Part shown: piece by piece, positions 1-64,000 of the stretch
How the letters are laid out: each line of letters starts with the position of its first letter
Numbering within the stretch: position 1 is the stretch's first letter
Assembly (NCBI RefSeq): GCF_007989105.1
Contig: NZ_BJVK01000010.1
Location: 1-64,000, forward strand
Source of the DNA: Lentilactobacillus kefiri
GTDB taxonomy: Bacteria; Bacillota; Bacilli; Lactobacillales; Lactobacillaceae
DNA length: 64,000 nt
Direction of reading: 5' to 3'
Program-made: the position numbers and the translations under genes
Notes under the pieces: model-generated
What the model saw: the letters and a program-made list of their open reading frames with translations, nothing else
Database searches by the model: none
What the model was told of the DNA's origin: nothing

Positions 1-32
1 GAGTTTCCAGACAGACCCTAATAATTAAGAAG

Positions 33-70
33 AAAAGGCGAGAATCTAAATTAAAGATTCTCGCCTTTTG
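33..70. terminator. Bidirectional terminator
   Basis: A 15-bp perfect stem (33-47 with 55-69) begins with an A-run and ends with a T-run, so it can stop transcription from either side. It lies downstream of the leftward racemase gene. The 32 bases before it hold no supportable gene. Confidence 0.8.
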
Positions 71-120
71 CATATATTTAAATTTGATTTTAACTTGGCA
101 GAAGCAGCTAATGCTAATTT

Positions 121-1473
121 TTACCAGCCAATCTTACCAGCATCCTTAGGGATTTCAACCTCACCATTCTCAACGGCCGTAAAAGCATCGTCGAGGACTT
201 GAAGAGCTTTGTCTAATTGCTCTCTTGGAATGACCAGAGGCGGCTGGAAACGCAGAATATTGCCTGCCAGGGTGATAATAACCACTCCGTGAGCAAACGC
301 ATAGTAGATAACCTTGGTTGCGGCATCGCTGTCCGGTTCCTTTGTCTTCGGATCCTTGACCAATTCGATTCCGCCATTGAGGCCCCACATGCGGACATCA
401 CCGATCATTGGGTGACGTTTTTGCATATCTAAGAATCGTTTCTTGGCATAGGCGCCATCAGTAGCTGATTTTTCAACCAACTTTTCATCTTTAATGACGT
501 CCAATGTTGCCAAGGAAGCTGCAGAACAAACCGGGTTTCCGGCAGTTGTAAATAAGTGGGCAGGAGCATCAAGACTCTGCATGACTTCCTTCTTACCTAC
601 GACGGCACTAAGAGGCATGCCGGATGCCAACGATTTACCAACTGACATTAAATCGGGTTCAATATCCTTATACTGTTGAATTGACCATAATTTTCCAGTT
701 CGACCCAGGCCTTGATTGACTTCATCGGTTGCAAACAAGATGCCGTTGTCGTGACAGAACTTATAAACCAGCTGCATGTATTCTTCCGGTGCCTTGATGA
801 TTCCGCCATCACCTTGGATTGGTTCAATCAGAACACAGGCCGTTTCATCAGCGGGTAAAAATGATTCAAATGGTTTCTTGAATTCATTAAAGTAACGTAA
901 CGAAATATCATGTTCGGTTTCTCCTGGATAAGTGCGATATGAATCAGGATATGGAACATGCACAACGCTGGGAAGCATTGGACCAATCTTTCTGGTCATG
1001 TTAAGACTACTTCCCGATAAGGTTTGCGAACCATACGTTGAACCGTGATAAGATCCCATGTAAGAGACAATGTACTGACGGCCGGTGTACGCTCTCGCAA
1101 ACTTGATGATTGCATCGTTTGCGTCTGAACCGGAGTTACCGAAACTGACCATTTTAGGAGAGTTTCCAGGGGCAATCTTTGCCAGCTTCTCGGAGAGTTC
1201 CATTCCGGGTACATGGTGGAAATATGCTGGTGTGTAATGAATTAATTTTTGTGCCTGATCAGTGATGGCTTTAACAACTTTTTCATGGGTGTGACCAACA
1301 TTAATGGCGGATGCACTTGCCAGCAAATCAATATATTTGTTACCGTCGACGTCCACTAATGTTGCCCCATGAGCGTGATCGATTACTAAATTATAATAGT
1401 TGATTCGCGCAGAACGAGCATAGTACTTGTTTTCTTCACCAATTAATTTAGAAGCTTTGTCCAAGTTACCCAT
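121..1473 (-). CDS. Isoleucine 2-epimerase (branched-chain amino acid racemase)
   Basis: PLP enzyme of the class III aminotransferase fold. Its 450 residues agree closely with my memory of the characterised isoleucine 2-epimerase of Lactobacillus buchneri, which interconverts L-isoleucine and D-allo-isoleucine and acts on other nonpolar amino acids. The PLP lysine is K280 in SVGKSLASG. D250 in ATDEVNQG would bind the pyridine nitrogen, and Y142-H143 form the ring-stacking YHG motif. The gene starts 17 bp after the stop of the permease gene on the same strand, so the two probably form one operon for uptake and epimerisation. A generic class III aminotransferase annotation (GabT-like) is the main alternative, but the sequence match argues for the racemase. 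Expected to be cytosolic. Confidence 0.85.
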   Translation of the reverse strand: MGNLDKASKLIGEENKYYARSARINYYNLVIDHAHGATLVDVDGNKYIDLLASASAINVGHTHEKVVKAITDQAQKLIHYTPAYFHHVPGMELSEKLAKIAPGNSPKMVSFGNSGSDANDAIIKFARAYTGRQYIVSYMGSYHGSTYGSQTLSGSSLNMTRKIGPMLPSVVHVPYPDSYRTYPGETEHDISLRYFNEFKKPFESFLPADETACVLIEPIQGDGGIIKAPEEYMQLVYKFCHDNGILFATDEVNQGLGRTGKLWSIQQYKDIEPDLMSVGKSLASGMPLSAVVGKKEVMQSLDAPAHLFTTAGNPVCSAASLATLDVIKDEKLVEKSATDGAYAKKRFLDMQKRHPMIGDVRMWGLNGGIELVKDPKTKEPDSDAATKVIYYAFAHGVVIITLAGNILRFQPPLVIPREQLDKALQVLDDAFTAVENGEVEIPKDAGKIGW

Positions 1474-1490
1474 GAAATCACCAACCTTTG

Positions 1491-2945
1491 TTATTCTTTT
1501 TCGTGTTCGGTTTTCTTATCAATTGTTGCTGTTGAATGACTCATTCCATATGCGAAGTAAATGACCATTCCCAAAACGAACCAAACGAGGGCGTATGTTT
1601 TTGCCTGAATATCAAGTCCCCAGAAGATTCCGAGGGCACCCAAGAAGCCAAGTGCCGGTAATACAGGGTAAAGTGGCATCTTGAAACTTGGCATTGGGAT
1701 ATCTTTACCTTCACGTGGACGCAATGAGTAAATTCCAAGAGATACAAACATGAATGCGATTAATGTACCGGCGGAAATCAATTGTGCCAAGAAAGTGAAT
1801 GGGAAGAATGCCCCAAGTGCAATGGCAATAATTGTCAAAACAACTAATGCCCGGTTAGGCAGGTTGTTGTCCAACTTGCCAAGCCATTTAGGAAGCAAAC
1901 CGTCACGTCCAAATGAGTAAATCAAACGTGATCCGGCAAGCATCATACCAATTAAAGCAGTAAACATACCGACAACCGCAATTGCTTGAACAACTGTGGC
2001 AACGACTGCGTGGCCACTTTGACGAAGTGCCCAGCCAACAGGTTCGGCGTTATTTGCATAATCTGAATATTTGAACATTCCAACTAATACCAAAGCCACT
2101 GAAATGAAAAGGATAACGGCAATCACCAATGAGCCAAGAATTCCTCGAGGCATGGTCTTTTGTGGGTTCTTTGCTTCAGCAGAGTTGGCAGCGATTGAAT
2201 CAAAACCAATGTATGCCAGGAAGATTTCAGAAACCCCGGCATAGATTCCCTGCCAACCACCAAATGCCGATCCATCAGGATTAACATGGTACTTTGGAAT
2301 AAATGGTGTGTAGTTACTTGATTTAAGTGCAGTTGCACCAACAAAAATAAAAATAAGAATGGCAATAACTTTAAGGACAACCAGGGTGTTTTCAACACGG
2401 GCCGTTTGCGATGCACCACGTGAAAGCAAAGTGGTTACCAGAATAATGACGATAATTGCAACCAGATCCATCAACCCGCCATTATCACCGGTAGAGGCAG
2501 TGGATAATGCTTTGGGTAAGTTAAATCCAACCGGTGAAATTAACCCTTGGAAGTTGGCGGAAAGCCCGGAAGCCACGAACGCCACGGCAATGAAGTACTC
2601 AGCCAATAAAGCCCAGCCGGCAATCCAGCCCCAGAATTCACCAAAGACAACGTTGATCCATGAATAAGCCGAACCGGCAAACGGCATTGCTGCAGCCATT
2701 TCAGCATATGCGAAGGCAACAATCCCGGCAACAATCGCTGCTGCCAAGAACGAAAGGGCAACGGCAGGACCGGCATGTTGGGCGGCAACAACACCAGGTA
2801 AGGTAAAGATTGAAGTTGAAACAATGGTTCCAACACCCAGTGCAAGAAAATCTTTTGTGGTTAGGCTTCGGATCAAATGAGAATCCTTATCTTGATACAC
2901 AAGCGGATCTTCTTTTCGAAACATTTTATCTGTCAAACTACTCAT
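1491..2945 (-). CDS. APC-family amino acid permease
   Basis: 484-residue polytopic membrane protein of the amino acid-polyamine-organocation superfamily, with about 12 hydrophobic segments. The first helix carries the expected glycine-rich unwound motif (GVGTIVSTSIFTLPG, residues about 34-48). It resembles the YfnA/CAT group of neutral or cationic amino acid permeases; the substrate cannot be read from sequence. The frame stays open for 53 codons upstream, but the ATG at 2945 is preceded by an AGGAGTG ribosome binding site and opens the usual family N-terminus, so I take that start. Being first in a unit with the racemase, it may import branched-chain amino acids (inference). Confidence 0.85.
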   Translation of the reverse strand: MSSLTDKMFRKEDPLVYQDKDSHLIRSLTTKDFLALGVGTIVSTSIFTLPGVVAAQHAGPAVALSFLAAAIVAGIVAFAYAEMAAAMPFAGSAYSWINVVFGEFWGWIAGWALLAEYFIAVAFVASGLSANFQGLISPVGFNLPKALSTASTGDNGGLMDLVAIIVIILVTTLLSRGASQTARVENTLVVLKVIAILIFIFVGATALKSSNYTPFIPKYHVNPDGSAFGGWQGIYAGVSEIFLAYIGFDSIAANSAEAKNPQKTMPRGILGSLVIAVILFISVALVLVGMFKYSDYANNAEPVGWALRQSGHAVVATVVQAIAVVGMFTALIGMMLAGSRLIYSFGRDGLLPKWLGKLDNNLPNRALVVLTIIAIALGAFFPFTFLAQLISAGTLIAFMFVSLGIYSLRPREGKDIPMPSFKMPLYPVLPALGFLGALGIFWGLDIQAKTYALVWFVLGMVIYFAYGMSHSTATIDKKTEHEKE

Positions 2946-3166
2946 ATAATCACTCCTAATCTCATTTTGAAATTTAATAGCCAAACGAAAACTTTCGAAA
3001 ATGACAAACAACGTATTGCGGAAACCATACTTTGTAAATACGAAAACGATCGCGGTTTTCTTCCTCGACCAATAATTATGTAAATAATCATTACAAATAC
3101 ACAAATTTTCTGTTAATTTTGATTCAGCATGCGAGTAGTTTACCTCATTTTTTATTAGATTGTCAA
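2946..3166 (-). promoter_or_regulatory. Promoter and long leader of the permease-racemase operon
   Basis: On the minus strand TTGACA (3166-3161) and TAAACT (3142-3137) are 18 bp apart, a good sigma-A promoter. Transcription from it would leave a leader of about 185 nt before the permease ATG, with a small GAAAAC/GTTTTC hairpin near 3040-3058. I recognise no known riboswitch or T-box in it. The rest of this 385-bp intergenic region holds the promoter of the rightward gene. Confidence 0.55.
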
Positions 3167-3240
3167 CACAAAATCTAATTAAACTCTCATTTTAATGGAA
3201 ACTTTGTTATAATTATTTATTAGGAAACTTCAGAATTTAT

Positions 3241-3301
3241 TTGCCGAACGGTGTGTTAATCACTATAATAGTCTTGTGCGACTGCCAACAGCCTGTTGGC
3301 A
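3241..3301 (+). promoter_or_regulatory. Promoter with adjacent 19-bp palindrome
   Basis: TTGCCG (3241-3246), a 17-bp spacer and TATAAT (3264-3269) give a near-consensus promoter for the HTH/coiled-coil gene. A perfect 9-1-9 inverted repeat, TGCCAACAG-C-CTGTTGGCA (3283-3301), begins about 6 bp past the likely start of transcription. It could be an operator or a 5' mRNA hairpin. Confidence 0.6.
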
Positions 3302-3331
3302 AACTAAATTACTCATGTTGGGGGCGACATT

Positions 3332-3865
3332 ATGGAACTGACTATCAAAGAGTTGGCGGACGAATTATCGGTATCGAAAACTGCAATTAGAAAACATATG
3401 GACGATAAGTTCAGAGATACATATACGATAAAAAAGGGAAACAAGATTCTGATCAAAGATGAGGGTGTTGAAGTTCTCAAAGGCCAATTCAAGAACCAGG
3501 AATCACACGTTTCAAAGGACGAACCAAAGCAAACCGCTAACCAGTTAGCAATTAAGAGTAGCGATAAGCAAACGGCGTTATTAGCTGAACAGCTTGAAGA
3601 TCAACGTAAGCAGATTGATGCAAAGGACAAACAAATCGCAGAACTACATCAACTTCTTGATCAATCACAACGTCTTCAGTTGGATGTCCAAAATAAGCTC
3701 AAGCAGTTGGAAAGCAAAGGTACTTCTTCAATCAAGCAAACCATTCCAGAATCCGTTGATGAAGAAGAACAGTCGGAGGACAAAATTCCTGACAGCTACC
3801 AGCCGAGCAATGCGCGATTTCAAGACTCAGGAAAGAAAAAGCACTGGTGGCAGTTTGGCAGATAA
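3332..3865 (+). CDS. HTH and coiled-coil protein (DUF536-like)
   Basis: 177 residues. The N-terminus (about 1-50) is a helix-turn-helix that opens MELTIKELADELSVSKTAIRK, like the MerR-like domain of DUF536 proteins often found beside plasmid replication genes in lactobacilli. Residues about 75-125 are a charged coiled coil (QLEDQRKQIDAKDKQIAELH), followed by an acidic linker and a basic, tryptophan-containing tail (KKKHWWQFGR). DUF536 proteins have no firm function; a DNA-binding or segregation-type role is only inference. The gene stands alone behind its own promoter and a palindrome, which suggests autoregulation. No replication genes are nearby, so there is no evidence of an integrated plasmid. 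Confidence 0.6.
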   Translation: MELTIKELADELSVSKTAIRKHMDDKFRDTYTIKKGNKILIKDEGVEVLKGQFKNQESHVSKDEPKQTANQLAIKSSDKQTALLAEQLEDQRKQIDAKDKQIAELHQLLDQSQRLQLDVQNKLKQLESKGTSSIKQTIPESVDEEEQSEDKIPDSYQPSNARFQDSGKKKHWWQFGR

Positions 3866-3964
3866 GATATTCAATTCATTTTTCGATTAAGATTCAACAT
3901 TCACGGATACATCGGCGCCGGCCGAAATCAGTAGCTATTATTTAAACAGCTCATTCTTTTGTAT

Positions 3965-4001
3965 AAAAAAGGAAGCAGGAACGAATCCTGCTTCCTTTTT
4001 C
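3965..4001. terminator. Bidirectional terminator
   Basis: A-run, stem AAGGAAGCAGGA / TCCTGCTTCCTT with a 5-base loop, then a T-run. It separates the convergent genes ending at 3865 and 4012. Confidence 0.85.
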
Positions 4002-4011
4002 TATTATTGAA

Positions 4012-4476
4012 TTATTCTTTGTTGTAATGATATTCAAACCACAAGCGTTCTTCATATGGTTTGAGTTCCTTTTCCAATTGTGAACGGAGAAGGTTAACCC
4101 GAAGATCAGCAGCGAGAATCAATGCACAAATGGCGAGAATAGAAAGCTCCACGGCAATGAGGCCCCAATTTTGTTTGGCGTTCATGACAAGAACTTCTTC
4201 CAGGACCAACAGGCAGACCATGGACTTGGTCTTGCTTGCCAACCAATACCAGTTATTAATGGCCCTTAATTTCTTCGTTACAAAGGCCAACTTTTCTCCT
4301 TCCAGCTTATTCGGTTGTTTAATAGCAACCTGTAAGGGAGAAGCATCGCGAGAAACAAGCTTTGACACGTAAGATGACGATTTTCCAAGGGAATTCTTTG
4401 ATAAGAAGTCGCCGATCCAAAGGGAAATCAGAAGATAAAGCATTAGACAATCAGTTATATCCAAAAATACTTTCAT
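4012..4476 (-). CDS. Small membrane protein of unknown function
   Basis: 154 residues with a hydrophobic N-terminal helix (about 8-24), a basic soluble stretch (about 30-75), two further hydrophobic segments (about 82-96 and 104-124) and a charged C-terminal tail. I recognise no family. The start is supported by an AAGGAGG site 8 bases upstream. It stands alone, convergent with the HTH/coiled-coil gene. Confidence 0.6.
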   Translation of the reverse strand: MKVFLDITDCLMLYLLISLWIGDFLSKNSLGKSSSYVSKLVSRDASPLQVAIKQPNKLEGEKLAFVTKKLRAINNWYWLASKTKSMVCLLVLEEVLVMNAKQNWGLIAVELSILAICALILAADLRVNLLRSQLEKELKPYEERLWFEYHYNKE

Positions 4477-4812
4477 GATAGTGCCTCCTTGAACATATGT
4501 AATTGGATTCGTTGTGAAAGAAAACCGTGTGCTTTCATAAACGTCGTTCTTTGTATGAATCTCTATTTGAAGCGAGTATACAACGATTCAAGGCTAATTT
4601 CTATCAATTTTTGAGTCTAATTTTAGAATGCCTTTTCATGAAAACGAAGCCAATTGTTCAACGATAATTACTTCAGCAGTTTATTACAAATTGATGAGGA
4701 CGGCTTTTTTGCCAGTGCTAATCAATGTATTTATACTTGCTGATTAGTTAAAATGAACGTGAATAACGTTTTATAAATGGATTTATCCGTAATGATGAAA
4801 AGAGGGAGCATA
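4477..4812. other. Intergenic region between divergent genes
   Basis: 336 bp of AT-rich sequence between the membrane protein gene and the CHAD gene. An inverted repeat CTAATCA (4718-4724) / TGATTAG (4741-4747), with centres 23 bp apart, lies upstream of the CHAD gene and could be an operator. No further gene is supported. Confidence 0.3.
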
Positions 4813-5589
4813 ATGGCATCTATTCAATCTATTTTGCATGATCGATATCAATCAATTTTGGTTGAAAATATCAGGTACCTTAACAACCCCTATGATCCGG
4901 ATCGCACACATGATTTGCGGGTCACAATCCGAACTCTTCGGGGTTTGGTTAAGTTTCTTAAACGGCGGATTGATCCGGCAGTCTATGAAAGTATTGATTC
5001 TAATTTAAGCCGGGCGGCAACTTTATTTAACACATTGCGGGAACTCGACGTGTTAATCGAACAAGCAGGTGAATACGCCTATCATCACCCGGAAGAAGGC
5101 CGTGGATATCGACATTTATTCACGGTACTGCGGGATAGTCGCCAGCAGGAAATGGAACGGACTTTGAGTGATCAGGAACATCATGCGTTTGAAAATGAAC
5201 TCACTGAGGTTCATAAACAGATTTTCGATTTGAAGTTTAACCAGACAAGCAACTGGCACCAGTACATTTCAAAGGAATTGAACCGCAGAAATCATAAATT
5301 GATTAAAATGTATGACAAGCTTGATTTTAAAAACTATCCAGAAGTTCACCACGTAAGAAAGCGTTCGAAGACACTTCGATATGCATCGGTTAATTTTGCG
5401 GAATTTGCTGCCAATAAGGCTGAAAAGAGTGCCAAGTTGGCCAAGAGTATTCAAGACGATACCGGCACAATCACCGATGCCCATGTGAACTATATGCGTC
5501 TTCGTCAACTTGCCAACGCCGTTACCAAAGATGCCGATAAGCAGCTGTTGCTGAAAATTGCTGACGAGCAGCTCAAGAAGTTTAAATGA
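4813..5589 (+). CDS. CHAD-domain protein
   Basis: 258 residues, all-helical and rich in His, Arg and Lys, as in CHAD domains (conserved histidine alpha-helical domain), which are known to bind polyphosphate. Characteristic basic helices are HDLRVTIRTLRGLVKFLKRR near the N-terminus and VHHVRKRSKTLRYA about two thirds along. There is no CYTH triphosphatase domain, so this is a stand-alone CHAD protein. The ATG at 4813 has GAGGGAG 5 bases upstream and is preferred to the in-frame ATG 36 bp earlier. An esterase gene follows after 18 bp, probably in the same transcript. Confidence 0.75.
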   Translation: MASIQSILHDRYQSILVENIRYLNNPYDPDRTHDLRVTIRTLRGLVKFLKRRIDPAVYESIDSNLSRAATLFNTLRELDVLIEQAGEYAYHHPEEGRGYRHLFTVLRDSRQQEMERTLSDQEHHAFENELTEVHKQIFDLKFNQTSNWHQYISKELNRRNHKLIKMYDKLDFKNYPEVHHVRKRSKTLRYASVNFAEFAANKAEKSAKLAKSIQDDTGTITDAHVNYMRLRQLANAVTKDADKQLLLKIADEQLKKFK

Positions 5590-5607
5590 TTTTAAGGGAG
5601 AACAATC

Positions 5608-6336
5608 ATGGCGATTCTGAAATTGACACGTGCATGGCGCGCGTTGGAAGAACAGACAACAATTTATGTGATTCTCCCAAATGAGATCCAGCGAGACAAA
5701 AAACTACAAGTTCTGTGGTTACTCCATGGCTTGGGTGACGACGGCAGTGGATGGATTCGAAAAACAAATCTGGAAGTGTTGACGAAACACACCAATCTGG
5801 TTGTTATTACTCCGGAAATGAACCGAAGCTTCTATATGAATATGAAAGATGGCTTGCCATACTGGGATTATTTGGTTGATGAAGTAATTCCTGAGATGAG
5901 AAACTTACTGCCGCTATCTACCGATCCAAAAGATAACTTTGTCGGCGGGGTCTCGATGGGAGGCTTTGGTGCATTTAAATTGGCTTTCACGCATCCGGAA
6001 TGGTTTAGTGCCATAGTTCCAATGTCTTCGGTAATTGATTTGACGGAACTTCCCAAGATAATGCCGGATTATCGAAACATTTTTGGTGGCCCGGGACCAG
6101 CGGGATACCTGGAAAAAATGGCTGCCAACGCTTCGCTTTCGAAGCTCAAACAACTGCGATTCTATGATTGTGTTGGTGACCAAGACGATTTCAAACCATC
6201 TAACGAGCAGTTTGCTGCTTATTTGAAAAATGATTTAGGCTTGAACGTTGGTTTCCACACGAGTCGAGGTGGGCACGATTGGCTTTATTGGCAAAGAATA
6301 TTGCCTGACGTATTGAATTGGCTGATTGGTGTTTAG
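5608..6336 (+). CDS. Alpha/beta-hydrolase esterase (EstA / tributyrin esterase type)
   Basis: 242-residue serine hydrolase of the esterase D/EstA family. The nucleophile elbow is GVSMGG (serine near residue 116). The oxyanion segment is LLHGLGDDGSGW (about 37-48). The likely acid is in GDQDDF (about 191-196), and the catalytic histidine is in GGHDWLYW (about 227-234). Family members hydrolyse short-chain acyl esters in the cytosol. The spacing of 18 bp after the CHAD gene suggests co-transcription, but no functional link between the two is obvious. Confidence 0.75.
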   Translation: MAILKLTRAWRALEEQTTIYVILPNEIQRDKKLQVLWLLHGLGDDGSGWIRKTNLEVLTKHTNLVVITPEMNRSFYMNMKDGLPYWDYLVDEVIPEMRNLLPLSTDPKDNFVGGVSMGGFGAFKLAFTHPEWFSAIVPMSSVIDLTELPKIMPDYRNIFGGPGPAGYLEKMAANASLSKLKQLRFYDCVGDQDDFKPSNEQFAAYLKNDLGLNVGFHTSRGGHDWLYWQRILPDVLNWLIGV

Positions 6337-6358
6337 CTGCCTGATAGTAAATCTAAAT

Positions 6359-6399
6359 CAAAAACCAGCTGCCAATAAAAATTGGTAACTGGTTTTTGA
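6359..6399. terminator. Bidirectional terminator
   Basis: Imperfect 16-bp stem AAAACCAGCTGCCAAT / ATTGGTAACTGGTTTT with a 4-base loop, flanked by A- and T-runs, between the convergent esterase and uppP genes. Confidence 0.7.
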
Positions 6400-7230
6400 T
6401 TAACGGGCCATGAAGCCGAAGTAGATAATCACGATGATACTTAAAACAATTCGGTACCAGCCAAATACTTTAAAGTTGTTGTGCTGGATGTAATTCAGTA
6501 AGAATCGAATAGCGAAGTAGGCAACGACAAACGACACAAACATTCCGGTAAGAAGAATTGCGGTTTGCAAGCCGGTAAACGCACCACCATTGCTGAAGTA
6601 CTTATATACCTTTAATAGAGAAGCACCAAACATTGTTGGGATGGCTAAGAAAAACGAGAACTCAGTAGCAACGTAGCGTGATGTACCAATCAAGATTCCA
6701 CCAAGAATGGTTGCCCCTGATCTGGAAGTCCCTGGAACAAGTGATAATAGCTGGAACATTCCAATAATAAATGCTGTTCTGTATGAGAGGCGTCCCAAAT
6801 CCGTGAACCTTGGTTGCCGGTTTGCGTTTCGGTTCTCGATTACGATGAATAAGATACCATATAAAAGCAGCATTGCGGCGACAACCGCCCAGTTCATTAA
6901 GTGGGCATCCATCCAGTCATTGAACAGCAGTCCGATCACAACTGAAGGCAAGACAGCCACAATGACTTTGAACCATAAGATCCAAGTGTCATGCTGCTCG
7001 ACATGGGTTTTGCTTGGTGACAGAGGATTCAGTTTGTGGAAGTACAACACAACAACCGCCATGATGGCACCCAGTTGAATAACAACGTTGAACATATCTG
7101 TGAACTGGGTACTTTGACTCATTTTGATAAATTCGTTAACCAGAATTAAATGTCCGGTTGAACTAATTGGTAGGAATTCAGTAATTCCTTCAACAATTCC
7201 AAGAATAATAGCTTTGATAATATCTAACAT
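6400..7230 (-). CDS. uppP: Undecaprenyl-diphosphatase UppP (BacA family)
   Basis: 276-residue membrane enzyme that dephosphorylates undecaprenyl diphosphate, recycling the lipid carrier of cell-wall synthesis; its level also affects bacitracin tolerance. Both family signatures are present: [16 protein letters not shown] near the N-terminus and [10 protein letters not shown] in the middle, supplying the catalytic glutamate, serine and arginine residues. About eight membrane helices are visible. I start at the ATG at 7230, which has GGAAG 10 bases upstream and gives the standard [15 protein letters not shown] opening; the ATG seven codons earlier lacks a ribosome site. Confidence 0.92.
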
Positions 7231-7360
7231 ACGTGCCAACTTCCAATCCATTTAGTTTTATAAAGTAAGCATGCCATAAAATTGCCAATTAAGGAATTGT
7301 TTTTCGTAATATTTACAAGACTGATACTAAATCTTTAAATTATTTAACGATTCCAATTAC

Positions 7361-7394
7361 TTGCTCCTACCCATGATTGCGCTTACAATTGCGC
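7361..7394 (+). promoter_or_regulatory. Promoter with direct repeats flanking the -10
   Basis: TTGCTC (7361-7366), a 17-bp spacer and TACAAT (7384-7389) precede the oxidoreductase gene. Two copies of ATTGCGC (7376-7382 and 7388-7394), 12 bp apart, sit on either side of the -10. They are a plausible binding site for an unlinked regulator. Confidence 0.5.
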
Positions 7395-7422
7395 TAGTTG
7401 AAGAAATGAGGAGGAACAGATT

Positions 7423-8334
7423 ATGAAAGCATTTGGATATGAGAAGCATGGGGCTCCAGAAGTCTTCCAAGAATATGATGTTCCAGAACCAACAATATCA
7501 GCAGACCAGGTTTTGATTCAAACGATTGCGGTTGGATTGAACAACCGTGAACGGGCTGAATGGGAAAATGGCCGCAGTACCACGTCACCGTATATTCCAG
7601 GTCGTGATGTTGTCGGGGAGATCGTTAAAGTTGGCGATCAAGTTTCCGATTTAAGTGTTGGCCAAACGGTCATGACACACACTGAACATGGTTATGCGGA
7701 ATATGTGGTTGGTGATTTGGACGCCACGGTTGTTGTTTCCGATGGATTGACACCTACCCGGGCTGTCGGACTCATTACTCCTGGGTTGACCGCCTATAAA
7801 GCCGTGAAATACTTTGCGGATGTTAAGCCCGGGCAAACGGTTATTGTCAAAGGCGCTTCTGGTGGTGTCGGTTCCTTATCGGTGCAAATTGCCACCGACC
7901 TTGGCGCTCAAGTGATCGGCATTGCTTCCAGTCACAACGAAGCCTATGTCAAATCAATCGGTGCCGTTAAATTTGTTGCCTATGATCAAACTGATCCGGC
8001 AGAGGAGTTGGCTGATACCGGCGATGTAGTTTTAAATATGGCAATGAACGGAGCCGGAACCGATGACGACATTAAGATGGTAAAACCCAATGGGGTGATT
8101 GCCAGCGTTGCTCATCAGGCGCCAACAACGGATAAAGCATTGAAATTCGTTCACATTTTTCCAACCAACGCGATGACCGACCGCGAAGCGATGCAGGCGG
8201 TGATCGATCTTATGCGGGATGGAAAATTAGATATTAAAATTGGCTACACACTGCCATTTACTCGAGCAGGGTTTGTCAAAGGCCACCAGCTGCTTGAAGA
8301 AAAGCATGATGGTCGGGTCGTAATCATTAAATAG
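7423..8334 (+). CDS. MDR-family NAD(P)H:quinone oxidoreductase-like protein
   Basis: 303 residues of the zinc-independent medium-chain dehydrogenase/reductase family (quinone oxidoreductase subgroup). An N-terminal GroES-like half (about 1-120, with PGRDVVGEIVKVGDQV) is followed by a Rossmann domain with the nucleotide-binding motif KGASGGVGSLSVQIA (about 144-158). The structural zinc cysteines of alcohol dehydrogenases are absent. The family reduces quinones or enones with NAD(P)H; the substrate is not readable. The gene has a GAGGAGG-type ribosome site and its own promoter, and is monocistronic. Confidence 0.8.
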   Translation: MKAFGYEKHGAPEVFQEYDVPEPTISADQVLIQTIAVGLNNRERAEWENGRSTTSPYIPGRDVVGEIVKVGDQVSDLSVGQTVMTHTEHGYAEYVVGDLDATVVVSDGLTPTRAVGLITPGLTAYKAVKYFADVKPGQTVIVKGASGGVGSLSVQIATDLGAQVIGIASSHNEAYVKSIGAVKFVAYDQTDPAEELADTGDVVLNMAMNGAGTDDDIKMVKPNGVIASVAHQAPTTDKALKFVHIFPTNAMTDREAMQAVIDLMRDGKLDIKIGYTLPFTRAGFVKGHQLLEEKHDGRVVIIK

Positions 8335-8345
8335 TTTTGACCAGA

Positions 8346-8385
8346 TTAAAAGCCGGTCTCCCAAACGGAGGCCGACTTTTTGTTT
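8346..8385. terminator. Terminator between convergent genes
   Basis: Stem AAAGCCGGTCTCC / GGAGGCCGACTTTT with a short loop and one mismatch, followed by a T-run. It serves the rightward oxidoreductase gene; an A-run on the other side may also serve the leftward thrE-like gene. Confidence 0.7.
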
Positions 8386-8409
8386 GATTTTATATTGTTG
8401 TCGTTTGTA

Positions 8410-9765
8410 CTAATCGAAGTGGCGCCATTCACGATCCATTAATGCTCTGGCCACAAACAAGCCCATTGGCAGGAAGATGATAATCAGAGCCGCCTTTGTC
8501 AGCCATAATGCACCAACGCTGATTTGGTTGATTCCGATATTATAGACTGCCCGGTAGATGTACAGCCCGGGGACCATGATGACGATTGATGGAACAGTCA
8601 GTGAAATTCGTGGATATCCATTGTAACGGTTAACAAGAGATGCGATCAACCCAGCGACCAACGCAGCAATGAACGCTGCGGCTGCAGGTGGAACGGTTGT
8701 CAGGTCAACCATTTCAAGTCTTAAGGTGTTGGCAACCGCACCGATCAAGCCGGCCGTCATTGCCATTTTTTGAGAACTGTTAAACATAATTGAGAATCCG
8801 TAGACCCCGCAAAAACTTGCCGGAATTCTCAGCAGCATTAAGGCAATTGGTGATAAGCCCAGCGGCAGGAAATTCTCAGGTCTGAAGTCAAACAGCAGGG
8901 CAACCAGCCACCCGACTAATGCCGCAACTGCGGTAATCATAATCGCATACGCCAGTCGTTCAAGCCCAGATCTCATATCCAATTTGGAAATGTCCAAGAA
9001 ACTGGTGATAAATGGGAATCCTGGGATCACGAACAGCATTGCTCCAATATACCCAGCTTCATGTTGTGCCAGCACTTGGAAATTGGCTTCAAAAATTTTA
9101 AAGGAAAACATATAGGCAAGACAGGCAATGGCCACCGCAATGGCAATACTTGCGATTGTGGTAAGGTGCTGCTTTCCCATTGATCCCCGGAAAAACTGGC
9201 CGATTCCAGCGCCAATAAAGGAACAGATCATTTCTGGAATTCCACCTCCCAGCAAAAAAATAAATCCGCTGCAGGCTAATGCAGCTGCGAACCCAGAAAT
9301 GACTGGATTGTACTGAACGGGGCGCTTTTCAATCTCGCTAATTCTTGTGTGGATTTGTTTGACGGTTGCCATCCCAAAATCGCGCTCAAAGTACTTCACG
9401 AAGTGTTCCAATGAATTCAACTTATCAGTGTTTACACCGGTATTTGGCAGTGCCAGTACCTGTGAATAACTGTGGTCATTAATGAAACAGGTGAACTGTA
9501 GAGAACTGAGGCCGATGTCCGCTGAACAGGTAAGCCCCAAAACTCTGGCGACGGTGTTCATGGCATCACGAACCCGCCAGGCTCCGGTTCCACATGAAAG
9601 CATGACAATTCCGACCCGGCCAACGATTGAAGCCCGTTCCCTCAAGCCGGCTTCTTTAGCAGGGACAGATTCATCCAACGTGAATGACTTCCAGGGAATC
9701 GTCATATGATGATTCTGCGATAGATGGAATTTTTTTGGTACATTTGGTTGCTGGCTGTTTGCCAT
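8410..9765 (-). CDS. Threonine/serine exporter family protein (ThrE, fused two-domain form)
   Basis: 451-residue membrane protein. Residues about 45-190 form a soluble N-terminal part (the DUF1212 region), followed by about ten hydrophobic helices: a first set completing the ThrE domain and a second set matching the DUF3815/ThrE_2 domain. In many Firmicutes these two domains are separate adjacent genes; here they are one polypeptide, as in Corynebacterium ThrE. Family members export threonine and serine. Position beside the threonine biosynthetic cluster fits a role in relieving threonine excess (inference). An AGGAGG-like site precedes the ATG. A stem-loop terminator separates it from the thr operon, so it is transcribed independently. 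Confidence 0.8.
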   Translation of the reverse strand: MANSQQPNVPKKFHLSQNHHMTIPWKSFTLDESVPAKEAGLRERASIVGRVGIVMLSCGTGAWRVRDAMNTVARVLGLTCSADIGLSSLQFTCFINDHSYSQVLALPNTGVNTDKLNSLEHFVKYFERDFGMATVKQIHTRISEIEKRPVQYNPVISGFAAALACSGFIFLLGGGIPEMICSFIGAGIGQFFRGSMGKQHLTTIASIAIAVAIACLAYMFSFKIFEANFQVLAQHEAGYIGAMLFVIPGFPFITSFLDISKLDMRSGLERLAYAIMITAVAALVGWLVALLFDFRPENFLPLGLSPIALMLLRIPASFCGVYGFSIMFNSSQKMAMTAGLIGAVANTLRLEMVDLTTVPPAAAAFIAALVAGLIASLVNRYNGYPRISLTVPSIVIMVPGLYIYRAVYNIGINQISVGALWLTKAALIIIFLPMGLFVARALMDREWRHFD

Positions 9766-9883
9766 GATTTCCTCCAGAATACTTTTAAATCGGTAAATGC
9801 ATACAATTATGTATTATATGCGGACAGTCAAACAATTTTCAAGTTGGTAAAGGCTTACAGTTGAAAGTTTAAGGAATCCGGGA

Positions 9884-9915
9884 CAAAAAATCCTTGATAA
9901 TGATTATCAAGGATC
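9884..9915 (-). terminator. Terminator of the thrC-thrB-ACT operon
   Basis: Twelve-bp perfect stem (9890-9901 with 9903-9914). Read leftward, it is followed by six T residues. It lies about 40 bp past the stop of the ACT-domain gene. Confidence 0.8.
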
Positions 9916-9955
9916 AAAATTGGTGTTTATTTGGCATGTTATTGAGCCGATTCGG

Positions 9956-10390
9956 TTATTCAATTGACACCAGCTGGACATTACTTGCGCCCTCGACTTG
10001 GCGGATCTTTTCCAGGAGACTGTCAATCGTCCCTGAAAAGTTGCTTAAGTCCAGTGAGATCACGATACTGGCAATGTTATGAATCGGGATGTTTTGGTTG
10101 ATCGTTAATACGCTGGCATTCGTTTCTGAAATTGTCGTCAAAACCTTCGACAAGATGCCGCGCTGGTTTTCAAGCATAAGGGAAATGACGGCTTTTCTGT
10201 CCATCACGCCCTCTTCGGGTAAGAAGACCAGATCTTTATATTTATAGAAGGTTCCCCGGCTGATGCCGACGACCTTTACAGCTTCACTGACCTGCTTAAC
10301 TTTACCGCTCTCCAACAGCTGACGGGCTTGAATCACCTTATCAAAAGATTCTGGGAGAATCGAGCTATCAACGATGTAATACTTTTCCAC
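9956..10390 (-). CDS. ACT-domain protein (PheB / UPF0735 family)
   Basis: 144 residues. An N-terminal helical segment has an HTH-like element (SEAVKVVGISRGTFYKY, about 39-55). A C-terminal ACT domain (about 66-144) opens KAVISLMLENQRGILSKVL, the usual amino-acid-binding fold. The family is named after B. subtilis PheB, encoded next to pheA; its role is unproven but presumed to be sensing an amino acid. The likely start is GTG at 10390, inside the end of thrB (23-bp overlap), with a GAGG site 10 bases upstream. Translational coupling to thrB suggests that it senses threonine or homoserine here (inference). Confidence 0.75.
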   Translation of the reverse strand: MEKYYIVDSSILPESFDKVIQARQLLESGKVKQVSEAVKVVGISRGTFYKYKDLVFLPEEGVMDRKAVISLMLENQRGILSKVLTTISETNASVLTINQNIPIHNIASIVISLDLSNFSGTIDSLLEKIRQVEGASNVQLVSIE

Positions 10391-11273
10391 GTTCGCTTAC
10401 CTCACTCACGACGCCTGTTGAATCGACAGCCATCTTGCGCACAATCCATTTTGGAAATGCGGCTTGGGCATTGTTAACGATTCGATCGGCGTCCTTTTCG
10501 TCTGCAGTGATTGCCATCATAGTGGAACCACTGCCGCTAATGTACATTGTTCCGCCAAATTGTTCAGAAATGTTTTTTGCCTGACTGTAATCCGGAATCA
10601 ATTCAGCTCGATAGGGTTCATGCATCCGGTCATCGCAAGCCTCATGAATCATGTCGCTGTTACCGATTTCCAAAGCTTTGGTCATCGCAGCACAGTGGCT
10701 GACTTGATGAATGGCATCCGCATAACTCAATGTTTTCGGCAATACTTTGCGAGCTTTATGGGTGCTGACTTCATAGTCCGGAATCATGGCAACAAAGTGC
10801 AGCTTGTCGCTCACCCCATATTGGATTACTTGGGGTTGGTTTTGGTCGTCAAGAAACGATACGCATAAACCACCGAGGATGGCTGGGGTGACATTGTCGG
10901 GATGACCTTCCATTTGAGTTGCCAATACCAACAGCTGGTCGGTTGAAATGGCATCGTCGAACCAAACACTGGCGGCTTTGAGCCCGGCAACAACACAGAC
11001 TGATGAACTGCCAAGTCCGCGGGCAACCGGTACGTCGCCTTCGATGTCGATTTTGACATTTGGTACCGGCTTGTCCAAGAAGTTGCAGCCTTTGACAAAG
11101 GCTTTGTAGACTAAGTTGTCTTCATTTTGAAATTCTTTGGGGGATCCGGTGATGATGAGATGTTCGGCACTTTCGTCAAATGTAATGGTGGAATAATACG
11201 ACACCGCCAAGCCAAGACAGTCAAAGCCGACGCCGACGTTTGCGCTAGTTGCTGGAACTTTGATCTTTATCAT
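10368..11273 (-). CDS. thrB: Homoserine kinase
   Basis: 301-residue GHMP-superfamily kinase that phosphorylates L-homoserine to O-phosphohomoserine, the penultimate step of threonine synthesis. The ATP loop PVARGLGSSSVCVVAGLKAA (about 89-108) and N-terminal PATSANVGVGFD are diagnostic, and the C-terminal GSGSTMMAI motif is present. The ATG at 11273 has AGGAGG 8 bases upstream and is preferred to a start five codons earlier. It overlaps the end of thrC by 29 bp and the ACT-domain gene by 23 bp, so the three genes are translationally coupled. Confidence 0.92.
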   Translation of the reverse strand: MIKIKVPATSANVGVGFDCLGLAVSYYSTITFDESAEHLIITGSPKEFQNEDNLVYKAFVKGCNFLDKPVPNVKIDIEGDVPVARGLGSSSVCVVAGLKAASVWFDDAISTDQLLVLATQMEGHPDNVTPAILGGLCVSFLDDQNQPQVIQYGVSDKLHFVAMIPDYEVSTHKARKVLPKTLSYADAIHQVSHCAAMTKALEIGNSDMIHEACDDRMHEPYRAELIPDYSQAKNISEQFGGTMYISGSGSTMMAITADEKDADRIVNNAQAAFPKWIVRKMAVDSTGVVSEVSERGKVLHR

Positions 11274-12750
11274 AGAATACCTCCTCAACTTTTTGCTTCA
11301 CGTAATCAGTCATTTGATCTTTTTGAATCACACTTTCGTGACGGACTGGCAGGTCCCAAACTTTTTGCAGATTATCCGGGATTGGTGCGTGAGTCGCTTC
11401 ATGTAAGTCCTTCATTACCTTTTGAACGTCATCGGATGTTTCGGGCAGCACCGCGTTGGCCACCGCATTTACAAATTTGTATGGGCTGGCGGTACTCAGC
11501 AGAATCATTGGGGTATCGGGATCGATCTTTTGGTAGTCACGCATGACTTTATAGCCCGCGGCGGTGTGAGGATCCATCAGGTAGCCGTTTTTTTCGTAAA
11601 CTTCTGCGATTGAACTTTCAATATCTTCATCGGTACTGTAACCGCAATAAAAGTCTTCTTGAATATTGGCGAGGACCTCTTTTGAAACCTCATACTTGCC
11701 GCTGTCTTCCAAATCGTCCATTAATTGTTTGACGTATTCGGTATTTTCACCACTCTTATAGTAGAGAAGCCGTTCAAAGTTACTGGAAATTTGGATGTCC
11801 ATACTTGGGGCGACCGTCTGGAAGAATGGCCGGTTGCGGTCGTACACGCCGTGGTTGAAAAAATTGGCGAGGACGTTGTTCTCATTACATGCCACAACGA
11901 ACTTGTTAACCGGCAGGCCAAGCATCTTGGCGTAATAGCCGGCGAGTACATCACCGAAGTTTCCGGTTGGAACGGTAAAGTTGACCTTGTCGCCAACTTT
12001 GATTGATCCGTCGTTGACCAATTGTTTATAGGAATCAAAGTAATAAACAACTTGAGGGATGAGTCGGCCAATGTTGATTGAGTTGGCACTGGATAGGCTG
12101 ACCTCGTCACCGAGGGATTCTTTCAGCGCTTCATTATTGAAAATCCGTTTAACATTGGTTTGAGCATCGTCGAAGTTCCCTTCAATCGCGGCAACCTTGG
12201 TGTTGTTCCCGCCAGTCGTGATCATCTGGAGCTTCTGAACTTTGCTGACACCGCCATCGGGATAGAAAACGATGATTCCCATATTGGCGAGGTCCTTAAA
12301 GCCTTCCAGGGCAGCCTTACCAGTGTCGCCACTGGTAGCCGTTAAGATCATTACCTTATTATTGTCGGTTAACACATGCTTCATTAATTGAGGAAGCAAT
12401 TGAAGGCCGACATCCTTAAATGCACTGGTAGGGCCATGGAATAATTCCAAAACGTGGAAGTTGTCAACGTTCACTACCGGGGTGATCTTTGACGTATCAA
12501 AGCTTGATTTGTACGCGGTGTTAATACTCTCATCAATTTCGTCGGCGGAAAAGTCTGGCAGTAAAACCGTGAGGACTGCTCGGGCGATGTCTTGATAATT
12601 TAATTTAATTAATTTTTCGAAGTTTACTTGGAGCTTTTCCAAGTCGGGATAAACGAAGAGACCCTTGTCATCAGCGAAGCCCTTCTTGATAGCCTGCTTA
12701 GCTGAGATTTGTACTGAACTGTTTCTCGTGCTCGTATAATATTTATTCAT
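11245..12750 (-). CDS. thrC: Threonine synthase
   Basis: 501-residue PLP enzyme converting O-phosphohomoserine to threonine. The length and the N-terminal YYTSTRNSSVQISAKQA region mark the long (type 2, fungal/enterobacterial-like) threonine synthase family. The PLP lysine lies in GPTSAFKDVGLQLLP (about 113-127), and the phosphate-binding loop is TATSGDTGKAAL (about 143-154). The ATG at 12750 has AAGGAGT 8 bases upstream; an in-frame ATG six codons earlier is less well placed. It is first in the leftward operon and diverges from hom across 103 bp. Confidence 0.93.
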   Translation of the reverse strand: MNKYYTSTRNSSVQISAKQAIKKGFADDKGLFVYPDLEKLQVNFEKLIKLNYQDIARAVLTVLLPDFSADEIDESINTAYKSSFDTSKITPVVNVDNFHVLELFHGPTSAFKDVGLQLLPQLMKHVLTDNNKVMILTATSGDTGKAALEGFKDLANMGIIVFYPDGGVSKVQKLQMITTGGNNTKVAAIEGNFDDAQTNVKRIFNNEALKESLGDEVSLSSANSINIGRLIPQVVYYFDSYKQLVNDGSIKVGDKVNFTVPTGNFGDVLAGYYAKMLGLPVNKFVVACNENNVLANFFNHGVYDRNRPFFQTVAPSMDIQISSNFERLLYYKSGENTEYVKQLMDDLEDSGKYEVSKEVLANIQEDFYCGYSTDEDIESSIAEVYEKNGYLMDPHTAAGYKVMRDYQKIDPDTPMILLSTASPYKFVNAVANAVLPETSDDVQKVMKDLHEATHAPIPDNLQKVWDLPVRHESVIQKDQMTDYVKQKVEEVFYDKDQSSSN

Positions 12751-12853
12751 CAACTTTACTCCTTGCATTTCTATGATTTATATGATAATCTGTTTTCATG
12801 TTAAATACAAGTGTTTATTATTTGTGAACACAATAAATTTGGAGGTTGAAGCT
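12751..12853. promoter_or_regulatory. Shared divergent promoter region thrC / hom
   Basis: The 103-bp AT-rich gap between the divergent threonine-pathway operons. It contains the 12-bp palindrome TTGTGAACACAA (12822-12833), a candidate site for a common regulator. There is no T-box motif and no leader peptide rich in Thr or Ile codons, so control at this point is probably by a DNA-binding protein. Confidence 0.45.
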
Positions 12854-14032
12854 GTGAATATTGCAATATTAGGATTTGGGACAGTTGGTACAGGCGTTTA
12901 CAAAATTATACAAAATGCAAAACGTCAGGCTCAAAACCTCCATGTAAAGCACATCTTAATTAGAAAAAATAAAAAACCGGATTTACCGGAAATGACCGAC
13001 TCAATTGATGAAATTTTAAATGACGATGATGTTGACGTTGTGGTAGAAGTCATTGGCGGGATTGAACCGGCCCATCAATACATAGTTGATGCATTGAAGC
13101 ATAAGAAGCATGTGATTACCGCTAATAAGGCAGTGATTGCCCAGTATATGGATGAATTTACCAGGGTTGCTGCCGAAAACGACGCCAAGTTCTATTTTGA
13201 ATCAAGTGTCGGTGGTGGGATTCCTTGGATTCAAGGATTGGAACGGGCATTGCGGGTTGATGATGTCAACAAGATTCAAGGGATTTTCAATGGAACCAGC
13301 AATTTCATCCTTGATCAGATGCACCGCACCGGGAAGCCTTTCAATGAAGTTTTGATGGAAGCTCAACAATTAGGATATGCGGAAGCTGATCCAAGTGCCG
13401 ATATTGATGGCCTCGATGTTGCCAACAAATTATGTATCAGCGTCGACATTGCCTATGACTTGTTCATCAAGCCAACCGCCGACCTGCCGATCTTTGGAAT
13501 TCGAAATATTACTGAAGACGATATGACCCATTTCGACAAGCTGGGGATGACCATTAAGTTGATGGGTAAAAGTCATCAGCGGGGTAATGAATTTGACTAC
13601 ATGGTTGAACCCACCCTGTACTATGGGGACACGTTGGAAGCCCACACCCGTGACAACTACAACTTGATTTCACTGATTGGTGAAACCATTGGAACCTTGA
13701 AGTTCATGGGTCAGGGAGCCGGTCAATTACCAACTGCCAACGCTGTGATTCAAGATATTTTGGATATTTACCAGGGGAAGGAGCATTTGAAGCGAACCTT
13801 TAAAAGCAGCTTCAAATATCAGCCCGATTTGACCAAGAACGACTATATTGTCAGATCAGAGATTGACTGTTCACCACTATTCAAGGGGTTTGAATCAGAA
13901 CTCCGCGGTGATTATCTTCTCATCCACGATATTCCCGTTGGCCAGATGCACCAATTGATGAAGAAAGTATTAAAACGCGATGAATCAGCATTCATGGCAA
14001 GTTTACCAACTAAGGAAGGAGGAGCAGAATAA
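12854..14032 (+). CDS. hom: Homoserine dehydrogenase (short C-terminal region)
   Basis: 392 residues. Reduces aspartate semialdehyde to homoserine with NAD(P)H. The Rossmann motif is GFGTVGTGVYK near the N-terminus; the catalytic domain includes NGTSNFILDQM and AEADPSADIDGLDVANKLCI. The open frame extends 27 codons upstream, but GTG at 12854 has GGAGG 8 bases upstream and gives the canonical start. Many Gram-positive Hom proteins are about 430 residues with a C-terminal ACT domain. Here the tail after the catalytic domain is shorter, so feedback control by threonine may be altered (inference). The stop codon overlaps the aspartokinase ATG by one base. Confidence 0.92.
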   Translation: MNIAILGFGTVGTGVYKIIQNAKRQAQNLHVKHILIRKNKKPDLPEMTDSIDEILNDDDVDVVVEVIGGIEPAHQYIVDALKHKKHVITANKAVIAQYMDEFTRVAAENDAKFYFESSVGGGIPWIQGLERALRVDDVNKIQGIFNGTSNFILDQMHRTGKPFNEVLMEAQQLGYAEADPSADIDGLDVANKLCISVDIAYDLFIKPTADLPIFGIRNITEDDMTHFDKLGMTIKLMGKSHQRGNEFDYMVEPTLYYGDTLEAHTRDNYNLISLIGETIGTLKFMGQGAGQLPTANAVIQDILDIYQGKEHLKRTFKSSFKYQPDLTKNDYIVRSEIDCSPLFKGFESELRGDYLLIHDIPVGQMHQLMKKVLKRDESAFMASLPTKEGGAE

Positions 14033-15360
14033 TGATAGTAGCAAAATTCGGTGGAAGTTCAGTTGCAGACGCAGGACAATTTAAGAAAGTCCGCGCCATC
14101 GTTGAAGCAAACGCAGATCGCAAAATGATTGTGGTGAGCGCTGCGGGTAAAAGTGATCGTGAGGCTGTTAAAGTCACCGACCTGTTGATTCAAGTTGAAA
14201 AGCTCAGAGACGCAGGTGAAGATTACATGCCGGTGTTCAATCATATTCAGAGCCGATTTGTTGGAATCAGGGATGCACTTGGTTTGAAGGTGGGCATTGA
14301 AACCGACCTCAAGAAGATCAGTAAGGAAATTCCTACATGCAGTCATGATTATCTCGTATCTCGAGGTGAATTTTTGACCGCCAAGTTAATGGCTGACTTT
14401 TTAGGCTACCAATTTATTGACGCTGCCCGCTTCCTAGTGTTTGACCAGAAAGGGGTTAATTATGGTCAGTCAATTAACCGGCTTCGTGACTTTATCAGTT
14501 ATGATGACCATATTGTGGTTCCCGGATTCTATGGTGTTGACGAACATGGGATGACTCACTTGATGCCTCGTGGTGGAAGTGATATTTCCGGTGCTTTACT
14601 GGCCAACTTCGTGGATGCTGATTTGTACGAGAACTGGACTGACGTGTCCGGTATCAAGATGGCCGACCCACGGATCATCAACAATTCCCGCAAGATCAAC
14701 GAACTTACTTATGAAGAGCTTCAAGAATTGTCATACATGGGCATTAGCGTTTTCCAAGAAGAAGCCATTCAACCTGCTAAAGAAAAGCAGATTCCAATTG
14801 CAATTTTAAACACCAATCACCCCGAAGAAGACGGAACACTGGTTGTCGATTCTGCTGATAAAACAGCCCCTTCTTTGGTAACTGGAATTGCCGGCAAGAA
14901 GGACTACATTGTCATTTCAATTAAGAAGTATCAGTTAAACAAACGTTTGGATGTGATGGCTAAAGTATTCTCAGTCATCCAAAAGTTCGGCGTAAAATTT
15001 GACTATGTACCAGCTGGAACGGATTCTGTTCAATTCTTAGCGAAACGAGCAGACGTTGACGGTAAGCTGATGGCAATCGTCAGTTCGTTGAAGTCGGAAT
15101 GTTCTTTGGACGATGTAAAATTAGAAAAGAATATCGCCATGGTGGCGGCCGTTTCTTCCCAATTTGGTAAACGACCAGCGATTGCCGGTAAGATATTAGA
15201 CTTGTTGGACAACAGCCAGATTAAGATTCATCTGGTTGTTCAGGAAGGTAGCGACATCAAAGTTGTCTTCGGAGTTGCCAACAGCGACTATGAAAAGACG
15301 ATTGAAAAGATTTATCGAAGTACTGCTGTAAGTGCGACCAGACTTAAGATGGTCATCTAA
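14032..15360 (+). CDS. Aspartate kinase (monofunctional)
   Basis: 442-residue aspartokinase, the first committed step of the aspartate family. The N-terminal kinase domain has KFGGSSVAD (residues 5-13), VVSAAGKSDRE and the RGGSDISGALLA substrate motif. The C-terminal region (about 300-442) is a pair of ACT domains with the internal sequence FGVKFDYVPAGTDSVQFL. It resembles the single-polypeptide class III type (B. subtilis YclM), which is commonly inhibited by lysine and/or threonine. Coupling to hom (one-base overlap) points to a threonine/methionine-directed isozyme. Confidence 0.9.
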   Translation: MIVAKFGGSSVADAGQFKKVRAIVEANADRKMIVVSAAGKSDREAVKVTDLLIQVEKLRDAGEDYMPVFNHIQSRFVGIRDALGLKVGIETDLKKISKEIPTCSHDYLVSRGEFLTAKLMADFLGYQFIDAARFLVFDQKGVNYGQSINRLRDFISYDDHIVVPGFYGVDEHGMTHLMPRGGSDISGALLANFVDADLYENWTDVSGIKMADPRIINNSRKINELTYEELQELSYMGISVFQEEAIQPAKEKQIPIAILNTNHPEEDGTLVVDSADKTAPSLVTGIAGKKDYIVISIKKYQLNKRLDVMAKVFSVIQKFGVKFDYVPAGTDSVQFLAKRADVDGKLMAIVSSLKSECSLDDVKLEKNIAMVAAVSSQFGKRPAIAGKILDLLDNSQIKIHLVVQEGSDIKVVFGVANSDYEKTIEKIYRSTAVSATRLKMVI

Positions 15361-15374
15361 TATATAAACGTTGA

Positions 15375-15403
15375 GAAGGTAGAATTTTCTACCTTCTTTT
15401 TTT
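15375..15403 (+). terminator. Terminator after hom-aspartokinase operon
   Basis: Stem GAAGGTAGA / TCTACCTTC with a 4-base loop, followed by seven T residues, 15 bp after the stop codon. Confidence 0.9.
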
Positions 15404-15575
15404 ATTGCTTGAGTACAAAATAATAATAAAAAGTGTACCAAATAAATAAATATGTACCTAAAAGTATTTCATTTTCCCCTTTTCTATGATACCCTAACAG
15501 TGGCATTAGCCATAGCGGCATGTGAACGGGGTATTCAAGTCTTATGTGCCGACTACATTGAAGGGGGATTTTTCT

Positions 15576-18500
15576 ATGCATAATTTATGGAAAGATCAGG
15601 ATCGCAAGGTCCATTTCAAGATGTACAAGTCAGGCAAACATTGGGTGTTTGCCGGGCTGGCAGTTGTTGGACTGGGTATGGGGTTGGGCATTTCTGGGGG
15701 AAATGTTCTTGCTGATACCCATGTAGATGGAAGTGTTCCACAAACAGATCATGAAGATACAGCACAAATGATTATCACTGATAAACAACCTGGCGAACCA
15801 GATGGTACTAATCCAAAAGGACAAGTCAATCTCCCTGCGTCAGACGACGAGAGTCATTCTCAATCAGCAAAAGTTGAAATCAATCCATCTCTGTCGACTG
15901 ATAATACTGATGAGAAGTCCGCAGCAGATGTGGCTGTTGTAAATACTCCAAAAGTGGCAGATCATACTACGACTGCTCAAAATACCATTAATAAGGATAA
16001 AAAAACTGATAATAATACCCACGTAAGTAAAACAAAACCAAACGAATCAGATAATCAGTCAGCATCGGCACCTATTGAAAAATTGTCAGATACCAATCCA
16101 CAAACCAAACCAAATTCTGATACCAAGCAGAGCCTGAAGGCTAAAACAGCTTCAAACCATTCAGTTGAGGCGGACGCAGCCATCAGCTCTTCAGAAAGCA
16201 AGACTGCAGCAGATCATGAAACGAACTCCAATGAGTCCAATACAGTTATTGTTAAGCCGGAGAATTTTAAGGATTACTTTCAAGTAAACAGTCATGCGAC
16301 TTGGAATGGGAATATGTTGACACTGACAACCGGTCATCACCAATCTGGAAATGCAACTCTGAAAACAAAAATTGATATGCAAAATAGTTTTCAGCTAAAA
16401 GGCAGTGTGATGCTTGGCGACGGAAATTATCCAAGTACTGAATGGGCTGATGGCATCTCATTCGGATTTCATAGTGGTGATGTCAATGCTCATGGCGGAG
16501 CTGGTGCTGACATGGGAATGGGCGGATTGCCTGATGGATTTGGATTTAAATTAGACACATATTCAAACACAGATCCAGACCATGAGGACCCTGAACGATT
16601 TATTTATATTCCTTATTTTGGTGGCCTACAGGAAACACAAGCTTTCGGGGCATTTGCTTACAATAACAACAAGCCAGGGAATCCGTCTGAAACATATAAT
16701 CCCAGCAAATTGTCAGATCCTGACGCTCCTAAAGCATTAGCAGCTGGCGCTGACGACAGCTTAAAGCCAAAACATTTTTACCCTGTTGAAATTGATTATG
16801 ATGGTAAAACCCACGATATGACAGCTATCTTTGATAATGATGTGGCACACCGCAAAATTACTTGGCACCACAATGTGTCACACTGGTCAGAAAACAAAAA
16901 GGCGTTGTCTTTTTTCATTGCAGCATCCACAGGACAAAGAGGTGGTCTTCAACAGTTTAAATTTGATAGTTTTCAATACACCGTTCCCAGTGTTGTCAAT
17001 GTAAAATTTACGGACGAGGATGGCAGAACGATTCCAAACGCCCCTCAACCGCTAACAATCTACGGCAAACCAGGCCAAAAGGTTGATTTAACTGGGGTTA
17101 CTGCCGATATTCAAAAGATTGAAAGGAATGGTCAATACTATTTCGATCGGGTCAAAAAAGAAGGAATAGGTGACTTTGATGTAAACAAGAATCTCTTGAC
17201 AATGTCTAAGCAGACGCAAGATATTAATTACTATTTTGCAAAAAGTCAGGCAAAAATTAATGCTAATGATTTTACAATTTATGCCGGTCAGCCATGGACC
17301 TCAGATTTGAAAAATGTTACGGCGGTTGCAAAAAATGGTCAAGCAATTGATCCAAGTGATCTTGTGGTGATTCCTGAGGGCGACAGCCAAACACCAGGAA
17401 CTTACAACGTTACCTACAGGTTGAATCAGCAGTGCTATCATAATGGACCTGTCCAATCGGTAACGAAGACTGTTAAGGCAACTGTTATAGAGAACAAATC
17501 AAAGATTGAGGTTAAAGATGCTTCATATTCTGTTGGTGATAAATTTGATCCAGCTAAGAGCCTTGTTTCTGCCGTTGATGGACAAGGAAAATCAGTTTCG
17601 TTAGATAGTGGGGAACTCACAAGTCAAGTTTCAGATGCAGATGGTCATTCAGTTGCTCAAGATGCTGTCACGGCGCATTCTGGAGATTACTACCTTCAAT
17701 TTTCTTATAAGAATGGTCAGCAGGTCCTCTCCAAATCCAAACGTTCCAAGATTACAGTTATCCAGCCAAACAACATCACTGTTGATTTGATTGCACCGAA
17801 TAACGACCAGGTAAGGTCAATTTTGCCTAAAGACCATCAGACCGGCGATCAAATTGACGTAGCCCCTTCCAGCAAATATTTAGCCAGTATCATACCGACT
17901 GGCTATCATTATGCGAAGGCCGATGAGTTACAGACTGACGAAACTCAGCCAACAGTCAATCCGGTGTATTCCGGAAAGGAACAAACGGTTAAAGTTTACG
18001 TCGTAGGGGACACTGTGGATAAAAACGCTGCTAATGCTTTGACAGTTCATCATTATCTTAAAGACTCTGCAGATGTCAAAGTTGCCCCTGATAGTTCGAT
18101 TGGCGGCCGGATTGGTCAGAAGGTTGTGGCTACATTAAAGGATGCCGCCCATGCAGCTGAAGGCTATACCTTGGTGCCCAATCAAAAAGACCAGACAGCG
18201 ACCTTGAAATTAAACCAAGGAAGCCAAGTGAAATTTTACTATACAGCAGATCCTCAGGATAATATCAAAGTCAATGTCCTTAATGCAGCAAACGTCGATA
18301 TTGTAAAAGTGACAAAGCCGGAAGGACATCATACTGGAGATGTGTTGGATGTTTCTCCAAATAGTTCATTTTTGGATGTTGCTAAAGAACGTGGCTATCA
18401 CTACGCGACCGGTGATGAACTGAATGGACATATCCAACCGCTGGGCAACCCAACTTATTCTGCAAAGCCTCAGGAAGTTAACATCTACGTTGTCGGGAAC

Positions 18501-21500
18501 ACCATCACTGATAAGATGGATAACTCACTTTTAATTCATTATTTTAAAGACAATACGACCACTGCCATAAAGCCAGAGCGAAGAGTTGGTGGCATTGTTG
18601 GGTCAACTGTCACTTTGAAACTTAATGATAAAGAGCAACAAGTTCCCGGTTATGAATTGGTATCGCCTGATAAGGACGTTGAATGGACACTAAATAATTC
18701 TAATGGACAGGTGCAAAACTTCTATTATAAGCCTAGTGAACAAAAGAATATTGCTGTTCATTTTATGAATGTCCAAACAGATAAACCTGTTGGAAGTCCT
18801 GTTGATCCGCTTGGCCATACCAATGAAACGTTAAATCTCAGTGAAACCAGCAACCAAATTCATGTTCCAGAAGGCTATCATTGGGCAACTAAAGAAGAGT
18901 TGGACAAATATCAAAGGCAACAGACTCAGGAAATGAAATGGGGAACTCAAAAGCAGAATGCCAATGTTTATGTAACTGGAAATCCAATTGATGCTAATTC
19001 GAAGAATGCTTTGACAGTTAATTACTATCTTCAAGATGATCATAGCCTAAAGACCAAAACGGCTATCAGAAATGCTGATAAGATTGGTGGAAACGTTGGC
19101 GATCAGGTAACGGTTGATCCGCAAAGTAAGGACAATCACATCGATGGATATACTGCCGTTGGAAAAGAAAAAATCACCCGCACATTGGGAACCTCCCCAA
19201 CCGATCCGGTAAATCTTTATTACACTGCCAATAGCCTTAATAACATTACTGTTAAAGTGGTTGATGTTAATGGTAATCCTGATACCTTTGTTACAACGGA
19301 GACCCCAGCTGGTAAAACGGGACAGAAACTTGACTTAGCACACAATGTCAATATTCCTGATGGCTATCATTTAGCAACAAACGATGAGTTGAAGCAACAT
19401 AACGCTACCCAACCAAATAATCCAACATACAAGGCAGATTCACAGCAAACAACTGTATATGTGGCTGGAGATGACGTAACAGATGCCGTGACGGTTCATT
19501 ACTATTTGCAGGATGAACAAGGAAAGCCAACTATGACTGAAGTCGCAAAAGACACATCAATCAATAGTAAAGTCGGTCAAACCGTTACTGTTGACCCTGA
19601 ACATCAATCTCCAAAAATTGATGGCTTCACAATTGTGCCTAATCAAAAGAAACAGTTAATAACCACCAAATATAAAATTCACAGTGTCGTCCCTGTCTAC
19701 TATACGGGGAATGTCTCTTCCAACATTAACGTTCACTTCATCAATAGTAATACAGGTGAAACTGTTCAGACTGAGCATCCTCAAGGACATACTGGTGGGG
19801 TGTTGAATTTGAATGATGATTCGAGGGTTCCTATTCCAAATGGTTATCATCGAACGGATCCAAATGCAGCGGGCAATAAACAAAGCCAGAATCCAACTTA
19901 TACAACTAAGGAAAAAGATGTTCAGGTATATATCACTGGAAATCCAATTAGTTCACATGATAAGAATGCCCTGGTAATCAATCATTACCTGGTGGATGAT
20001 ATGGGCCAAAAAACGACTGATTCTTTTCACACGTTGCCTAAGATTGTCGGTGGTCAAGTCGGTCAATCCATTACGATTGACCCTCAAGCACCTGAAAATC
20101 AAATTCCGGGGTATACAGCCATTGACCAAGCCAAGATTACTCGAAAGCTGGCCGCTCATCCAGTTGATCCGGTGAACTTGTATTATAAAGCTGATACGCT
20201 TCACAACATTACCATCGAAGAATATGATGACTTTGGGAATCCTGGCAAATACGTTACAACCGCTGTTCCAACCGGTAAAACGGGTCAGAAATTAGATTTA
20301 GCTGATAATCAAAATCTTCACATTCCGAATGGCTATCACCTTGCAACTTCTGATGAGTTGAAGGCTAACAAGGTTAGTCAACCAGCTGATCCAACCTATA
20401 GTCCAACTTCACAAACTGTCCGAGTATACATTGCCGGGAATATCGTCAAGAATGCTATGACGGTTCATCACTATTTACGAGATGAACAAGGTAAGCTAAC
20501 TACAAAGATGATAGCAGATGATACACATTTACGTGGTCGAGTGGGTCAAACACTCACGTTTAAACCATCTTCCGAGCCCCAGAAGTTCCCTGGCTACACA
20601 ATTGTGTCAGGTCAGCCTGAAAAGTCGGAGCCTGTTAACCCTGAAACTCCTGGTGAAACGGCTATTTACTATACTGGAAACCTCAATCAGACGATTAGTG
20701 TTCACTTCATTGACAAGCAAACCAAAAAGACAGTCACAGTTGAAGTTCCCGAAGGCCATACAGGGAGTGTATTGGATTTAACTAACCCTGATAAGGTCAA
20801 AATTCCCGATGGGTATCATCGAGTAGAACAAATCACTCAGAACCCAACGTACAGCACTGACAAGCAAGATGTGAACGTGTATGTTGCAGGTAATGAGGCT
20901 AAAGATTCCGTTACTGTTCACTATTATCTTCAAGATGAACAGGGCAGACCAACGACAATAAAGATTGCTGACGACAGCCAAATTGGAACTCAAGTTGGGC
21001 AAACTGTAACTTTTGACCCGAATAAGAATCCCAAGAAAATCGATGGTTACACACTTGTCTCGAAGCAAACTCAAAAAGTTGTTGAAATTCAGCCAAATAT
21101 GCATCAAGAAATTCCTGTTTACTATACTGGCGACAAGAATAATAAGATCACTGTTCACTTTGTTGATCCCAAAAATAATGGAACAACTTTTCCAACAGAA
21201 AAGCCTGAAGGTCACACCGGTAGTGTCTTGAATTTGGATGATAACAATCAGATTAAAATTCCTGCCGGGTATCACCGACTAAATCCAGCTGATATTCCTA
21301 ATAGCAAAAATCGACCTGCCAACCCGACCTATTCAACGAAAGATCAAAATGTGGATGTTTATATCACTGGAGATCCAGTTGATTCCAATGATGTGAATGC
21401 ACTGATCATCAATCATTACCTCCAAGATGGAAAAGGCCAGCAAACAAAACACGTAGTTGGACCATCAAAAAGGGTAGGTGGTCAGGTTGGTGAAGTGATT

Positions 21501-24500
21501 ACCATTGATCCTCAGAATTCTGATAATCAGATTGCAGGATATACCGCAGTCGGTAAATCCCCTATCAGCAGAACATTGGGTGTAAAAGCTGGTAGTCCAA
21601 TCGACTTGTATTACACTGCCAATGCTGCTAATAACATTACCGTTCATGAATTTACTGTTAATGGGAATCATGTTGCTCTAATTAACACCGCAACGCCAAA
21701 CGGAAAGACCGGGGAAACACTTAAACTGGATGATAACTCTAATTTAACAATTCCGGTTGGGTACCATATCGCAACGCCTGATGAATTGAAGGATGCAAAA
21801 GTTAGCCAACCGACCGATCTAACATATAAGGCCAGTCCTCAAACGGTAAGTGTCTATGTTGCTGGTAACCAAGTGGACAAAGCCGTTATGGTTCATTCTT
21901 ATTTGCAGGATGAAACAGGTAAGAAAACAAAAACAAAGGTTGCGCACGATCAATTTCTTCACGGTCGTGTCGGCCAGGATGTGCCTGTCGATCCAGCCAA
22001 GTATCCTCAAAAAATTGACGGGTATACGATTGTTCCTAACCAGCCGGTCAACTCGTTGACAATCCCAGCGACAGGAAAAGAAGAAGCAGCTATTTACTAT
22101 ACTGGTGACAAGAACACCAATGTAGTTGTTCATTTTATCGATAGCAATACTGGAAAGTCGGTTACGGTTGAAACTCCGCAAGGCCATACTGGATCCAGCT
22201 TGGATTTGAACGATAATGCCAAAGTTAAGGTTCCGGAAGGCTATCACCGTGTTGATAAAGGTAACCAATCACAAAATAAGAATCTGAAATTCACTAATAC
22301 CAAGCAGGATGTAAATGTTTATGTTGCTGGTAATGTTATTAAAGATGCTGTTACCACTCAGTACTATCTTCAAGATGAGAATGGTAAGCCGACAGATAGT
22401 CCAATCGCACCTGAAAAACCCCATAGTGGAACAGTTGGCCAAGACATAACGATTCATCCAGCTGTGATAGATGGGTATACGATTTCCCCTAATCAGGGCA
22501 AAATGGTATTTGACGTTACCCCTGGCATGCACAAAGTGGTTCCAATTTATTACACAGGGAACAAAAACAATATGATTAGTGTCCACTTTATTGATCCCAA
22601 CGATCAGAACCACACTGTTCAGATTGAAAAGCCTGCTGGCCATACTGGTAGTGTCTTGAATTTGAATGACAATACGATTATCCATATTCCGGACGGGTAT
22701 CACCGTGTTGATACAGCGGATATTCCAGGCAAAAAGCAAAGCGAAAACCCAAGATTCAGTATGAAAGAACAAAACGTTGACGTTTATGTGACAGGAAACC
22801 CAATTGATCAGAATTCCAAGAACGCTTTGATCGTGAACCACTATCTTGAAGATGAAAGCGGGAAGCCAACAACCAAATCAATTGGAAAACCGCTTCGAAT
22901 TGGTGGTCGAGTTGGAGCAAAAATTATTGTTGATCCTCAGGACAAACAGAATGAAATTCCTGGTTATACAGTCGTTAAAGCACAGCCAATAACCAAGTAT
23001 TTGACCAATCATCCAATTGATCCGGTTAGTTTGTACTACACCGCAAACGAGGTCCACAACATTACGATCAATGAATATGATGTGAATGGTGATTCTGATA
23101 AACCGATTCAAATAAGTGTACCAACAGGTAAGACGGGAACTCAGCTCGATTTGAATGATGTCAATAATCTCAAGATTCCGGAAGGGTATCACAAGGCAAC
23201 TGCAACGGAATTGAAGGGCCATCAACAGCCAACCGATCCAACGTACACTGCAAGTCCACAAGACGTTAAAGTGTATGTTGTTGGAAATCGTGTTAAAAAT
23301 GCAGTTACCGTACATTATTACTTGATGGATGAGACTGGAAAAGCCACAACCATTCCTGTGTCAAAGGATCAGACAAGTGATGGCCAGGTTGGCCAAAAAA
23401 TAACAGTTGATCCATCTGACCAGCCTCAACAAATCGACGGCTATACACTTTTGCCAAATCAGCCAAAGCATCAATGGCTGGTAACACCAACTACTCAGGA
23501 AAAAACAACGATTTATTATACTGGGGATGTAAATTCGCACGTTGTTGTTCACTATGTTGATGCAAATACAGGTAAGACAATCTCAGTTGATCGACCTCAA
23601 GGCCACACTGGTGGAGCCCTTAACTTAGATGATAATTCCAAGATTGTTATCCCAGATGGTTACCACATATCTGATCAGCAAGAATTGTTGAATGGCGAAA
23701 AGCAGCCAACCAACCCAACTTATACGGCCAAAGATCAAAACGTTGATGTCTTTATTACAGGGGATGTCATTGAACCAAATGATGGTAATGCAGTGACGGT
23801 CCATCATTACCTATCTGGGACCTCCAATCCGATCATTCCGGATACCAAAGTCGGCGGAAGGGTCGGACAAGTTGTTCAGATTGATCCTCAAGCTGACAAT
23901 AATCAGATTACCGGTTATACGTCAGACGCCGACCAATTCGTACAAAGACGAACTTTGGGAACAGCCCCTGTTGCCGATGCGACTATCTATTACACGCCCA
24001 ATGATGAGCAAAATATTACCATTAAGTATGTTGATGGAAACACGGGTAAAGTTGTTGGGACAGCTACACCAAAGGGGCACTTCGGTGGTCAAATTGATAT
24101 TGATAATCCTTCTGTTGCCAAGATCCCAGATGGATACCATCGTGCAGCAACAAATGAACTCCCTAAGGGAAAGCAGCAGCCTAAAGGAAACCTAACATTT
24201 ACGGACAAAGATCAGGATGTTGTTGTTTATGTATTTGGAAACTACTCTGGCAATAACGGCGGATATGGTGGATCAGACGTTGTCACACCAACGCCAACCA
24301 CCAAGCCCGAGCAGTCTAAAGCTTCACAGCCTGCTAATCCAGTTGTTAAAGTGCCTGTCTCAAATGATAGTGTTCCAAGAAATCGAAGAAGCACTATCAA
24401 GAAGGGCGAAGTCGTCTACTCCTTGAAGAAGATTTATCTTTACAAGAATAAGACCTTCTCCAAGAAGCAACGAATTGCTGGCTATGTCAAAAAGCCACGT

Positions 24501-25085
24501 GTTTATCGACCGATGTTCGTTGTCATCGGACATAGCTATTCCAAGAATGGGCTAATGAGATACAAGGTTCGAGATGTTAACCATTTGACTAAGAACCGGC
24601 ATTTAGTTGGATATATTACTGCAAATGCGGAATACGTTCGACCAGTCTATTATCAAGGTACCCATCGAACAATTACCGTCATCAATCCACTTGGAGTAAA
24701 CAGCTATAAGCATAAAGACTTATCTGGCAAGACTAGAAAGTACAAGCAAGGGACAGTTCTTCACGTTGCTAAAGTGGTTCATCATCATTTGACAACTCGA
24801 TATGTGCTGACAAATGGTCGATATGTGACTGCCAACCGCAAGTTAGTGATCACTGGTAACAAGAAGATGCCAAGAACCATTCGGGTTAAGAAGACGATTA
24901 ACCGATACAAGAATGTCAACTTTACTCACAGAAATAAGAAACACATTCAAAGAGGAACCAAACTTAGAGTTTTGGGTTACGATTATTCCCATGCAAACAG
25001 TGTTTCAAGACATGGTACATTAAGATACCGGGTCACAGGTGGTTACGTAACCGGAAATTCAAAATTCGTTAAAATTTATCGTTAG
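15576..25085 (+). CDS. Giant lectin-like surface protein with tandem MucBP-like repeats
   Basis: 3169 residues, the largest gene here. The N-terminus has a KxYKxGKxW-type signal peptide (KMYKSGKHWVFAGLAVVGLG, about 12-31) with cleavage probably after GNVLA. Residues about 45-225 are a low-complexity Ser/Thr/Asn/Lys region. Residues about 230-470 form an L-type (legume-like) lectin domain with the carbohydrate-site-like segments EWADGISFGFHSG and LPDGFGFKLDTY. One MucBP-like and two Ig-like modules follow (about 475-735). Thirteen two-module repeats of about 160 residues plus a half repeat then run to about residue 2890. After a Pro-rich linker, three basic modules of about 70 residues (DUF5776/SLAP-like, ending YVTGNSKFVKIYR) close the protein. 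There is no LPXTG, so attachment is probably ionic via the cationic tail. The ATG at 15576 has AAGGGGGA 7 bases upstream. Adhesin to glycans or mucus is the likely role (inference). Confidence 0.85.
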   Translation: MHNLWKDQDRKVHFKMYKSGKHWVFAGLAVVGLGMGLGISGGNVLADTHVDGSVPQTDHEDTAQMIITDKQPGEPDGTNPKGQVNLPASDDESHSQSAKVEINPSLSTDNTDEKSAADVAVVNTPKVADHTTTAQNTINKDKKTDNNTHVSKTKPNESDNQSASAPIEKLSDTNPQTKPNSDTKQSLKAKTASNHSVEADAAISSSESKTAADHETNSNESNTVIVKPENFKDYFQVNSHATWNGNMLTLTTGHHQSGNATLKTKIDMQNSFQLKGSVMLGDGNYPSTEWADGISFGFHSGDVNAHGGAGADMGMGGLPDGFGFKLDTYSNTDPDHEDPERFIYIPYFGGLQETQAFGAFAYNNNKPGNPSETYNPSKLSDPDAPKALAAGADDSLKPKHFYPVEIDYDGKTHDMTAIFDNDVAHRKITWHHNVSHWSENKKALSFFIAASTGQRGGLQQFKFDSFQYTVPSVVNVKFTDEDGRTIPNAPQPLTIYGKPGQKVDLTGVTADIQKIERNGQYYFDRVKKEGIGDFDVNKNLLTMSKQTQDINYYFAKSQAKINANDFTIYAGQPWTSDLKNVTAVAKNGQAIDPSDLVVIPEGDSQTPGTYNVTYRLNQQCYHNGPVQSVTKTVKATVIENKSKIEVKDASYSVGDKFDPAKSLVSAVDGQGKSVSLDSGELTSQVSDADGHSVAQDAVTAHSGDYYLQFSYKNGQQVLSKSKRSKITVIQPNNITVDLIAPNNDQVRSILPKDHQTGDQIDVAPSSKYLASIIPTGYHYAKADELQTDETQPTVNPVYSGKEQTVKVYVVGDTVDKNAANALTVHHYLKDSADVKVAPDSSIGGRIGQKVVATLKDAAHAAEGYTLVPNQKDQTATLKLNQGSQVKFYYTADPQDNIKVNVLNAANVDIVKVTKPEGHHTGDVLDVSPNSSFLDVAKERGYHYATGDELNGHIQPLGNPTYSAKPQEVNIYVVGNTITDKMDNSLLIHYFKDNTTTAIKPERRVGGIVGSTVTLKLNDKEQQVPGYELVSPDKDVEWTLNNSNGQVQNFYYKPSEQKNIAVHFMNVQTDKPVGSPVDPLGHTNETLNLSETSNQIHVPEGYHWATKEELDKYQRQQTQEMKWGTQKQNANVYVTGNPIDANSKNALTVNYYLQDDHSLKTKTAIRNADKIGGNVGDQVTVDPQSKDNHIDGYTAVGKEKITRTLGTSPTDPVNLYYTANSLNNITVKVVDVNGNPDTFVTTETPAGKTGQKLDLAHNVNIPDGYHLATNDELKQHNATQPNNPTYKADSQQTTVYVAGDDVTDAVTVHYYLQDEQGKPTMTEVAKDTSINSKVGQTVTVDPEHQSPKIDGFTIVPNQKKQLITTKYKIHSVVPVYYTGNVSSNINVHFINSNTGETVQTEHPQGHTGGVLNLNDDSRVPIPNGYHRTDPNAAGNKQSQNPTYTTKEKDVQVYITGNPISSHDKNALVINHYLVDDMGQKTTDSFHTLPKIVGGQVGQSITIDPQAPENQIPGYTAIDQAKITRKLAAHPVDPVNLYYKADTLHNITIEEYDDFGNPGKYVTTAVPTGKTGQKLDLADNQNLHIPNGYHLATSDELKANKVSQPADPTYSPTSQTVRVYIAGNIVKNAMTVHHYLRDEQGKLTTKMIADDTHLRGRVGQTLTFKPSSEPQKFPGYTIVSGQPEKSEPVNPETPGETAIYYTGNLNQTISVHFIDKQTKKTVTVEVPEGHTGSVLDLTNPDKVKIPDGYHRVEQITQNPTYSTDKQDVNVYVAGNEAKDSVTVHYYLQDEQGRPTTIKIADDSQIGTQVGQTVTFDPNKNPKKIDGYTLVSKQTQKVVEIQPNMHQEIPVYYTGDKNNKITVHFVDPKNNGTTFPTEKPEGHTGSVLNLDDNNQIKIPAGYHRLNPADIPNSKNRPANPTYSTKDQNVDVYITGDPVDSNDVNALIINHYLQDGKGQQTKHVVGPSKRVGGQVGEVITIDPQNSDNQIAGYTAVGKSPISRTLGVKAGSPIDLYYTANAANNITVHEFTVNGNHVALINTATPNGKTGETLKLDDNSNLTIPVGYHIATPDELKDAKVSQPTDLTYKASPQTVSVYVAGNQVDKAVMVHSYLQDETGKKTKTKVAHDQFLHGRVGQDVPVDPAKYPQKIDGYTIVPNQPVNSLTIPATGKEEAAIYYTGDKNTNVVVHFIDSNTGKSVTVETPQGHTGSSLDLNDNAKVKVPEGYHRVDKGNQSQNKNLKFTNTKQDVNVYVAGNVIKDAVTTQYYLQDENGKPTDSPIAPEKPHSGTVGQDITIHPAVIDGYTISPNQGKMVFDVTPGMHKVVPIYYTGNKNNMISVHFIDPNDQNHTVQIEKPAGHTGSVLNLNDNTIIHIPDGYHRVDTADIPGKKQSENPRFSMKEQNVDVYVTGNPIDQNSKNALIVNHYLEDESGKPTTKSIGKPLRIGGRVGAKIIVDPQDKQNEIPGYTVVKAQPITKYLTNHPIDPVSLYYTANEVHNITINEYDVNGDSDKPIQISVPTGKTGTQLDLNDVNNLKIPEGYHKATATELKGHQQPTDPTYTASPQDVKVYVVGNRVKNAVTVHYYLMDETGKATTIPVSKDQTSDGQVGQKITVDPSDQPQQIDGYTLLPNQPKHQWLVTPTTQEKTTIYYTGDVNSHVVVHYVDANTGKTISVDRPQGHTGGALNLDDNSKIVIPDGYHISDQQELLNGEKQPTNPTYTAKDQNVDVFITGDVIEPNDGNAVTVHHYLSGTSNPIIPDTKVGGRVGQVVQIDPQADNNQITGYTSDADQFVQRRTLGTAPVADATIYYTPNDEQNITIKYVDGNTGKVVGTATPKGHFGGQIDIDNPSVAKIPDGYHRAATNELPKGKQQPKGNLTFTDKDQDVVVYVFGNYSGNNGGYGGSDVVTPTPTTKPEQSKASQPANPVVKVPVSNDSVPRNRRSTIKKGEVVYSLKKIYLYKNKTFSKKQRIAGYVKKPRVYRPMFVVIGHSYSKNGLMRYKVRDVNHLTKNRHLVGYITANAEYVRPVYYQGTHRTITVINPLGVNSYKHKDLSGKTRKYKQGTVLHVAKVVHHHLTTRYVLTNGRYVTANRKLVITGNKKMPRTIRVKKTINRYKNVNFTHRNKKHIQRGTKLRVLGYDYSHANSVSRHGTLRYRVTGGYVTGNSKFVKIYR
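17768..24240 (+). repeat. Two-module repeat array inside the giant surface protein
   Basis: Fourteen units start near 17768, 18261, 18748, 19239, 19721, 20202, 20687, 21139, 21629, 22115, 22565, 23053, 23537 and 24009; the last is a half unit. Each full unit has an A module (N-I-x-V-H-F-x-D ... P-x-G-H/K-T-G ... GYH ... VYV-x-GN) and a B module (AxTVHHYLxDE ... VGQxVTxDP ... xIxGYT ... xYYTG). From unit 6 the array has a three-unit period of about 1425 bp. Confidence 0.85.
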
Positions 25086-25106
25086 ACTAACTTGTCTTTA
25101 AACAGC

Positions 25107-25139
25107 AAAAAGAACCGACTTCATTGTCGGTTCTTTTTT
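25107..25139 (+). terminator. Terminator of the giant gene
   Basis: Stem AAAAGAACCGAC / GTCGGTTCTTTT with a 6-base loop and a T-run. The A-run on the left makes it usable for the convergent lysR gene as well. Confidence 0.9.
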
Positions 25140-25157
25140 GGTGGGGTCATAAAATGG

Positions 25158-25982
25158 TTAATTCTGAGACTCGGCTACTTTAATGATTTCTTCGACTCTT
25201 TGGAGGATGGCATCATCTTTATTTTCATCTCGGTTCACGAGGTAAAAGTCACGAATGAAGTTGGTTCCAAGCTTTTCAGCCGGAACGTTCTCCGGAATAT
25301 CTTGGTCAGATAGTAGTGCCTGGCCAACACCTTGGGAAACGATTCGTCTGATTAGCCCACTATTATTAACGTGAATGATCTTTTTCGGTTGAATATCAGC
25401 TTCCCGAAAATACTGATCGGTATAATATCCGACCCCTGATCCTGGTTCACGGGTAATCCAAGTTCCAGTGTTAATTCCAGCTTTGACTAGTTGGTCTTTT
25501 CCAATGGATTTTCGATTGATATTTTCGGTCACTAACGGTTTTTCAATTATGCCGACATCGATTTTATAACCTTCAAGTTGGTTCAAAACCCCTTCAGAGT
25601 TGGAAACTTCAACATCATAGGATAGCTCTGGAAAGTCGGACTTCAGTTGTTTGGCAATTTTTGAAAATAGAATTCTTGAGACGGTTTGGGAGATGCCAAA
25701 GCGAATGTGCTGGGTCTCATCGGCTTCAGCGTTCATAATTTCAGTGTTCACATCATGCCAGCTGTCCAATATTTTCGCTGCTCGATGATAGAGAATGTCG
25801 GCTGACTTGGTTGGCATAATCTCTCGTCGGCTTCGTCGTTCAAACAATTCCGTATGTAATTGAGATTCCAACTGTTTAATTTGATTTGAAACGGTTGGTT
25901 GGGTAATAAACAGTTGTTGAGCTGCCAAAGAAAAGCTTCTGGTTTTGTACACCACCATGAATGTTTCGAGAAATTTAAACAT
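25158..25982 (-). CDS. LysR-family transcriptional regulator
   Basis: 274 residues, slightly short for the family. An N-terminal winged helix (about 1-60, with SLAAQQLFITQPTVSNQIKQLE) is followed by a periplasmic-binding-protein-like effector domain (about 88-270). It is divergent from the TDT transporter gene with 109 bp between them, the standard arrangement for a LysR regulator and its target. A perfect inverted repeat directly upstream of its start is the probable binding site. The effector is unknown; a carboxylate would fit the transporter family. Confidence 0.85.
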   Translation of the reverse strand: MFKFLETFMVVYKTRSFSLAAQQLFITQPTVSNQIKQLESQLHTELFERRSRREIMPTKSADILYHRAAKILDSWHDVNTEIMNAEADETQHIRFGISQTVSRILFSKIAKQLKSDFPELSYDVEVSNSEGVLNQLEGYKIDVGIIEKPLVTENINRKSIGKDQLVKAGINTGTWITREPGSGVGYYTDQYFREADIQPKKIIHVNNSGLIRRIVSQGVGQALLSDQDIPENVPAEKLGTNFIRDFYLVNRDENKDDAILQRVEEIIKVAESQN

Positions 25983-25994
25983 GCTCAGGGCTCC

Positions 25995-26013
25995 TTATAA
26001 ATATGATTTATAA
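25995..26013. promoter_or_regulatory. Palindromic operator between lysR and the TDT transporter
   Basis: Perfect 8-3-8 inverted repeat TTATAAAT-ATG-ATTTATAA, 12 bp upstream of the lysR start codon. Its position in the divergent region and dyad symmetry fit a LysR-type site. The rightward promoter probably uses TATAAT at 26057-26062. Confidence 0.6.
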
Positions 26014-26091
26014 TAAATATAAAATATATCAATTTTATTTATTCTACCATACACGCTATAATTAAGCTCATCTAAGAGAGGAGAGGACCGC

Positions 26092-27075
26092 ATGAAGTTA
26101 TTTTTGAAAAAGTTACCTTTACCAATTTGTGGATTAATACTTGGAATTGCCTCACTGGGGAATTTATTTAAAGCTATCAACTTCCCAATTATTGGTAACG
26201 CCGTTGGAATTTTGGCATTAGTATTAATTTTGCTAGTGATTGCAAAGATTGGTGTTCATTTCAAATTAAGCATGAACGATTTAAATGATCCAATCATTGC
26301 TTCAGTTGCGCCAACCTTTACGATGTCACTCATGATTATCAGTACTTTCTTGAAATCATGGGGAATTCCGGTAGTCGCAGTGGCAGTTTGGACATTCGCC
26401 GTTATTTTGCAATTCATTATCATGGGATACTTTATCTATCGTCATTTATTACGTCCAACTGTTGAACTTGATCATGTTTATCCAAGTTGGTTTGTAACTT
26501 TTGTTGGTATCGGAGTGATTCCGGTAACCGCCAATAACTTTATTCCAGCACTTGGGACACCGATCCTTTGGTTGTCACTGGGATTATATGCCATCCTATT
26601 ACCAATCGTCTGCATCCGATTATTAAGACGTGAATTTATGTTTGAAGCAACTTTGCCATTGCTCACAATCATGGCTGCACCGGCTTCACTTTGCTTAACG
26701 GGTTATTTGACCATGAATACCAACCCATCTTGGGCATTTTCGTTGGTCATGGTTTTGCTGGCCCAAGGGTTATACTGGGGAACGCTTACCAAGATCGTTA
26801 AATACATCCGCCTATCATTCTACCCAAGCTTTGGTGCCTTTACTTTCCCGTTGGTCATTTCCGCAACCGCATTGAATCTGTTTAACAACAGTTTCCATTT
26901 AGCTAACGGATTTAATTCAATCATTGGTGCAATCGCAAATCTGGAAATTACCCTCGCAACTTTTATGGTTGTTTTCGTTGTTATCAAATACGGTCAATTT
27001 CTTGTTGGACTCATGAACCAATCACTTCAAGCAAAGAAAGAACATATTTCAGCAGATGAAACAATTACCAAATAA
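26092..27075 (+). CDS. TDT-family transporter (TehA/SLAC1 fold)
   Basis: 327 residues with ten predicted membrane helices, of the tellurite-resistance/dicarboxylate transporter (TDT) family. The start KLPLPICGLILGIASLGNLF matches the conserved first helix. Members include TehA, plant SLAC1 anion channels and the fungal malate permease Mae1; bacterial homologues in lactobacilli are unassigned. GAGAGGAGAGG lies before the ATG. The divergent LysR gene is probably its regulator. An organic or inorganic anion is the expected substrate, but the sequence does not say which. Confidence 0.8.
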   Translation: MKLFLKKLPLPICGLILGIASLGNLFKAINFPIIGNAVGILALVLILLVIAKIGVHFKLSMNDLNDPIIASVAPTFTMSLMIISTFLKSWGIPVVAVAVWTFAVILQFIIMGYFIYRHLLRPTVELDHVYPSWFVTFVGIGVIPVTANNFIPALGTPILWLSLGLYAILLPIVCIRLLRREFMFEATLPLLTIMAAPASLCLTGYLTMNTNPSWAFSLVMVLLAQGLYWGTLTKIVKYIRLSFYPSFGAFTFPLVISATALNLFNNSFHLANGFNSIIGAIANLEITLATFMVVFVVIKYGQFLVGLMNQSLQAKKEHISADETITK

Positions 27076-27086
27076 AATTAACTTTT

Positions 27087-27116
27087 AAGCCATTCGTAAA
27101 GGAGTGGCTTTTTTTA
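27087..27116 (+). terminator. Terminator after the TDT gene
   Basis: Stem AAGCCATTC / GAGTGGCTT, including one G-T pair, followed by a long T-run. Confidence 0.75.
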
Positions 27117-27431
27117 TTTTCCTCGATAATTATAATCAATATAACCATTCCGTTTTAATTATAAAATTACCTATAAAATATCAAAATATCAATTATTATG
27201 CGTAATTATGCAAAAACAAGGTCTCGACATTGTAACGATTCTTAGGTAAGTTTCCGTTTAATTATGATAAAAATCCTTATTTAACGGCAAAGTGGAGATT
27301 CTAAATCGCTAACTAATAGTTATTAGCATAAAGTGGTTTGCGATTATTATATACAAATGTTATAATCGCTTAGTAATTGTACGGGATTCTTTCAGAGCCT
27401 TGTTTAGGCATTTTTAGATTGGAGTGGTTGT
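27117..27431. promoter_or_regulatory. Upstream region of the Cna-B surface protein gene
   Basis: 315 bp, AT-rich, with no gene. TTTGCG (27336-27341), an 18-19-bp spacer and TATAAT (27361-27366) form the likely promoter. The perfect inverted repeat GCGATTAT (27340-27347) / ATAATCGC (27362-27369), with centres 22 bp apart, overlaps both promoter elements and is a candidate repressor operator. Confidence 0.5.
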
Positions 27432-30400
27432 ATGAGTGAAAGTTTTGCGAAACAAAATTCAACTAAGATTTGGAAATGGATCGGGGTTCTATTATTCCTA
27501 TTTTCGATCTTTGTTGGATTGGGAATGAAAGCTCAACCTGTTCATGCAGCGGATATAACCAGCAGTGTTTCCGGGACAGGTGCTGGCGATGCACTTTATA
27601 ATAACGAGCCAATTAATAAAGTTGATTTTGCCGACTGGGACAAATATGGCACCTACAAGCTTACATATAATTATACAATTGCCTCAGGAACGACTGTAAA
27701 TCCAGGCGACACTGCCCAGGTTACTTTACCTAGTGGTACGACATTCTCTCAAGATCTTAGCTTTCCCATCAAGGCAACGGATGGTACTGTTATAGGGACA
27801 TTTTCTGCCAAGTCAGGATCAACGTTTGGCCATATTACATTCAATGATTATTACAGTAAGTATAATAACGATATGAAAGGAACCATCAACATAAATGTCA
27901 GTGGTTCCAAAACTCATGGCTCAAAATCGAGCGATTACATTGGCAAAAACGGTTGGGCTTGGAATGGCGATTTCTTTGGGAAAACGTATGGACTAGACGA
28001 AAACGGCCGATACCAATATGCCGAATGGGATACAAAAATTAATCCTAATAAAAAATCCATTGTTGATGCCGTCATTACCGATGAACTCCAGGACACCACA
28101 AAGCAGAAAATATTGATTGATCCTGATACAAACAAGCCTGTCTTGAGATTAACGGATGAAAGTGGTAAAGAAATTCCATCATCGGAATATTCAATCACAT
28201 ACACACCATCTGATCAGCCTACCAAAATACAAATAAAGTGGAATGGCACTTTAGATAAGTCTGTTAACCTATTGTACTTAGTAAAAGTTACAGACCCAAC
28301 ATACGTTAATTCTGGTGATGCTACCACCCTTAATAACGATATTAATATTACAGGAACTACAAAAGATGATGGAAGTGGTGGCGGAGGCAAAAATATTAAT
28401 GTGAATGGTAAATCCACAGGAACTCTCACGCTTGGTGGTGATGGAAGTGGGGGTGGATCTGACTTCAGTATTAATGTTAAAAAATTATGGAAGAATGTTC
28501 CCAACGAAGATGCTCTACCAAAACAAATTCAAGCAGTATTGTATAATAACGGCACAAAAACCGACAAAGTATTGACGCTTAACAAATCAAACAATTGGCA
28601 AGGAACCTTCGATAATCTTTTTAAAACTGACGCTAAAGGTGATCCAATTACTTACACTGTGGCGGAAGTAGCAGTTCCTGAAGGTTACATTGGGACAACG
28701 GCACCACAAAAAGTGGATTCAACGACGAATACTGCCACTTTAACAAACACATACAATGCCACCTCACTCAAAGTCAACAAAGTGTGGAAAGGAATTCCAG
28801 ATGGTGTTGATAAACCTAGCAGCGTGTCCGTGAGCTTATTAGCAAATGGAGAAGCGACTGGGAAAACTCTGACATTAAATTCGGGCAATAATTGGTCGGA
28901 TGAATTTACAGGTTTACCAAAAACTGATGATTCTGGTAAAACCATTATCTATACCGTCAAAGAAGCCACAGTGGATGGATATACTTCCGCTCAGACCACT
29001 AAGGATGGATCAGTTACTTTAACCAACACTTATATTCCAAAGAAAACTAGCATTAAGGTTCACAAGGAATGGACAGGTATCCCTGACGGAAAAGATAAAG
29101 ACCGCAGCGTTATCGCTGTACTTTATAAGAATGGTAAGGAAACCGACCAAACGTTGACTTTAGATAAGAATAATAACTGGACCGGAACGTTCGGAAACTT
29201 GCCGGTAACTGATGAAAATGGTGGCAAAATTACCTATACCGTCGAAGAAAAGGCGGTTCCCAAGGGTTATACCACAAGCACTCCTGGTCCACGGGCTGTT
29301 AAGGATGGCAAGGTAACATTGGTTAACAAATATACCCCTGGTAAGACATCGATCAATGTTCACAAGAAATGGACAGGAGTTCCAAGTGGTGTTACAACAC
29401 CAAAAGTTACGGTTACCTTGTTCAAGAATGGTAACGCAACCGACCAAAAATTGACTCTGGACAGTCAGAACAATTATTCAGGCAAGTTTGATAATTTACC
29501 GATAACCGATGACAATGGTAAAACGATTACTTACACCGTTGAGGAAACAGCAGTAGATGGTTATAAGGCCGATCAAAAGGGCCAAGTAGCTGTCAAAGAC
29601 GGTGTGGTTACCTTAACGAATGAATATATTCCAAAGCAGACCAAGATTACCGTCAAAAAGCTATGGAAAGGTGTTCCTTCGGATAGTGATAAACGTAGTA
29701 TCACCGCCGTCCTTTATGCCAACGGTGTCCGAACCGACAAGACCGTCGAATTGAATGCCAATAATAACTGGACTGCAGAGTTTACCAATCTGCCTGTGAC
29801 AGATAAGAATGGTAAGACAATTACGTACACTGTTGCAGAAAAATCTGTTCCGGATGGCTTTACAACGACAACCAGCGGATTACAGCCGGTGAAGAATGGC
29901 GTCGTTACCTTGGTGAACGAATATGTTCCTCACAAGACTTCCGTCACTGTCAACAAGGTTTGGCATGGTGTTCCTAACGGTGTTGACACACCTCAGATTG
30001 TTGTAACGTTATTTGCCAATGGAAAGTCAACCGGCAAGACGTTGACCCTGGATAGTCAAAACGGCTATTTGGGAATATTCGACAATTTACCAACAACTGA
30101 CAGTGATGGTAACGCCATTACCTACACAGTTGAAGACAATGGCTATACATCCACAACGACTGGTCAGAGAGCTGTTATCAATGGCGCGGTGACGTTTGTG
30201 AATGTGTTTGTTCCGAAGGACACGTCAATCAAAGTTGTTAAGCAATGGTCAGGTGTTCCATCTGGCACTGTACCGCCAAGCATCATCGCCAGATTGTATG
30301 CGAACGGTAAAGCAACTGACAAGACCGTGACGCTGGATGCAAGTAACCACTATTCAGCATCCTTTGATAACCTGCCGGAAACAGATGCGGATGGTAAGAC

Positions 30401-30803
30401 AATCGTCTATACAGTTTCCGAAATCAAAGTGCCAAGTGGCTATACATCAAATACTGTTGGTCCGCAGCCGGTCAAAGATGGCGTTGTGACATTGAAGAAT
30501 CAACGCACTCCGGTAACTCCGGATAATCCAAAGAATCCTAAGACGCCAAAGACACCAACGACGCCTGGAAAACCGGACAAAATTTCAAGTTCACAAACCC
30601 CTTCGAAGGTTACAACCAAATCAAGCAACGGTCACCACAAGAAGAATACCAAGACACCAACACCTGTAAATGCACAAAAAGAAAAGCTTCCACAAACAGG
30701 TGACAAAGCTAAGCAAGAAATTGCGTTAACTGTTGTCGGTATTGTAATGGGTGCACTGTTAATTGCTTGGAGATTTGTTGGAATCGACAGAAAAACAAAG
30801 TAA
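27432..30803 (+). CDS. LPQTG-anchored surface protein with collagen-binding-like head and seven Cna-B domains
   Basis: 1123 residues. Signal peptide of about 38 residues ends QPVHA. Residues about 45-345 resemble the two Ig-like subdomains of Cna/fibrinogen-type adhesins (KVDFADWDKYGTYKLTYNY, later IQIKWNGTL). Seven Cna-B domains of about 95 residues follow (about 346-1015), each opening with a W-x-G-V/I-P motif and containing the YTVxE glutamate that promotes intramolecular isopeptide bonds. A Pro/Thr/Lys wall-spanning linker precedes LPQTG (1086-1090), a hydrophobic helix and a basic tail, the sortase A signal. It is a covalently wall-bound adhesin; the ligand is unknown. GGAGTGG precedes the ATG. 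Confidence 0.88.
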   Translation: MSESFAKQNSTKIWKWIGVLLFLFSIFVGLGMKAQPVHAADITSSVSGTGAGDALYNNEPINKVDFADWDKYGTYKLTYNYTIASGTTVNPGDTAQVTLPSGTTFSQDLSFPIKATDGTVIGTFSAKSGSTFGHITFNDYYSKYNNDMKGTININVSGSKTHGSKSSDYIGKNGWAWNGDFFGKTYGLDENGRYQYAEWDTKINPNKKSIVDAVITDELQDTTKQKILIDPDTNKPVLRLTDESGKEIPSSEYSITYTPSDQPTKIQIKWNGTLDKSVNLLYLVKVTDPTYVNSGDATTLNNDINITGTTKDDGSGGGGKNINVNGKSTGTLTLGGDGSGGGSDFSINVKKLWKNVPNEDALPKQIQAVLYNNGTKTDKVLTLNKSNNWQGTFDNLFKTDAKGDPITYTVAEVAVPEGYIGTTAPQKVDSTTNTATLTNTYNATSLKVNKVWKGIPDGVDKPSSVSVSLLANGEATGKTLTLNSGNNWSDEFTGLPKTDDSGKTIIYTVKEATVDGYTSAQTTKDGSVTLTNTYIPKKTSIKVHKEWTGIPDGKDKDRSVIAVLYKNGKETDQTLTLDKNNNWTGTFGNLPVTDENGGKITYTVEEKAVPKGYTTSTPGPRAVKDGKVTLVNKYTPGKTSINVHKKWTGVPSGVTTPKVTVTLFKNGNATDQKLTLDSQNNYSGKFDNLPITDDNGKTITYTVEETAVDGYKADQKGQVAVKDGVVTLTNEYIPKQTKITVKKLWKGVPSDSDKRSITAVLYANGVRTDKTVELNANNNWTAEFTNLPVTDKNGKTITYTVAEKSVPDGFTTTTSGLQPVKNGVVTLVNEYVPHKTSVTVNKVWHGVPNGVDTPQIVVTLFANGKSTGKTLTLDSQNGYLGIFDNLPTTDSDGNAITYTVEDNGYTSTTTGQRAVINGAVTFVNVFVPKDTSIKVVKQWSGVPSGTVPPSIIARLYANGKATDKTVTLDASNHYSASFDNLPETDADGKTIVYTVSEIKVPSGYTSNTVGPQPVKDGVVTLKNQRTPVTPDNPKNPKTPKTPTTPGKPDKISSSQTPSKVTTKSSNGHHKKNTKTPTPVNAQKEKLPQTGDKAKQEIALTVVGIVMGALLIAWRFVGIDRKTK
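28461..30507 (+). repeat. Seven tandem Cna-B domain repeats
   Basis: Repeats open near 28481, 28780, 29065, 29362, 29657, 29957 and 30239, at a period of about 285-300 bp. The third to seventh are most alike at the DNA level, indicating recent duplication or recombination. Confidence 0.85.
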
Positions 30804-30826
30804 ATTAACGAATTGATCACAATTAA

Positions 30827-30873
30827 AAGACGATTTTAGTAACCGTGAACGGCTGCCAAAATCGCCTTTTTAT
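30827..30873 (+). terminator. Terminator of the Cna-B protein gene
   Basis: Stem CGATTTTAGTAACCG / CGGCTGCCAAAATCG with minor mismatches and a 4-base loop, then a T-run. Confidence 0.7.
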
Positions 30874-30943
30874 TATGCCAATGTGCGGATCCTTTAACTA
30901 TTAAAAAATGCAAACCAAGCGAAAACTGGTTTGCACTACTCAA

Positions 30944-31471
30944 TCATTTATCAAATGCAGGTAGATATTTAACTGTTCCAGAAACTCCGTCAAGTCCGCC
31001 ATTTATCAATGGCTTTATCATGAAGACATCATCGGGAACCGGGAATGGGGGCTGAATATGATAGCTGCTTGCCTTTTTGTATTTAAACTTTGAATAGTAG
31101 TCAGGCCAGCCCGTCACACTGACAAACCGATAGCCTAGTCGAATTGCCCGATTATCCAGTTCATTGATGATTGCGGTACCGACCCCGCTCTTTTGAAAGG
31201 ATGGCAGAACTGATAAAGGTGCCAAGCACAGGCCAACGTGATTCTGTTTGCCATTGACGACTTTGATTTCACTCAGCAGGCCGTGACCGACAATTTGGTT
31301 ATTGTTTTCGGCAACGACTTCGAGCCGTTTCTTATATGTTTTATCTTCTCGGATCTTCTCGACCAGTTCGGACTCATCGCGGTATCCATTCGGTGTTTTT
31401 GCAAACGAAGTTCGAATTAAATCACTCACGTCAGAATAATCGCTTTGGCGAATTGTTCTAATTAACAGCAT
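30944..31471 (-). CDS. GNAT-family N-acetyltransferase
   Basis: 175 residues of the Gcn5-related acetyltransferase fold. Beta-strand and helix IRTIRQSDYSDVSDLIRTSF opens the domain, and the acetyl-CoA loop is LSVLPSFQKSGVGTAII (about 89-105). The C-terminal Y-x-x-F-K-Y-x-K motif is typical. The ATG at 31471 has AGGGGG 10 bases upstream. The open frame continues 73 codons upstream, but that part is the antisense-frame shadow of the small membrane protein gene described next, so I exclude it. The acceptor substrate is unknown. Confidence 0.85.
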   Translation of the reverse strand: MLLIRTIRQSDYSDVSDLIRTSFAKTPNGYRDESELVEKIREDKTYKKRLEVVAENNNQIVGHGLLSEIKVVNGKQNHVGLCLAPLSVLPSFQKSGVGTAIINELDNRAIRLGYRFVSVTGWPDYYSKFKYKKASSYHIQPPFPVPDDVFMIKPLINGGLDGVSGTVKYLPAFDK

Positions 31472-31506
31472 CCTAATATGCCCCCTCTGATTTGGTAATG
31501 AGATTC

Positions 31507-31686
31507 CTAATCCTTGTGATCTGTGTGGGTGATGTAGGTTGCTGCACCATAAGAGACAAGTAAAATGACCAATCCAACACTGACCAGTGGAACGGCAACT
31601 GTCCGGTTGCCCATAATTAAGAATATAACAGCGGCGATACACATAATCATTGAAATCAATCCCGCAAAGCCAACTATTGCCCGCAT
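31507..31686 (-). CDS. 59-residue two-helix membrane protein
   Basis: Starts MRAIVGFAGLISMIM and ends THTDHKD. It has two hydrophobic helices (about 3-25 and 30-51) joined by GNRTV and a short polar tail. The ATG at 31686 has GGAGG 9 bases upstream, and the coding end lies 35 bp before the acetyltransferase start on the same strand, so it is probably the first gene of a two-gene unit. I recognise no family. Confidence 0.65.
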   Translation of the reverse strand: MRAIVGFAGLISMIMCIAAVIFLIMGNRTVAVPLVSVGLVILLVSYGAATYITHTDHKD

Positions 31687-31827
31687 TCAATTCACCTCCA
31701 GTTAATTAGTTCATACTTCGAGTATACCCGATACAAACGGTCAAATTCAAAAATATTTTAAATCGGCCAATCCCCTGATAAAATGGCATTTTCATGAGAA
31801 AACTCTGATAAAAATTAAAAAAGGCTG

Positions 31828-31857
31828 TTGACAGACTCTGTGGTTGTGAGCTATAGT
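31828..31857 (+). promoter_or_regulatory. Promoter of the T-box operon
   Basis: TTGACA (31828-31833), an 18-bp spacer and TATAGT (31852-31857), followed by the T-box leader. Confidence 0.75.
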
Positions 31858-31863
31858 TCATTC

Positions 31864-32142
31864 AACATTTAAATACGACTAATTGATTTGGTCCGATGGA
31901 TTAGAGTCATAGCTTTACAAAGAGAGTGCCTGGTTGGTGTGAGGGCATTAGAACTATGATTTGAAAGATCGAGCTCGATGAGTTCACTTTTCGAGGTGAG
32001 ATGGTAGCACCCATTAACGTGCAGGCGTATCGGAAGTATTCTTCCTGTACGTTTTGAGGAGTTATTTGCGAAAATAACTCGAATTAAGGTGGTACCGCGT
32101 TAACTTAACGTCCTTTGGTTTTATAACCAAAGGGCGTTTTTT
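31864..32142 (+). promoter_or_regulatory. T-box leader (tRNA-sensing riboswitch)
   Basis: The T-box sequence AAGGTGGTACCGCG is at 32086-32099, and the AGAGAG bulge with GGTTGGTGTGA distal loop of stem I is at about 31919-31944. The leader ends in a terminator, AACGTCCTTTGGTT / AACCAAAGGGCGTT plus T-run (32107-32142). Uncharged tRNA binding should favour the antiterminator and expression of the two genes behind it. The specifier codon is not certain: GAACTATGA (TAT, Tyr) and GAAAGATC (GAT, Asp) are both in roughly the right place, and a possible CATAG/CTATG pairing obscures the first. Confidence 0.9.
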
Positions 32143-32177
32143 AGTCGGATTAATAAAAAATAAAAGGAGTGGTCATT

Positions 32178-33194
32178 ATGAAGTACGGTGTAATTGGTGC
32201 AGGAGCAATGGGAGTAAGGTATGGCGTAATGTTACAAGAAAACGCCGGAGTTGATGTTGACTTCATCGATACTTGGGAACCCAACGTTGAAAAGATCCGT
32301 CAGCAAGGCGGCGTTACCGTTGCCCGTGATCACGAGAATCGACGCATCGTTCCAATTAACATTTACTACCCTGAAGAATATAAAGGTCATCCAGATGTTT
32401 GGATTATCTTCAAAAAGCAAATGCAGTTAGCTGAGGAAATGGAACGCAACAGTAAAGCCGGTATCTTCCATGATGATCAATACGTCTTTTCAGCAATGAA
32501 CGGCATGGGACATTTTGAAAAAATTGAGAAGTACTTCCCTAAAGACAACATTATCTGTGGAACCGCGATGATCGCCACTCGAATGGATGGTCCGGCAGAT
32601 ATCGATTTCATGGGTGCCGAGGGCGACGAAGTGATGCATATGGCTCGCTACAACAATGAAAAGCCGGACGAGAAGACTCAAGCAATCTTCGATGACTTCA
32701 CTAAGGCTAAATTAGGACCGGTATTCGCAGACGAATGGAAAGGCATGTGCATGTCCAAAGTTGTGTTCAACGCCGTGACGAACACATTATGTACCATGTT
32801 TGAAATGCAGATGGGCCAGTTCATCGAATACCCAGGGGTTCGAAAGATGTCCCGACAATTATTCGATGAGGCATATGATGCATGTGAGCGAGCCGGCATT
32901 TATCTCATTGCCACTCGTCAGGAACAAGTTGATTCAGTTATCACTGTAAGTAAAGAATATAAATACCATTATCCATCAATGTACCAGGACTTCTCAAAAG
33001 GCCGTCCAACCGAAGTTGATTATATCAACGGCTACATTGCCAAAATCGGCCGGGAACATGACTATGTTTGCCGAACTCACGAGTTTGTGGTTCAAGAAGT
33101 TCACATGGCAGAAATGATGCGAAAATATCACAAACCACAAACCAACGTGGCTGATAAGCGTGATGAGTCAGAAAAGGCGGGTGTTCGTGTATGA
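32178..33194 (+). CDS. Ketopantoate reductase family (PanE/ApbA) 2-oxoacid reductase
   Basis: 338 residues. An N-terminal Rossmann domain has the motif GAGAMGVRYG (residues 7-16). The C-terminal helical domain carries the catalytic lysine in GMCMSKVVFNAVTNTL (about 190-205). The family reduces 2-oxo acids with NADPH: ketopantoate in pantothenate synthesis, or branched/aromatic 2-oxo acids to D-2-hydroxy acids, as lactococcal PanE does. Its place in a T-box operon and its 4-bp overlap with an aminotransferase favour an amino acid-linked 2-hydroxyacid role over pantothenate synthesis (inference). The ATG at 32178 has AGGAG 9 bases upstream. Confidence 0.8.
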   Translation: MKYGVIGAGAMGVRYGVMLQENAGVDVDFIDTWEPNVEKIRQQGGVTVARDHENRRIVPINIYYPEEYKGHPDVWIIFKKQMQLAEEMERNSKAGIFHDDQYVFSAMNGMGHFEKIEKYFPKDNIICGTAMIATRMDGPADIDFMGAEGDEVMHMARYNNEKPDEKTQAIFDDFTKAKLGPVFADEWKGMCMSKVVFNAVTNTLCTMFEMQMGQFIEYPGVRKMSRQLFDEAYDACERAGIYLIATRQEQVDSVITVSKEYKYHYPSMYQDFSKGRPTEVDYINGYIAKIGREHDYVCRTHEFVVQEVHMAEMMRKYHKPQTNVADKRDESEKAGVRV

Positions 33195-34405
33195 GTTTTC
33201 ATTTTTCAGAACGGGTTCCAAAAAACGACAGTGATCCGGTCGGCGACATTTTAAAAGTTGCCGGTAGTCCCGACGTGATTTCCTTTGCCGGCGGATTACC
33301 AGCCCCTGAATTATTCCCTATTGATGCTTTAAAGAAAGTCACCAATGAGGTCTTTGATGAAAGTGGCCGGGAAGCATTACAATATGCCTCAGCAGTTGGT
33401 TATCCGGCTTTACGGAAACAAATTGCCAAACGTATGAACAATCAAGGAATCAAGGCGACGGTGGATAACATTATGATTACCACAGGTTCCCAGCAGTCAA
33501 TCGACATCACAGCTAAAATGTTTATCAATCCTGGTGATACAGTGATTGTCGAAAAGCCAACTTACCTTTGTGCCCTTGATGTATTCCGTAGTTATGGTCC
33601 GCATATCGTTGGTGTGGAAATGGATGAAGACGGCATGAAGATGGACCAATTAGAGAAGGCCGTGAGTGAAAATCCGAACACCAAGTTTATCTATACAATT
33701 TCCAATTTCCAAAATCCAACCGGCCGGACCATGTCTGCTGAACGTCGGGAACAGATGATTGAGATTGCCAATAAACACGATATTATGATCATGGAAGACG
33801 ATCCATACGGGGCAATCCGATTTGCCGGTGATGATATTGAACCGGTTAAGTTCTATGATAACGAAGAACGGGTGATTTACTTAAGCACGTTCTCCAAGAT
33901 TCTGGCTCCCGGATTAAGATTAGGCTGGATCGTCATGAATAAAGACTTAATGCCAAAATACAGTGTCATGAAGCAGTCCGCCGATGTTCATTCTGATAAC
34001 TTAACTCAACACATTGTGGCTAAATTCATGGAAGAATACGACATTGACGAACACGTCAGCAAGATCCGTAAAGTTTACCGTCAGCGTGAAAACGTCATGA
34101 TGGCCGCCATCGAAAAGGATTTCCCAGCCGGCGTCAACTACAGTCATCCTGAAGGTGGCCTGTTCATCTGGGTTGAGGTCCCCGGTGACGTTGATACCAT
34201 TCAATTATTCAATACCTGCATTAAGCATAACGTTGCCTTTGTACCAGGCGAACCATTCTATCCCGATAAGGTAACGCCTGGAACATTCAGATTAAACTAT
34301 TCGAACATGTCTGAGGAACAAATTCAGACGGGAATTAAGCGTTTAGGCAGTGCCATTAAAGAAACCATTGAACAAAATGAAGCAACCAGTGTCGTTCAGC
34401 ATTAA
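33191..34405 (+). CDS. PLP-dependent aminotransferase, class I (2-aminoadipate/aromatic type)
   Basis: 404 residues of fold type I. It opens ISFAGGLPAPELFP, and the core has FQNPTG (about 178-183), the cofactor aspartate in EDDPYGAIRF, and the PLP lysine in STFSKILAPGLRLGW (about 234-248). The FxGGxPxxELFP start is typical of the LysN/MocR-like subgroup, which has broad specificity including 2-aminoadipate, aromatic and branched-chain amino acids. It overlaps the reductase gene by ATGA. The two enzymes could interconvert an amino acid, its 2-oxo acid and a 2-hydroxy acid, with expression set by the charge state of one tRNA. Confidence 0.85.
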   Translation: MSFHFSERVPKNDSDPVGDILKVAGSPDVISFAGGLPAPELFPIDALKKVTNEVFDESGREALQYASAVGYPALRKQIAKRMNNQGIKATVDNIMITTGSQQSIDITAKMFINPGDTVIVEKPTYLCALDVFRSYGPHIVGVEMDEDGMKMDQLEKAVSENPNTKFIYTISNFQNPTGRTMSAERREQMIEIANKHDIMIMEDDPYGAIRFAGDDIEPVKFYDNEERVIYLSTFSKILAPGLRLGWIVMNKDLMPKYSVMKQSADVHSDNLTQHIVAKFMEEYDIDEHVSKIRKVYRQRENVMMAAIEKDFPAGVNYSHPEGGLFIWVEVPGDVDTIQLFNTCIKHNVAFVPGEPFYPDKVTPGTFRLNYSNMSEEQIQTGIKRLGSAIKETIEQNEATSVVQH

Positions 34406-34424
34406 TTGAACCATCCTGAAGGGA

Positions 34425-34501
34425 GTGGATACCAGCATTTCAATTACACAAAAAACCAACTCATTTATTAACTGACATAAAGAGGAGCTGGTATGCTCCA
34501 C
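34425..34501. repeat. Long-armed inverted repeat after the aminotransferase gene
   Basis: Arms GTGG-ATACCAGC (34425-34436) and GCTGGTAT-GCT-CCAC (34487-34501) pair with one 3-base bulge across a 50-base loop. The function is unknown. It could be an mRNA 3' structure or a remnant of a mobile repeat. Confidence 0.4.
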
Positions 34502-34563
34502 AGGTAAATCCTGACACATATTTATATAGAAGAAACACCAAAAATAATGATGAAATGAAATTG

Positions 34564-34595
34564 AAAGTTTCGGCAGGCATGCCGGAGCTTTTTTG
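34564..34595 (+). terminator. Terminator of the T-box operon
   Basis: Stem AAGTTTCGGCA / TGCCGGAGCTT with mismatches and a 4-base loop, then T-run. Confidence 0.75.
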
Positions 34596-34666
34596 TCATA
34601 TAAGCTTCATTTAAGTTCTCTCAAGTACACTGTTTCCATAAATCAATCATGAATGGAGGATTCAAT

Positions 34667-35134
34667 ATGGATATTTTAAAAATGGATGCAACTGAATACT
34701 GGGAAGACTTTATGAGCCGAAGTAAGGTCCACCCCAGTAATTATGAAACTTGGTCGTTTGCTGATCGCCCAAACTCAATGGATATGCTGGCGGATATGAT
34801 CATTCAGAAAAGGAAAACTGCCTATACTTTCTGGCTTGATTTCTATGATGCGGACCAGGTTGTGCCCAAAGTCGGTGATTATCGGATGGTATTGCGAAAA
34901 AATGGTGATCCGGTTTGTATCATTCAGCTGAAAGTGGTGGAAATTGTCCCGTTTAAATGGGTTTCACAGGAGCATGCATACTTGGAAGGCGAGGGTAACC
35001 GTTCCTTAAAGTATTGGCGGCAGCTGCATAAGCAACTCTTCCGCAAACAGGCAAAACGGCAAGGAAAGTCATTTTCATTGGAAAGCCCCTGCATTTGCGA
35101 AGACTTTGAAGTTGTTGACACCCCACAAATTTGA
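34667..35134 (+). CDS. ASCH-domain protein
   Basis: 155 residues. An N-terminal helical extension (DATEYWEDFMSRSK) leads into an ASCH domain, a beta-barrel of the PUA-like superfamily, recognisable by VPKVGDYRMVLRKNGDPVCIIQ, VVEIVPFKWV and the acidic EGEGNRSLKYW motif. ASCH proteins probably bind RNA or modified nucleosides; one member hydrolyses N4-acetylcytidine. Function here is not determined. The ATG at 34667 has GGAGG 7 bases upstream. Confidence 0.8.
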   Translation: MDILKMDATEYWEDFMSRSKVHPSNYETWSFADRPNSMDMLADMIIQKRKTAYTFWLDFYDADQVVPKVGDYRMVLRKNGDPVCIIQLKVVEIVPFKWVSQEHAYLEGEGNRSLKYWRQLHKQLFRKQAKRQGKSFSLESPCICEDFEVVDTPQI

Positions 35135-35211
35135 TTGCCAGTGCGCGATGCTAAATGGTAGTATGTTAATTGCGAGCTAATTCGACTTCTACCAATTTTG
35201 GAGGCATCATC

Positions 35212-36609
35212 GTGAATTCCACAGTCAATCATCAAAACGATCGGTCAAAGAACCATCCTTTTTTAGTCATTACCGTCGTTGCCTTCATGACATTCATGGG
35301 TGTTTTAACTGAAACCTCAATGAACGTTACTTTTCCAACGCTGATGAAGCAATTTAATATTTCTCTGTCAACGGTGCAGTGGGTGACCACCGGCTACTTG
35401 CTGATGGTGGCTTTGCTGACCATTACATCGGCATACTTGAAACGGCGATTTACCAACAAACAGTTATTTGTATCGGCAGCGCTATTATTTATCACCGGCG
35501 ATATTATGTGTGGATTGGCACCGAGTTATTGGGTTCTATTGGTTGGCCGACTGATTCAAGCTGGCTGTGTTGGCCTGACGGGACCGCTGATGAACAACAT
35601 TATTTTGGAGATTGTCCCCGTTCATAAATTAGGAACGTATATGGGAATGGCCAACTTGATTGTTTTGGTTGCGCCAGCCTTGGGACCAACATTTGGTGGT
35701 GCCGTCGTTTCATTTGCCAGCTGGCGGATGATTTTCTGGATTACCGTCCCAATTACTGTGATTTTGCTGGTCCTGGGTCTGTTTATCATTAAGCAGTACA
35801 GCTCAACTGAGCACTACGAGTTTGATTGGGTTCGGTTCGGTGTGCTTGCCTTGGGGATGATCACCCTGCTGCTGGGCTTCAACATCATGGGTCAGCCAGG
35901 GGTGTTGGTTAAATTTATCAGCTATATGCTGGTCAGTGCGGCCTTGTTCACAACATTCGGCTGGCTGTCAAAGCGCAGCCACAAAGCATTGTTTAAGCTT
36001 TCCGTTTTCAAACGGCCGGTGTTTTTATTCAGCTTTCTACCCTATGTATTCCTTCAGTACGCCAATATCGGTATTAATTTTATGCTGCCAAGCTATGTTC
36101 AAATGGTTAACGGGGCAGCTGCAGTTATTGGTGGCCTGATATTGTTACCTGGAAGTATTTTCAATGGTTTGGGCCAGCCAATCTATGGTTGGATGCTGGA
36201 CAGGTTCGGTGGCAAATTGCCGCTTTATCTCGGTAACTCACTGTTTCTGGTGCCAATTGTGGTCATGATGATCATGGGTCAAGAGATGTCCGTTCTGATC
36301 ATTACGATTTTGTATACGATATTTGCAACTGGCCGTTCGATGGCTTTCGGCAACAGTATGGCATATGGCTTGAAGCATTTGCCAAGGGATGAGCAAAAAG
36401 ATGCCAATGCGATTTATGGAACTGGCAACATGCTTGCGGGATCGCTTGGAACAACCATCATTGCGGCATTGATGACGTCCGTTCATATTGCCAGCTTTTC
36501 CCACGTCCAAAACATCGTCGCCGGTAGTCGAATGGCATTTGGAATGCTGGCATTGCTCGGTGTGATTAACTTTTTCCTGTTTAGGAGATTGTTTAAGAGT
36601 AGTAAGTAA
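35212..36609 (+). CDS. MFS drug-efflux-type transporter (DHA2 / EmrB-QacA family)
   Basis: 465 residues with about 14 membrane helices. The start STVQWVTTGYLLMVALLTITSAYL and the segment LVGRLIQAGCVGLTGPLMNN (antiporter motif C region) are typical of 14-helix drug:H+ antiporters. I choose GTG at 35212, with GGAGG 7 bases upstream; the frame is open 14 codons further. It is followed by a terminator and preceded by the ASCH gene with a 77-bp gap. The substrate cannot be inferred. Confidence 0.8.
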   Translation: MNSTVNHQNDRSKNHPFLVITVVAFMTFMGVLTETSMNVTFPTLMKQFNISLSTVQWVTTGYLLMVALLTITSAYLKRRFTNKQLFVSAALLFITGDIMCGLAPSYWVLLVGRLIQAGCVGLTGPLMNNIILEIVPVHKLGTYMGMANLIVLVAPALGPTFGGAVVSFASWRMIFWITVPITVILLVLGLFIIKQYSSTEHYEFDWVRFGVLALGMITLLLGFNIMGQPGVLVKFISYMLVSAALFTTFGWLSKRSHKALFKLSVFKRPVFLFSFLPYVFLQYANIGINFMLPSYVQMVNGAAAVIGGLILLPGSIFNGLGQPIYGWMLDRFGGKLPLYLGNSLFLVPIVVMMIMGQEMSVLIITILYTIFATGRSMAFGNSMAYGLKHLPRDEQKDANAIYGTGNMLAGSLGTTIIAALMTSVHIASFSHVQNIVAGSRMAFGMLALLGVINFFLFRRLFKSSK

Positions 36610-36642
36610 TGACACCTGATTGTTTCAGAGCAGACATAAAAG

Positions 36643-36682
36643 AGGCACCCTAAAATCTGTAATCAGATTTTGGATGCCATTT
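36643..36682. terminator. Bidirectional terminator
   Basis: Stem GGCA-CC-TAAAATCTG / CAGATTTTGGATGCC around a TAA loop, with T-run right and A-run left, between convergent MFS and ABC-F genes. Confidence 0.8.
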
Positions 36683-36703
36683 TTGTTACTATGCTAATTC
36701 TCA

Positions 36704-38164
36704 TCAATCTGGCCTTCTTAACTCGATTTGTTGAGTAGATGCTTCGCTAATAAAATGTTCATCGTGATCAATTAGAATTAACGAAGGTTGGGATTCTTTA
36801 ATCAGGTTGATCAATTGTTCTCTGGCACTGATGTCCAAATAATTTGTCGGTTCGTCCCAGATTAGTAAGGTGTGAGGCTGTGTTAGTGTATAAGCTAGTG
36901 CAGCTTTCTTTGTTTCTCCCATGCTCCATTCCTTTGGGGATGCCAACAATCTACTTCTGGAAACACCGAGTTGGTGCATAATGTTCCAGACGTTGGTTCG
37001 CTCTTCTAACCGTCCATCTGTAAAAAAGGGATTGTTTCGAACAAATGATTCAAAGCTTTGAGAGAGATAGCCGATGTTATTGGGCAATGTAACCAACTTA
37101 TAACCATTGTAGTTAAGATCTACATTCTGCTGTAAGTATTGAATAAGTGTGGTTTTTCCAACGCCGTTTGGACCATAAATTGCTAAACGGCTATTTTCAT
37201 GGAAATCAAGGTTGATTGGTAAGAAAAGCTTTGAACCGTTTCGGAGAATGGAAAATGAACGGAGACTGAAAAATAATTTGTTCCCAGTATTGGACTGAAT
37301 GTTGGTGGTCAGGTTATCTACCTGATCAATATCGCTCAGGAGTCCTTTGCGTTCTTGGGAATTTTCACTTGCTCGTCGTTTAAAGACCTTCACCCTTTTC
37401 ATTAATTTCTTGGCTGATTTTCGACTGGAAGCATCATTACTTTCTCGCTCTTTTTGTTCCGCCCATCTTTGCTGTTGATTTGCCCGTTGATCCAGTCGCT
37501 TGATTGATTTTCTAAGTCGGATATTTTTTTCTACGGCCGAATGGTCACGGGCCTCTTTATTGGATTTCCAGTCATTGATTGACCCACTGACTAGGTCGAC
37601 ACTGGAACGATTTAAGGACATTACATGATCGACAAATGAATTTAAGAAGCTTTCATCATGACTAACACAAATGAAGCCGGACTTGCTGCGTAAATATTGA
37701 GCAACCAGCTTACTACCATCAATATCAAGGTGATTTGTCGGCTCATCAATTAGGGGAAATGCACCGCGGGTCATAAATCCACGTGCAAGTAGTACCCGGG
37801 TTTGTTCGCCACCACTCAGCGAGTCAAAAGGTCGCTGATCATAGCTGCTTTCAATTCCAATGTGTTCGAGCTCAATTCTTGCCTGCCATTCTTCACCACC
37901 ATTACTTGTCATGACATCCATGACTGATTGTGATGAGTCTGAAGGAAATGCGGGGAAATAGGTAAAATGAATATTTGTTTTAATAGATCCCTGATTATCC
38001 AGAGTTCCTAATAAAAGCTTGAGAAAAGTTGTTTTCCCGCGACCATTTCTACCGATCAGTCCCAAGCGCCAATGTTCATCGATGTCGGCTGAAAGGTTGT
38101 GAAAGATCGGCTCATCTGAGTCTAAATATTGATACGATAAATTTTTGATTTGAATGGTTCCCAT
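36704..38164 (-). CDS. ABC-F ATPase, Lsa-like ribosome protection type
   Basis: 486 residues with two ABC domains and no membrane segment, as in ABC-F proteins that act on the ribosome. The first has Walker A GLIGRNGRGKTT, signature LSGGEQTR and Walker B LIDEPTNHLD. The second has YGPNGVGKTT, a degenerate signature (WSMGETKKAALAY) and LIWDEPTNYLD. A basic, helical inter-domain linker lies at about 175-290. The opening TIQIKNLSYQY and length resemble the Lsa/Vga branch linked to lincosamide, streptogramin A and pleuromutilin resistance, but housekeeping ABC-F proteins look alike and no resistance can be claimed. The ATG at 38164 has AAGG 11 bases upstream. The first signature is intact; the second is not. 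Confidence 0.8.
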   Translation of the reverse strand: MGTIQIKNLSYQYLDSDEPIFHNLSADIDEHWRLGLIGRNGRGKTTFLKLLLGTLDNQGSIKTNIHFTYFPAFPSDSSQSVMDVMTSNGGEEWQARIELEHIGIESSYDQRPFDSLSGGEQTRVLLARGFMTRGAFPLIDEPTNHLDIDGSKLVAQYLRSKSGFICVSHDESFLNSFVDHVMSLNRSSVDLVSGSINDWKSNKEARDHSAVEKNIRLRKSIKRLDQRANQQQRWAEQKERESNDASSRKSAKKLMKRVKVFKRRASENSQERKGLLSDIDQVDNLTTNIQSNTGNKLFFSLRSFSILRNGSKLFLPINLDFHENSRLAIYGPNGVGKTTLIQYLQQNVDLNYNGYKLVTLPNNIGYLSQSFESFVRNNPFFTDGRLEERTNVWNIMHQLGVSRSRLLASPKEWSMGETKKAALAYTLTQPHTLLIWDEPTNYLDISAREQLINLIKESQPSLILIDHDEHFISEASTQQIELRRPD

Positions 38165-38326
38165 AAGGAACATCACCTTATTTCTGTGAATAACTATTAA
38201 TAATGATACAAGGACTAGCGGTTGTTAGCGAAAGGGACGGACAAAATATGCTATTTAATTTTATCATAAAAGTGCCATTATATTAAATTAATATGTGAAT
38301 GGTACCAAACAAATTTGTTGACTAAA

Positions 38327-38358
38327 AAAGCTCCGGGAGATAATTCTCTCGGAGCTTT
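38327..38358 (-). terminator. Terminator of the hydroxyacyl-CoA dehydrogenase gene
   Basis: Stem AAAGCTCCGGGAGA / TCTCTCGGAGCTTT with a 4-base loop. Read leftward it ends in a T-run. Confidence 0.85.
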
Positions 38359-38371
38359 GATAGATATTAAC

Positions 38372-39268
38372 TTAAATCTTCAAAAAGTTCGGATCTTTAT
38401 AGGCTGGATTTGGATAGTGGTAGAATCCTTCGCCGGCTTCCATACCCAGCTTGCCTTCATCAAGCAATTCCTTCAGCTTGTCGGCAAGAACTTGAGCATC
38501 TGGATCTTTATCATTCTTTGCTTGTGCCAAAGTGATGTTGTAAGCAGTTCGAATTCCAACGACATCCAAGATTGCAAATGGACCCATTGGTGCACCGGTG
38601 GCTGCCATCCAAGTCTTATCAATCATTTGTGGATCGGCAACGCCTTTGACCCAGAGCCCTTCACCGGCACTCAGTAATGGAATTAACAGTGAGTTCAGGA
38701 TGTAGCCGGGTTGTTCTTTCTTCAGTTCGATTGGAATCATACCAATGTCACGAGCAAACTGAACAATTTCCTTATAAATATCAGGATCGGTCTTTGGTGA
38801 TCCCATGATTTTAGCGGTATTGTTCAACCAAACCTGGTTGGCGAAGTGCATGTTCAGGAATTGTGCCGGACGGCCGGTATCTTCCATAAACATACTTGGT
38901 ACCAAGGTTGATGAGTTACTGGTGAAAATGGCATCTTTTGGTGCTAATTTGGCGATCTTAGTGTAGAAGTCCTTCTTAATGTCAGGACGTTCCGGAATGG
39001 CTTCAATCACTAGGTCGGCGTTTTTGACAGCTTCAGCGAGATCCCAAGTATAGGTGATTCTTGATAGACCAGCCTCAAAGTCTTCATCAGTCGCTGCGAT
39101 ATCATGTTTATACATGTGGCGCAAGCTCTTGATACGCTCTTTGGCTTTGCTGATTGCATCTTCATTAATATCGTAAACAACAACGCTAAATCCCTTATAA
39201 GCTGTTTGATAAGCAATTTGGCTTCCTAAAACACCGCTACCTGCAACTGTTACATTTTTAATTGTCAT
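38372..39268 (-). CDS. 3-hydroxyacyl-CoA dehydrogenase family protein
   Basis: 298 residues. The NAD-binding domain has VAGSGVLGSQIAYQTAYKGF near the N-terminus and the conserved ITYTWDLAEAVKNADLVIEAIPE stretch. The catalytic histidine-containing segment is QFLNMHFANQVW (about 133-144), and the C-terminal helical domain has GYILNSLLIPLLSAGEGL. Family members oxidise L-3-hydroxyacyl-CoA or related substrates such as L-carnitine or 3-hydroxybutyryl-CoA. No other beta-oxidation gene is nearby, so the substrate may not be a fatty acyl-CoA. The ATG at 39268 has AAGGGGG upstream and the gene is monocistronic. Confidence 0.82.
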   Translation of the reverse strand: MTIKNVTVAGSGVLGSQIAYQTAYKGFSVVVYDINEDAISKAKERIKSLRHMYKHDIAATDEDFEAGLSRITYTWDLAEAVKNADLVIEAIPERPDIKKDFYTKIAKLAPKDAIFTSNSSTLVPSMFMEDTGRPAQFLNMHFANQVWLNNTAKIMGSPKTDPDIYKEIVQFARDIGMIPIELKKEQPGYILNSLLIPLLSAGEGLWVKGVADPQMIDKTWMAATGAPMGPFAILDVVGIRTAYNITLAQAKNDKDPDAQVLADKLKELLDEGKLGMEAGEGFYHYPNPAYKDPNFLKI

Positions 39269-39503
39269 AATAGAATCCCCCTTATGCATTGAAAGCGGTT
39301 ACCTAATTCGCCTTAATTATAAGTGATCGGGTATCGAAAGCAATGAAATGCATTTGGAAAGTGTGACTGAAGTGCCGCAACGACTGGTTGCCGGACTGAT
39401 CTTTGTGGCGGTTATTGTGATTTTTGGAAACTAATAAACGCTTCTCTTGCATTCCCCCTTGAATAAGCATATATTGACCGCGAAAACAAAGGGGGAGTTT
39501 GTT

Positions 39504-40121
39504 ATGTTTAATTGGGAAACATTTGAACCAAGTGAGTACAGTCGGGATCCGAAACCAAGTTATGTGGATTTAACCACTAGAAGCTACGTCACTGCAAAGG
39601 GTCATGCGGCCAAGCATACGGATGACCCCGACTTCATGAGATTGGCAAAAGCGACTGCCAAAGTAGCAAAGGCAATCAGCGGTGGCCCTGACAAAGGCAT
39701 TCCAGTTGAAGGCTTTAAAGAATACCGACCATATCCGGTCCAAGCAGTTTGGACAGATGCCGGGGATGGCGAGGACTTCAAGATTTGGATTAAGCAGCCA
39801 TTATTTATTAATGAAAAAGACTTCGATGCCGCTCTTACTCAGATTGATTTTTCGGATTTTGATCTGGGAGAAATCAAATTTGAGCATTTGGCTGAAGGCA
39901 TTGAAATTCAGACAATTAATACTGGAACGGTCACACCAGATAGTGGGGCCTTGAAAGTGTTGACCGACACGATTCAAAAGAAAGGCTTCACCCGTCTGCA
40001 TGACGATCAGCATCGAGAAGTATACATTGATGGCTTGCCAGTTGACTCTAGCAAGCTGGTTTTGGTTCGTTTAGCAATTGACGCGAATGGGCAGGAGCTG
40101 CCAGGACTGGTGCATAATTAA
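39504..40121 (+). CDS. GyrI-like small-molecule-binding protein
   Basis: 205 residues. Matches the GyrI-like (SHS2-type effector-binding) fold family seen in stand-alone lactobacillus proteins: NWETFEPSEYSRDPKPSYVDL, a central SGGPDKGIP, KEYRPYPVQAVWTD and a C-terminal HREVYIDGLPVDSSKLVLVRL. Relatives are effector-binding domains of MerR/AraC regulators or gyrase inhibitors; no DNA-binding domain is present here. AGGGGGAG lies 8 bases before the ATG at 39504. Function unknown. Confidence 0.7.
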   Translation: MFNWETFEPSEYSRDPKPSYVDLTTRSYVTAKGHAAKHTDDPDFMRLAKATAKVAKAISGGPDKGIPVEGFKEYRPYPVQAVWTDAGDGEDFKIWIKQPLFINEKDFDAALTQIDFSDFDLGEIKFEHLAEGIEIQTINTGTVTPDSGALKVLTDTIQKKGFTRLHDDQHREVYIDGLPVDSSKLVLVRLAIDANGQELPGLVHN

Positions 40122-40163
40122 GATCACTGAAATGAAGTCATTTCAAAAAATATTATCAATAGT

Positions 40164-40207
40164 AAAGCCATACCAAGCATTAATTATACCTGGTATGGCT
40201 TTTTCGT
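40164..40207. terminator. Bidirectional terminator
   Basis: Stem AAAGCCATACCA / TGGTATGGCTTT with a long loop, then T-run, between convergent genes. Confidence 0.8.
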
Positions 40208-40209
40208 TT

Positions 40210-40404
40210 TTAAAATAGCAATTCATTGATGTCACATTTGAAAATCTGAATCAGTTTAACCAGATTTTCGATGTCAGGATAAGTAAGATCATTTTCCCAT
40301 TGAGAAATTGCTTGCCGAGTAACACCCAGCTTTCTGGCGATTGTCAGTTGGGAGATCGAACGATTGTGCCGAATTCTTTTTAAGTTGGTTCCTAGATTAA
40401 TCAT
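40210..40404 (-). CDS. XRE-family transcriptional regulator
   Basis: 64 residues, essentially one Cro/CI-type helix-turn-helix domain: LGTNLKRIRHNRSISQLTIA followed by the recognition helix in VTRQAISQWENDL. No effector domain. GGAGG lies 5 bases before the ATG at 40404. It is divergent from the permease/ABC pair, and a perfect 15-bp palindrome lies between them, so it probably represses itself and that pair. Confidence 0.85.
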   Translation of the reverse strand: MINLGTNLKRIRHNRSISQLTIARKLGVTRQAISQWENDLTYPDIENLVKLIQIFKCDINELLF

Positions 40405-40461
40405 AGATACCTCCAAATCATCAATAACATACTCTTATTCAATCACAATTTCATGAATTTT

Positions 40462-40476
40462 TTGTGAAGTTCACAA
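40462..40476. promoter_or_regulatory. Palindrome TTGTGAA-G-TTCACAA (candidate XRE operator)
   Basis: Perfect 7-1-7 inverted repeat in the divergent region between the XRE gene and the ABC permease gene. Confidence 0.6.
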
Positions 40477-40574
40477 GATAGATAACATATGCAAGCAATG
40501 CTTTCTTGTTTTCAAGGACAGTTTCAATGATAATACGAATCAAACGATTCATTATTAGGTTTGGAGGTAAAATA

Positions 40575-41387
40575 TTGCTATTATCAGAAATTGAGGCAAT
40601 TAAAAGTTCAAAAACAAGCAGGAAAACGATTATCTACACTTTTATTATGATAGTGGTAACGGAACTTCTTACTTGGCAGACATATTTTCTACATTCGATT
40701 AAGGGGTACCCTCATGGACTACCGGGATCTCAAATTATTAATCCACCAACAGCTGCATTTCTCTCTTTAAATTCATCTGGTGAATTTTTGCAACTTATCA
40801 TTATGCTGCTGATGCCGATTTTCTTGATTCTGATTACGCTCCAACGAAAGATTGAGATCAGTCAAGGCAAGAGCAATTATATATTTCAAACGAGGATGGG
40901 AACAGTCAATCAATATCTGATCAAGGGGCAGATTACTCAGTTTGTTATCTTTACGCTATTTTATATGGCGCTCTTTTCATTTGATCTTTTAGTGAATATT
41001 GTTCTGTTTCACAAGGGTACAAGCTTCAAAGGTGTTGAAAACTCAACCATCAACTCCCACTTATTAAATTTAGAGCTTGCCCACCCCTATTTAACTTATA
41101 TTTGGTTCATCATTATTGTCAGCATAGCATTTGGAATTTATGCAGTTGTGACATACATACTGGCACTTTCCTTGAAGAAAACATTTTTGGTGTATCCAAT
41201 TTCTTTGGGGCTTTGGATCATGATGTTTGCATTACCGTATAGTTCGTCATACTTTATGCAGCCATTTATTGAGTTCGATTGGAAAGAATATGGAATGTCA
41301 ATGCTCAGCTATTTACTGATTTGCGGAGTTGTGATTATTGTTGGAAACTGGATTGTTCGATTACGAAGTCACAACTCATACTGCTAG
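40575..41387 (+). CDS. ABC-2-like membrane permease subunit
   Basis: 270 residues with about six membrane helices; no strong family signature, but the layout (EIEAIKSSKTSRKTIIYTF cytoplasmic start, hydrophobic core) is that of ABC-2-type permeases. I choose TTG at 40575, which follows GGAGG by 7 bases; the frame is open a further 23 codons. The partner ATPase gene begins 27 bp later. Similar small pairs export or confer immunity to peptides or lipids; substrate not known. Confidence 0.65.
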   Translation: MLLSEIEAIKSSKTSRKTIIYTFIMIVVTELLTWQTYFLHSIKGYPHGLPGSQIINPPTAAFLSLNSSGEFLQLIIMLLMPIFLILITLQRKIEISQGKSNYIFQTRMGTVNQYLIKGQITQFVIFTLFYMALFSFDLLVNIVLFHKGTSFKGVENSTINSHLLNLELAHPYLTYIWFIIIVSIAFGIYAVVTYILALSLKKTFLVYPISLGLWIMMFALPYSSSYFMQPFIEFDWKEYGMSMLSYLLICGVVIIVGNWIVRLRSHNSYC

Positions 41388-41413
41388 CAGGCTGCAACTT
41401 GAAAGGGGAGCCA

Positions 41414-42052
41414 ATGAAAGTTAAATTAGTCAATGTTTCTAAGAGAATTCACGGATCACCAGTTCTTCAGAACGTCTCCTACGAGTTTGATGATTCCACA
41501 ATATATGGATTAACTGGTTCAAACGGTTCCGGGAAAACGATGCTAATTCGAGCAATTGCCGGGCTCTTGATCCCCACTTCCGGCGAAGTGATTATAAATG
41601 GTGATGTATTACATCAAAAGGCTGATTTCCCGGAAAGAATGGGTATTACCATTGGAAATATTGTTTTTCCTAAAGACCTTACTGGTTTTCAGAATTTGGT
41701 TGCATTATCTAAAATCAATAAAGTTGCAACGATTGAACAAATTAAAAATGCGTTTAAAAAAGTTGGGTTAAATGAAGAGGATTGGAATATCAAGGTTTCA
41801 GATTACTCCCTAGGGATGCGACAGAAATTAAGTATTGCGCAAGCAATTTTTGAGAAGCCCAAATTACTTTTGTTAGATGAACCTACGAATGGCTTGGATG
41901 AAGAAAGCACGTGGATCCTAAGAAACACACTCAAAGAAATTGCCCAAGCTGGCAGTACTGTCATTCTCGCTAGCCACGATAAGGAAGACATTGCATACTT
42001 GAGTGATGAAGTGATTCAGATAGATGGTGGAAAGATTGTTAATATAAAGTAA
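41414..42052 (+). CDS. ABC transporter ATP-binding protein
   Basis: 212 residues, one ABC domain. Walker A is LTGSNGSGKTMLIRAIAG, the signature region is SDYSLGMRQKLSIAQAI, and Walker B is LLLLDEPTNGLDEES. The LGMRQ variant of the signature is typical of exporters of the BcrA/NatA type. The ATG at 41414 has AAGGGGAG 6 bases upstream; upstream in-frame codons overlap the permease gene and are not used. Works with the adjacent permease. Confidence 0.85.
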   Translation: MKVKLVNVSKRIHGSPVLQNVSYEFDDSTIYGLTGSNGSGKTMLIRAIAGLLIPTSGEVIINGDVLHQKADFPERMGITIGNIVFPKDLTGFQNLVALSKINKVATIEQIKNAFKKVGLNEEDWNIKVSDYSLGMRQKLSIAQAIFEKPKLLLLDEPTNGLDEESTWILRNTLKEIAQAGSTVILASHDKEDIAYLSDEVIQIDGGKIVNIK

Positions 42053-42057
42053 ATCCC

Positions 42058-42095
42058 GAAAACCGTTGCAGGTCCCGATGCAGCGGTTTTCTTTT
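42058..42095 (+). terminator. Terminator of the first ABC pair
   Basis: Stem GAAAACCGTTGCA / TGCAGCGGTTTTC with an 8-base loop, followed by TTTT. Confidence 0.85.
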
Positions 42096-42124
42096 ACCCA
42101 AATTTCATCTAATCAGCAATTTGC

Positions 42125-42175
42125 TTGCACATTCTCAAATTGTACGTTATAGTGTAATAGTAAAATATAACACTA
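42125..42175 (+). promoter_or_regulatory. Promoter and inverted-repeat operator of the GntR-ABC operon
   Basis: TTGCAC (42125-42130), 17 bp, TATAGT (42148-42153). An inverted repeat TAGTGT (42150-42155) / ACACTA (42170-42175) overlaps the -10 and start site. It resembles the AGTGTA/TACACT sites described for YtrA-type GntR regulators. Confidence 0.65.
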
Positions 42176-42188
42176 GGGAGGTGTCATA

Positions 42189-42563
42189 ATGAAGTTCGAT
42201 GACAAGATTCCAATTTACTACCAGATTAAGAATTATATCTATCGTGAGATCATTGTTGGTAAGTTGGCCCCCGGCGATAAGTTGCCAGCTGTTCGCCAAT
42301 TGGCCGTTGATTTGACCGTTAATGTCAATACAGTCCAGCGAGCACTCAGTGAACTGATTTCAGAAAAGATAATTGAACCCCAACGAGGCAAAGGCAACTT
42401 TGTGACTGAAGATAAGGATACAATTGAGAAACTTAAAAAAATGCTGATTACAGAACAACTTCAAGATTTGTATGAAAACCTCCACAAACTCAATGTGAGC
42501 GATGAAGAGATCGTTAATTATTTGGAAAATTATATTAATGAAAGAAAGCAGGTGCAATCATGA
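42189..42563 (+). CDS. GntR-family regulator, YtrA subfamily
   Basis: 124 residues: a GntR winged helix (IPIYYQIKNYIYREIIVGKL, then LPAVRQLAVDLTVNVNTVQRAL) with only a short two-helix dimerisation tail (about 80-124), the hallmark of the YtrA subfamily. YtrA regulators usually repress the ABC operon they head. The stop overlaps the next ATG by 4 bp. An AGGGAGGTG site precedes the ATG. Confidence 0.88.
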   Translation: MKFDDKIPIYYQIKNYIYREIIVGKLAPGDKLPAVRQLAVDLTVNVNTVQRALSELISEKIIEPQRGKGNFVTEDKDTIEKLKKMLITEQLQDLYENLHKLNVSDEEIVNYLENYINERKQVQS

Positions 42564-43273
42564 CGAACACGATTGAAATTAAAAATTTGAATTATCGCAA
42601 GAATTATCGAAGCATCCTCGAAGACGTCAACTTGAATATTGGTGCGGGCAAGACGGTTGGTCTGCTCGGCGAGAATGGTGCTGGTAAGACAACATTAATG
42701 AGGTTGATTGCCGGTGTTGCCAAAGGCGCTTCCGGAAGTATTAGCATCGATGGCAAAGACGATGTGTCACTCAAAAAATCGTTTGTCAGTTTCAGTGAAC
42801 AGCTGAACGGTTTTAGTTCCAGCATGCGGATTGATAAAATAATTCGATTCTATGAAGATGTTTATCCGGACTTTTCAACGGAGAAGTACAATCAAATGGC
42901 AGGTTTTCTCCAGATTGACGAAGGTTTGCGCTTGTCGGCCTTGTCCAAAGGGATGAAAGAGAAACTGGTTATCGGTCTGACACTTTCAAGAGATACCAAA
43001 GTGTATTTGTTAGATGAACCATTTGGTGGGATTGACAGTATGTCTCGGAAGAAGATCATCCAAAGCATCATTAAGTGGAAAAACGATGATGCAATCATTC
43101 TGGTTTCCGATCACTACGTTTCCGAAATTGCCAGTATCCTTGATGAAGTTGTGATTATCAAGGACCGCACCATTTATACGCAAAAGAGTGCCGAAGAAAT
43201 TCGTTCGAAGTACGCTGAAGGAATCGAACAATACTACGAAAGTGTTTACGAAGGGAATGATATTGATGACTAG
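42560..43273 (+). CDS. ABC transporter ATP-binding protein (GntR-linked)
   Basis: 237 residues. Walker A is GLLGENGAGKTTLMRLIAG, the signature region is LSALSKGMKEKLVIGLTLS, and Walker B is VYLLDEPFGGIDSMS. The degenerate signature SKGMKEK is usual in the YtrB/YxlF branch. It is coupled by overlaps to the GntR gene (4 bp) and permease gene (8 bp). By analogy with ytr operons it may respond to envelope stress; this is inference. Confidence 0.88.
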   Translation: MTNTIEIKNLNYRKNYRSILEDVNLNIGAGKTVGLLGENGAGKTTLMRLIAGVAKGASGSISIDGKDDVSLKKSFVSFSEQLNGFSSSMRIDKIIRFYEDVYPDFSTEKYNQMAGFLQIDEGLRLSALSKGMKEKLVIGLTLSRDTKVYLLDEPFGGIDSMSRKKIIQSIIKWKNDDAIILVSDHYVSEIASILDEVVIIKDRTIYTQKSAEEIRSKYAEGIEQYYESVYEGNDIDD

Positions 43274-44048
43274 TACTTATAGCTTGTTTAAATCGCTGAC
43301 GCGGCCAAAGATTCGGATGATGAACCGCATCTTGTTAATTGATGTCATTGCCATTGTATTGACGATTCTGTATCAAGTATATCGAGGAGCGTTAGGCAGT
43401 GAATCACCGGTTGCTGATACCTTATCATATGCTTTCGTTGTTGGTTTTGCAGCATTTGTCCTGCTATCGCGGAATAGTGAACACATTTTTGTGAGTGACG
43501 CTTACCGATTGATTCCGGCAAGTGACACGAAGCTTTATTCAGTGAACCTGCTGTCATCATTCATTGGAATTGTATACACGGGCATTGTCCAAGCGGTGCT
43601 GGTATTTGTTACGACAATTCCGTTTTGGAATGATGTGATGAAGTCCTTGAAGGAGATGGCTCATTACACGGCGGACAAGCCACATTTCTTTTCACAAATG
43701 ATTTATACCGGGACCGGCGGATTGGTATTGGCAATTGCCGCAACGATTCTGATGTGGACATCAATCACTTTAATTCATTTAACTGGTAAGGCTTTAACTG
43801 CATTCTTACCAGACACACGACAAAAGTTCTTCAGATTCATCCTGTATGTCGTGGTTGTGGTTGCTTTCCTATATGTCTCTTCAATTGTTGCTAACCGGGT
43901 AAATGGCGTTATCGATCACTTCTTTAACCTAAACGGTGATACGATTGCGAGCCTATATTATGCAACGATTTATCTTCTTGGATTTGCGGCAGTGGAATCA
44001 GTTGGAAGTGTTTATCTGCTCAAGCATTGGGTGGAAACCGGCGACTAA
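43266..44048 (+). CDS. ABC transporter membrane subunit (GntR-linked)
   Basis: 260 residues with six hydrophobic helices (about 20-40, 55-72, 96-120, 150-175, 195-215, 225-250). The start is the ATG at 43266, overlapping the ATPase gene by 8 bp (ATGACTAG). No named family is recognisable beyond an ABC-2-like permease. It is the third gene of the GntR operon and the membrane partner of the preceding ATPase. Confidence 0.75.
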   Translation: MTSTYSLFKSLTRPKIRMMNRILLIDVIAIVLTILYQVYRGALGSESPVADTLSYAFVVGFAAFVLLSRNSEHIFVSDAYRLIPASDTKLYSVNLLSSFIGIVYTGIVQAVLVFVTTIPFWNDVMKSLKEMAHYTADKPHFFSQMIYTGTGGLVLAIAATILMWTSITLIHLTGKALTAFLPDTRQKFFRFILYVVVVVAFLYVSSIVANRVNGVIDHFFNLNGDTIASLYYATIYLLGFAAVESVGSVYLLKHWVETGD

Positions 44049-44067
44049 TTTTACTGGTTAATATGAG

Positions 44068-44100
44068 TAGTCATCGGCAGCCTGTCGATGACTATTTTTT
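44068..44100 (+). terminator. Terminator of the GntR-ABC operon
   Basis: Stem TAGTCATCG / CGATGACTA with a 9-base loop, then six T residues. Confidence 0.85.
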
Positions 44101-44160
44101 GTCGGTCTGATTTAGTGATATAATCAAAATCTAAATAAAAGGAAACGGCAGGCAGTCATT

Positions 44161-44817
44161 TTGAGAAAACCTTGGACGATGACAACATTTTATCTTAGCT
44201 ACGGATTCATGATTGTGCTCTGGTTCTTTGGCAGAGAACTGATCAACTTTATCGAGCACCACTATACGACTGGGCTTGCGAGTGACTTAACCAGTCTAGC
44301 TATCAAAGCAGTGATCATGGTAGGCCTTGGTGTGTATTGGATCACCAAAACGGATCATCAATTATGGATAACTAAACGCAAACTCTATAACGGAAACTTT
44401 CCGATGGTGTTTTGGATTGTCTTGGCGATGTTTGTCGCATACCTGGCCTTCTTGATGTATGGTGCCCATCACAGCTTCTATATTCAGTCAGATCCCCTCA
44501 AAAGCGGTGAGTTTATTAGTGTGACCGTTGGTGCCGGCTTAATTGAGGAGCTGTTATTCCGCGGCTTCTTCATGAACTTTCTGATGAAGCACTACGGGAT
44601 TTTTGCTGCAAATATTGTCCAGGCAATCTTATTTCAAATTAGTCATTTTCCCTTGTATTATCTAGAGGGCTTAACAATGACTGGCTGGTTGGTTAATATC
44701 GCAAACGTGCTGCCACTGGGCTTGATCTTTGGCTGGATATTTTATCGGACCAAGAACCTCTGGCCGGGAACCATTTTGCATTGCGTTTGGGATACTGGAG
44801 TGACATTGTTTATTTAA
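44161..44817 (+). CDS. CPBP-family intramembrane metalloprotease (Abi/CAAX-like)
   Basis: 218-residue membrane protein with six to seven helices. The three CPBP motifs are present: EELLFRG (about 128-134), FQISHFPLYY (about 159-168) and HCVWDTG near the C-terminus, giving the Glu/His/His metal-binding set. In lactobacilli such proteins are often linked to bacteriocin immunity or peptide processing, but no bacteriocin gene is adjacent. The start is probably TTG at 44161; an ATG six codons later is the alternative. Confidence 0.8.
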   Translation: MRKPWTMTTFYLSYGFMIVLWFFGRELINFIEHHYTTGLASDLTSLAIKAVIMVGLGVYWITKTDHQLWITKRKLYNGNFPMVFWIVLAMFVAYLAFLMYGAHHSFYIQSDPLKSGEFISVTVGAGLIEELLFRGFFMNFLMKHYGIFAANIVQAILFQISHFPLYYLEGLTMTGWLVNIANVLPLGLIFGWIFYRTKNLWPGTILHCVWDTGVTLFI

Positions 44818-44828
44818 ATGACCAATCC

Positions 44829-44873
44829 TTGACACGATGGTCATTTCTTGGCATAATAGTAACCGTTACTATT
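44829..44873 (+). promoter_or_regulatory. rpsN promoter with overlapping Zur-like palindrome
   Basis: TTGACA (44829-44834), 17 bp, CATAAT (44852-44857). A perfect 9-1-9 palindrome AATAGTAAC-C-GTTACTATT (44855-44873) overlaps the -10 and the start site. Its GTAA-n3-TTAC core matches the core of the Bacillus Zur box (TCGTAATnATTACGA). Zinc-dependent repression is the expected control for this rpsN type. Confidence 0.7.
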
Positions 44874-44940
44874 GAGTGTACACAAAATAACCTAAAACCC
44901 ATTAATTAAACAATTACGATATTTGGAGGTATGATATTAC

Positions 44941-45210
44941 ATGGCAAAGAAGTCAAAAATTGCTAAGAACAAACGTCAAGAAGCACTGATTGCAAAGTAT
45001 GCGGACATTCGTCGTCAGCTGAAAAAGGAAGGTAACTACGAGGCATTAGCCAAGTTGCCAAAGGATTCCAATCCCAACAGGTTACGTCATCGTGATGAGC
45101 TGGATGGCCGTCCACGTGGATACATGCGTAAATTTGGCATGTCACGGCTTAACTTCCGGAAGTATGCCCATCTTGGTCAAATTCCTGGTGTTCACAAGGC
45201 TAGTTGGTAA
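44941..45210 (+). CDS. rpsN: 30S ribosomal protein S14, zinc-independent paralogue
   Basis: 89 residues, the long C-minus form of S14: no CxxC zinc-ribbon motif, conserved [18 protein letters not shown] start and RNRCR-region equivalent [31 protein letters not shown]. In Firmicutes this isolated copy replaces the zinc-binding S14 of the main ribosomal operon when zinc is scarce. It is outside the ribosomal protein cluster and preceded by a Zur-like palindrome. TTGGAGG lies 11 bases before the ATG. A 38-residue gene follows 28 bp later. Confidence 0.93.
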
Positions 45211-45238
45211 TTCTTGATTTAACAAAGGAGTGATCAAC

Positions 45239-45355
45239 TTGGAAAAACAGGATTTAGCGAGTGCATATCGTCGCCTAAAGAGTCCCAGTATCAAGGTTCG
45301 TAAACGGGCTTTGAAGATTATTCATGAAGCAAAAGCAAACAGGCAACATAACTAA
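45239..45355 (+). CDS. 38-residue basic protein downstream of rpsN
   Basis: Starts at TTG with AAGGAGTG 8 bases upstream, and encodes a highly basic, helical peptide (EKQDLASAYRRLKSPSIKV followed by RKRALKIIHEAKANRQHN). It lies 28 bp after rpsN and before a strong terminator, so the two are probably co-transcribed. I have a recollection that short proteins of this type are annotated in lactobacilli as putative metal homeostasis proteins, which would fit control by Zur; I cannot verify this. It has no cysteine, so it is unlikely to bind zinc tightly itself. Confidence 0.7.
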   Translation: MEKQDLASAYRRLKSPSIKVRKRALKIIHEAKANRQHN

Positions 45356-45365
45356 ATTGTGCATA

Positions 45366-45409
45366 AAAGCACCCCAAATGATTATGTTTAATCATTTGAG
45401 GTGCTTTAT
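45366..45409 (+). terminator. Terminator of the rpsN transcript
   Basis: Long stem AAAGCACC-CAAATGATT / AATCATTTG-GGTGCTTT with a single mismatch and T-run. Confidence 0.88.
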
Positions 45410-45588
45410 TTTACATGAATATTACATTTTTGGAATTGAATAGTATTTCCTTGACTTAGTATGGTTATCTTTGTAAGGTAATAATAACTTAAGATATTTC
45501 GAATCTCATATAAAAGTCATGGCACCTTTGATTTGGGAATTTAAGCGCGTTTCTATGTTGCTCACGGGGAAAGAGCGAGGCGTTGCCC

Positions 45589-45780
45589 ATGAATATTAAG
45601 CGAATAGTGTTTTCGATCATTTTTGGAATATTGAATTTAGTTGCCGGATATTTTTTGTTCAATCCAATTATGCACATTGTTTATCGCCAATTTGAGGAAG
45701 CTGATCTCTACCAAATAATTGTGGTTTTAACGATAACCCTTATTTTGGATATCGGGACGTTTCAAGAGATTGCCGATTAG
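45589..45780 (+). CDS. 63-residue two-helix membrane protein
   Basis: Starts MNIKRIVFSIIFGILNLVAGYF. There are two hydrophobic segments (about 5-25 and 40-57) with an acidic loop. GAGG lies 8 bases before the ATG at 45589; a TTG two codons earlier is possible. A strong terminator follows. No family recognised. Confidence 0.55.
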   Translation: MNIKRIVFSIIFGILNLVAGYFLFNPIMHIVYRQFEEADLYQIIVVLTITLILDIGTFQEIAD

Positions 45781-45785
45781 TATAG

Positions 45786-45821
45786 AAGGCTGACATCAAG
45801 ACTTGGTGTCGGCCTTTTTAA
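45786..45821 (+). terminator. Terminator after the 63-residue protein gene
   Basis: Stem AAGGCTGACATCAAG / TTGGTGTCGGCCTT with two G-T pairs and a T-run. Confidence 0.85.
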
Positions 45822-45852
45822 TTTCTGCTTAATTTCGTTAAATGTGGCGTGG

Positions 45853-46116
45853 TTACTGTTGATAGTAATCTTTTTTGCCAAGCTGAGTGTTTAGCCAGAC
45901 GAAAAATAAGACGACAAGGAATAGCAGGATCCACAGGCAAATGAGCGTTACAATTATGACAACAAAGCCTAAGCCGCCATGTGTGGTAGAGGATTCAAGC
46001 AAATCCCAAAGGAAACTTTTATGTTGGAATAATAACTCAAGTGGGGTTGTAATCACATTCAAGATGAACACAAAAATGAAGAAGTCATTTACAGCGTGAA
46101 CAGCTTTTCTTATCAT
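45853..46116 (-). CDS. 87-residue membrane protein
   Basis: Two hydrophobic segments (about 10-28 and 46-76), the second long enough for a hairpin; basic ends. AAGGAGA lies before the ATG. No family is recognised. It is convergent with the 63-residue protein gene. Confidence 0.55.
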   Translation of the reverse strand: MIRKAVHAVNDFFIFVFILNVITTPLELLFQHKSFLWDLLESSTTHGGLGFVVIIVTLICLWILLFLVVLFFVWLNTQLGKKDYYQQ

Positions 46117-46204
46117 GGAAGGTCTCCTTTGTTTATCTGATATGGTTTTTATGATAACATGAATGTTTTTTGGACCAATCTTTTATCGGAGTGAATGTTG
46201 GGAA

Positions 46205-46245
46205 CAAAAAATGATGGTTCCCAGTATTAGTGAGAGCCATCATCC
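46205..46245 (-). terminator. Terminator of the DUF805 gene
   Basis: Stem ATGATGG-TTC / GAG-CCATCAT. Read leftward it ends in a run of T. Confidence 0.7.
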
Positions 46246-46253
46246 AATTGCAT

Positions 46254-46640
46254 TTAAATTTGACTTTGATTTCTGCTCCACCGTGAATTTGAAACTCCGG
46301 GTAGAATCATCAAAATAAAGAACCAAATTGTTCCTAGCAGCGGAATAAGTTCAATTAAAATCCACCAGCCACTGCGATTGGTGTCGTGCAGTCGGCGAAC
46401 TCTTAGCGACCAGGTCCCAATCCAAACAATTAGTACGATCAGCTTTGCAATATCGTTAATGTACCAGTCACCCCAAGTGTAAATGGTATTCAATGAGTGG
46501 CCCATGGCCAATTCAACAATCGTGACGGCAATGCCACCTAAGATGTAGTTCAAAATAATTGGCCACCAATATTGTGATCGGTTGGCTTTTGCGTTAAATG
46601 TAAAAATGTGACTCCAAAATTCTCCGTAACTCTTGATCAT
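46254..46640 (-). CDS. DUF805 family membrane protein
   Basis: 128 residues with three to four helices and the DUF805 features: an N-terminal FTFNAKANRSQYWW (the FxGRxxRxxYW-like opening), a central RRLHDTNRSGWWILI motif and a C-terminal PGVSNSRW tail. DUF805 proteins are common, uncharacterised inner-membrane proteins. The ATG at 46640 has GGAGTC upstream; the frame is open 15 codons further without a site. Confidence 0.85.
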   Translation of the reverse strand: MIKSYGEFWSHIFTFNAKANRSQYWWPIILNYILGGIAVTIVELAMGHSLNTIYTWGDWYINDIAKLIVLIVWIGTWSLRVRRLHDTNRSGWWILIELIPLLGTIWFFILMILPGVSNSRWSRNQSQI

Positions 46641-46818
46641 AGTTGACTCCTTATTTATAAATGAGGTACCGATAAAGTATATCACTAATCCGCGGAATCA
46701 TGATGAATCTATTCCTGGAATAAATGTTCCCAAATGAATGTTTACGCTCCAGCTTTGTCCCTTGGAAAGAAATTTAATAGATGTATTTCGTACTTTCATT
46801 GATGTTAATCACCAAAAA
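46641..46818. other. Intergenic region left of the candidate small RNA
   Basis: Contains the promoter region of the leftward DUF805 gene. I see no further gene or clear element up to the promoter at 46819. Confidence 0.4.
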
Positions 46819-46847
46819 TTTACATTTATAATTGAATGTGCTATATT
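46819..46847 (+). promoter_or_regulatory. Promoter of candidate small RNA
   Basis: TTTACA (46819-46824), exactly 17 bp, TATATT (46842-46847), about 7 bp ahead of a unit that ends in a strong terminator. Confidence 0.6.
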
Positions 46848-46853
46848 AGAACT

Positions 46854-46920
46854 ACAAAAAATATTGGAATATTGATGCATCGAAGCCCTCAGCAGGCAAG
46901 AACTGCTGAGGGCTTTTTTC
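46854..46920 (+). ncRNA. Candidate small RNA (about 67 nt)
   Basis: A promoter and a terminator bound a short stretch without a convincing gene. The terminator is a 13-bp perfect stem AAGCCCTCAGCAG / CTGCTGAGGGCTT (46883-46895, 46903-46915) with a T-run. The 5' part is A-rich and unstructured (ACTACAAAAAATATTGG), as in base-pairing regulatory RNAs. An open frame of 63 codons from 46836 runs through the terminator and has no ribosome site, so I do not call it a gene. Confidence 0.5.
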
Positions 46921-47150
46921 ATGGCCGAATTGTCGCCTTAAATGTATCATTTATAATGTTTGCTATTAAGCCAATGTGCAAACAAAATAGAGATGAAAGT
47001 GTCCATACAATGTTTAATTACTCCTAATAAGCCTCCTAAAAATAATACCAACAGGTAAATGAGGAGTGGCATAACGTTATCGGGTTTCATTTTTTAAAAA
47101 TAATGGTATATTAGGGAATACAAATTGCTTATTTGAGGATGTGGTGCTGC
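46921..47150. other. Intergenic region after the candidate small RNA
   Basis: 230 bp of AT-rich sequence that should include the promoter of the 179-residue membrane protein gene. No other element is supported. Confidence 0.4.
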
Positions 47151-47690
47151 ATGAGGGAAAAAGTTAAGATTAATAAGTCTATCGTAAAGGGTTTACTGCT
47201 GTATGGTGGACTGATATGGTTTGTATTGATTATTGCGATTATCCCCCATTTTGGGGGAATGATGGCCCTACATGACCCTGGTGATTTTGGGATTTCGAAA
47301 TACACCATTGCGGACACTTTATATTTTGCGTGGCGGTTTCCACTTACATATCTAGTAGTTTCATTGATTCACACAAAGTGGTCAGTGGCATTCCCAGTTG
47401 GTTGGTATTATTCAATGTTTGCAATCTCAATGCTGCAGGTTGTAGTGGATCTCATGCGTGGCGATTTCTTTGTTGCATGGGTAATTCTGATCGATTCACT
47501 GGCGTTTGGTGCTGCCATTTACTTTTTCTCTCTGGTTACATTGAGGATCATTCATAACAATATGTTCATCAAAAGTGACAATTATTTTGTGCGATGGTTT
47601 GGTGCTTTGAAGATGTCACTGGGTGAATACTTGCAGTGGCTGTTGGGAACGTATGTGTTGTATTTGGTAGTTAATTTATTTGTGGATTAG
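47151..47690 (+). CDS. Membrane protein of unknown function
   Basis: 179 residues, about five hydrophobic segments (about 12-33, 62-76, 85-105, 112-135, 160-176), starting MREKVKINKSIVKGLLLYGG. GAGGATG lies 12 bases before the ATG; an in-frame TTG six codons earlier is possible. No family recognised. Followed by its own terminator. Confidence 0.6.
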   Translation: MREKVKINKSIVKGLLLYGGLIWFVLIIAIIPHFGGMMALHDPGDFGISKYTIADTLYFAWRFPLTYLVVSLIHTKWSVAFPVGWYYSMFAISMLQVVVDLMRGDFFVAWVILIDSLAFGAAIYFFSLVTLRIIHNNMFIKSDNYFVRWFGALKMSLGEYLQWLLGTYVLYLVVNLFVD

Positions 47691-47733
47691 TTGTACAAGA
47701 CTCACAAATCTGAAAGTTATAGAATTTAAATCA

Positions 47734-47765
47734 GGTGATTCTCAAAAATGAGAGTCATCTTTTTG
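47734..47765 (+). terminator. Terminator
   Basis: Stem GGTGATTCTCA / TGAGAGTCATC with G-T pairs, followed by TTTTT. Confidence 0.8.
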
Positions 47766-47818
47766 TTAACTTTGTTTGATGGATCTGAAATGGAAGGATG
47801 TTCCCATTCCCTGGAATA

Positions 47819-47851
47819 TAAAAACTGGACTGCTCAATAGCAATCCAGTTG
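47819..47851 (-). terminator. Terminator of the malolactic enzyme-fumC operon
   Basis: Stem AACTGGACTGC / GCAATCCAGTT with one mismatch. Read leftward it ends in TTTTTAT. Confidence 0.8.
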
Positions 47852-47853
47852 AT

Positions 47854-49236
47854 TTATTTCCGGTCATTATTCGTCATATTAATGGGCTTCATCCACTTAT
47901 CAAAATCTTCTGCGCTGACATAACCTAGTTTAATGGCGGCAGCTTTTAACTTTGTGCCGTCTTTGTGTGCTTGTTGAGCAATTTCAGCTGCTTTGTGATA
48001 ACCAATGTGAGGTGAAAGAGCGGTGACTGTCATGAGTGAATTATCGACCAACTGTTTCATCCGATCTGGGTTCACGGTAATTCCGGCAACCATTTTATCA
48101 GTAAAGTTCTGCAGGATACCAGTCAGCAATTCAACTGATTCCAGGAAAGTATTGATGATAACTGGTTTATAAACATTCATCTCAAAGTTTCCCTGACTGG
48201 CAGCCACTTCAATGGTGGTGTCATTTCCCATTACCCTAGTAGTGGCCATTGTGATGGCTTCGGCCTGGGTGGGGTTAACTTTGCCTGGCATGATTGAAGA
48301 ACCGGGTTCATTGGCAGGAATGCTCAGTTCACCATAGCCGGCCCGTGGACCACTGGCTAGGAAGCGAATATCGTTGGCAATCTTCAGTAAGTCGGCTGCC
48401 AGAGTTCGGATTGCGCCGTGAGTAACGGTTAATCCGGAGTGGTTGGCCAAGCCATAGAACTTGTTTTGAGTCTTAAATGGCAGATCATATTCTGTGGCTA
48501 ATTCAGTAACCATTGCCTTGGCAAAGTCTGGAGCCGTGTTCAGACCGGTACCAACAGCTGTTCCGCCGATTGGTAATTCCAGAAGGGATTTGCTGGTTTC
48601 ATTAATAAATTGAAGGTCATGTGTCAGTGCACTGGCCCAACCACTGATTTCCTGACCAAATGTGATTGGCGTTGCGTCTTGAAGATGGGTCCGACCTATT
48701 TTGACGACGTTCCAATACTGTTTTTGCTTTTCTTTGAGAACCGCAATCAGGTGTTCAATTGCGGGTTTCAGCTTCAAAATACTGGTGATCGCTGAAATAT
48801 TCATTGCCGTTGGAAATGTGTCATTAGAACTTTGCGAGTGGTTGACGTCATCGTTGGGAAGAATCGTCACAGAACCGTCAAGCTGACGACAGAGGTTGGC
48901 GATAACTTCGTTAACGTTCATATTGGTTTGCGTTCCGGATCCAGTTTGGTAAACGTGAAGTGGAAAGTCGGCCATCAGTTTGGGTTCATTCAATGCCAAA
49001 AGGTTTCGGCAGGCTTTCTCAATTAAGTTTGCCTTTTTTTGATCCAGTGTCTTTTGAGTACCATTAACGACTGCCGCACACAACTTGATGTTAATAAGTG
49101 TCCGGATGACTTCAACTGGCATTAGTGGGCCAGTTGGAAAGTTATGCCTGCTTCGTTCAGTTTGTGGTCCCCACAGCGCGTCCTTTGGAACTTTGACTTG
49201 TCCGAGCGTATCTTCTTCAATTCGGTATTCAGTCAT
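47854..49236 (-). CDS. fumC: Fumarate hydratase, class II
   Basis: 460-residue iron-independent fumarase interconverting fumarate and L-malate; homotetrameric and cytosolic in characterised members. The family signature GSSIMPGKVNPTQAEA (about 313-328) is intact, as are QTGSGTQTNMNVNEV (about 97-111), the HSQSSNDTFPTAM catalytic segment and GRTHLQDATP. It is 12 bp downstream of the malolactic-type enzyme gene with its own AGGAGG site, so the two form an operon feeding on malate. Confidence 0.95.
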   Translation of the reverse strand: MTEYRIEEDTLGQVKVPKDALWGPQTERSRHNFPTGPLMPVEVIRTLINIKLCAAVVNGTQKTLDQKKANLIEKACRNLLALNEPKLMADFPLHVYQTGSGTQTNMNVNEVIANLCRQLDGSVTILPNDDVNHSQSSNDTFPTAMNISAITSILKLKPAIEHLIAVLKEKQKQYWNVVKIGRTHLQDATPITFGQEISGWASALTHDLQFINETSKSLLELPIGGTAVGTGLNTAPDFAKAMVTELATEYDLPFKTQNKFYGLANHSGLTVTHGAIRTLAADLLKIANDIRFLASGPRAGYGELSIPANEPGSSIMPGKVNPTQAEAITMATTRVMGNDTTIEVAASQGNFEMNVYKPVIINTFLESVELLTGILQNFTDKMVAGITVNPDRMKQLVDNSLMTVTALSPHIGYHKAAEIAQQAHKDGTKLKAAAIKLGYVSAEDFDKWMKPINMTNNDRK

Positions 49237-49248
49237 GATATCCTCCTG

Positions 49249-50868
49249 TTAATATTCCGGCTTCCATTGAGTTTCTTGAATTGCATCGGAAACCGAACTG
49301 ATTGGATTTTGATTGAGTTTCTGATCAACTGCACTTTGGGCAACTGCTTCGGCAACCGTGTCCGAGAATGCACTCAGCTTGGAAACTGGTGGCAAGACTG
49401 CTGCTCCCGGCTGATTTGGATCGACGATTCCGCCTAATGAATGGGCGGCTGCCGAGATCATTTGGTCATTCAAGACAGATGACGAACTTGCGATTGCCCC
49501 CAGACCCAATCCAGGGTAGATTAAGGCATTATTTGCCTGGCCGATTTGGTAATCGATGCCATTGTATTGAACGACATCAGAAGGAACCCCGGTGGCAATC
49601 AATCCCTTGCCATTGGTCCATTTAATCAAATCTTCGGCAGTTGCTTCCAGCAGCTTGGTTGGATTGGAAATTGGGAAGATGATCGGTCTTTCTGTGTGGG
49701 CAGCCATTTCTTTCACGATTTCCTCGGTGAATGCTCCTGGCTGAGTAGAGGTTCCCACCATGATAGTTGGATGGATTGCTTTAACAACGGCAGTTAAGTT
49801 GGTGAGTTCATTTGCATTCGCAAACTCACTTCGCGATCTTGCAAATGGTTTCTGTTCCTGCGTTAAATCAGGGGTGTCGTCGAACAGCAATCCCTGTTTA
49901 TCTACCATGTAGAAGTGCTTCTTCGCATCCTCTGGTGACAGCCCTGCGGCAATCATTTCATTATAGATTCGCTTCGTAATTCCGGCACCAGCCGTTCCAG
50001 CACCGAAACACAGATAAGTCTGGTCGGTTAATTTTTGCTTTGAAATGTTGAGGGCACCGATGATACCAGCCAGGACAATGATTCCAGTTCCTTGAATGTC
50101 ATCGTTAAAGACGAGCTGGCTGTCTTTATATTTGTTTAGGATATTTGCCGCGTTGGAGCGACCGAAATCTTCAAAATGGAGGTAGACATCAGGAAATAAT
50201 TTTTCGACTGCAGCGACAAATTTATCGATATAGGCATAGTAGCGATCGCCACGAACGCGGTGCTCTTTTAATCCCAAATACAAGGGATTATCTAGCAAAC
50301 TTTGGTTATTGGTTCCGGCATCAATGACAACCGGCAAGACCTGACTTGGGTCAATTCCCGCAGCGGCCGTGTAAACCATTAGTTTACCAACGGTAATATC
50401 CACGCCTTGAGTTCCCCAGTCACCGATTCCAAGAATCCCTTCACCATCTGTTACACACAATAGACGGATGTCACGATCTTCAGCAGCGTTCTTGAGACTT
50501 TCTTCGATTGTGTCTGGATTTTCGATTGAAAGAAAGGCGGCATTTTGAGGTTGGATAAATAGCTCACTGTAGTTTTCGACAGTGGTGGCAATCGTCGGAT
50601 CATAGACAATTGGCATGAATTCGGCAACATGTTGCGAAAACACCTTAAAAAACAGGGTTCGGTTCTCATTAAAAATGCTCATAAGCAGGGAACGCTTCTC
50701 AAGTGCCGATGATTGGCTTTGGTACTGTTGATAAACTTGGTCAGCCTGTTCATCTATAGTTTGTACTTTTGGCGGCAGCATGCCGACAATTCCGAGCTGC
50801 TGACGCTCAGACTTGGTAAAGCCAGTCCCCTTGTTTTTGAATGGGTCGTTTAAAATTGAGTTTGTCAT
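49249..50868 (-). CDS. Malolactic enzyme / NAD-dependent malic enzyme
   Basis: 539 residues of the malic enzyme family. Key segments are [53 protein letters not shown], the Rossmann loop [10 protein letters not shown] and the C-terminal [12 protein letters not shown]. The overall sequence is closer to my memory of lactic acid bacterial malolactic enzymes (MleS/MleA: L-malate to L-lactate plus CO2, NAD and Mn dependent, no net redox) than to pyruvate-forming malic enzymes. I prefer malolactic, but the two activities cannot be separated with certainty. No mleP permease or mleR regulator is adjacent; fumC is the partner instead. AAGGAAGGA precedes the ATG. Confidence 0.8.
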
Positions 50869-51002
50869 TGAGTGATTGTCCTTCCTTAAAATGCCCGTTA
50901 TTTATAAAGATATCATAACTCAAAAAATGATGGGCATAAAGCTGAAAACGCGACTTGGTAGGATTTCTTTGAAAGTTTGATGGGCTTATTTGCAAAATGA
51001 CT

Positions 51003-51031
51003 TTGACATCAACTGTTTTATGGGGTATATT
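51003..51031 (+). promoter_or_regulatory. Promoter of the D-2-hydroxyacid dehydrogenase gene
   Basis: TTGACA (51003-51008), 17 bp, TATATT (51026-51031): near-consensus, about 55 bp before the start codon. Confidence 0.75.
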
Positions 51032-51085
51032 ATAGTCAAATTTTAATCATTTTATAATCTAATTCAAATATAGGTAGGTGCGCTG

Positions 51086-52057
51086 ATGAAAAAGATTTTG
51101 GCTTACAATATTTTGGGGTATGAAAAGGAATTTGTGTTGGAATGGGCTGCAGAACATCCAGATGTAAAGGTTGATTTCAACTCGATTGAACTGCACGACG
51201 ACACCGTTGAACTTGCCAAGGGCTACGATGGGATTGACTATCGACAACGCAGTAAGCTTAGTGAGACGCCTGATTTATATCAAAAGCTCCATAGTTATGG
51301 CATCACTCAGTTGGCATTGCGATCAGCTGGAGTGGATTCATGTAATTTAAAGTGGGCGAAGGAAAATGGCTTGACGATCACCAATGTTCCGTCATATTCA
51401 CCGGAAGCCGTTGCTGAAATGACATTGACCCACGCATTAAATCTGGTCCGCCACATTCCCCAATTTCAATCTCGAATTGCCAAAGACGATTACATTGTTG
51501 AAGGTCTTCGTTCACGCGAGCTTTCAGAAATGACTGTCGGTATCATTGGCGTTGGCCGAATCGGCAGCACAGTCGCCAAAATCTTCAAGCGGTTTGGCGC
51601 ACGGGTCCTTGGAAACGATATAAAGGAAAACGACAAGTTCCGTGACGTGGTTGAGTACACGTCCAAAGAAGATATCTTCAAGAATGCCGATATTATCACG
51701 ATGCACACATACATGAGTGATGATAATTATCACCTGATTGGCAAGGAACAGTTCAAGCAAATGAAGTCTTCAGCATTCTTCATTAACTGTTCAAGGGGAC
51801 CAATTGTGGATACTGACGCGTTGATAGAAGCGTTGGAAAATCAAGAAATTGCCGGCGCTGGGATTGACGTGATTGAGAATGAAACAGAAATTTTCAATCA
51901 ATCATTTGATGGGGAAATTCCGTTGAAGGCTTATACCAAGCTAAAAGCAATGGACAACGTTTTCTTAACACCCCATGTCGCCTTTTATACCGATATTGCC
52001 GTTCGAAACATGGTCAAACAGTCACTTGATGACACCCTCAAATTGATTAGCGGGTAA
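51086..52057 (+). CDS. D-2-hydroxyacid dehydrogenase (D-lactate dehydrogenase-like)
   Basis: 323 residues. The NAD domain has GIIGVGRIGSTVAKIFKRFG with the NAD-selecting aspartate in GNDIK. The active-site arginine is in FINCSRGPIVDTDAL, the glutamate in AGAGIDVIENETE, and the histidine in LTPHVAFYTD, as in D-lactate and D-2-hydroxyisocaproate dehydrogenases. It reduces pyruvate or bulkier 2-oxo acids to D-hydroxy acids. The DVIENE segment and length fit the D-LDH subgroup, but it may be a secondary paralogue with wider specificity. Monocistronic with a strong promoter. Confidence 0.85.
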   Translation: MKKILAYNILGYEKEFVLEWAAEHPDVKVDFNSIELHDDTVELAKGYDGIDYRQRSKLSETPDLYQKLHSYGITQLALRSAGVDSCNLKWAKENGLTITNVPSYSPEAVAEMTLTHALNLVRHIPQFQSRIAKDDYIVEGLRSRELSEMTVGIIGVGRIGSTVAKIFKRFGARVLGNDIKENDKFRDVVEYTSKEDIFKNADIITMHTYMSDDNYHLIGKEQFKQMKSSAFFINCSRGPIVDTDALIEALENQEIAGAGIDVIENETEIFNQSFDGEIPLKAYTKLKAMDNVFLTPHVAFYTDIAVRNMVKQSLDDTLKLISG

Positions 52058-52107
52058 TCAACTGGCCATACTATCAACGTCTAATAAGCATAAAAAAGGA
52101 TAAAATA

Positions 52108-52162
52108 AAACAATCTAAGATGGATCCAGCCATAATGGCGTTTCATCTTAGATTGTTTTTTA
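52108..52162. terminator. Bidirectional terminator
   Basis: 15-bp stem AAACAATCTAAGATG / CATCTTAGATTGTTT around a loop that itself has a GCCAT/ATGGC hairpin, flanked by A- and T-runs. Confidence 0.88.
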
Positions 52163-52180
52163 TTTGTATTATTTGAAAAA

Positions 52181-52717
52181 TTATTGTTTGCTCTTAATTT
52201 CTTCGTAGCCTTCCAAATAGTTGGCATATCTGGCGAGGGCAAAGAGATAATCTGAAAGCCGGTTGAGGTATTCAAAGATCTCATCATTCAGTGGCTGCTG
52301 CTTATCGTTTAGTTCAATGACCATCCGCTCTGCACGTCTTGCTAATGAGCGGGCATATTGGAGAGCAGCTCCGGCTTGATTACCACCTGGCAATATAAAT
52401 GCTTTAATCGCAGGAAGCTTAGCCATGATTTCGTCAATTTCAGCTTCGAGCTTTTTGGTGTCATCAAAAGTAATATTGTGATGGCGTTTAACGGTGATGT
52501 CCGCTTGAAGCTCATAGAGATTCCGTTGAACCGTTTGGATGCCAGGGGCAAGCTGACGGCTCTTTGGAGACAGAACAGAGACAACGTAGCCCAACCATGA
52601 ATCCAGTTCGTCTAATGAACCCAGCGCTTCGATTTGGAGATCATATTTGGGAACCATCTTTCCTGTAACCTGCTTGGTTTTACCATGATCACCGACTTTG
52701 GTATAGATCTTTAACAT
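52181..52717 (-). CDS. Cob(I)alamin adenosyltransferase, PduO type
   Basis: 178 residues. Transfers the adenosyl group of ATP to cob(I)alamin, making coenzyme B12. Diagnostic segments are the N-terminal YTKVGDHGKTK ATP loop, LGSLDELDSWLGYV, ARSLARRAERMV with the conserved arginines, and the C-terminal YLNRLSDYLFALARYAN. It lies downstream of, and on the same strand as, the B12-dependent ribonucleotide reductase gene, whose cofactor it would supply. A hairpin-rich 303-bp gap with two terminators separates them, so it may have its own promoter. GGAGG precedes the ATG. Confidence 0.9.
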   Translation of the reverse strand: MLKIYTKVGDHGKTKQVTGKMVPKYDLQIEALGSLDELDSWLGYVVSVLSPKSRQLAPGIQTVQRNLYELQADITVKRHHNITFDDTKKLEAEIDEIMAKLPAIKAFILPGGNQAGAALQYARSLARRAERMVIELNDKQQPLNDEIFEYLNRLSDYLFALARYANYLEGYEEIKSKQ

Positions 52718-52744
52718 GTTTTTACCTCCGAAATATATGTAATG

Positions 52745-52785
52745 AAAAAGGTCAGAGGCAAAATGTGTTTTGTCCTGACCTCATT
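52745..52785 (-). terminator. Terminator-like hairpin of the paired-repeat element (copy 1)
   Basis: Read leftward: stem AGGTCAGGACAAAA / TTTTGCCTCTGACCT with a T-run, just before the adenosyltransferase gene. It has a counterpart at 58295-58338. Confidence 0.7.
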
Positions 52786-52828
52786 CCGTGCAAATGATTA
52801 TTTTTAACTTGATCCTTCGATGGGGGAC

Positions 52829-52855
52829 GAAAAACCAAGGTGAAACACTTGGTTT
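52829..52855 (-). terminator. Terminator after nrdJ
   Basis: Read leftward: stem AACCAAG / CTTGGTT with an 8-base loop, followed by five T residues. Confidence 0.7.
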
Positions 52856-52911
52856 GGTGGTAACTGATCTGCTAGGTTTTGTTTTGGTTCACTTTTACCT
52901 AGCTGAAACGT

Positions 52912-53021
52912 GTTCCGACGGGCCTGACGCTAACTTCTAAGCCAACTTTGGCTAAAACCCAAGTTCAGGGTTTCAACCAAAGTTATCTTAGAAACCGCGT
53001 CAACCAGCCCTCGTCACACTC
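52912..53021 (-). repeat. Long hairpin repeat element, copy 1 (after nrdJ)
   Basis: Read leftward it starts GAGTGTGAC at the last base of the nrdJ stop codon and ends CACGTTTCAGC. Almost the whole length folds on itself: GTGTGACGAGGGC pairs with GCCCGTCGGAACAC, then TTGACGC/GCGTCA, then a long inner stem around CTAAG...ACTTTGG / CCAAAGT...CTTAG. Copy 2 at 58149-58270 has the same ends and architecture but a different inside. Confidence 0.65.
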
Positions 53022-55270
53022 TATTTTACCGGGCATGCTCCACCTATACAATCAGTCTGATCTACCAACTCGACACCCTTCTTATCATGGTTGCCGTTTT
53101 GCTTTGCGAAGACTGTTGCGACATCGCCATGGATTTCCATAACTTTGTCTTCGTAAGTCTTCTCATCAATTGGTTCCTTAGGAGCTTGTTTGAATTCATT
53201 TCCAACGTAAGGAAGCAATGATGTTGACTTGGTTGTGAAGCGGTATTGTCTCATCAATGGGGCAATTTGGTCACCTTCATTTGGTTGGAAGGTAACGGTA
53301 CAACTAACCGCGTTGTCTGACCAGTAAGTCTGCAGGAAGGCTTGTGTTGCGAACTGTTCTGCAATCGAAACATTACCAGCTGAGGCGAAGTTCTTGCTGT
53401 CAGCGTGTGATGCGCGGATTGGGAATTCTGCAACCATTGTGCTCTTGGTGTAAACATCTGGTTCAACATGATAGCCACATGCCTTCAAAGCTGGAAGTAA
53501 TGGATCTGAATCTTGGAAACGAATTCGTTGAATTAAATAACCTGCATAGTGGAAATGCATACCTTCAGAAACACCGGCTAATTTAGCAACAGTCCCTGAT
53601 GGCTTAACAGTGGTGTGCTTGATTGATGGCTTGCATCCAAGTGTCTTGGAGTAGTTTTTATCAGCAGCTACAACCGCTTTGTAAAGACCATCGACTTCTT
53701 TAACAACTCGTGGGTCGTAAATTGGCTTCTTGATGGCTTCACCAGTTTCAGGATCAGTTGCATCTTCGTAACCAGTTACAACTCGGTTGCCAAACTTGGC
53801 AAGGATCCAGTCTTGGATACCTGACATTGAAATACCGATCCGACGGTTGTTTTCAATGACGTTACGTGAAACTTCCCAATCGTAGTTACTGAATGTAACC
53901 CGCTTTGAGAAACGAGTTCCCAAAGTAAATGCTTCGTCTAAGTCCCAACCTTGTTGGCTGGCAACATAAGGGAAGACTTCAAACAAGTTACATGGTTCAC
54001 CGTTGGCTAATGAAATTTCACCACATGGGTTGGTTCCTTCAACGTTACCATCGATGTCTTTTTGCTTGCCATCAATTTTACGGCCGTAGTTCTTGGAAAG
54101 CTCCAAGTTAACAATTCCTGGTTCACCATTGTGTTGGATTGAATCAGCAACCGGACCGTAATTGTCAAATTCTGAATCAACGGCAACACTGTTGTTTGAT
54201 GCCCAACGGTGATGGTAAAGCTTGTCTTTGTCCTGTTTCATTGTAATGAAGTCTTCATCGTCAGCTGAGCCTAAAGCTAATTCAGCTGAACGACGAACGT
54301 TTCCGGCAACAACAGTTTTACCAATTAAGTTACCAATATCAGTTGCATCAACGGATGACAAATGGCGGCCAACTCGTGAGTTCAGTAAATCGTTGATGTC
54401 GATTAACATTTCAATTAATGGCATTGGACCTGAGGCAGTTCCACCGAAGCCCTTGATCTTGGCACCTTTTTCACGGATGTCACTCATATCAAGAACAAGA
54501 TCAGTCTTGCCATCAGCGTTGGTCCCGTTAAAGTGCATATCAATCAAATGAGCGTTGGCAATAACCCAACCTTCACGAGTATCTGGAAGACGGTAGTAAC
54601 GAACGTCTTTGATTGAATGGTTCTTCAACCATTCATCTTTATCCATGGCACCCATATCAAGTGAATCTTTGTATGATTTACTGTTTTTATCAATGATTAC
54701 CTTTAAGTCGATCTTGTTATCAACTAAAGGAATCTTGTGGATATTATTTTTAGTGACAGAAAAACCAACACCGCCGCCCTTCATCAATTGGTCGAACATG
54801 AATGAGTAAGGCATTGAAACGGCAGGAGTCTCTGGTTGAAGATACTCTGGCAAAATGTGGCTGTGACCGTATGATTGTGGACGCACAGCAATAAACCAAC
54901 AGTTGTTTAAGGCATCACCGTTGCGATCCTGGTAGCTGGTACCTGAGATCCAAAGGTTACGTCCTGAAGGAGTAGCTGAGAGGCCATAAATCAATTTATA
55001 GAGCTTCTTAGCTTCTTCAGTTAAGGCATCAACAACTTGTGGGTCAACGTTATCTTCGTGTAAACGAGGATCAAGGTTAATATTACCTTCAACAACTCGC
55101 TTAACAGTTTCGTCCCAGTTTTCGGTACGGCCTTTTTCTGGAATCCAACGTGCATAAGTTCGTTTGTAGGTAACCCAGCCTAATTCGCCCCAGTGTGGTG
55201 TAACTTCTTCTTTAACTTTGTTTATAAATTCATCAGATAGTGAAACTGATGAAAGTTTCATAGCTTGCAT
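53021..55270 (-). CDS. nrdJ: Adenosylcobalamin-dependent ribonucleoside-triphosphate reductase (class II)
   Basis: 749 residues, the monomeric class II enzyme of the L. leichmannii type, which reduces ribonucleoside triphosphates using an adenosylcobalamin-generated thiyl radical. Visible are the finger-loop substrate segment NPCGEISLANGEPCNLFEVFP (about 408-428), GGGVGFSVTKNNIHKIP, and the C-terminal redox pair CIGGAC six residues before... the end (CPVK tail). An oxygen-independent route to dNTPs fits a lactobacillus. The ATG at 55270 has AGGAGG 8 bases upstream. Its promoter is overlaid by two NrdR-like boxes. The adenosyltransferase gene downstream supplies its cofactor; no cobalamin riboswitch is seen upstream. 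Confidence 0.95.
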   Translation of the reverse strand: MQAMKLSSVSLSDEFINKVKEEVTPHWGELGWVTYKRTYARWIPEKGRTENWDETVKRVVEGNINLDPRLHEDNVDPQVVDALTEEAKKLYKLIYGLSATPSGRNLWISGTSYQDRNGDALNNCWFIAVRPQSYGHSHILPEYLQPETPAVSMPYSFMFDQLMKGGGVGFSVTKNNIHKIPLVDNKIDLKVIIDKNSKSYKDSLDMGAMDKDEWLKNHSIKDVRYYRLPDTREGWVIANAHLIDMHFNGTNADGKTDLVLDMSDIREKGAKIKGFGGTASGPMPLIEMLIDINDLLNSRVGRHLSSVDATDIGNLIGKTVVAGNVRRSAELALGSADDEDFITMKQDKDKLYHHRWASNNSVAVDSEFDNYGPVADSIQHNGEPGIVNLELSKNYGRKIDGKQKDIDGNVEGTNPCGEISLANGEPCNLFEVFPYVASQQGWDLDEAFTLGTRFSKRVTFSNYDWEVSRNVIENNRRIGISMSGIQDWILAKFGNRVVTGYEDATDPETGEAIKKPIYDPRVVKEVDGLYKAVVAADKNYSKTLGCKPSIKHTTVKPSGTVAKLAGVSEGMHFHYAGYLIQRIRFQDSDPLLPALKACGYHVEPDVYTKSTMVAEFPIRASHADSKNFASAGNVSIAEQFATQAFLQTYWSDNAVSCTVTFQPNEGDQIAPLMRQYRFTTKSTSLLPYVGNEFKQAPKEPIDEKTYEDKVMEIHGDVATVFAKQNGNHDKKGVELVDQTDCIGGACPVK

Positions 55271-55324
55271 AATCGTTCCTCCTATGTACATTATAATCGC
55301 ATTTCTCTCGAATTGCTTGAACTG

Positions 55325-55372
55325 ATACTATATATAGTATATCCAACTGACCTAAGAAGCAATATATTGTGT
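55325..55372 (-). promoter_or_regulatory. nrdJ promoter with tandem NrdR-like boxes
   Basis: Box 1, ATACTATATATAGTAT (55325-55340), is a perfect 16-bp palindrome. Box 2, AAGCAATATATTGTGT (55357-55372), matches the NrdR consensus ACAC(A/T)ATATAT(A/T)GTGT at most positions. Box starts are 32 bp apart, about three helical turns, as in known NrdR sites. On the minus strand TTGCTT (55362-55357), 17 bp and TACTAT (55339-55334) form the promoter; each box covers one promoter element. Confidence 0.8.
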
Positions 55373-55776
55373 ATTCCCAGGATTTGCTTGTACCGTGCAT
55401 AATCGCATGAAGTCGGGGATTTAAAGAATTAAAAATTTTTTTGATCACACTGAGAGGTACATGACGGATAACAAATAGTTGTGTTGATTGCACCAGAAAT
55501 TGCCCATATCTAGTCAATATGTCGGGGTATTGTTTTCTACCGGACCACATTATGTGCCGTCACGAAAACGATTTGTCACGTAAAAACAACGGATCGGTGT
55601 TTTTTCAATAAAATTCGTGTTTAGGCATTATTTTATGGATAAAGTTAACAAAATAGAGTATTATCATATTCATAGACGAACAATAATCCGATAAGACATC
55701 ATATCATTTCTAATTAATTCGTAAAATTCGTTATTTTCATACTTTTCTTTCTATATATAGGGGCTGGAGGACAACA
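55373..55776. other. Intergenic region between nrdJ and the phosphoribosyltransferase gene
   Basis: About 400 bp, AT-rich. It holds the upstream part of the nrdJ promoter region and the promoter of the rightward gene. Copies of ACGAA/TTCGT occur near 55676 and 55720-55730 and look weakly like PurR boxes, but spacing does not fit well. No gene is supported. Confidence 0.4.
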
Positions 55777-56331
55777 ATGCAGAAACAATATGAATTAACC
55801 ATTGGTAAATTAAAGCGGACATTACCAATTATCCCGATTACCGATACAGCAGCAATCGCTTCGTTTGTCTTGCTTGGGGACGCGGAATTGACCCGGTATG
55901 CCGCAAAAGAGTTGGCCAAGCGGATTAATATTCCCTTTGACTATTTGGTGACTTTGGAAAGCAAGGGCATTCCATTGGCCCAGGAATTGAGCTTGATTAC
56001 CCATCATCCACGATACTTTGTGTTGCGAAAAAGCGTGAAGGCTTATATGAGAAATCCAATCGCCATTGGCATGCGTTCAATTACCACTGATTACCATCAG
56101 AAGCTGGTATTGGATGGATGTGATGCAGAAGAACTTCGTGGTAAGCGGGTCATTATTGTTGACGACGTGATCAGTACCGGCGGATCATTGGCATCTGCAG
56201 AGCATCTACTTACAAAAGTCGGCGCAAATGTGGTTCAACGCTGCTCAATTTTGGCTGAGGGCCCCGCAGCAAACCGGGATGATTGTGTATTCTTGAATAC
56301 CCTGCCAATTTTTGCTGTGAAGAATGCCTAG
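55777..56331 (+). CDS. Purine phosphoribosyltransferase-like protein
   Basis: 184 residues of the type I phosphoribosyltransferase fold. The PRPP loop is VIIVDDVISTGGSLASAEHLL (about 126-146), and the VTLESKGIPLAQEL hood region with YFVLRKSVKAYM resembles adenine and xanthine PRTases. It is close to a family of lactobacillus adenine-PRT paralogues of unproved specificity. GGCTGGAGG precedes the ATG. It is monocistronic, ending in a strong bidirectional terminator. A salvage role is likely; the base is not determined. Confidence 0.75.
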   Translation: MQKQYELTIGKLKRTLPIIPITDTAAIASFVLLGDAELTRYAAKELAKRINIPFDYLVTLESKGIPLAQELSLITHHPRYFVLRKSVKAYMRNPIAIGMRSITTDYHQKLVLDGCDAEELRGKRVIIVDDVISTGGSLASAEHLLTKVGANVVQRCSILAEGPAANRDDCVFLNTLPIFAVKNA

Positions 56332-56361
56332 TCATTTTAGAACTTCATCTGTATAAATGAA

Positions 56362-56404
56362 AGAAGGAGCCACAAATCCCAATTGAGATTTGTGGCTCCT
56401 TTTA
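56362..56404. terminator. Bidirectional terminator
   Basis: Stem AAGGAGCCACAAATC / GATTTGTGGCTCCTT around a CCAATTGA loop, with T-run right and A-run left. Confidence 0.9.
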
Positions 56405-56424
56405 CTTGTTCCGGGATGTGTTGT

Positions 56425-56787
56425 TCACTCGATTCCCTTGTACTTGGCAAATCCATCTGTCAGGAAGTTTGATAGTGCTATCCACATAAATATGGGTTCA
56501 AGATTATTTTGCGGGCCGAGTTTAAAGAAGAGGTATATAAAGACAAGACTGGTTGAAATCAGTATTACCATGGGAATAAGTCCCCGCCGATAATTGTGAT
56601 AATCGAGGTTGGGATGACGATCATAAAAATTTTCACCTGTGAAGAGACACCAAGAAATTAAAGCGATAAAGAGAAGACTGTACGCCCAAACAGGATCAAA
56701 ATTAGCGATTTCTATAAATGGGTAAATGATAGCTACGAGGATTACTGGCGTATTTGTAAACAGCGCATATTTGTAGTTGAATGTCAT
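56425..56787 (-). CDS. Small membrane protein, tandem paralogue B
   Basis: 120 residues with four hydrophobic segments. It shares with the upstream neighbour an FNYKxAL start, an RHPxLD motif in the middle loop and a YKG/YRG C-terminus. It overlaps that gene by 4 bp (ATGA). No family recognised; the pair looks like a tandem duplication and may form a heteromer. Confidence 0.65.
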   Translation of the reverse strand: MTFNYKYALFTNTPVILVAIIYPFIEIANFDPVWAYSLLFIALISWCLFTGENFYDRHPNLDYHNYRRGLIPMVILISTSLVFIYLFFKLGPQNNLEPIFMWIALSNFLTDGFAKYKGIE

Positions 56788-57161
56788 GTGGTCTGCCCCC
56801 TATACGTTTTAAATCCACTGATTGTCGCGTTATATAAACCAAAAATTAATAGATAGCCGACTGGGGTTTTTGCAAAAAAGTCGAATATGACTAACACCAT
56901 CAATATGATGGTGTTAATAGCAAAGACAACATTTGCCACGGTATTGAACTCAAAGTGCTGCGGGTCCAACTCTGGATGTCGCTTGAAGAATGGCTTGAAA
57001 TATCGATAGTGAAAGAAAACATATAGGACCGAAAAAATACCTGTCGCAGCCAATATAGCGATAATCGTATTTGATATGTATACGTGAACCAACAAATAAA
57101 GCGCAATAATGGGAACGTATGGCGCAAAACAAATCAATGCAACCTTATAATTGAATTTCAT
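56784..57161 (-). CDS. Small membrane protein, tandem paralogue A
   Basis: 125 residues, four hydrophobic segments (about 10-28, 32-50, 72-95, 97-115). It opens MKFNYKVALICF and has RHPELDPQHF between helices two and three. First gene of the overlapping pair, with AAGGAGAG before the ATG. It resembles paralogue B in layout and motifs. Function unknown. Confidence 0.65.
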   Translation of the reverse strand: MKFNYKVALICFAPYVPIIALYLLVHVYISNTIIAILAATGIFSVLYVFFHYRYFKPFFKRHPELDPQHFEFNTVANVVFAINTIILMVLVIFDFFAKTPVGYLLIFGLYNATISGFKTYRGQTT

Positions 57162-57284
57162 AAAACAACTCTCCTTATCGTTAAATCCCCACCCTCAGAA
57201 AATTGTTGTTTTTAGCCTATCATATAAGAAGAAAATTGCAAAACTAATCAAGAAATATGGTAAACTTTGGTTATTCAAATAAGA

Positions 57285-57368
57285 TCACTAGGGGTGCCTT
57301 GTGCTGAGATGGCAATTTGCCAATCCCTTTGAACCTGATTTGGTTAATACCAACGTAGGGAAGTGGAA
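57285..57368 (+). promoter_or_regulatory. TPP riboswitch (THI element)
   Basis: Contains the conserved aptamer blocks in order: AGGGGTGCC, CTGAGAT, CCCTTTGAACCTGAT, GGTTAATACCAACGTAGGGAA, closed by CACT/AGTGG (P1). Thiamine diphosphate binding should switch off the gene that follows. No T-run terminator lies between the aptamer and the ATG, so control is probably at translation initiation. Confidence 0.95.
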
Positions 57369-57438
57369 AAATGATAACAACATGCGCCAAGTCCGGTCAC
57401 GTTCTGTTTGAAAATTTTGCTTTAAGGAGCATTGACCC

Positions 57439-58137
57439 ATGAAATTTTCTGAAGAATTAGTGGAAGCTGGACAACCAATTTTACACAAGATTTATCAGCA
57501 TCCGTTTGTCGAGGGAATCGGCAATGGCAATTTGCCTAAAGAAGCGCTGACCTTTTATGTCGGTCAAGATTACAATTATCTGAATGCGTTCATCAAGGTG
57601 TACGCCGCTGCCATTCAAAAGTCGCAAACCCGGGCTGATATGGCAATCTTCGCAAAACAAATCGATTTTATTTTGCATAGTGAAATTCACCCCCACCACA
57701 ATTTCTGCAATGTGGCTGGCGTTAAATATGAAACTTTACAGCATGAACCCCAAGCTCCCGGCACCTATCTTTACAATGAACATATGTATCGTTCGGCACG
57801 GACGGGAGATTTGATTGATATTGTTGCGGCAATGACACCATGCCCATGGACCTATTTGGAAATCGCAAACCGGTTTGTGAAGCAGGGTAAGAACACTGAT
57901 GACAATGTCTTTAAACCGTGGATTGAGTTTTATGCCGATATGGGCGATGACGGCGACAGCATTCTTACTCAGCTGTTTGACCTGATTGATCGCGAGGCGG
58001 AACATTACGACCAGCATCATTTGGATGTCGTTAAGGAAGAGTTCCTGAAGAGCTGTGAACTGGAGTGGGAATTCTGGGATCAGGCTTATCATCAAAGAAG
58101 TTGGCACTTTATTAAACCAATGAAGCAGTATCGTTAA
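57439..58137 (+). CDS. tenA: Aminopyrimidine aminohydrolase / thiaminase II
   Basis: 232-residue all-helical TenA protein. It salvages degraded thiamine by deaminating 4-amino-5-aminomethyl-2-methylpyrimidine to the hydroxymethyl form, and can hydrolyse thiamine. The catalytic cysteine is in MTPCPWTYLEIA (about 133-144), an active-site aspartate in YVGQDYNYLNAF, and the C-terminal glutamate in CELEWEFWDQA. AAGGAGC precedes the ATG. It sits alone behind a TPP riboswitch, without thiM, thiD, thiE or an ABC/ECF transporter, and is followed by a long-hairpin repeat element. Confidence 0.93.
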   Translation: MKFSEELVEAGQPILHKIYQHPFVEGIGNGNLPKEALTFYVGQDYNYLNAFIKVYAAAIQKSQTRADMAIFAKQIDFILHSEIHPHHNFCNVAGVKYETLQHEPQAPGTYLYNEHMYRSARTGDLIDIVAAMTPCPWTYLEIANRFVKQGKNTDDNVFKPWIEFYADMGDDGDSILTQLFDLIDREAEHYDQHHLDVVKEEFLKSCELEWEFWDQAYHQRSWHFIKPMKQYR

Positions 58138-58148
58138 TTCAAAAAGGA

Positions 58149-58270
58149 GAGTGTGACAAAAGGCGTTTTGATCCCGGAATTTAAGGGCATAAATTGATTA
58201 TTCCTGGTTTTGGAATGATTGGTTTATGCTCTTAAATAGCCGGGATCAGCCGATTGTTGCACGTTTTAGC
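58149..58270 (+). repeat. Long hairpin repeat element, copy 2 (after tenA)
   Basis: Starts GAGTGTGAC, ends GCACGTTTTAGC. It is one long imperfect hairpin: GTGTGACAA with TTGTTGCAC, GGC with GCC, GATCCCGG with CCGGGATC, TTAAG and GCATAAA with TTTATGC and CTTAA, and ATTCC/GGAAT at the tip. Same boundaries and orientation relative to the preceding gene as copy 1. Confidence 0.65.
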
Positions 58271-58294
58271 AAAATAATATAAAATTGCGAAACA

Positions 58295-58338
58295 ATGAGG
58301 TTGAGAAAAAGCATACACTTTTGTTTCAGCCTCATTTT
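58295..58338 (+). terminator. Terminator-like hairpin of the paired-repeat element (copy 2)
   Basis: Stem AATGAGGTTGAGA-AAAAG / TTTTGTTTCAGCCTCATT followed by TTT, 25 bp after the long hairpin. It resembles the hairpin at 52745-52785 in sequence and position. Confidence 0.65.
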
Positions 58339-58437
58339 GATGTAAAAGGCCTTTGACATTCAGCCATTTCTGCAAAACACCGATCAATGTTATGATATGA
58401 TAAGCTCGAATGAAGGAAAACAAAGGAGGCCAACTGT

Positions 58438-59334
58438 ATGCTGACAATCAACCATCTCCATAAACAATTTGGCAGTGTGACCGCACTGGATGACGTTAGT
58501 TTTGACGTACCCGACAAGCAAATTACGGGCTTGATCGGTCAAAATGGTTCTGGTAAATCGACAACCTTTCATAGTATTTTGAATTTCCTAAAGTATGACG
58601 GCGAAATTCGTTGGAATGGTCAGCCAATCAAAGAAGCCGACTTTGATTCGATCGGGTATCTACCCGAAGAACGGAGCTTGATGCACAAGCTGACGATTGA
58701 ACAGCAGATCGTATACCTGGCTCGGCTTAAAAGTAAGCCGGCCAAAGAAATCCGACCGCAAATTGATGGTTGGCTGAAGAAGTTTGCGGTAAAAGGCAAA
58801 AAGACTGACAAGATTAAAGATCTATCCAAAGGAAACCAGCAAAAGGTTCAGCTAATTGTGACATTGATTCATCATCCAAAGCTAATTATTCTCGATGAAC
58901 CCTTTAGTGGACTGGATCCGGTTAACGCCGATTTATTAAAGAATGCCATTCTCGAGGCCCGGGACCAAGGGGCAGCAATTATCTTTTCCAGCCATGACAT
59001 GGCCAATGTGGAAGCAGTTTGTAACCGCCTGGTTATGTTGCGGACGGGTGAAGTCGTCCTTAACGGAACAATCAAGGAAGTTCGTGATCAGTTCGGTAAG
59101 TCGGAGATTTACGTGACCACCGATTGGACAGAAGACCAGCTGAAACAACTTCCACATGTGGTTAAAGTTCAAAATATTCGTGGCAATCGCTTCCTATTAA
59201 GGTTGGATGATCCTGAGAAGGGTCCGGAAGTCTTTGAAAAGTTGACCAACGGCCAATATATTGAAGAATTTAGTCAACAGCCGCCGACCCTTGATGAAAT
59301 TTTCAGAATGAAAGCGGGGATCAAACATGAATAA
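58438..59334 (+). CDS. ABC exporter ATP-binding protein (NatA / YhaQ type)
   Basis: 298 residues. The ABC domain (about 1-215) has Walker A GLIGQNGSGKSTTFHSIL, signature LSKGNQQKVQLIVTL and Walker B LIILDEPFSGLDPVN. The C-terminal extension of about 80 residues (DUF4162-like, ending TLDEIFRMKAG) is typical of the NatA/YhaQ family. GGAGG lies 10 bases before the ATG. It overlaps the permease gene by 8 bp. Family members export sodium or act in drug/envelope stress; the substrate is unknown. Confidence 0.88.
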   Translation: MLTINHLHKQFGSVTALDDVSFDVPDKQITGLIGQNGSGKSTTFHSILNFLKYDGEIRWNGQPIKEADFDSIGYLPEERSLMHKLTIEQQIVYLARLKSKPAKEIRPQIDGWLKKFAVKGKKTDKIKDLSKGNQQKVQLIVTLIHHPKLIILDEPFSGLDPVNADLLKNAILEARDQGAAIIFSSHDMANVEAVCNRLVMLRTGEVVLNGTIKEVRDQFGKSEIYVTTDWTEDQLKQLPHVVKVQNIRGNRFLLRLDDPEKGPEVFEKLTNGQYIEEFSQQPPTLDEIFRMKAGIKHE

Positions 59335-60550
59335 AACATTCATTGTCGCAATCGAAACCTATTTGAGACAGGTTAAATCCTGGAGCTTCATCATGTTGGT
59401 CATATCGCCGTTTATTTTATTGGCAATCTCTCTGGGGATTGGTTACACAAGTGCCACCTCCAGCTCGGATCAACAGCGAATTGCGGTGATTTCTGAAACA
59501 CCGGCTTTGCGAAAACAATTCATTAAGGCTAATCAGGATGATGTTAAGGCAAGCGTGACAACGACAGCTGCTGCGAAAAAGAGTGTCAATAATAACAAAC
59601 TAGCCGGCTACTTGGTGTTGTCGGCTGATAAGGCCAAAGTCACCGGTGTCTACCACTCGACTGATTCCATCACTAACGGAATGCGGACCAAGGTCAACGT
59701 CTTTCTTGCCCAAACTCAGCATCAGTTGAATCTGGCCAACGCCAATCTGAGTTCAAAGCAAATGAAGTCGTTGGCAGTCCAGCCGGCTTTCAAGCAAACG
59801 ATTAAAGCCAGTCATGGCGGGGCCAACTTTGCCAAAATTGCCTCATTTTGGATCCTGGTCTTCATGATTTATATGATTATGATCACTTATTCTTCCGTGA
59901 CCGCTCAAGAAATTGCCTCGGAAAAGGGCACCAAAGTAATGGAAATTATCTTTTCAAGCACCAAGGCTTCCAAATACTTTGTCGGTAAAATTCTAGGCGT
60001 CTTTGGGGTTATCCTGACCCAGATTGTTGTCTATATTGTAGGTGGTTACGGCTTTTTCCAAATTGCCATGCATTTGGATAACATCAAACAGCTGATTACA
60101 GATAATCGCTCGTTGGTGAACGCCATCATCAAAAATATGCTTGGAGTCAACCTGGTATTCGTGTTCCTGGGAGTGATTATTTACACCATCATTTCAGCGT
60201 TCAGCGGTGCCCTGGTTGCCAAGGCCGAAGATGCTCCCAAAGCGGCTCAGCCGGCAATTTATTTGAGTATGATTGCCTTTTTCTTAACGATGCCGTTTCA
60301 GAGTAATTCAGATGCGTTGATTTCCAAAATATTGTCCTACGTGCCATTCTTCTCATCTTATTTCATGCCGATGCGAATTATTAATGACAACGCCAGTGGC
60401 ATGGAAATTGGATTGTCATTAGGGATTCTAATCGCAAGCATCCTGCTTTTGACTTGGTATATCGGCCAAATATACGAAGGCTTAATTTTGCAGACAGATG
60501 ATACCAGCTTCTGGAAACGTCTGCGAAGAGGATTGGCTTACCAAAAATAG
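59327..60550 (+). CDS. ABC-2 type permease (NatB / YhaP family)
   Basis: 407 residues. A first helix (about 18-40) is followed by a large extracytoplasmic domain (about 45-180, with many Ser/Thr/Asn/Lys), then five to six helices in the C-terminal half. The conserved YSSVTAQEIASEKGTKVMEIIFSS segment (about 185-208) defines the ABC-2 NatB/YhaP family. Partner of the preceding ATPase by an 8-bp overlap. Confidence 0.88.
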   Translation: MNKTFIVAIETYLRQVKSWSFIMLVISPFILLAISLGIGYTSATSSSDQQRIAVISETPALRKQFIKANQDDVKASVTTTAAAKKSVNNNKLAGYLVLSADKAKVTGVYHSTDSITNGMRTKVNVFLAQTQHQLNLANANLSSKQMKSLAVQPAFKQTIKASHGGANFAKIASFWILVFMIYMIMITYSSVTAQEIASEKGTKVMEIIFSSTKASKYFVGKILGVFGVILTQIVVYIVGGYGFFQIAMHLDNIKQLITDNRSLVNAIIKNMLGVNLVFVFLGVIIYTIISAFSGALVAKAEDAPKAAQPAIYLSMIAFFLTMPFQSNSDALISKILSYVPFFSSYFMPMRIINDNASGMEIGLSLGILIASILLLTWYIGQIYEGLILQTDDTSFWKRLRRGLAYQK

Positions 60551-60573
60551 TCAATGTCCTAAAGATTCCGTTA

Positions 60574-60611
60574 AAGAAGCCGGTCAATACAATTGACCGG
60601 CTTCTTTTTGA
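60574..60611 (+). terminator. Terminator of the NatA-NatB pair
   Basis: Stem AAGAAGCCGGTCAAT / ATTGACCGGCTTCTT with a 3-base loop and T-run. Confidence 0.9.
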
Positions 60612-60686
60612 ATATACTGAGTGGGGGCTTATTTTAAGCTGCTTTTCTGATATAATTAGTTGGCTAGTACATAGGAGGGAAACATC

Positions 60687-61553
60687 ATGAAAAAGTTATT
60701 TTTGCTTGCGTTGGTGACACTAGGACTTGCCACTGCAACAAGCTTTCCAGTTTCAGCCAGTACCACAACGGCGACTGCTCAAACAACCGCTGCGTCAGCT
60801 AATTCCAGTTATGTTTGGACTAAATATTTAAGTAGAAATACCGCTGTGGCGTATCATGCTAAATCCAGGAGTGCCGTTTACTTGTGGAACGCGACCCATA
60901 CCAAACGGCTTCACAATTTGAAAAATTATCCCAATACCACTTGGTACGTTAAAAACAGTGTTGTGATGCAGCGCGGCAATAAGCGTCATGTCTACTATGA
61001 AGTCTTTAACTATGGTAACAACTCGGACGGCTTTATTTGGCGCGGTTATTTGACTAAGGGGGTTAATCCTTCTCAGCGGGCATTGGCATCCAAATCAGTG
61101 ATTAAGTTGTCATCCGAACGATCACTTCAATTCTTCGAAGATAATTTGACGACCTTGGCAAGTTTGCCCCAAAGCCAATTCCAAAAGTTGGTTAGCGATC
61201 AGGCAGCTGCCAAGCTCACCAAAAGTGTTGCTGATGAAAAGCTGAATTCTATGGCAAAGATCTTGGCAACTCAAGATATTAGTACCAGGGATGCAGCTGT
61301 TAAAGCAGGTGTCTCAAATGCCAAGACGGCCAGCTTTACGGTTAAAGAGGTTGATCCCAAAACGATGACCGGTTACTACTCATATTGGTCCAAGTATCGA
61401 ACAACCAATGCATTGAGATACTATGCAGCCAATGTGGCCAGTCACGTTTCGACCATGACTGCCAATTCGGGCAATGGGCACTATGGACTGTACATTGTTC
61501 CGGATAAAACTGCTAAAACTTGGAAGCCCAAAATAACGATTGTGGCCGACTAA
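60687..61553 (+). CDS. Secreted protein of unknown function
   Basis: 288 residues. A signal peptide (MKKLFLLALVTLGLATATSF, cleavage probably after PVSA) is followed by a Thr/Ala-rich linker and a region with aromatic repeats (YVWTKYLSRNTAVAYHAKS, later VYYEVFNYGNNSDGFIWRGYL, about 42-120) that resembles the SH3-like or surface-layer-associated modules of lactobacilli. The rest (about 125-288) is soluble and unrecognised, with a long Ala/Lys/Ser helix-forming stretch. AGGAGGG precedes the ATG. Two further envelope genes follow on the same strand. Confidence 0.7.
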   Translation: MKKLFLLALVTLGLATATSFPVSASTTTATAQTTAASANSSYVWTKYLSRNTAVAYHAKSRSAVYLWNATHTKRLHNLKNYPNTTWYVKNSVVMQRGNKRHVYYEVFNYGNNSDGFIWRGYLTKGVNPSQRALASKSVIKLSSERSLQFFEDNLTTLASLPQSQFQKLVSDQAAAKLTKSVADEKLNSMAKILATQDISTRDAAVKAGVSNAKTASFTVKEVDPKTMTGYYSYWSKYRTTNALRYYAANVASHVSTMTANSGNGHYGLYIVPDKTAKTWKPKITIVAD

Positions 61554-61585
61554 ATAAATCAGAAAACGGGTCAGGAGGTAGTTAT

Positions 61586-62110
61586 TTGTTAGAAAACTTA
61601 AAGTTGCGGCGCTCGACTTACGTCTTATTTATTGCTTGGGGAATCATTGCATTCTTTGTTGCTTCGGCAATTTTTAAATTTCAGCCGCTGACTGTCAGCT
61701 TTTCAATTAATGACCGCCGTCTGTTATCCGGATTGGGACGGGGCATCTTACTATTATTTGCCTACATTATTTTCACGATTATTCCGTCAAGAGTTGCAAT
61801 TGTCATTCCCAGCTTCTTTTATTTTGGACTGCTTGGGTCCTATCTCTGGCAGTTCTTGATGGTTGTGTTAAGTGGTAACTGGCGTGGAATTGCCATTGAC
61901 CTGTTATTTGTCCTTTCTTACATGGTGCTGATATATTGTGCCACAATGACGTCTTTTCAAATCATCAATTTGGTTCAAAAAAATCGTTCGGTTTACTATT
62001 TTTCGAAATGGTTCAAATCCGTCAAACGGGTTATTAAGGCCCATTGGCTTTCCTTAACCATCGTTACCGGTGCCTATGTTGTCTTATGGTCAATTTTTAG
62101 TCTGATTTAA
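61586..62110 (+). CDS. Membrane protein of unknown function
   Basis: 174 residues with about five membrane helices (about 10-30, 46-64, 70-92, 98-120, 152-172) and a basic loop before the last. I choose TTG at 61586, with AGGAGG 7 bases upstream; the frame is open 22 codons further, into the end of the secreted protein gene. It lies between a secreted protein and a lipoprotein. No family recognised. Confidence 0.65.
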   Translation: MLENLKLRRSTYVLFIAWGIIAFFVASAIFKFQPLTVSFSINDRRLLSGLGRGILLLFAYIIFTIIPSRVAIVIPSFFYFGLLGSYLWQFLMVVLSGNWRGIAIDLLFVLSYMVLIYCATMTSFQIINLVQKNRSVYYFSKWFKSVKRVIKAHWLSLTIVTGAYVVLWSIFSLI

Positions 62111-62131
62111 ATGTGATAAAAGGGGATTGCG

Positions 62132-62917
62132 ATGAAAAAAATCATTATTACAGCTGTTGGATTCATGGCAATGTTGTTGGCGGGGTGTGGTTCCACCAAG
62201 CCTGCCAGTAAGCCTTCAGCGACGATGACTATTGTGAATCATGCCCAAAAAGCTGCTCATCAGATTAAGAGCGGCAACGTTGTGCTGGTTACTAAAAATA
62301 GTCAGAACAACAATCAATCAACCACCGGCAAAATGGCAGCCAAGTTTCATTTGAAGCCAATGATTGTCCAAGCGAAGCTGAACAACGCTGCCGGATTGGT
62401 GAAGAATTATGATTACTTCATTGACGGTCGGACGGTCTATATTCATGCGGACAATAGTTGGTCAAAACAGCTTTTGCCTAAGAAGAGCCCACTTATCAAG
62501 AGTGTTCACAGACAGGTAACCGGCAGTTCTGCCGTCAGAGCAATGGATTACCTGAAAAAGCATTTAAAGCTTGAGAAAAACAAGACTACGGACGTCTTGT
62601 CTTATAGTGGCCAGGGTAAGCTCGGCAGCATGGTTGCCAAAAAGCTGATTTTAGCCGAAGCCAATCATAGCGAAAGTACGAAGAACATTTTAAAGAAAGT
62701 CAAAATTACCAAGTTTTCTTACAAGTACACCTTGGACAAGAAGACTTATTTACCGGTGCAAACATATATTTACATGCAGTATCAAGATAAGAGATCCAAG
62801 AAGTCGATTACCGAAGCAGTGACCGGAACTTATACCAATGTTAACAAGGTCAAGCGATTCAAAGTACCTGCTTATATCCACAAAAATGCGGCCAGCACCA
62901 ACCAAGTAAATGAATAA
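62132..62917 (+). CDS. Lipoprotein of unknown function
   Basis: 261 residues. The signal peptide ends in the lipobox LLAGC (cysteine at about residue 19), so the mature protein should be anchored to the outer face of the membrane. The rest is soluble and very rich in Lys, Ser and Thr, with alternating strands (GKMAAKFHLKPMIVQAKL, YDYFIDGRTVYIHADNSW, FSYKYTLDKKTYLPVQTY) suggesting a LolA/LppX-like or DUF6612-type half-barrel; the fold assignment is tentative. It follows the membrane protein gene by 21 bp. Confidence 0.7.
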   Translation: MKKIIITAVGFMAMLLAGCGSTKPASKPSATMTIVNHAQKAAHQIKSGNVVLVTKNSQNNNQSTTGKMAAKFHLKPMIVQAKLNNAAGLVKNYDYFIDGRTVYIHADNSWSKQLLPKKSPLIKSVHRQVTGSSAVRAMDYLKKHLKLEKNKTTDVLSYSGQGKLGSMVAKKLILAEANHSESTKNILKKVKITKFSYKYTLDKKTYLPVQTYIYMQYQDKRSKKSITEAVTGTYTNVNKVKRFKVPAYIHKNAASTNQVNE

Positions 62918-63058
62918 TCTGCCGTGTGGATGTCTTATTAGGAGATAACATGGCTGTGCGATGATGATTAAGGCTTGGTAAAGGTTGATGCAGCAATGCT
63001 TTAGGAACATTAATTAGGAATACAATATTTTTAAAATGATTTTGGGGAGATCGAAAAT

Positions 63059-64000
63059 ATGGACAATGTACAATCATTAGAAACCAAATACCCGCAAGTT
63101 AAAGATTTAAAAAATGAAACACCAATTTTTTGGAAGAACCCAGATTACGGTCAAGATGCCGATTTACCATTTACAAAACAAGACATCTTGGATGCCGTTG
63201 ATCTTTGGAAACGATTCGCACCATACATTGAAGAGGCTTTTCCAGAAACTGCATCAATGCATGGAATTATTGAATCACCTTTGATTAGGTTGGATAAGAT
63301 GAAGCAGGCCTGGGATGGGGAACACGAAACACCGCTCGCCGGCAGCCTTTATTTAAAAGCTGATAGTGAGCTGCCAATTTCAGGTTCGATTAAATCCCGT
63401 GGCGGCATTTATGAAGTTCTGAAGTTTGCCGAGCACGTTGCCATGACGGAAGGCAATTTAAAGCTAACCGACAACCACGCAATCTTGGGAACTCCTGAAT
63501 ATAAGCATTTGTTCGCGCAATACGGTGTTATGGTTGCCTCAACTGGAAACCTGGCCCTCAGTGTTGGAATCGCTGCTTCAACCTTTGGCTTTAAGACGAC
63601 CGTTTATATGTCACGGGATGCCAAGGAATGGAAGAAAGCCAAACTTCGGGCAAACGGTGTCAACGTGGTTGAATTGGACACGGACTTTTCTTCAGTCATT
63701 CCACAAGCCCGGGAAGCTGCCGCTAAAGATCCTAAGATTCATTTTATCGATGATGAAGGCTCTTCCGATTTGTTTATCGGATATGCGGTTGCTGGTGTTC
63801 GCCTTCAACAACAATTCCAAATTCAGGGAATCAAAGTTGACCGCGATCACCCGGTAATTGTATACTTACCAGCTGGTGTCGGTGGCAGTCCAAGCGGGGT
63901 TACCTTTGGCCTGAAAATGATGATGGGACCATACATCCACGCTATTTTCTGTGAGCCAACCCACGTTCCTTCAGTCACTCTGGGAATGATGACAAAGCTG
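63059..64000 (+). CDS. dsdA: D-serine dehydratase (N-terminal part, runs off the window)
   Basis: The first 314 codons are present and the gene continues past the window edge. PLP enzyme that deaminates D-serine to pyruvate and ammonia. The PLP lysine is in PISGSIKSRGGIYEVL (about 109-124), family segments such as YLKADSELP and ASTGNLALSVGI are present, and the glycine-rich phosphate loop is PAGVGGSPSGVTFGL (about 276-290). GGGGAG lies 9 bases before the ATG. The usual family length is about 440 residues, so about 125 residues are missing. No dsdX/dsdC gene is visible on the left. Confidence 0.92.
   Translation, partial: MDNVQSLETKYPQVKDLKNETPIFWKNPDYGQDADLPFTKQDILDAVDLWKRFAPYIEEAFPETASMHGIIESPLIRLDKMKQAWDGEHETPLAGSLYLKADSELPISGSIKSRGGIYEVLKFAEHVAMTEGNLKLTDNHAILGTPEYKHLFAQYGVMVASTGNLALSVGIAASTFGFKTTVYMSRDAKEWKKAKLRANGVNVVELDTDFSSVIPQAREAAAKDPKIHFIDDEGSSDLFIGYAVAGVRLQQQFQIQGIKVDRDHPVIVYLPAGVGGSPSGVTFGLKMMMGPYIHAIFCEPTHVPSVTLGMMTKL

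Follow-up and report, generated by a model that had tools for sequence, protein, structure and literature searches.

A probable Zur-controlled rpsN2 operon in Lentilactobacillus kefiri and the small-protein family NF038026

The predicted Zur regulon of Lactobacillaceae comprises znuABC, zur and rpsN2 (PMC3616900, 2013), and a 9-1-9 palindrome is one of the forms in which Zur boxes have been presented (PMC6103462). In Staphylococcus aureus, RsaX20, which contains the putative ORF SAOUHSC_02702, has a Zur motif and is co-expressed with the Zur regulon, but it has been kept as an sRNA since its translation is uncertain (PMC5826253). Expression of rpsNb and sak_RS00910 in Streptococcus agalactiae depends on zinc and on AdcR, the latter gene being annotated as a putative metal homeostasis protein (PMC11580457). 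Genes with this annotation also appear in a table from a colonisation screen of S. agalactiae (PMC9239048) and among the changed genes of L. rhamnosus GG (PMC8973438).

The locus described here, in which a 38-codon gene follows rpsN2 in L. kefiri, resembles the Lactobacillaceae regulon in the family of its putative regulator, its rpsN2 target and its company of znu-like genes and a putative zur. It differs in the small gene, of which the accessible part of that regulon's description makes no mention (PMC3616900), and in a second copy of that gene in the genome, which has a Zur-type site of its own. RsaX20 forms a separate transcript, according to the available portion of its description (PMC5826253), whereas the gene studied here, from the same family (NF038026), lies behind rpsN2. 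The S. agalactiae system likewise combines a zinc-free S14 with a gene of the same annotation, and zinc regulation has been shown there; however, its regulator is AdcR, its box is TTAACNNGTTAA and its two locus tags lie far apart (PMC11580457, as far as its accessible text goes). sak_RS00910 is likened to the small gene by annotation, not by sequence. Over the 300 bp preceding rpsN2, TTAACNNGTTAA is matched at best with three mismatches. Record OR846602 and plasmids of Lactiplantibacillus and Pediococcus likewise have Zur-type sites ahead of the small gene and of ribosomal proteins lacking CxxC (C-minus), but their operons are longer, while that of L. kefiri holds only rpsN2 and the small gene.

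Both the switch and the two genes are of known kinds. The present analysis adds a well-supported Zur operator for L. kefiri and finds that, across several families of Bacilli, NF038026 genes usually have a zinc-regulator site upstream and are often neighbours of zinc-free ribosomal proteins. New are the survey of sites at the small-gene loci, the selection at the protein level, the scarcity of cysteine and the adjacency to C-minus S14 in either order.

Promoter, operator and genes of the rpsN2 locus

The DNA analysed, hereafter the window, is a stretch of 64,000 nucleotides. The features of the locus are as follows.

44829..44857, plus strand: sigma-70 promoter, TTGACA-N17-CATAAT, matching 11 of 12 consensus positions (sequence reading and promoter scan)
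44855..44873, plus strand: putative Zur-type operator AATAGTAACCGTTACTATT, a 9-1-9 palindrome (sequence, motif searches and conservation)
44941..45210, plus strand: rpsN2, an 89-aa S14 paralogue without CxxC, of the zinc-independent type (PF00253, 86.7 bits; PRK08881, 111.7 bits)
45239..45355, plus strand: TTG-started gene for a 38-aa basic protein, NF038026 (RsaX20_sORF; NCBIfam, 67.3 bits, cut-off 30)
45366..45407, plus strand: hairpin followed by a T-rich tail, the probable transcript end (fold of 45356-45415, -24.3 kcal/mol, z = -7.03)

A CAAX-protease-family gene on the plus strand ends at 44817, ahead of the promoter. The -35 element (TTGACA, 44829-44834) and the -10 element (CATAAT, 44852-44857) are separated by 17 nt, and the pair is the best match among the seven promoters that the scan placed in the region. 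In AATAGTAACCGTTACTATT two perfect arms of 9 bp flank a single central base; the palindrome overlaps the final three bases of the -10 and spans the expected transcription start, so that a bound protein would block polymerase. The first-pass annotation had described this arrangement as a perfect 19-bp palindrome over the -10 of a consensus promoter, followed by a C-minus S14 paralogue and a tiny basic protein, and direct reading together with scanning bears it out in each of these points.

The S14 domain of rpsN2 is recognised by Pfam and NCBIfam, and a CxxC-bearing S14 is encoded elsewhere in the genome (contig C4). The nearest named relative, among the best 80 of 544 confirmed matches, is the S14 of Lentilactobacillus sunkii DSM 19904 (96% identity). 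The small gene starts 28 nt after rpsN2 with TTG at 45239, a position taken by ATG in two relatives of the same genus, and AAAGGAG ends 8 nt before this start. Downstream, a consensus terminator scan reported none at 45366-45407, and Rfam gave three matches at the hairpin, each below its gathering score. The two genes would share one transcript.

From the -10 into the leader, 50 nt (44852-44901) are invariant between the window and the two relatives (L089, L109), while the same three sequences differ in the promoter spacer and at the third base of many codons. The invariant stretch is longer than the operator requires, and its leader portion holds a second small palindrome, GTGTACAC.

The symmetry of AATAGTAACCGTTACTATT alone is modest evidence, because the window has three odd palindromes that are perfect over arms of 9 bp or more, AATAGTAACCGTTACTATT included; across 30 first-order Markov sequences of control the mean was 0.2 and the largest number 2. 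Of the other two, the perfect palindrome TGCCAACAGCCTGTTGGCA lies at 3283-3301 between two divergent ORFs. The second, a perfect palindrome of 25 bp at 9890-9914, resembles the Fur-box consensus and was considered as a Fur box but rejected; it is read as a terminator because it is placed beyond the end of a minus-strand gene and is followed by a T run on that strand. The Fur-box pattern had no exact match among 239 loci.

Similarly, the core GTAA-n3-TTAC singled out in the first-pass annotation is present in the operator, yet it is not rare: the window has five copies (0.79 expected) and the genome 51, below the 149 of the reversed-pattern control. Of the other four copies in the window, three fall within ORFs of at least 80 aa and one (7306-7316) outside such ORFs. 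One uninterrupted reading frame of 3187 aa is also present in the window, at 15522-25085.

Recurrence of the motif and the candidate regulator

The core sites inside the fetched stretches were ranked by arm symmetry, and two longer patterns were searched in the genome: an extended 23-bp motif, TAAAnnGTAAnnnTTACnnTTTA, and a 19-bp pattern, AATnGTAAnnnTTACnATT, chosen after the window site had been seen. TAAAnnGTAAnnnTTACnnTTTA occurs with at most one mismatch at five sites, located as follows.

Contig C3: upstream of the genome's only PF01297 (ZnuA-family) gene
Contig C9: upstream of a Fur-family gene
Contig C12: upstream of a znuCB-like pair
Contig C25: upstream of the second NF038026 gene
Contig C52: 240 nt upstream of a gene for a His-rich 110-aa protein

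The window site itself differs from TAAAnnGTAAnnnTTACnnTTTA at three positions, and matches up to this level show no enrichment, numbering 39 where the reversed control has 56. The gene surroundings were read at the window site and at the five sites listed above, the rest being two sites with two mismatches and 31 with three. AATnGTAAnnnTTACnATT is found exactly at two sites only, in the window and before the second small gene on C25. With up to one mismatch it has six sites against four in the reversed control, which again is no enrichment by count; those with one mismatch lie at likely zinc genes on C3, C12 and C52 and also on C6. Leaving C6 aside, the six consist of the window site plus four of the five TAAAnnGTAAnnnTTACnnTTTA sites. 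A matrix trained solely on the znuA-like (C3), Fur-gene (C9) and His-rich (C52) sites gave the window site 16.4, the top score in the window, the next being 13.8, within an ORF. The best evidence for the site, and it is strong, is thus where in the genome the best matches lie, not their number.

The same palindromic site is common to the window and to the presumed zinc-uptake genes of the genome, whose zinc role is assigned by family and context. For the znuA-like and znuCB-like proteins the best NCBIfam models, manganese models among them, all score below cut-off; they are candidates for zinc transport. The genome search proposed in the first-pass annotation succeeded at the znuA-like and Fur-family genes but failed at a C-minus L33 paralogue (contig C40, L034), which has no Zur-type site over the 1.5 kb to each side, the best score of 9.5 falling short of the threshold of 11.4.

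On contig C52 (L021) the Zur-type site occupies 225-247 and the His-rich gene 488-820; its 110-aa product contains 21 His and 3 Cys, and neither Pfam nor NCBIfam matches it at E <= 0.01. Relatives with 85-86% identity are found on three plasmids of Pediococcus damnosus.

Two Fur-family proteins are encoded in the genome, on C2 and C9. The C2 protein is PerR-like (129 bits to the peroxide regulator of B. subtilis). The C9 protein is diverged (84 bits to the same regulator) and has a Zur-type site of its own just upstream. It scores 35.6 against the NCBIfam Zur model (cut-off 167), falls below the curated cut-offs of all nine NCBIfam models that it matched, and, among PDB chains, scores better with PerR and Fur than with Zur. 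Its assignment as the putative Zur is made by exclusion and from its own site.

Taken from the sequence, the locus is very probably a two-gene zinc-starvation operon of rpsN2 and the small gene, repressed by a zinc-bound Zur of the Fur family. With sufficient zinc, Zur would occupy the palindrome over the -10 and the start site, and its binding would block transcription of the operon. When zinc is low, Zur would leave, and the zinc-free S14 and the 38-residue NF038026 protein would be made; the former could replace the zinc-binding S14 and so spare zinc. The Zur operator and the shared transcript, both proposed earlier, gain support from the recurrence of the motif, the available Fur-family protein and the conservation in two relatives.

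Two other explanations concern the site itself. Since Fur-family boxes are alike and one protein of this genome is clearly PerR-like, the palindrome might serve another Fur-family regulator, PerR, in place of Zur; this is very unlikely, as the motif also stands at the znuA-like and znuCB-like genes, at the second small gene and at the other Fur-family gene, and 5 kb around the PerR-like gene contain no such site (best 8.1, L010). The palindrome might also be a chance symmetry before constitutive genes, given the three palindromes of such size in the window and the failure of the core and extended patterns to exceed their reversed controls by count. Against this stand the placement on the promoter, the 50 nt invariant in three genomes, the fact that the genome's best motif matches fall at likely zinc genes, and the presence of such a site at 41 of the best 80 (of 544) named C-minus S14 loci, so that chance is highly improbable. 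By its placement, its recurrence at zinc genes and the invariant stretch, the site rises above chance.

The small gene across Bacilli

Among 398 genomes sampled across the class, 31 contain NF038026, as do 57 of 151 genomes sampled within the family; both counts include the genome studied here. Every match listed by both genome searches was taken, which gives 98 distinct loci, two of them from this genome; the genomes are related and hence not independent. The 300 bp before the small gene, or before S14 where S14 directly precedes it, were scanned with a Zur-type threshold set at the 99th percentile of 1960 first-order Markov control sequences. Such a site was found at 66 of the 98 loci, where about one is expected (64 of 96 without this genome), and the exact core at 52, against 1.1% of controls. 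AdcR-like boxes occur at ten of the 98, which is weak against 3.3% of controls, but in one genus (g4) all four loci with the small gene carry one. Zur-type sites and AdcR-like boxes (at most one mismatch) together cover 72 of the 98 loci.

Neither kind of site lies within 300 bp at the other 26. Some of these loci are internal to longer operons, the small gene following a cobW-family gene by 0-3 nt (L059-L061, with L059 typed by Pfam) or a ZnuA-family gene by 75 nt (L144). Three of the 14 rpsN-small gene pairs (L079, L103, L113) also have no site, and among the remainder are loci where no neighbouring zinc gene was seen.

C-minus S14 adjoins the small gene at 20 of the 98 loci, directly before it at 14, the window included (gaps of 8-59 nt), and directly after it at six (gaps of -8 to 89 nt). 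At L120 and L126 (genomes G459 and G515) the small gene instead follows a second S14 of zinc type, each genome having two S14 genes, and a Zur-type site is absent from the 300 bp searched. The linkage to S14 may in these cases outlast the zinc switch.

The loci were also approached from the S14 side, with rpsN2 as query; the named set consists of the best 80 of 544 confirmed matches and leans to close relatives. At the Zur-type threshold used above, a site accompanies 41 of these 80, as noted. Nine loci of this set have the small gene immediately 3' of S14; they belong to Lentilactobacillus, Granulicatella, Pediococcus, Companilactobacillus, Vagococcus and Enterococcus. Five others have it on the same strand at a distance of up to about 1.1 kb, and one has it on the opposite strand. 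In the other 65 of these 80 it is not in the stretch.

The small gene is also held by 54 plasmid records, of which three were opened. A plasmid of L. salivarius carries two Zur-type sites, rpsN and the small gene. In plasmids of L. plantarum and P. inopinatus (L237:1362-4527 and L238:1363-4527) two Zur-type sites head what appears to be a zinc-starvation cassette in the order rpmF, a gene for a 100-aa hypothetical protein, rpmG, rpsN, the small gene, an amidase gene and znuA, with rpmF, rpmG and rpsN all lacking CxxC. The unannotated record OR846602.1 (L239) has a Zur-type site followed by rpsN, rpmG, a cobW-family (COG0523) gene, the small gene and AdcA-ZinT. It is labelled Enterococcus phage but is probably bacterial DNA; one of its ORFs resembles tRNA-dihydrouridine synthase.

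The NF038026 protein

The first-pass annotation had put the small gene forward as a new member of the zinc-starvation response. This cannot be maintained: its match of 67.3 bits to NF038026, 'putative metal homeostasis protein', spans the whole 32-position model and places it in a family that already has a name, and both a Zur motif for RsaX20 (PMC5826253) and AdcR- and zinc-dependent regulation of a gene of the same annotation (PMC11580457) have already been published. The second copy, on C25, has its own Zur-type site. At E <= 0.1 Pfam, and at E <= 1 PHROGs, gave no match to the small protein, and a literature search of partial coverage found no paper on the function of the NF038026 protein.

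A conserved Cys or His ligand, as a metal-binding protein would show, is not found among 89 distinct homologues: any Cys occurs in only three, while His is absent from 37 and present at least twice in 16. The median net charge of the family is +11. An AlphaFold model of the 38-residue protein has helices at 6-12 and 18-37 (mean pLDDT 89.5, pTM 0.60). Foldseek returned 84 matches to this model at E <= 10 and none at E <= 0.001, and the family profile had ten matches among PDB sequences, the best at E = 0.71. Designed armadillo repeats were considered as a fold relative and set aside, since their Z of 4.8 on a second look, the best obtained, is below the level that helical pairs reach by their common arrangement.

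Because of the two predicted helices, the charge of +11, the scarce Cys and the frequent S14 neighbour, the small protein is suggested to act on the ribosome or on RNA, as an accessory of zinc-starved cells and not as a metal binder. A narrower proposal is tentative, being possible but not favoured: NF038026 proteins may be accessories of zinc-free ribosomes that bind the 30S subunit or rRNA near S14 and aid assembly, stability or pausing. It is drawn from the company that these genes keep: C-minus S14, whichever of the two genes comes first; on plasmids, C-minus L32, L33 and S14; and, in one genus, a second S14 of zinc type. The company of zinc sites and ribosomal proteins makes the function directly testable, perhaps on the ribosomes of zinc-starved cells.

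Two further readings compete with a ribosome- or RNA-directed protein. According to the family name, the protein could bind or buffer zinc directly, and ZnuA/AdcA-family or COG0523-type neighbours at some of the small-gene loci would fit such a role; the scarcity of Cys, and the absence of His from 37 of the 89 homologues, make it unlikely. Alternatively, the 38 codons might not encode a functional protein and the downstream RNA might be the active product, as proposed for RsaX20 of S. aureus, which was kept as an sRNA on account of its uncertain translation (PMC5826253). This is highly improbable for the gene studied here: the three Rfam matches in the stretch all remain below gathering score, and a good ribosome-binding site precedes the small gene. 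In 46 close pairs of homologues, which overlap and are not independent, the codon changes comprise 540 synonymous and 143 non-synonymous ones, and the substitutions at codon positions 1, 2 and 3 number 147, 85 and 602, a pattern which indicates selection at the protein level in this family.
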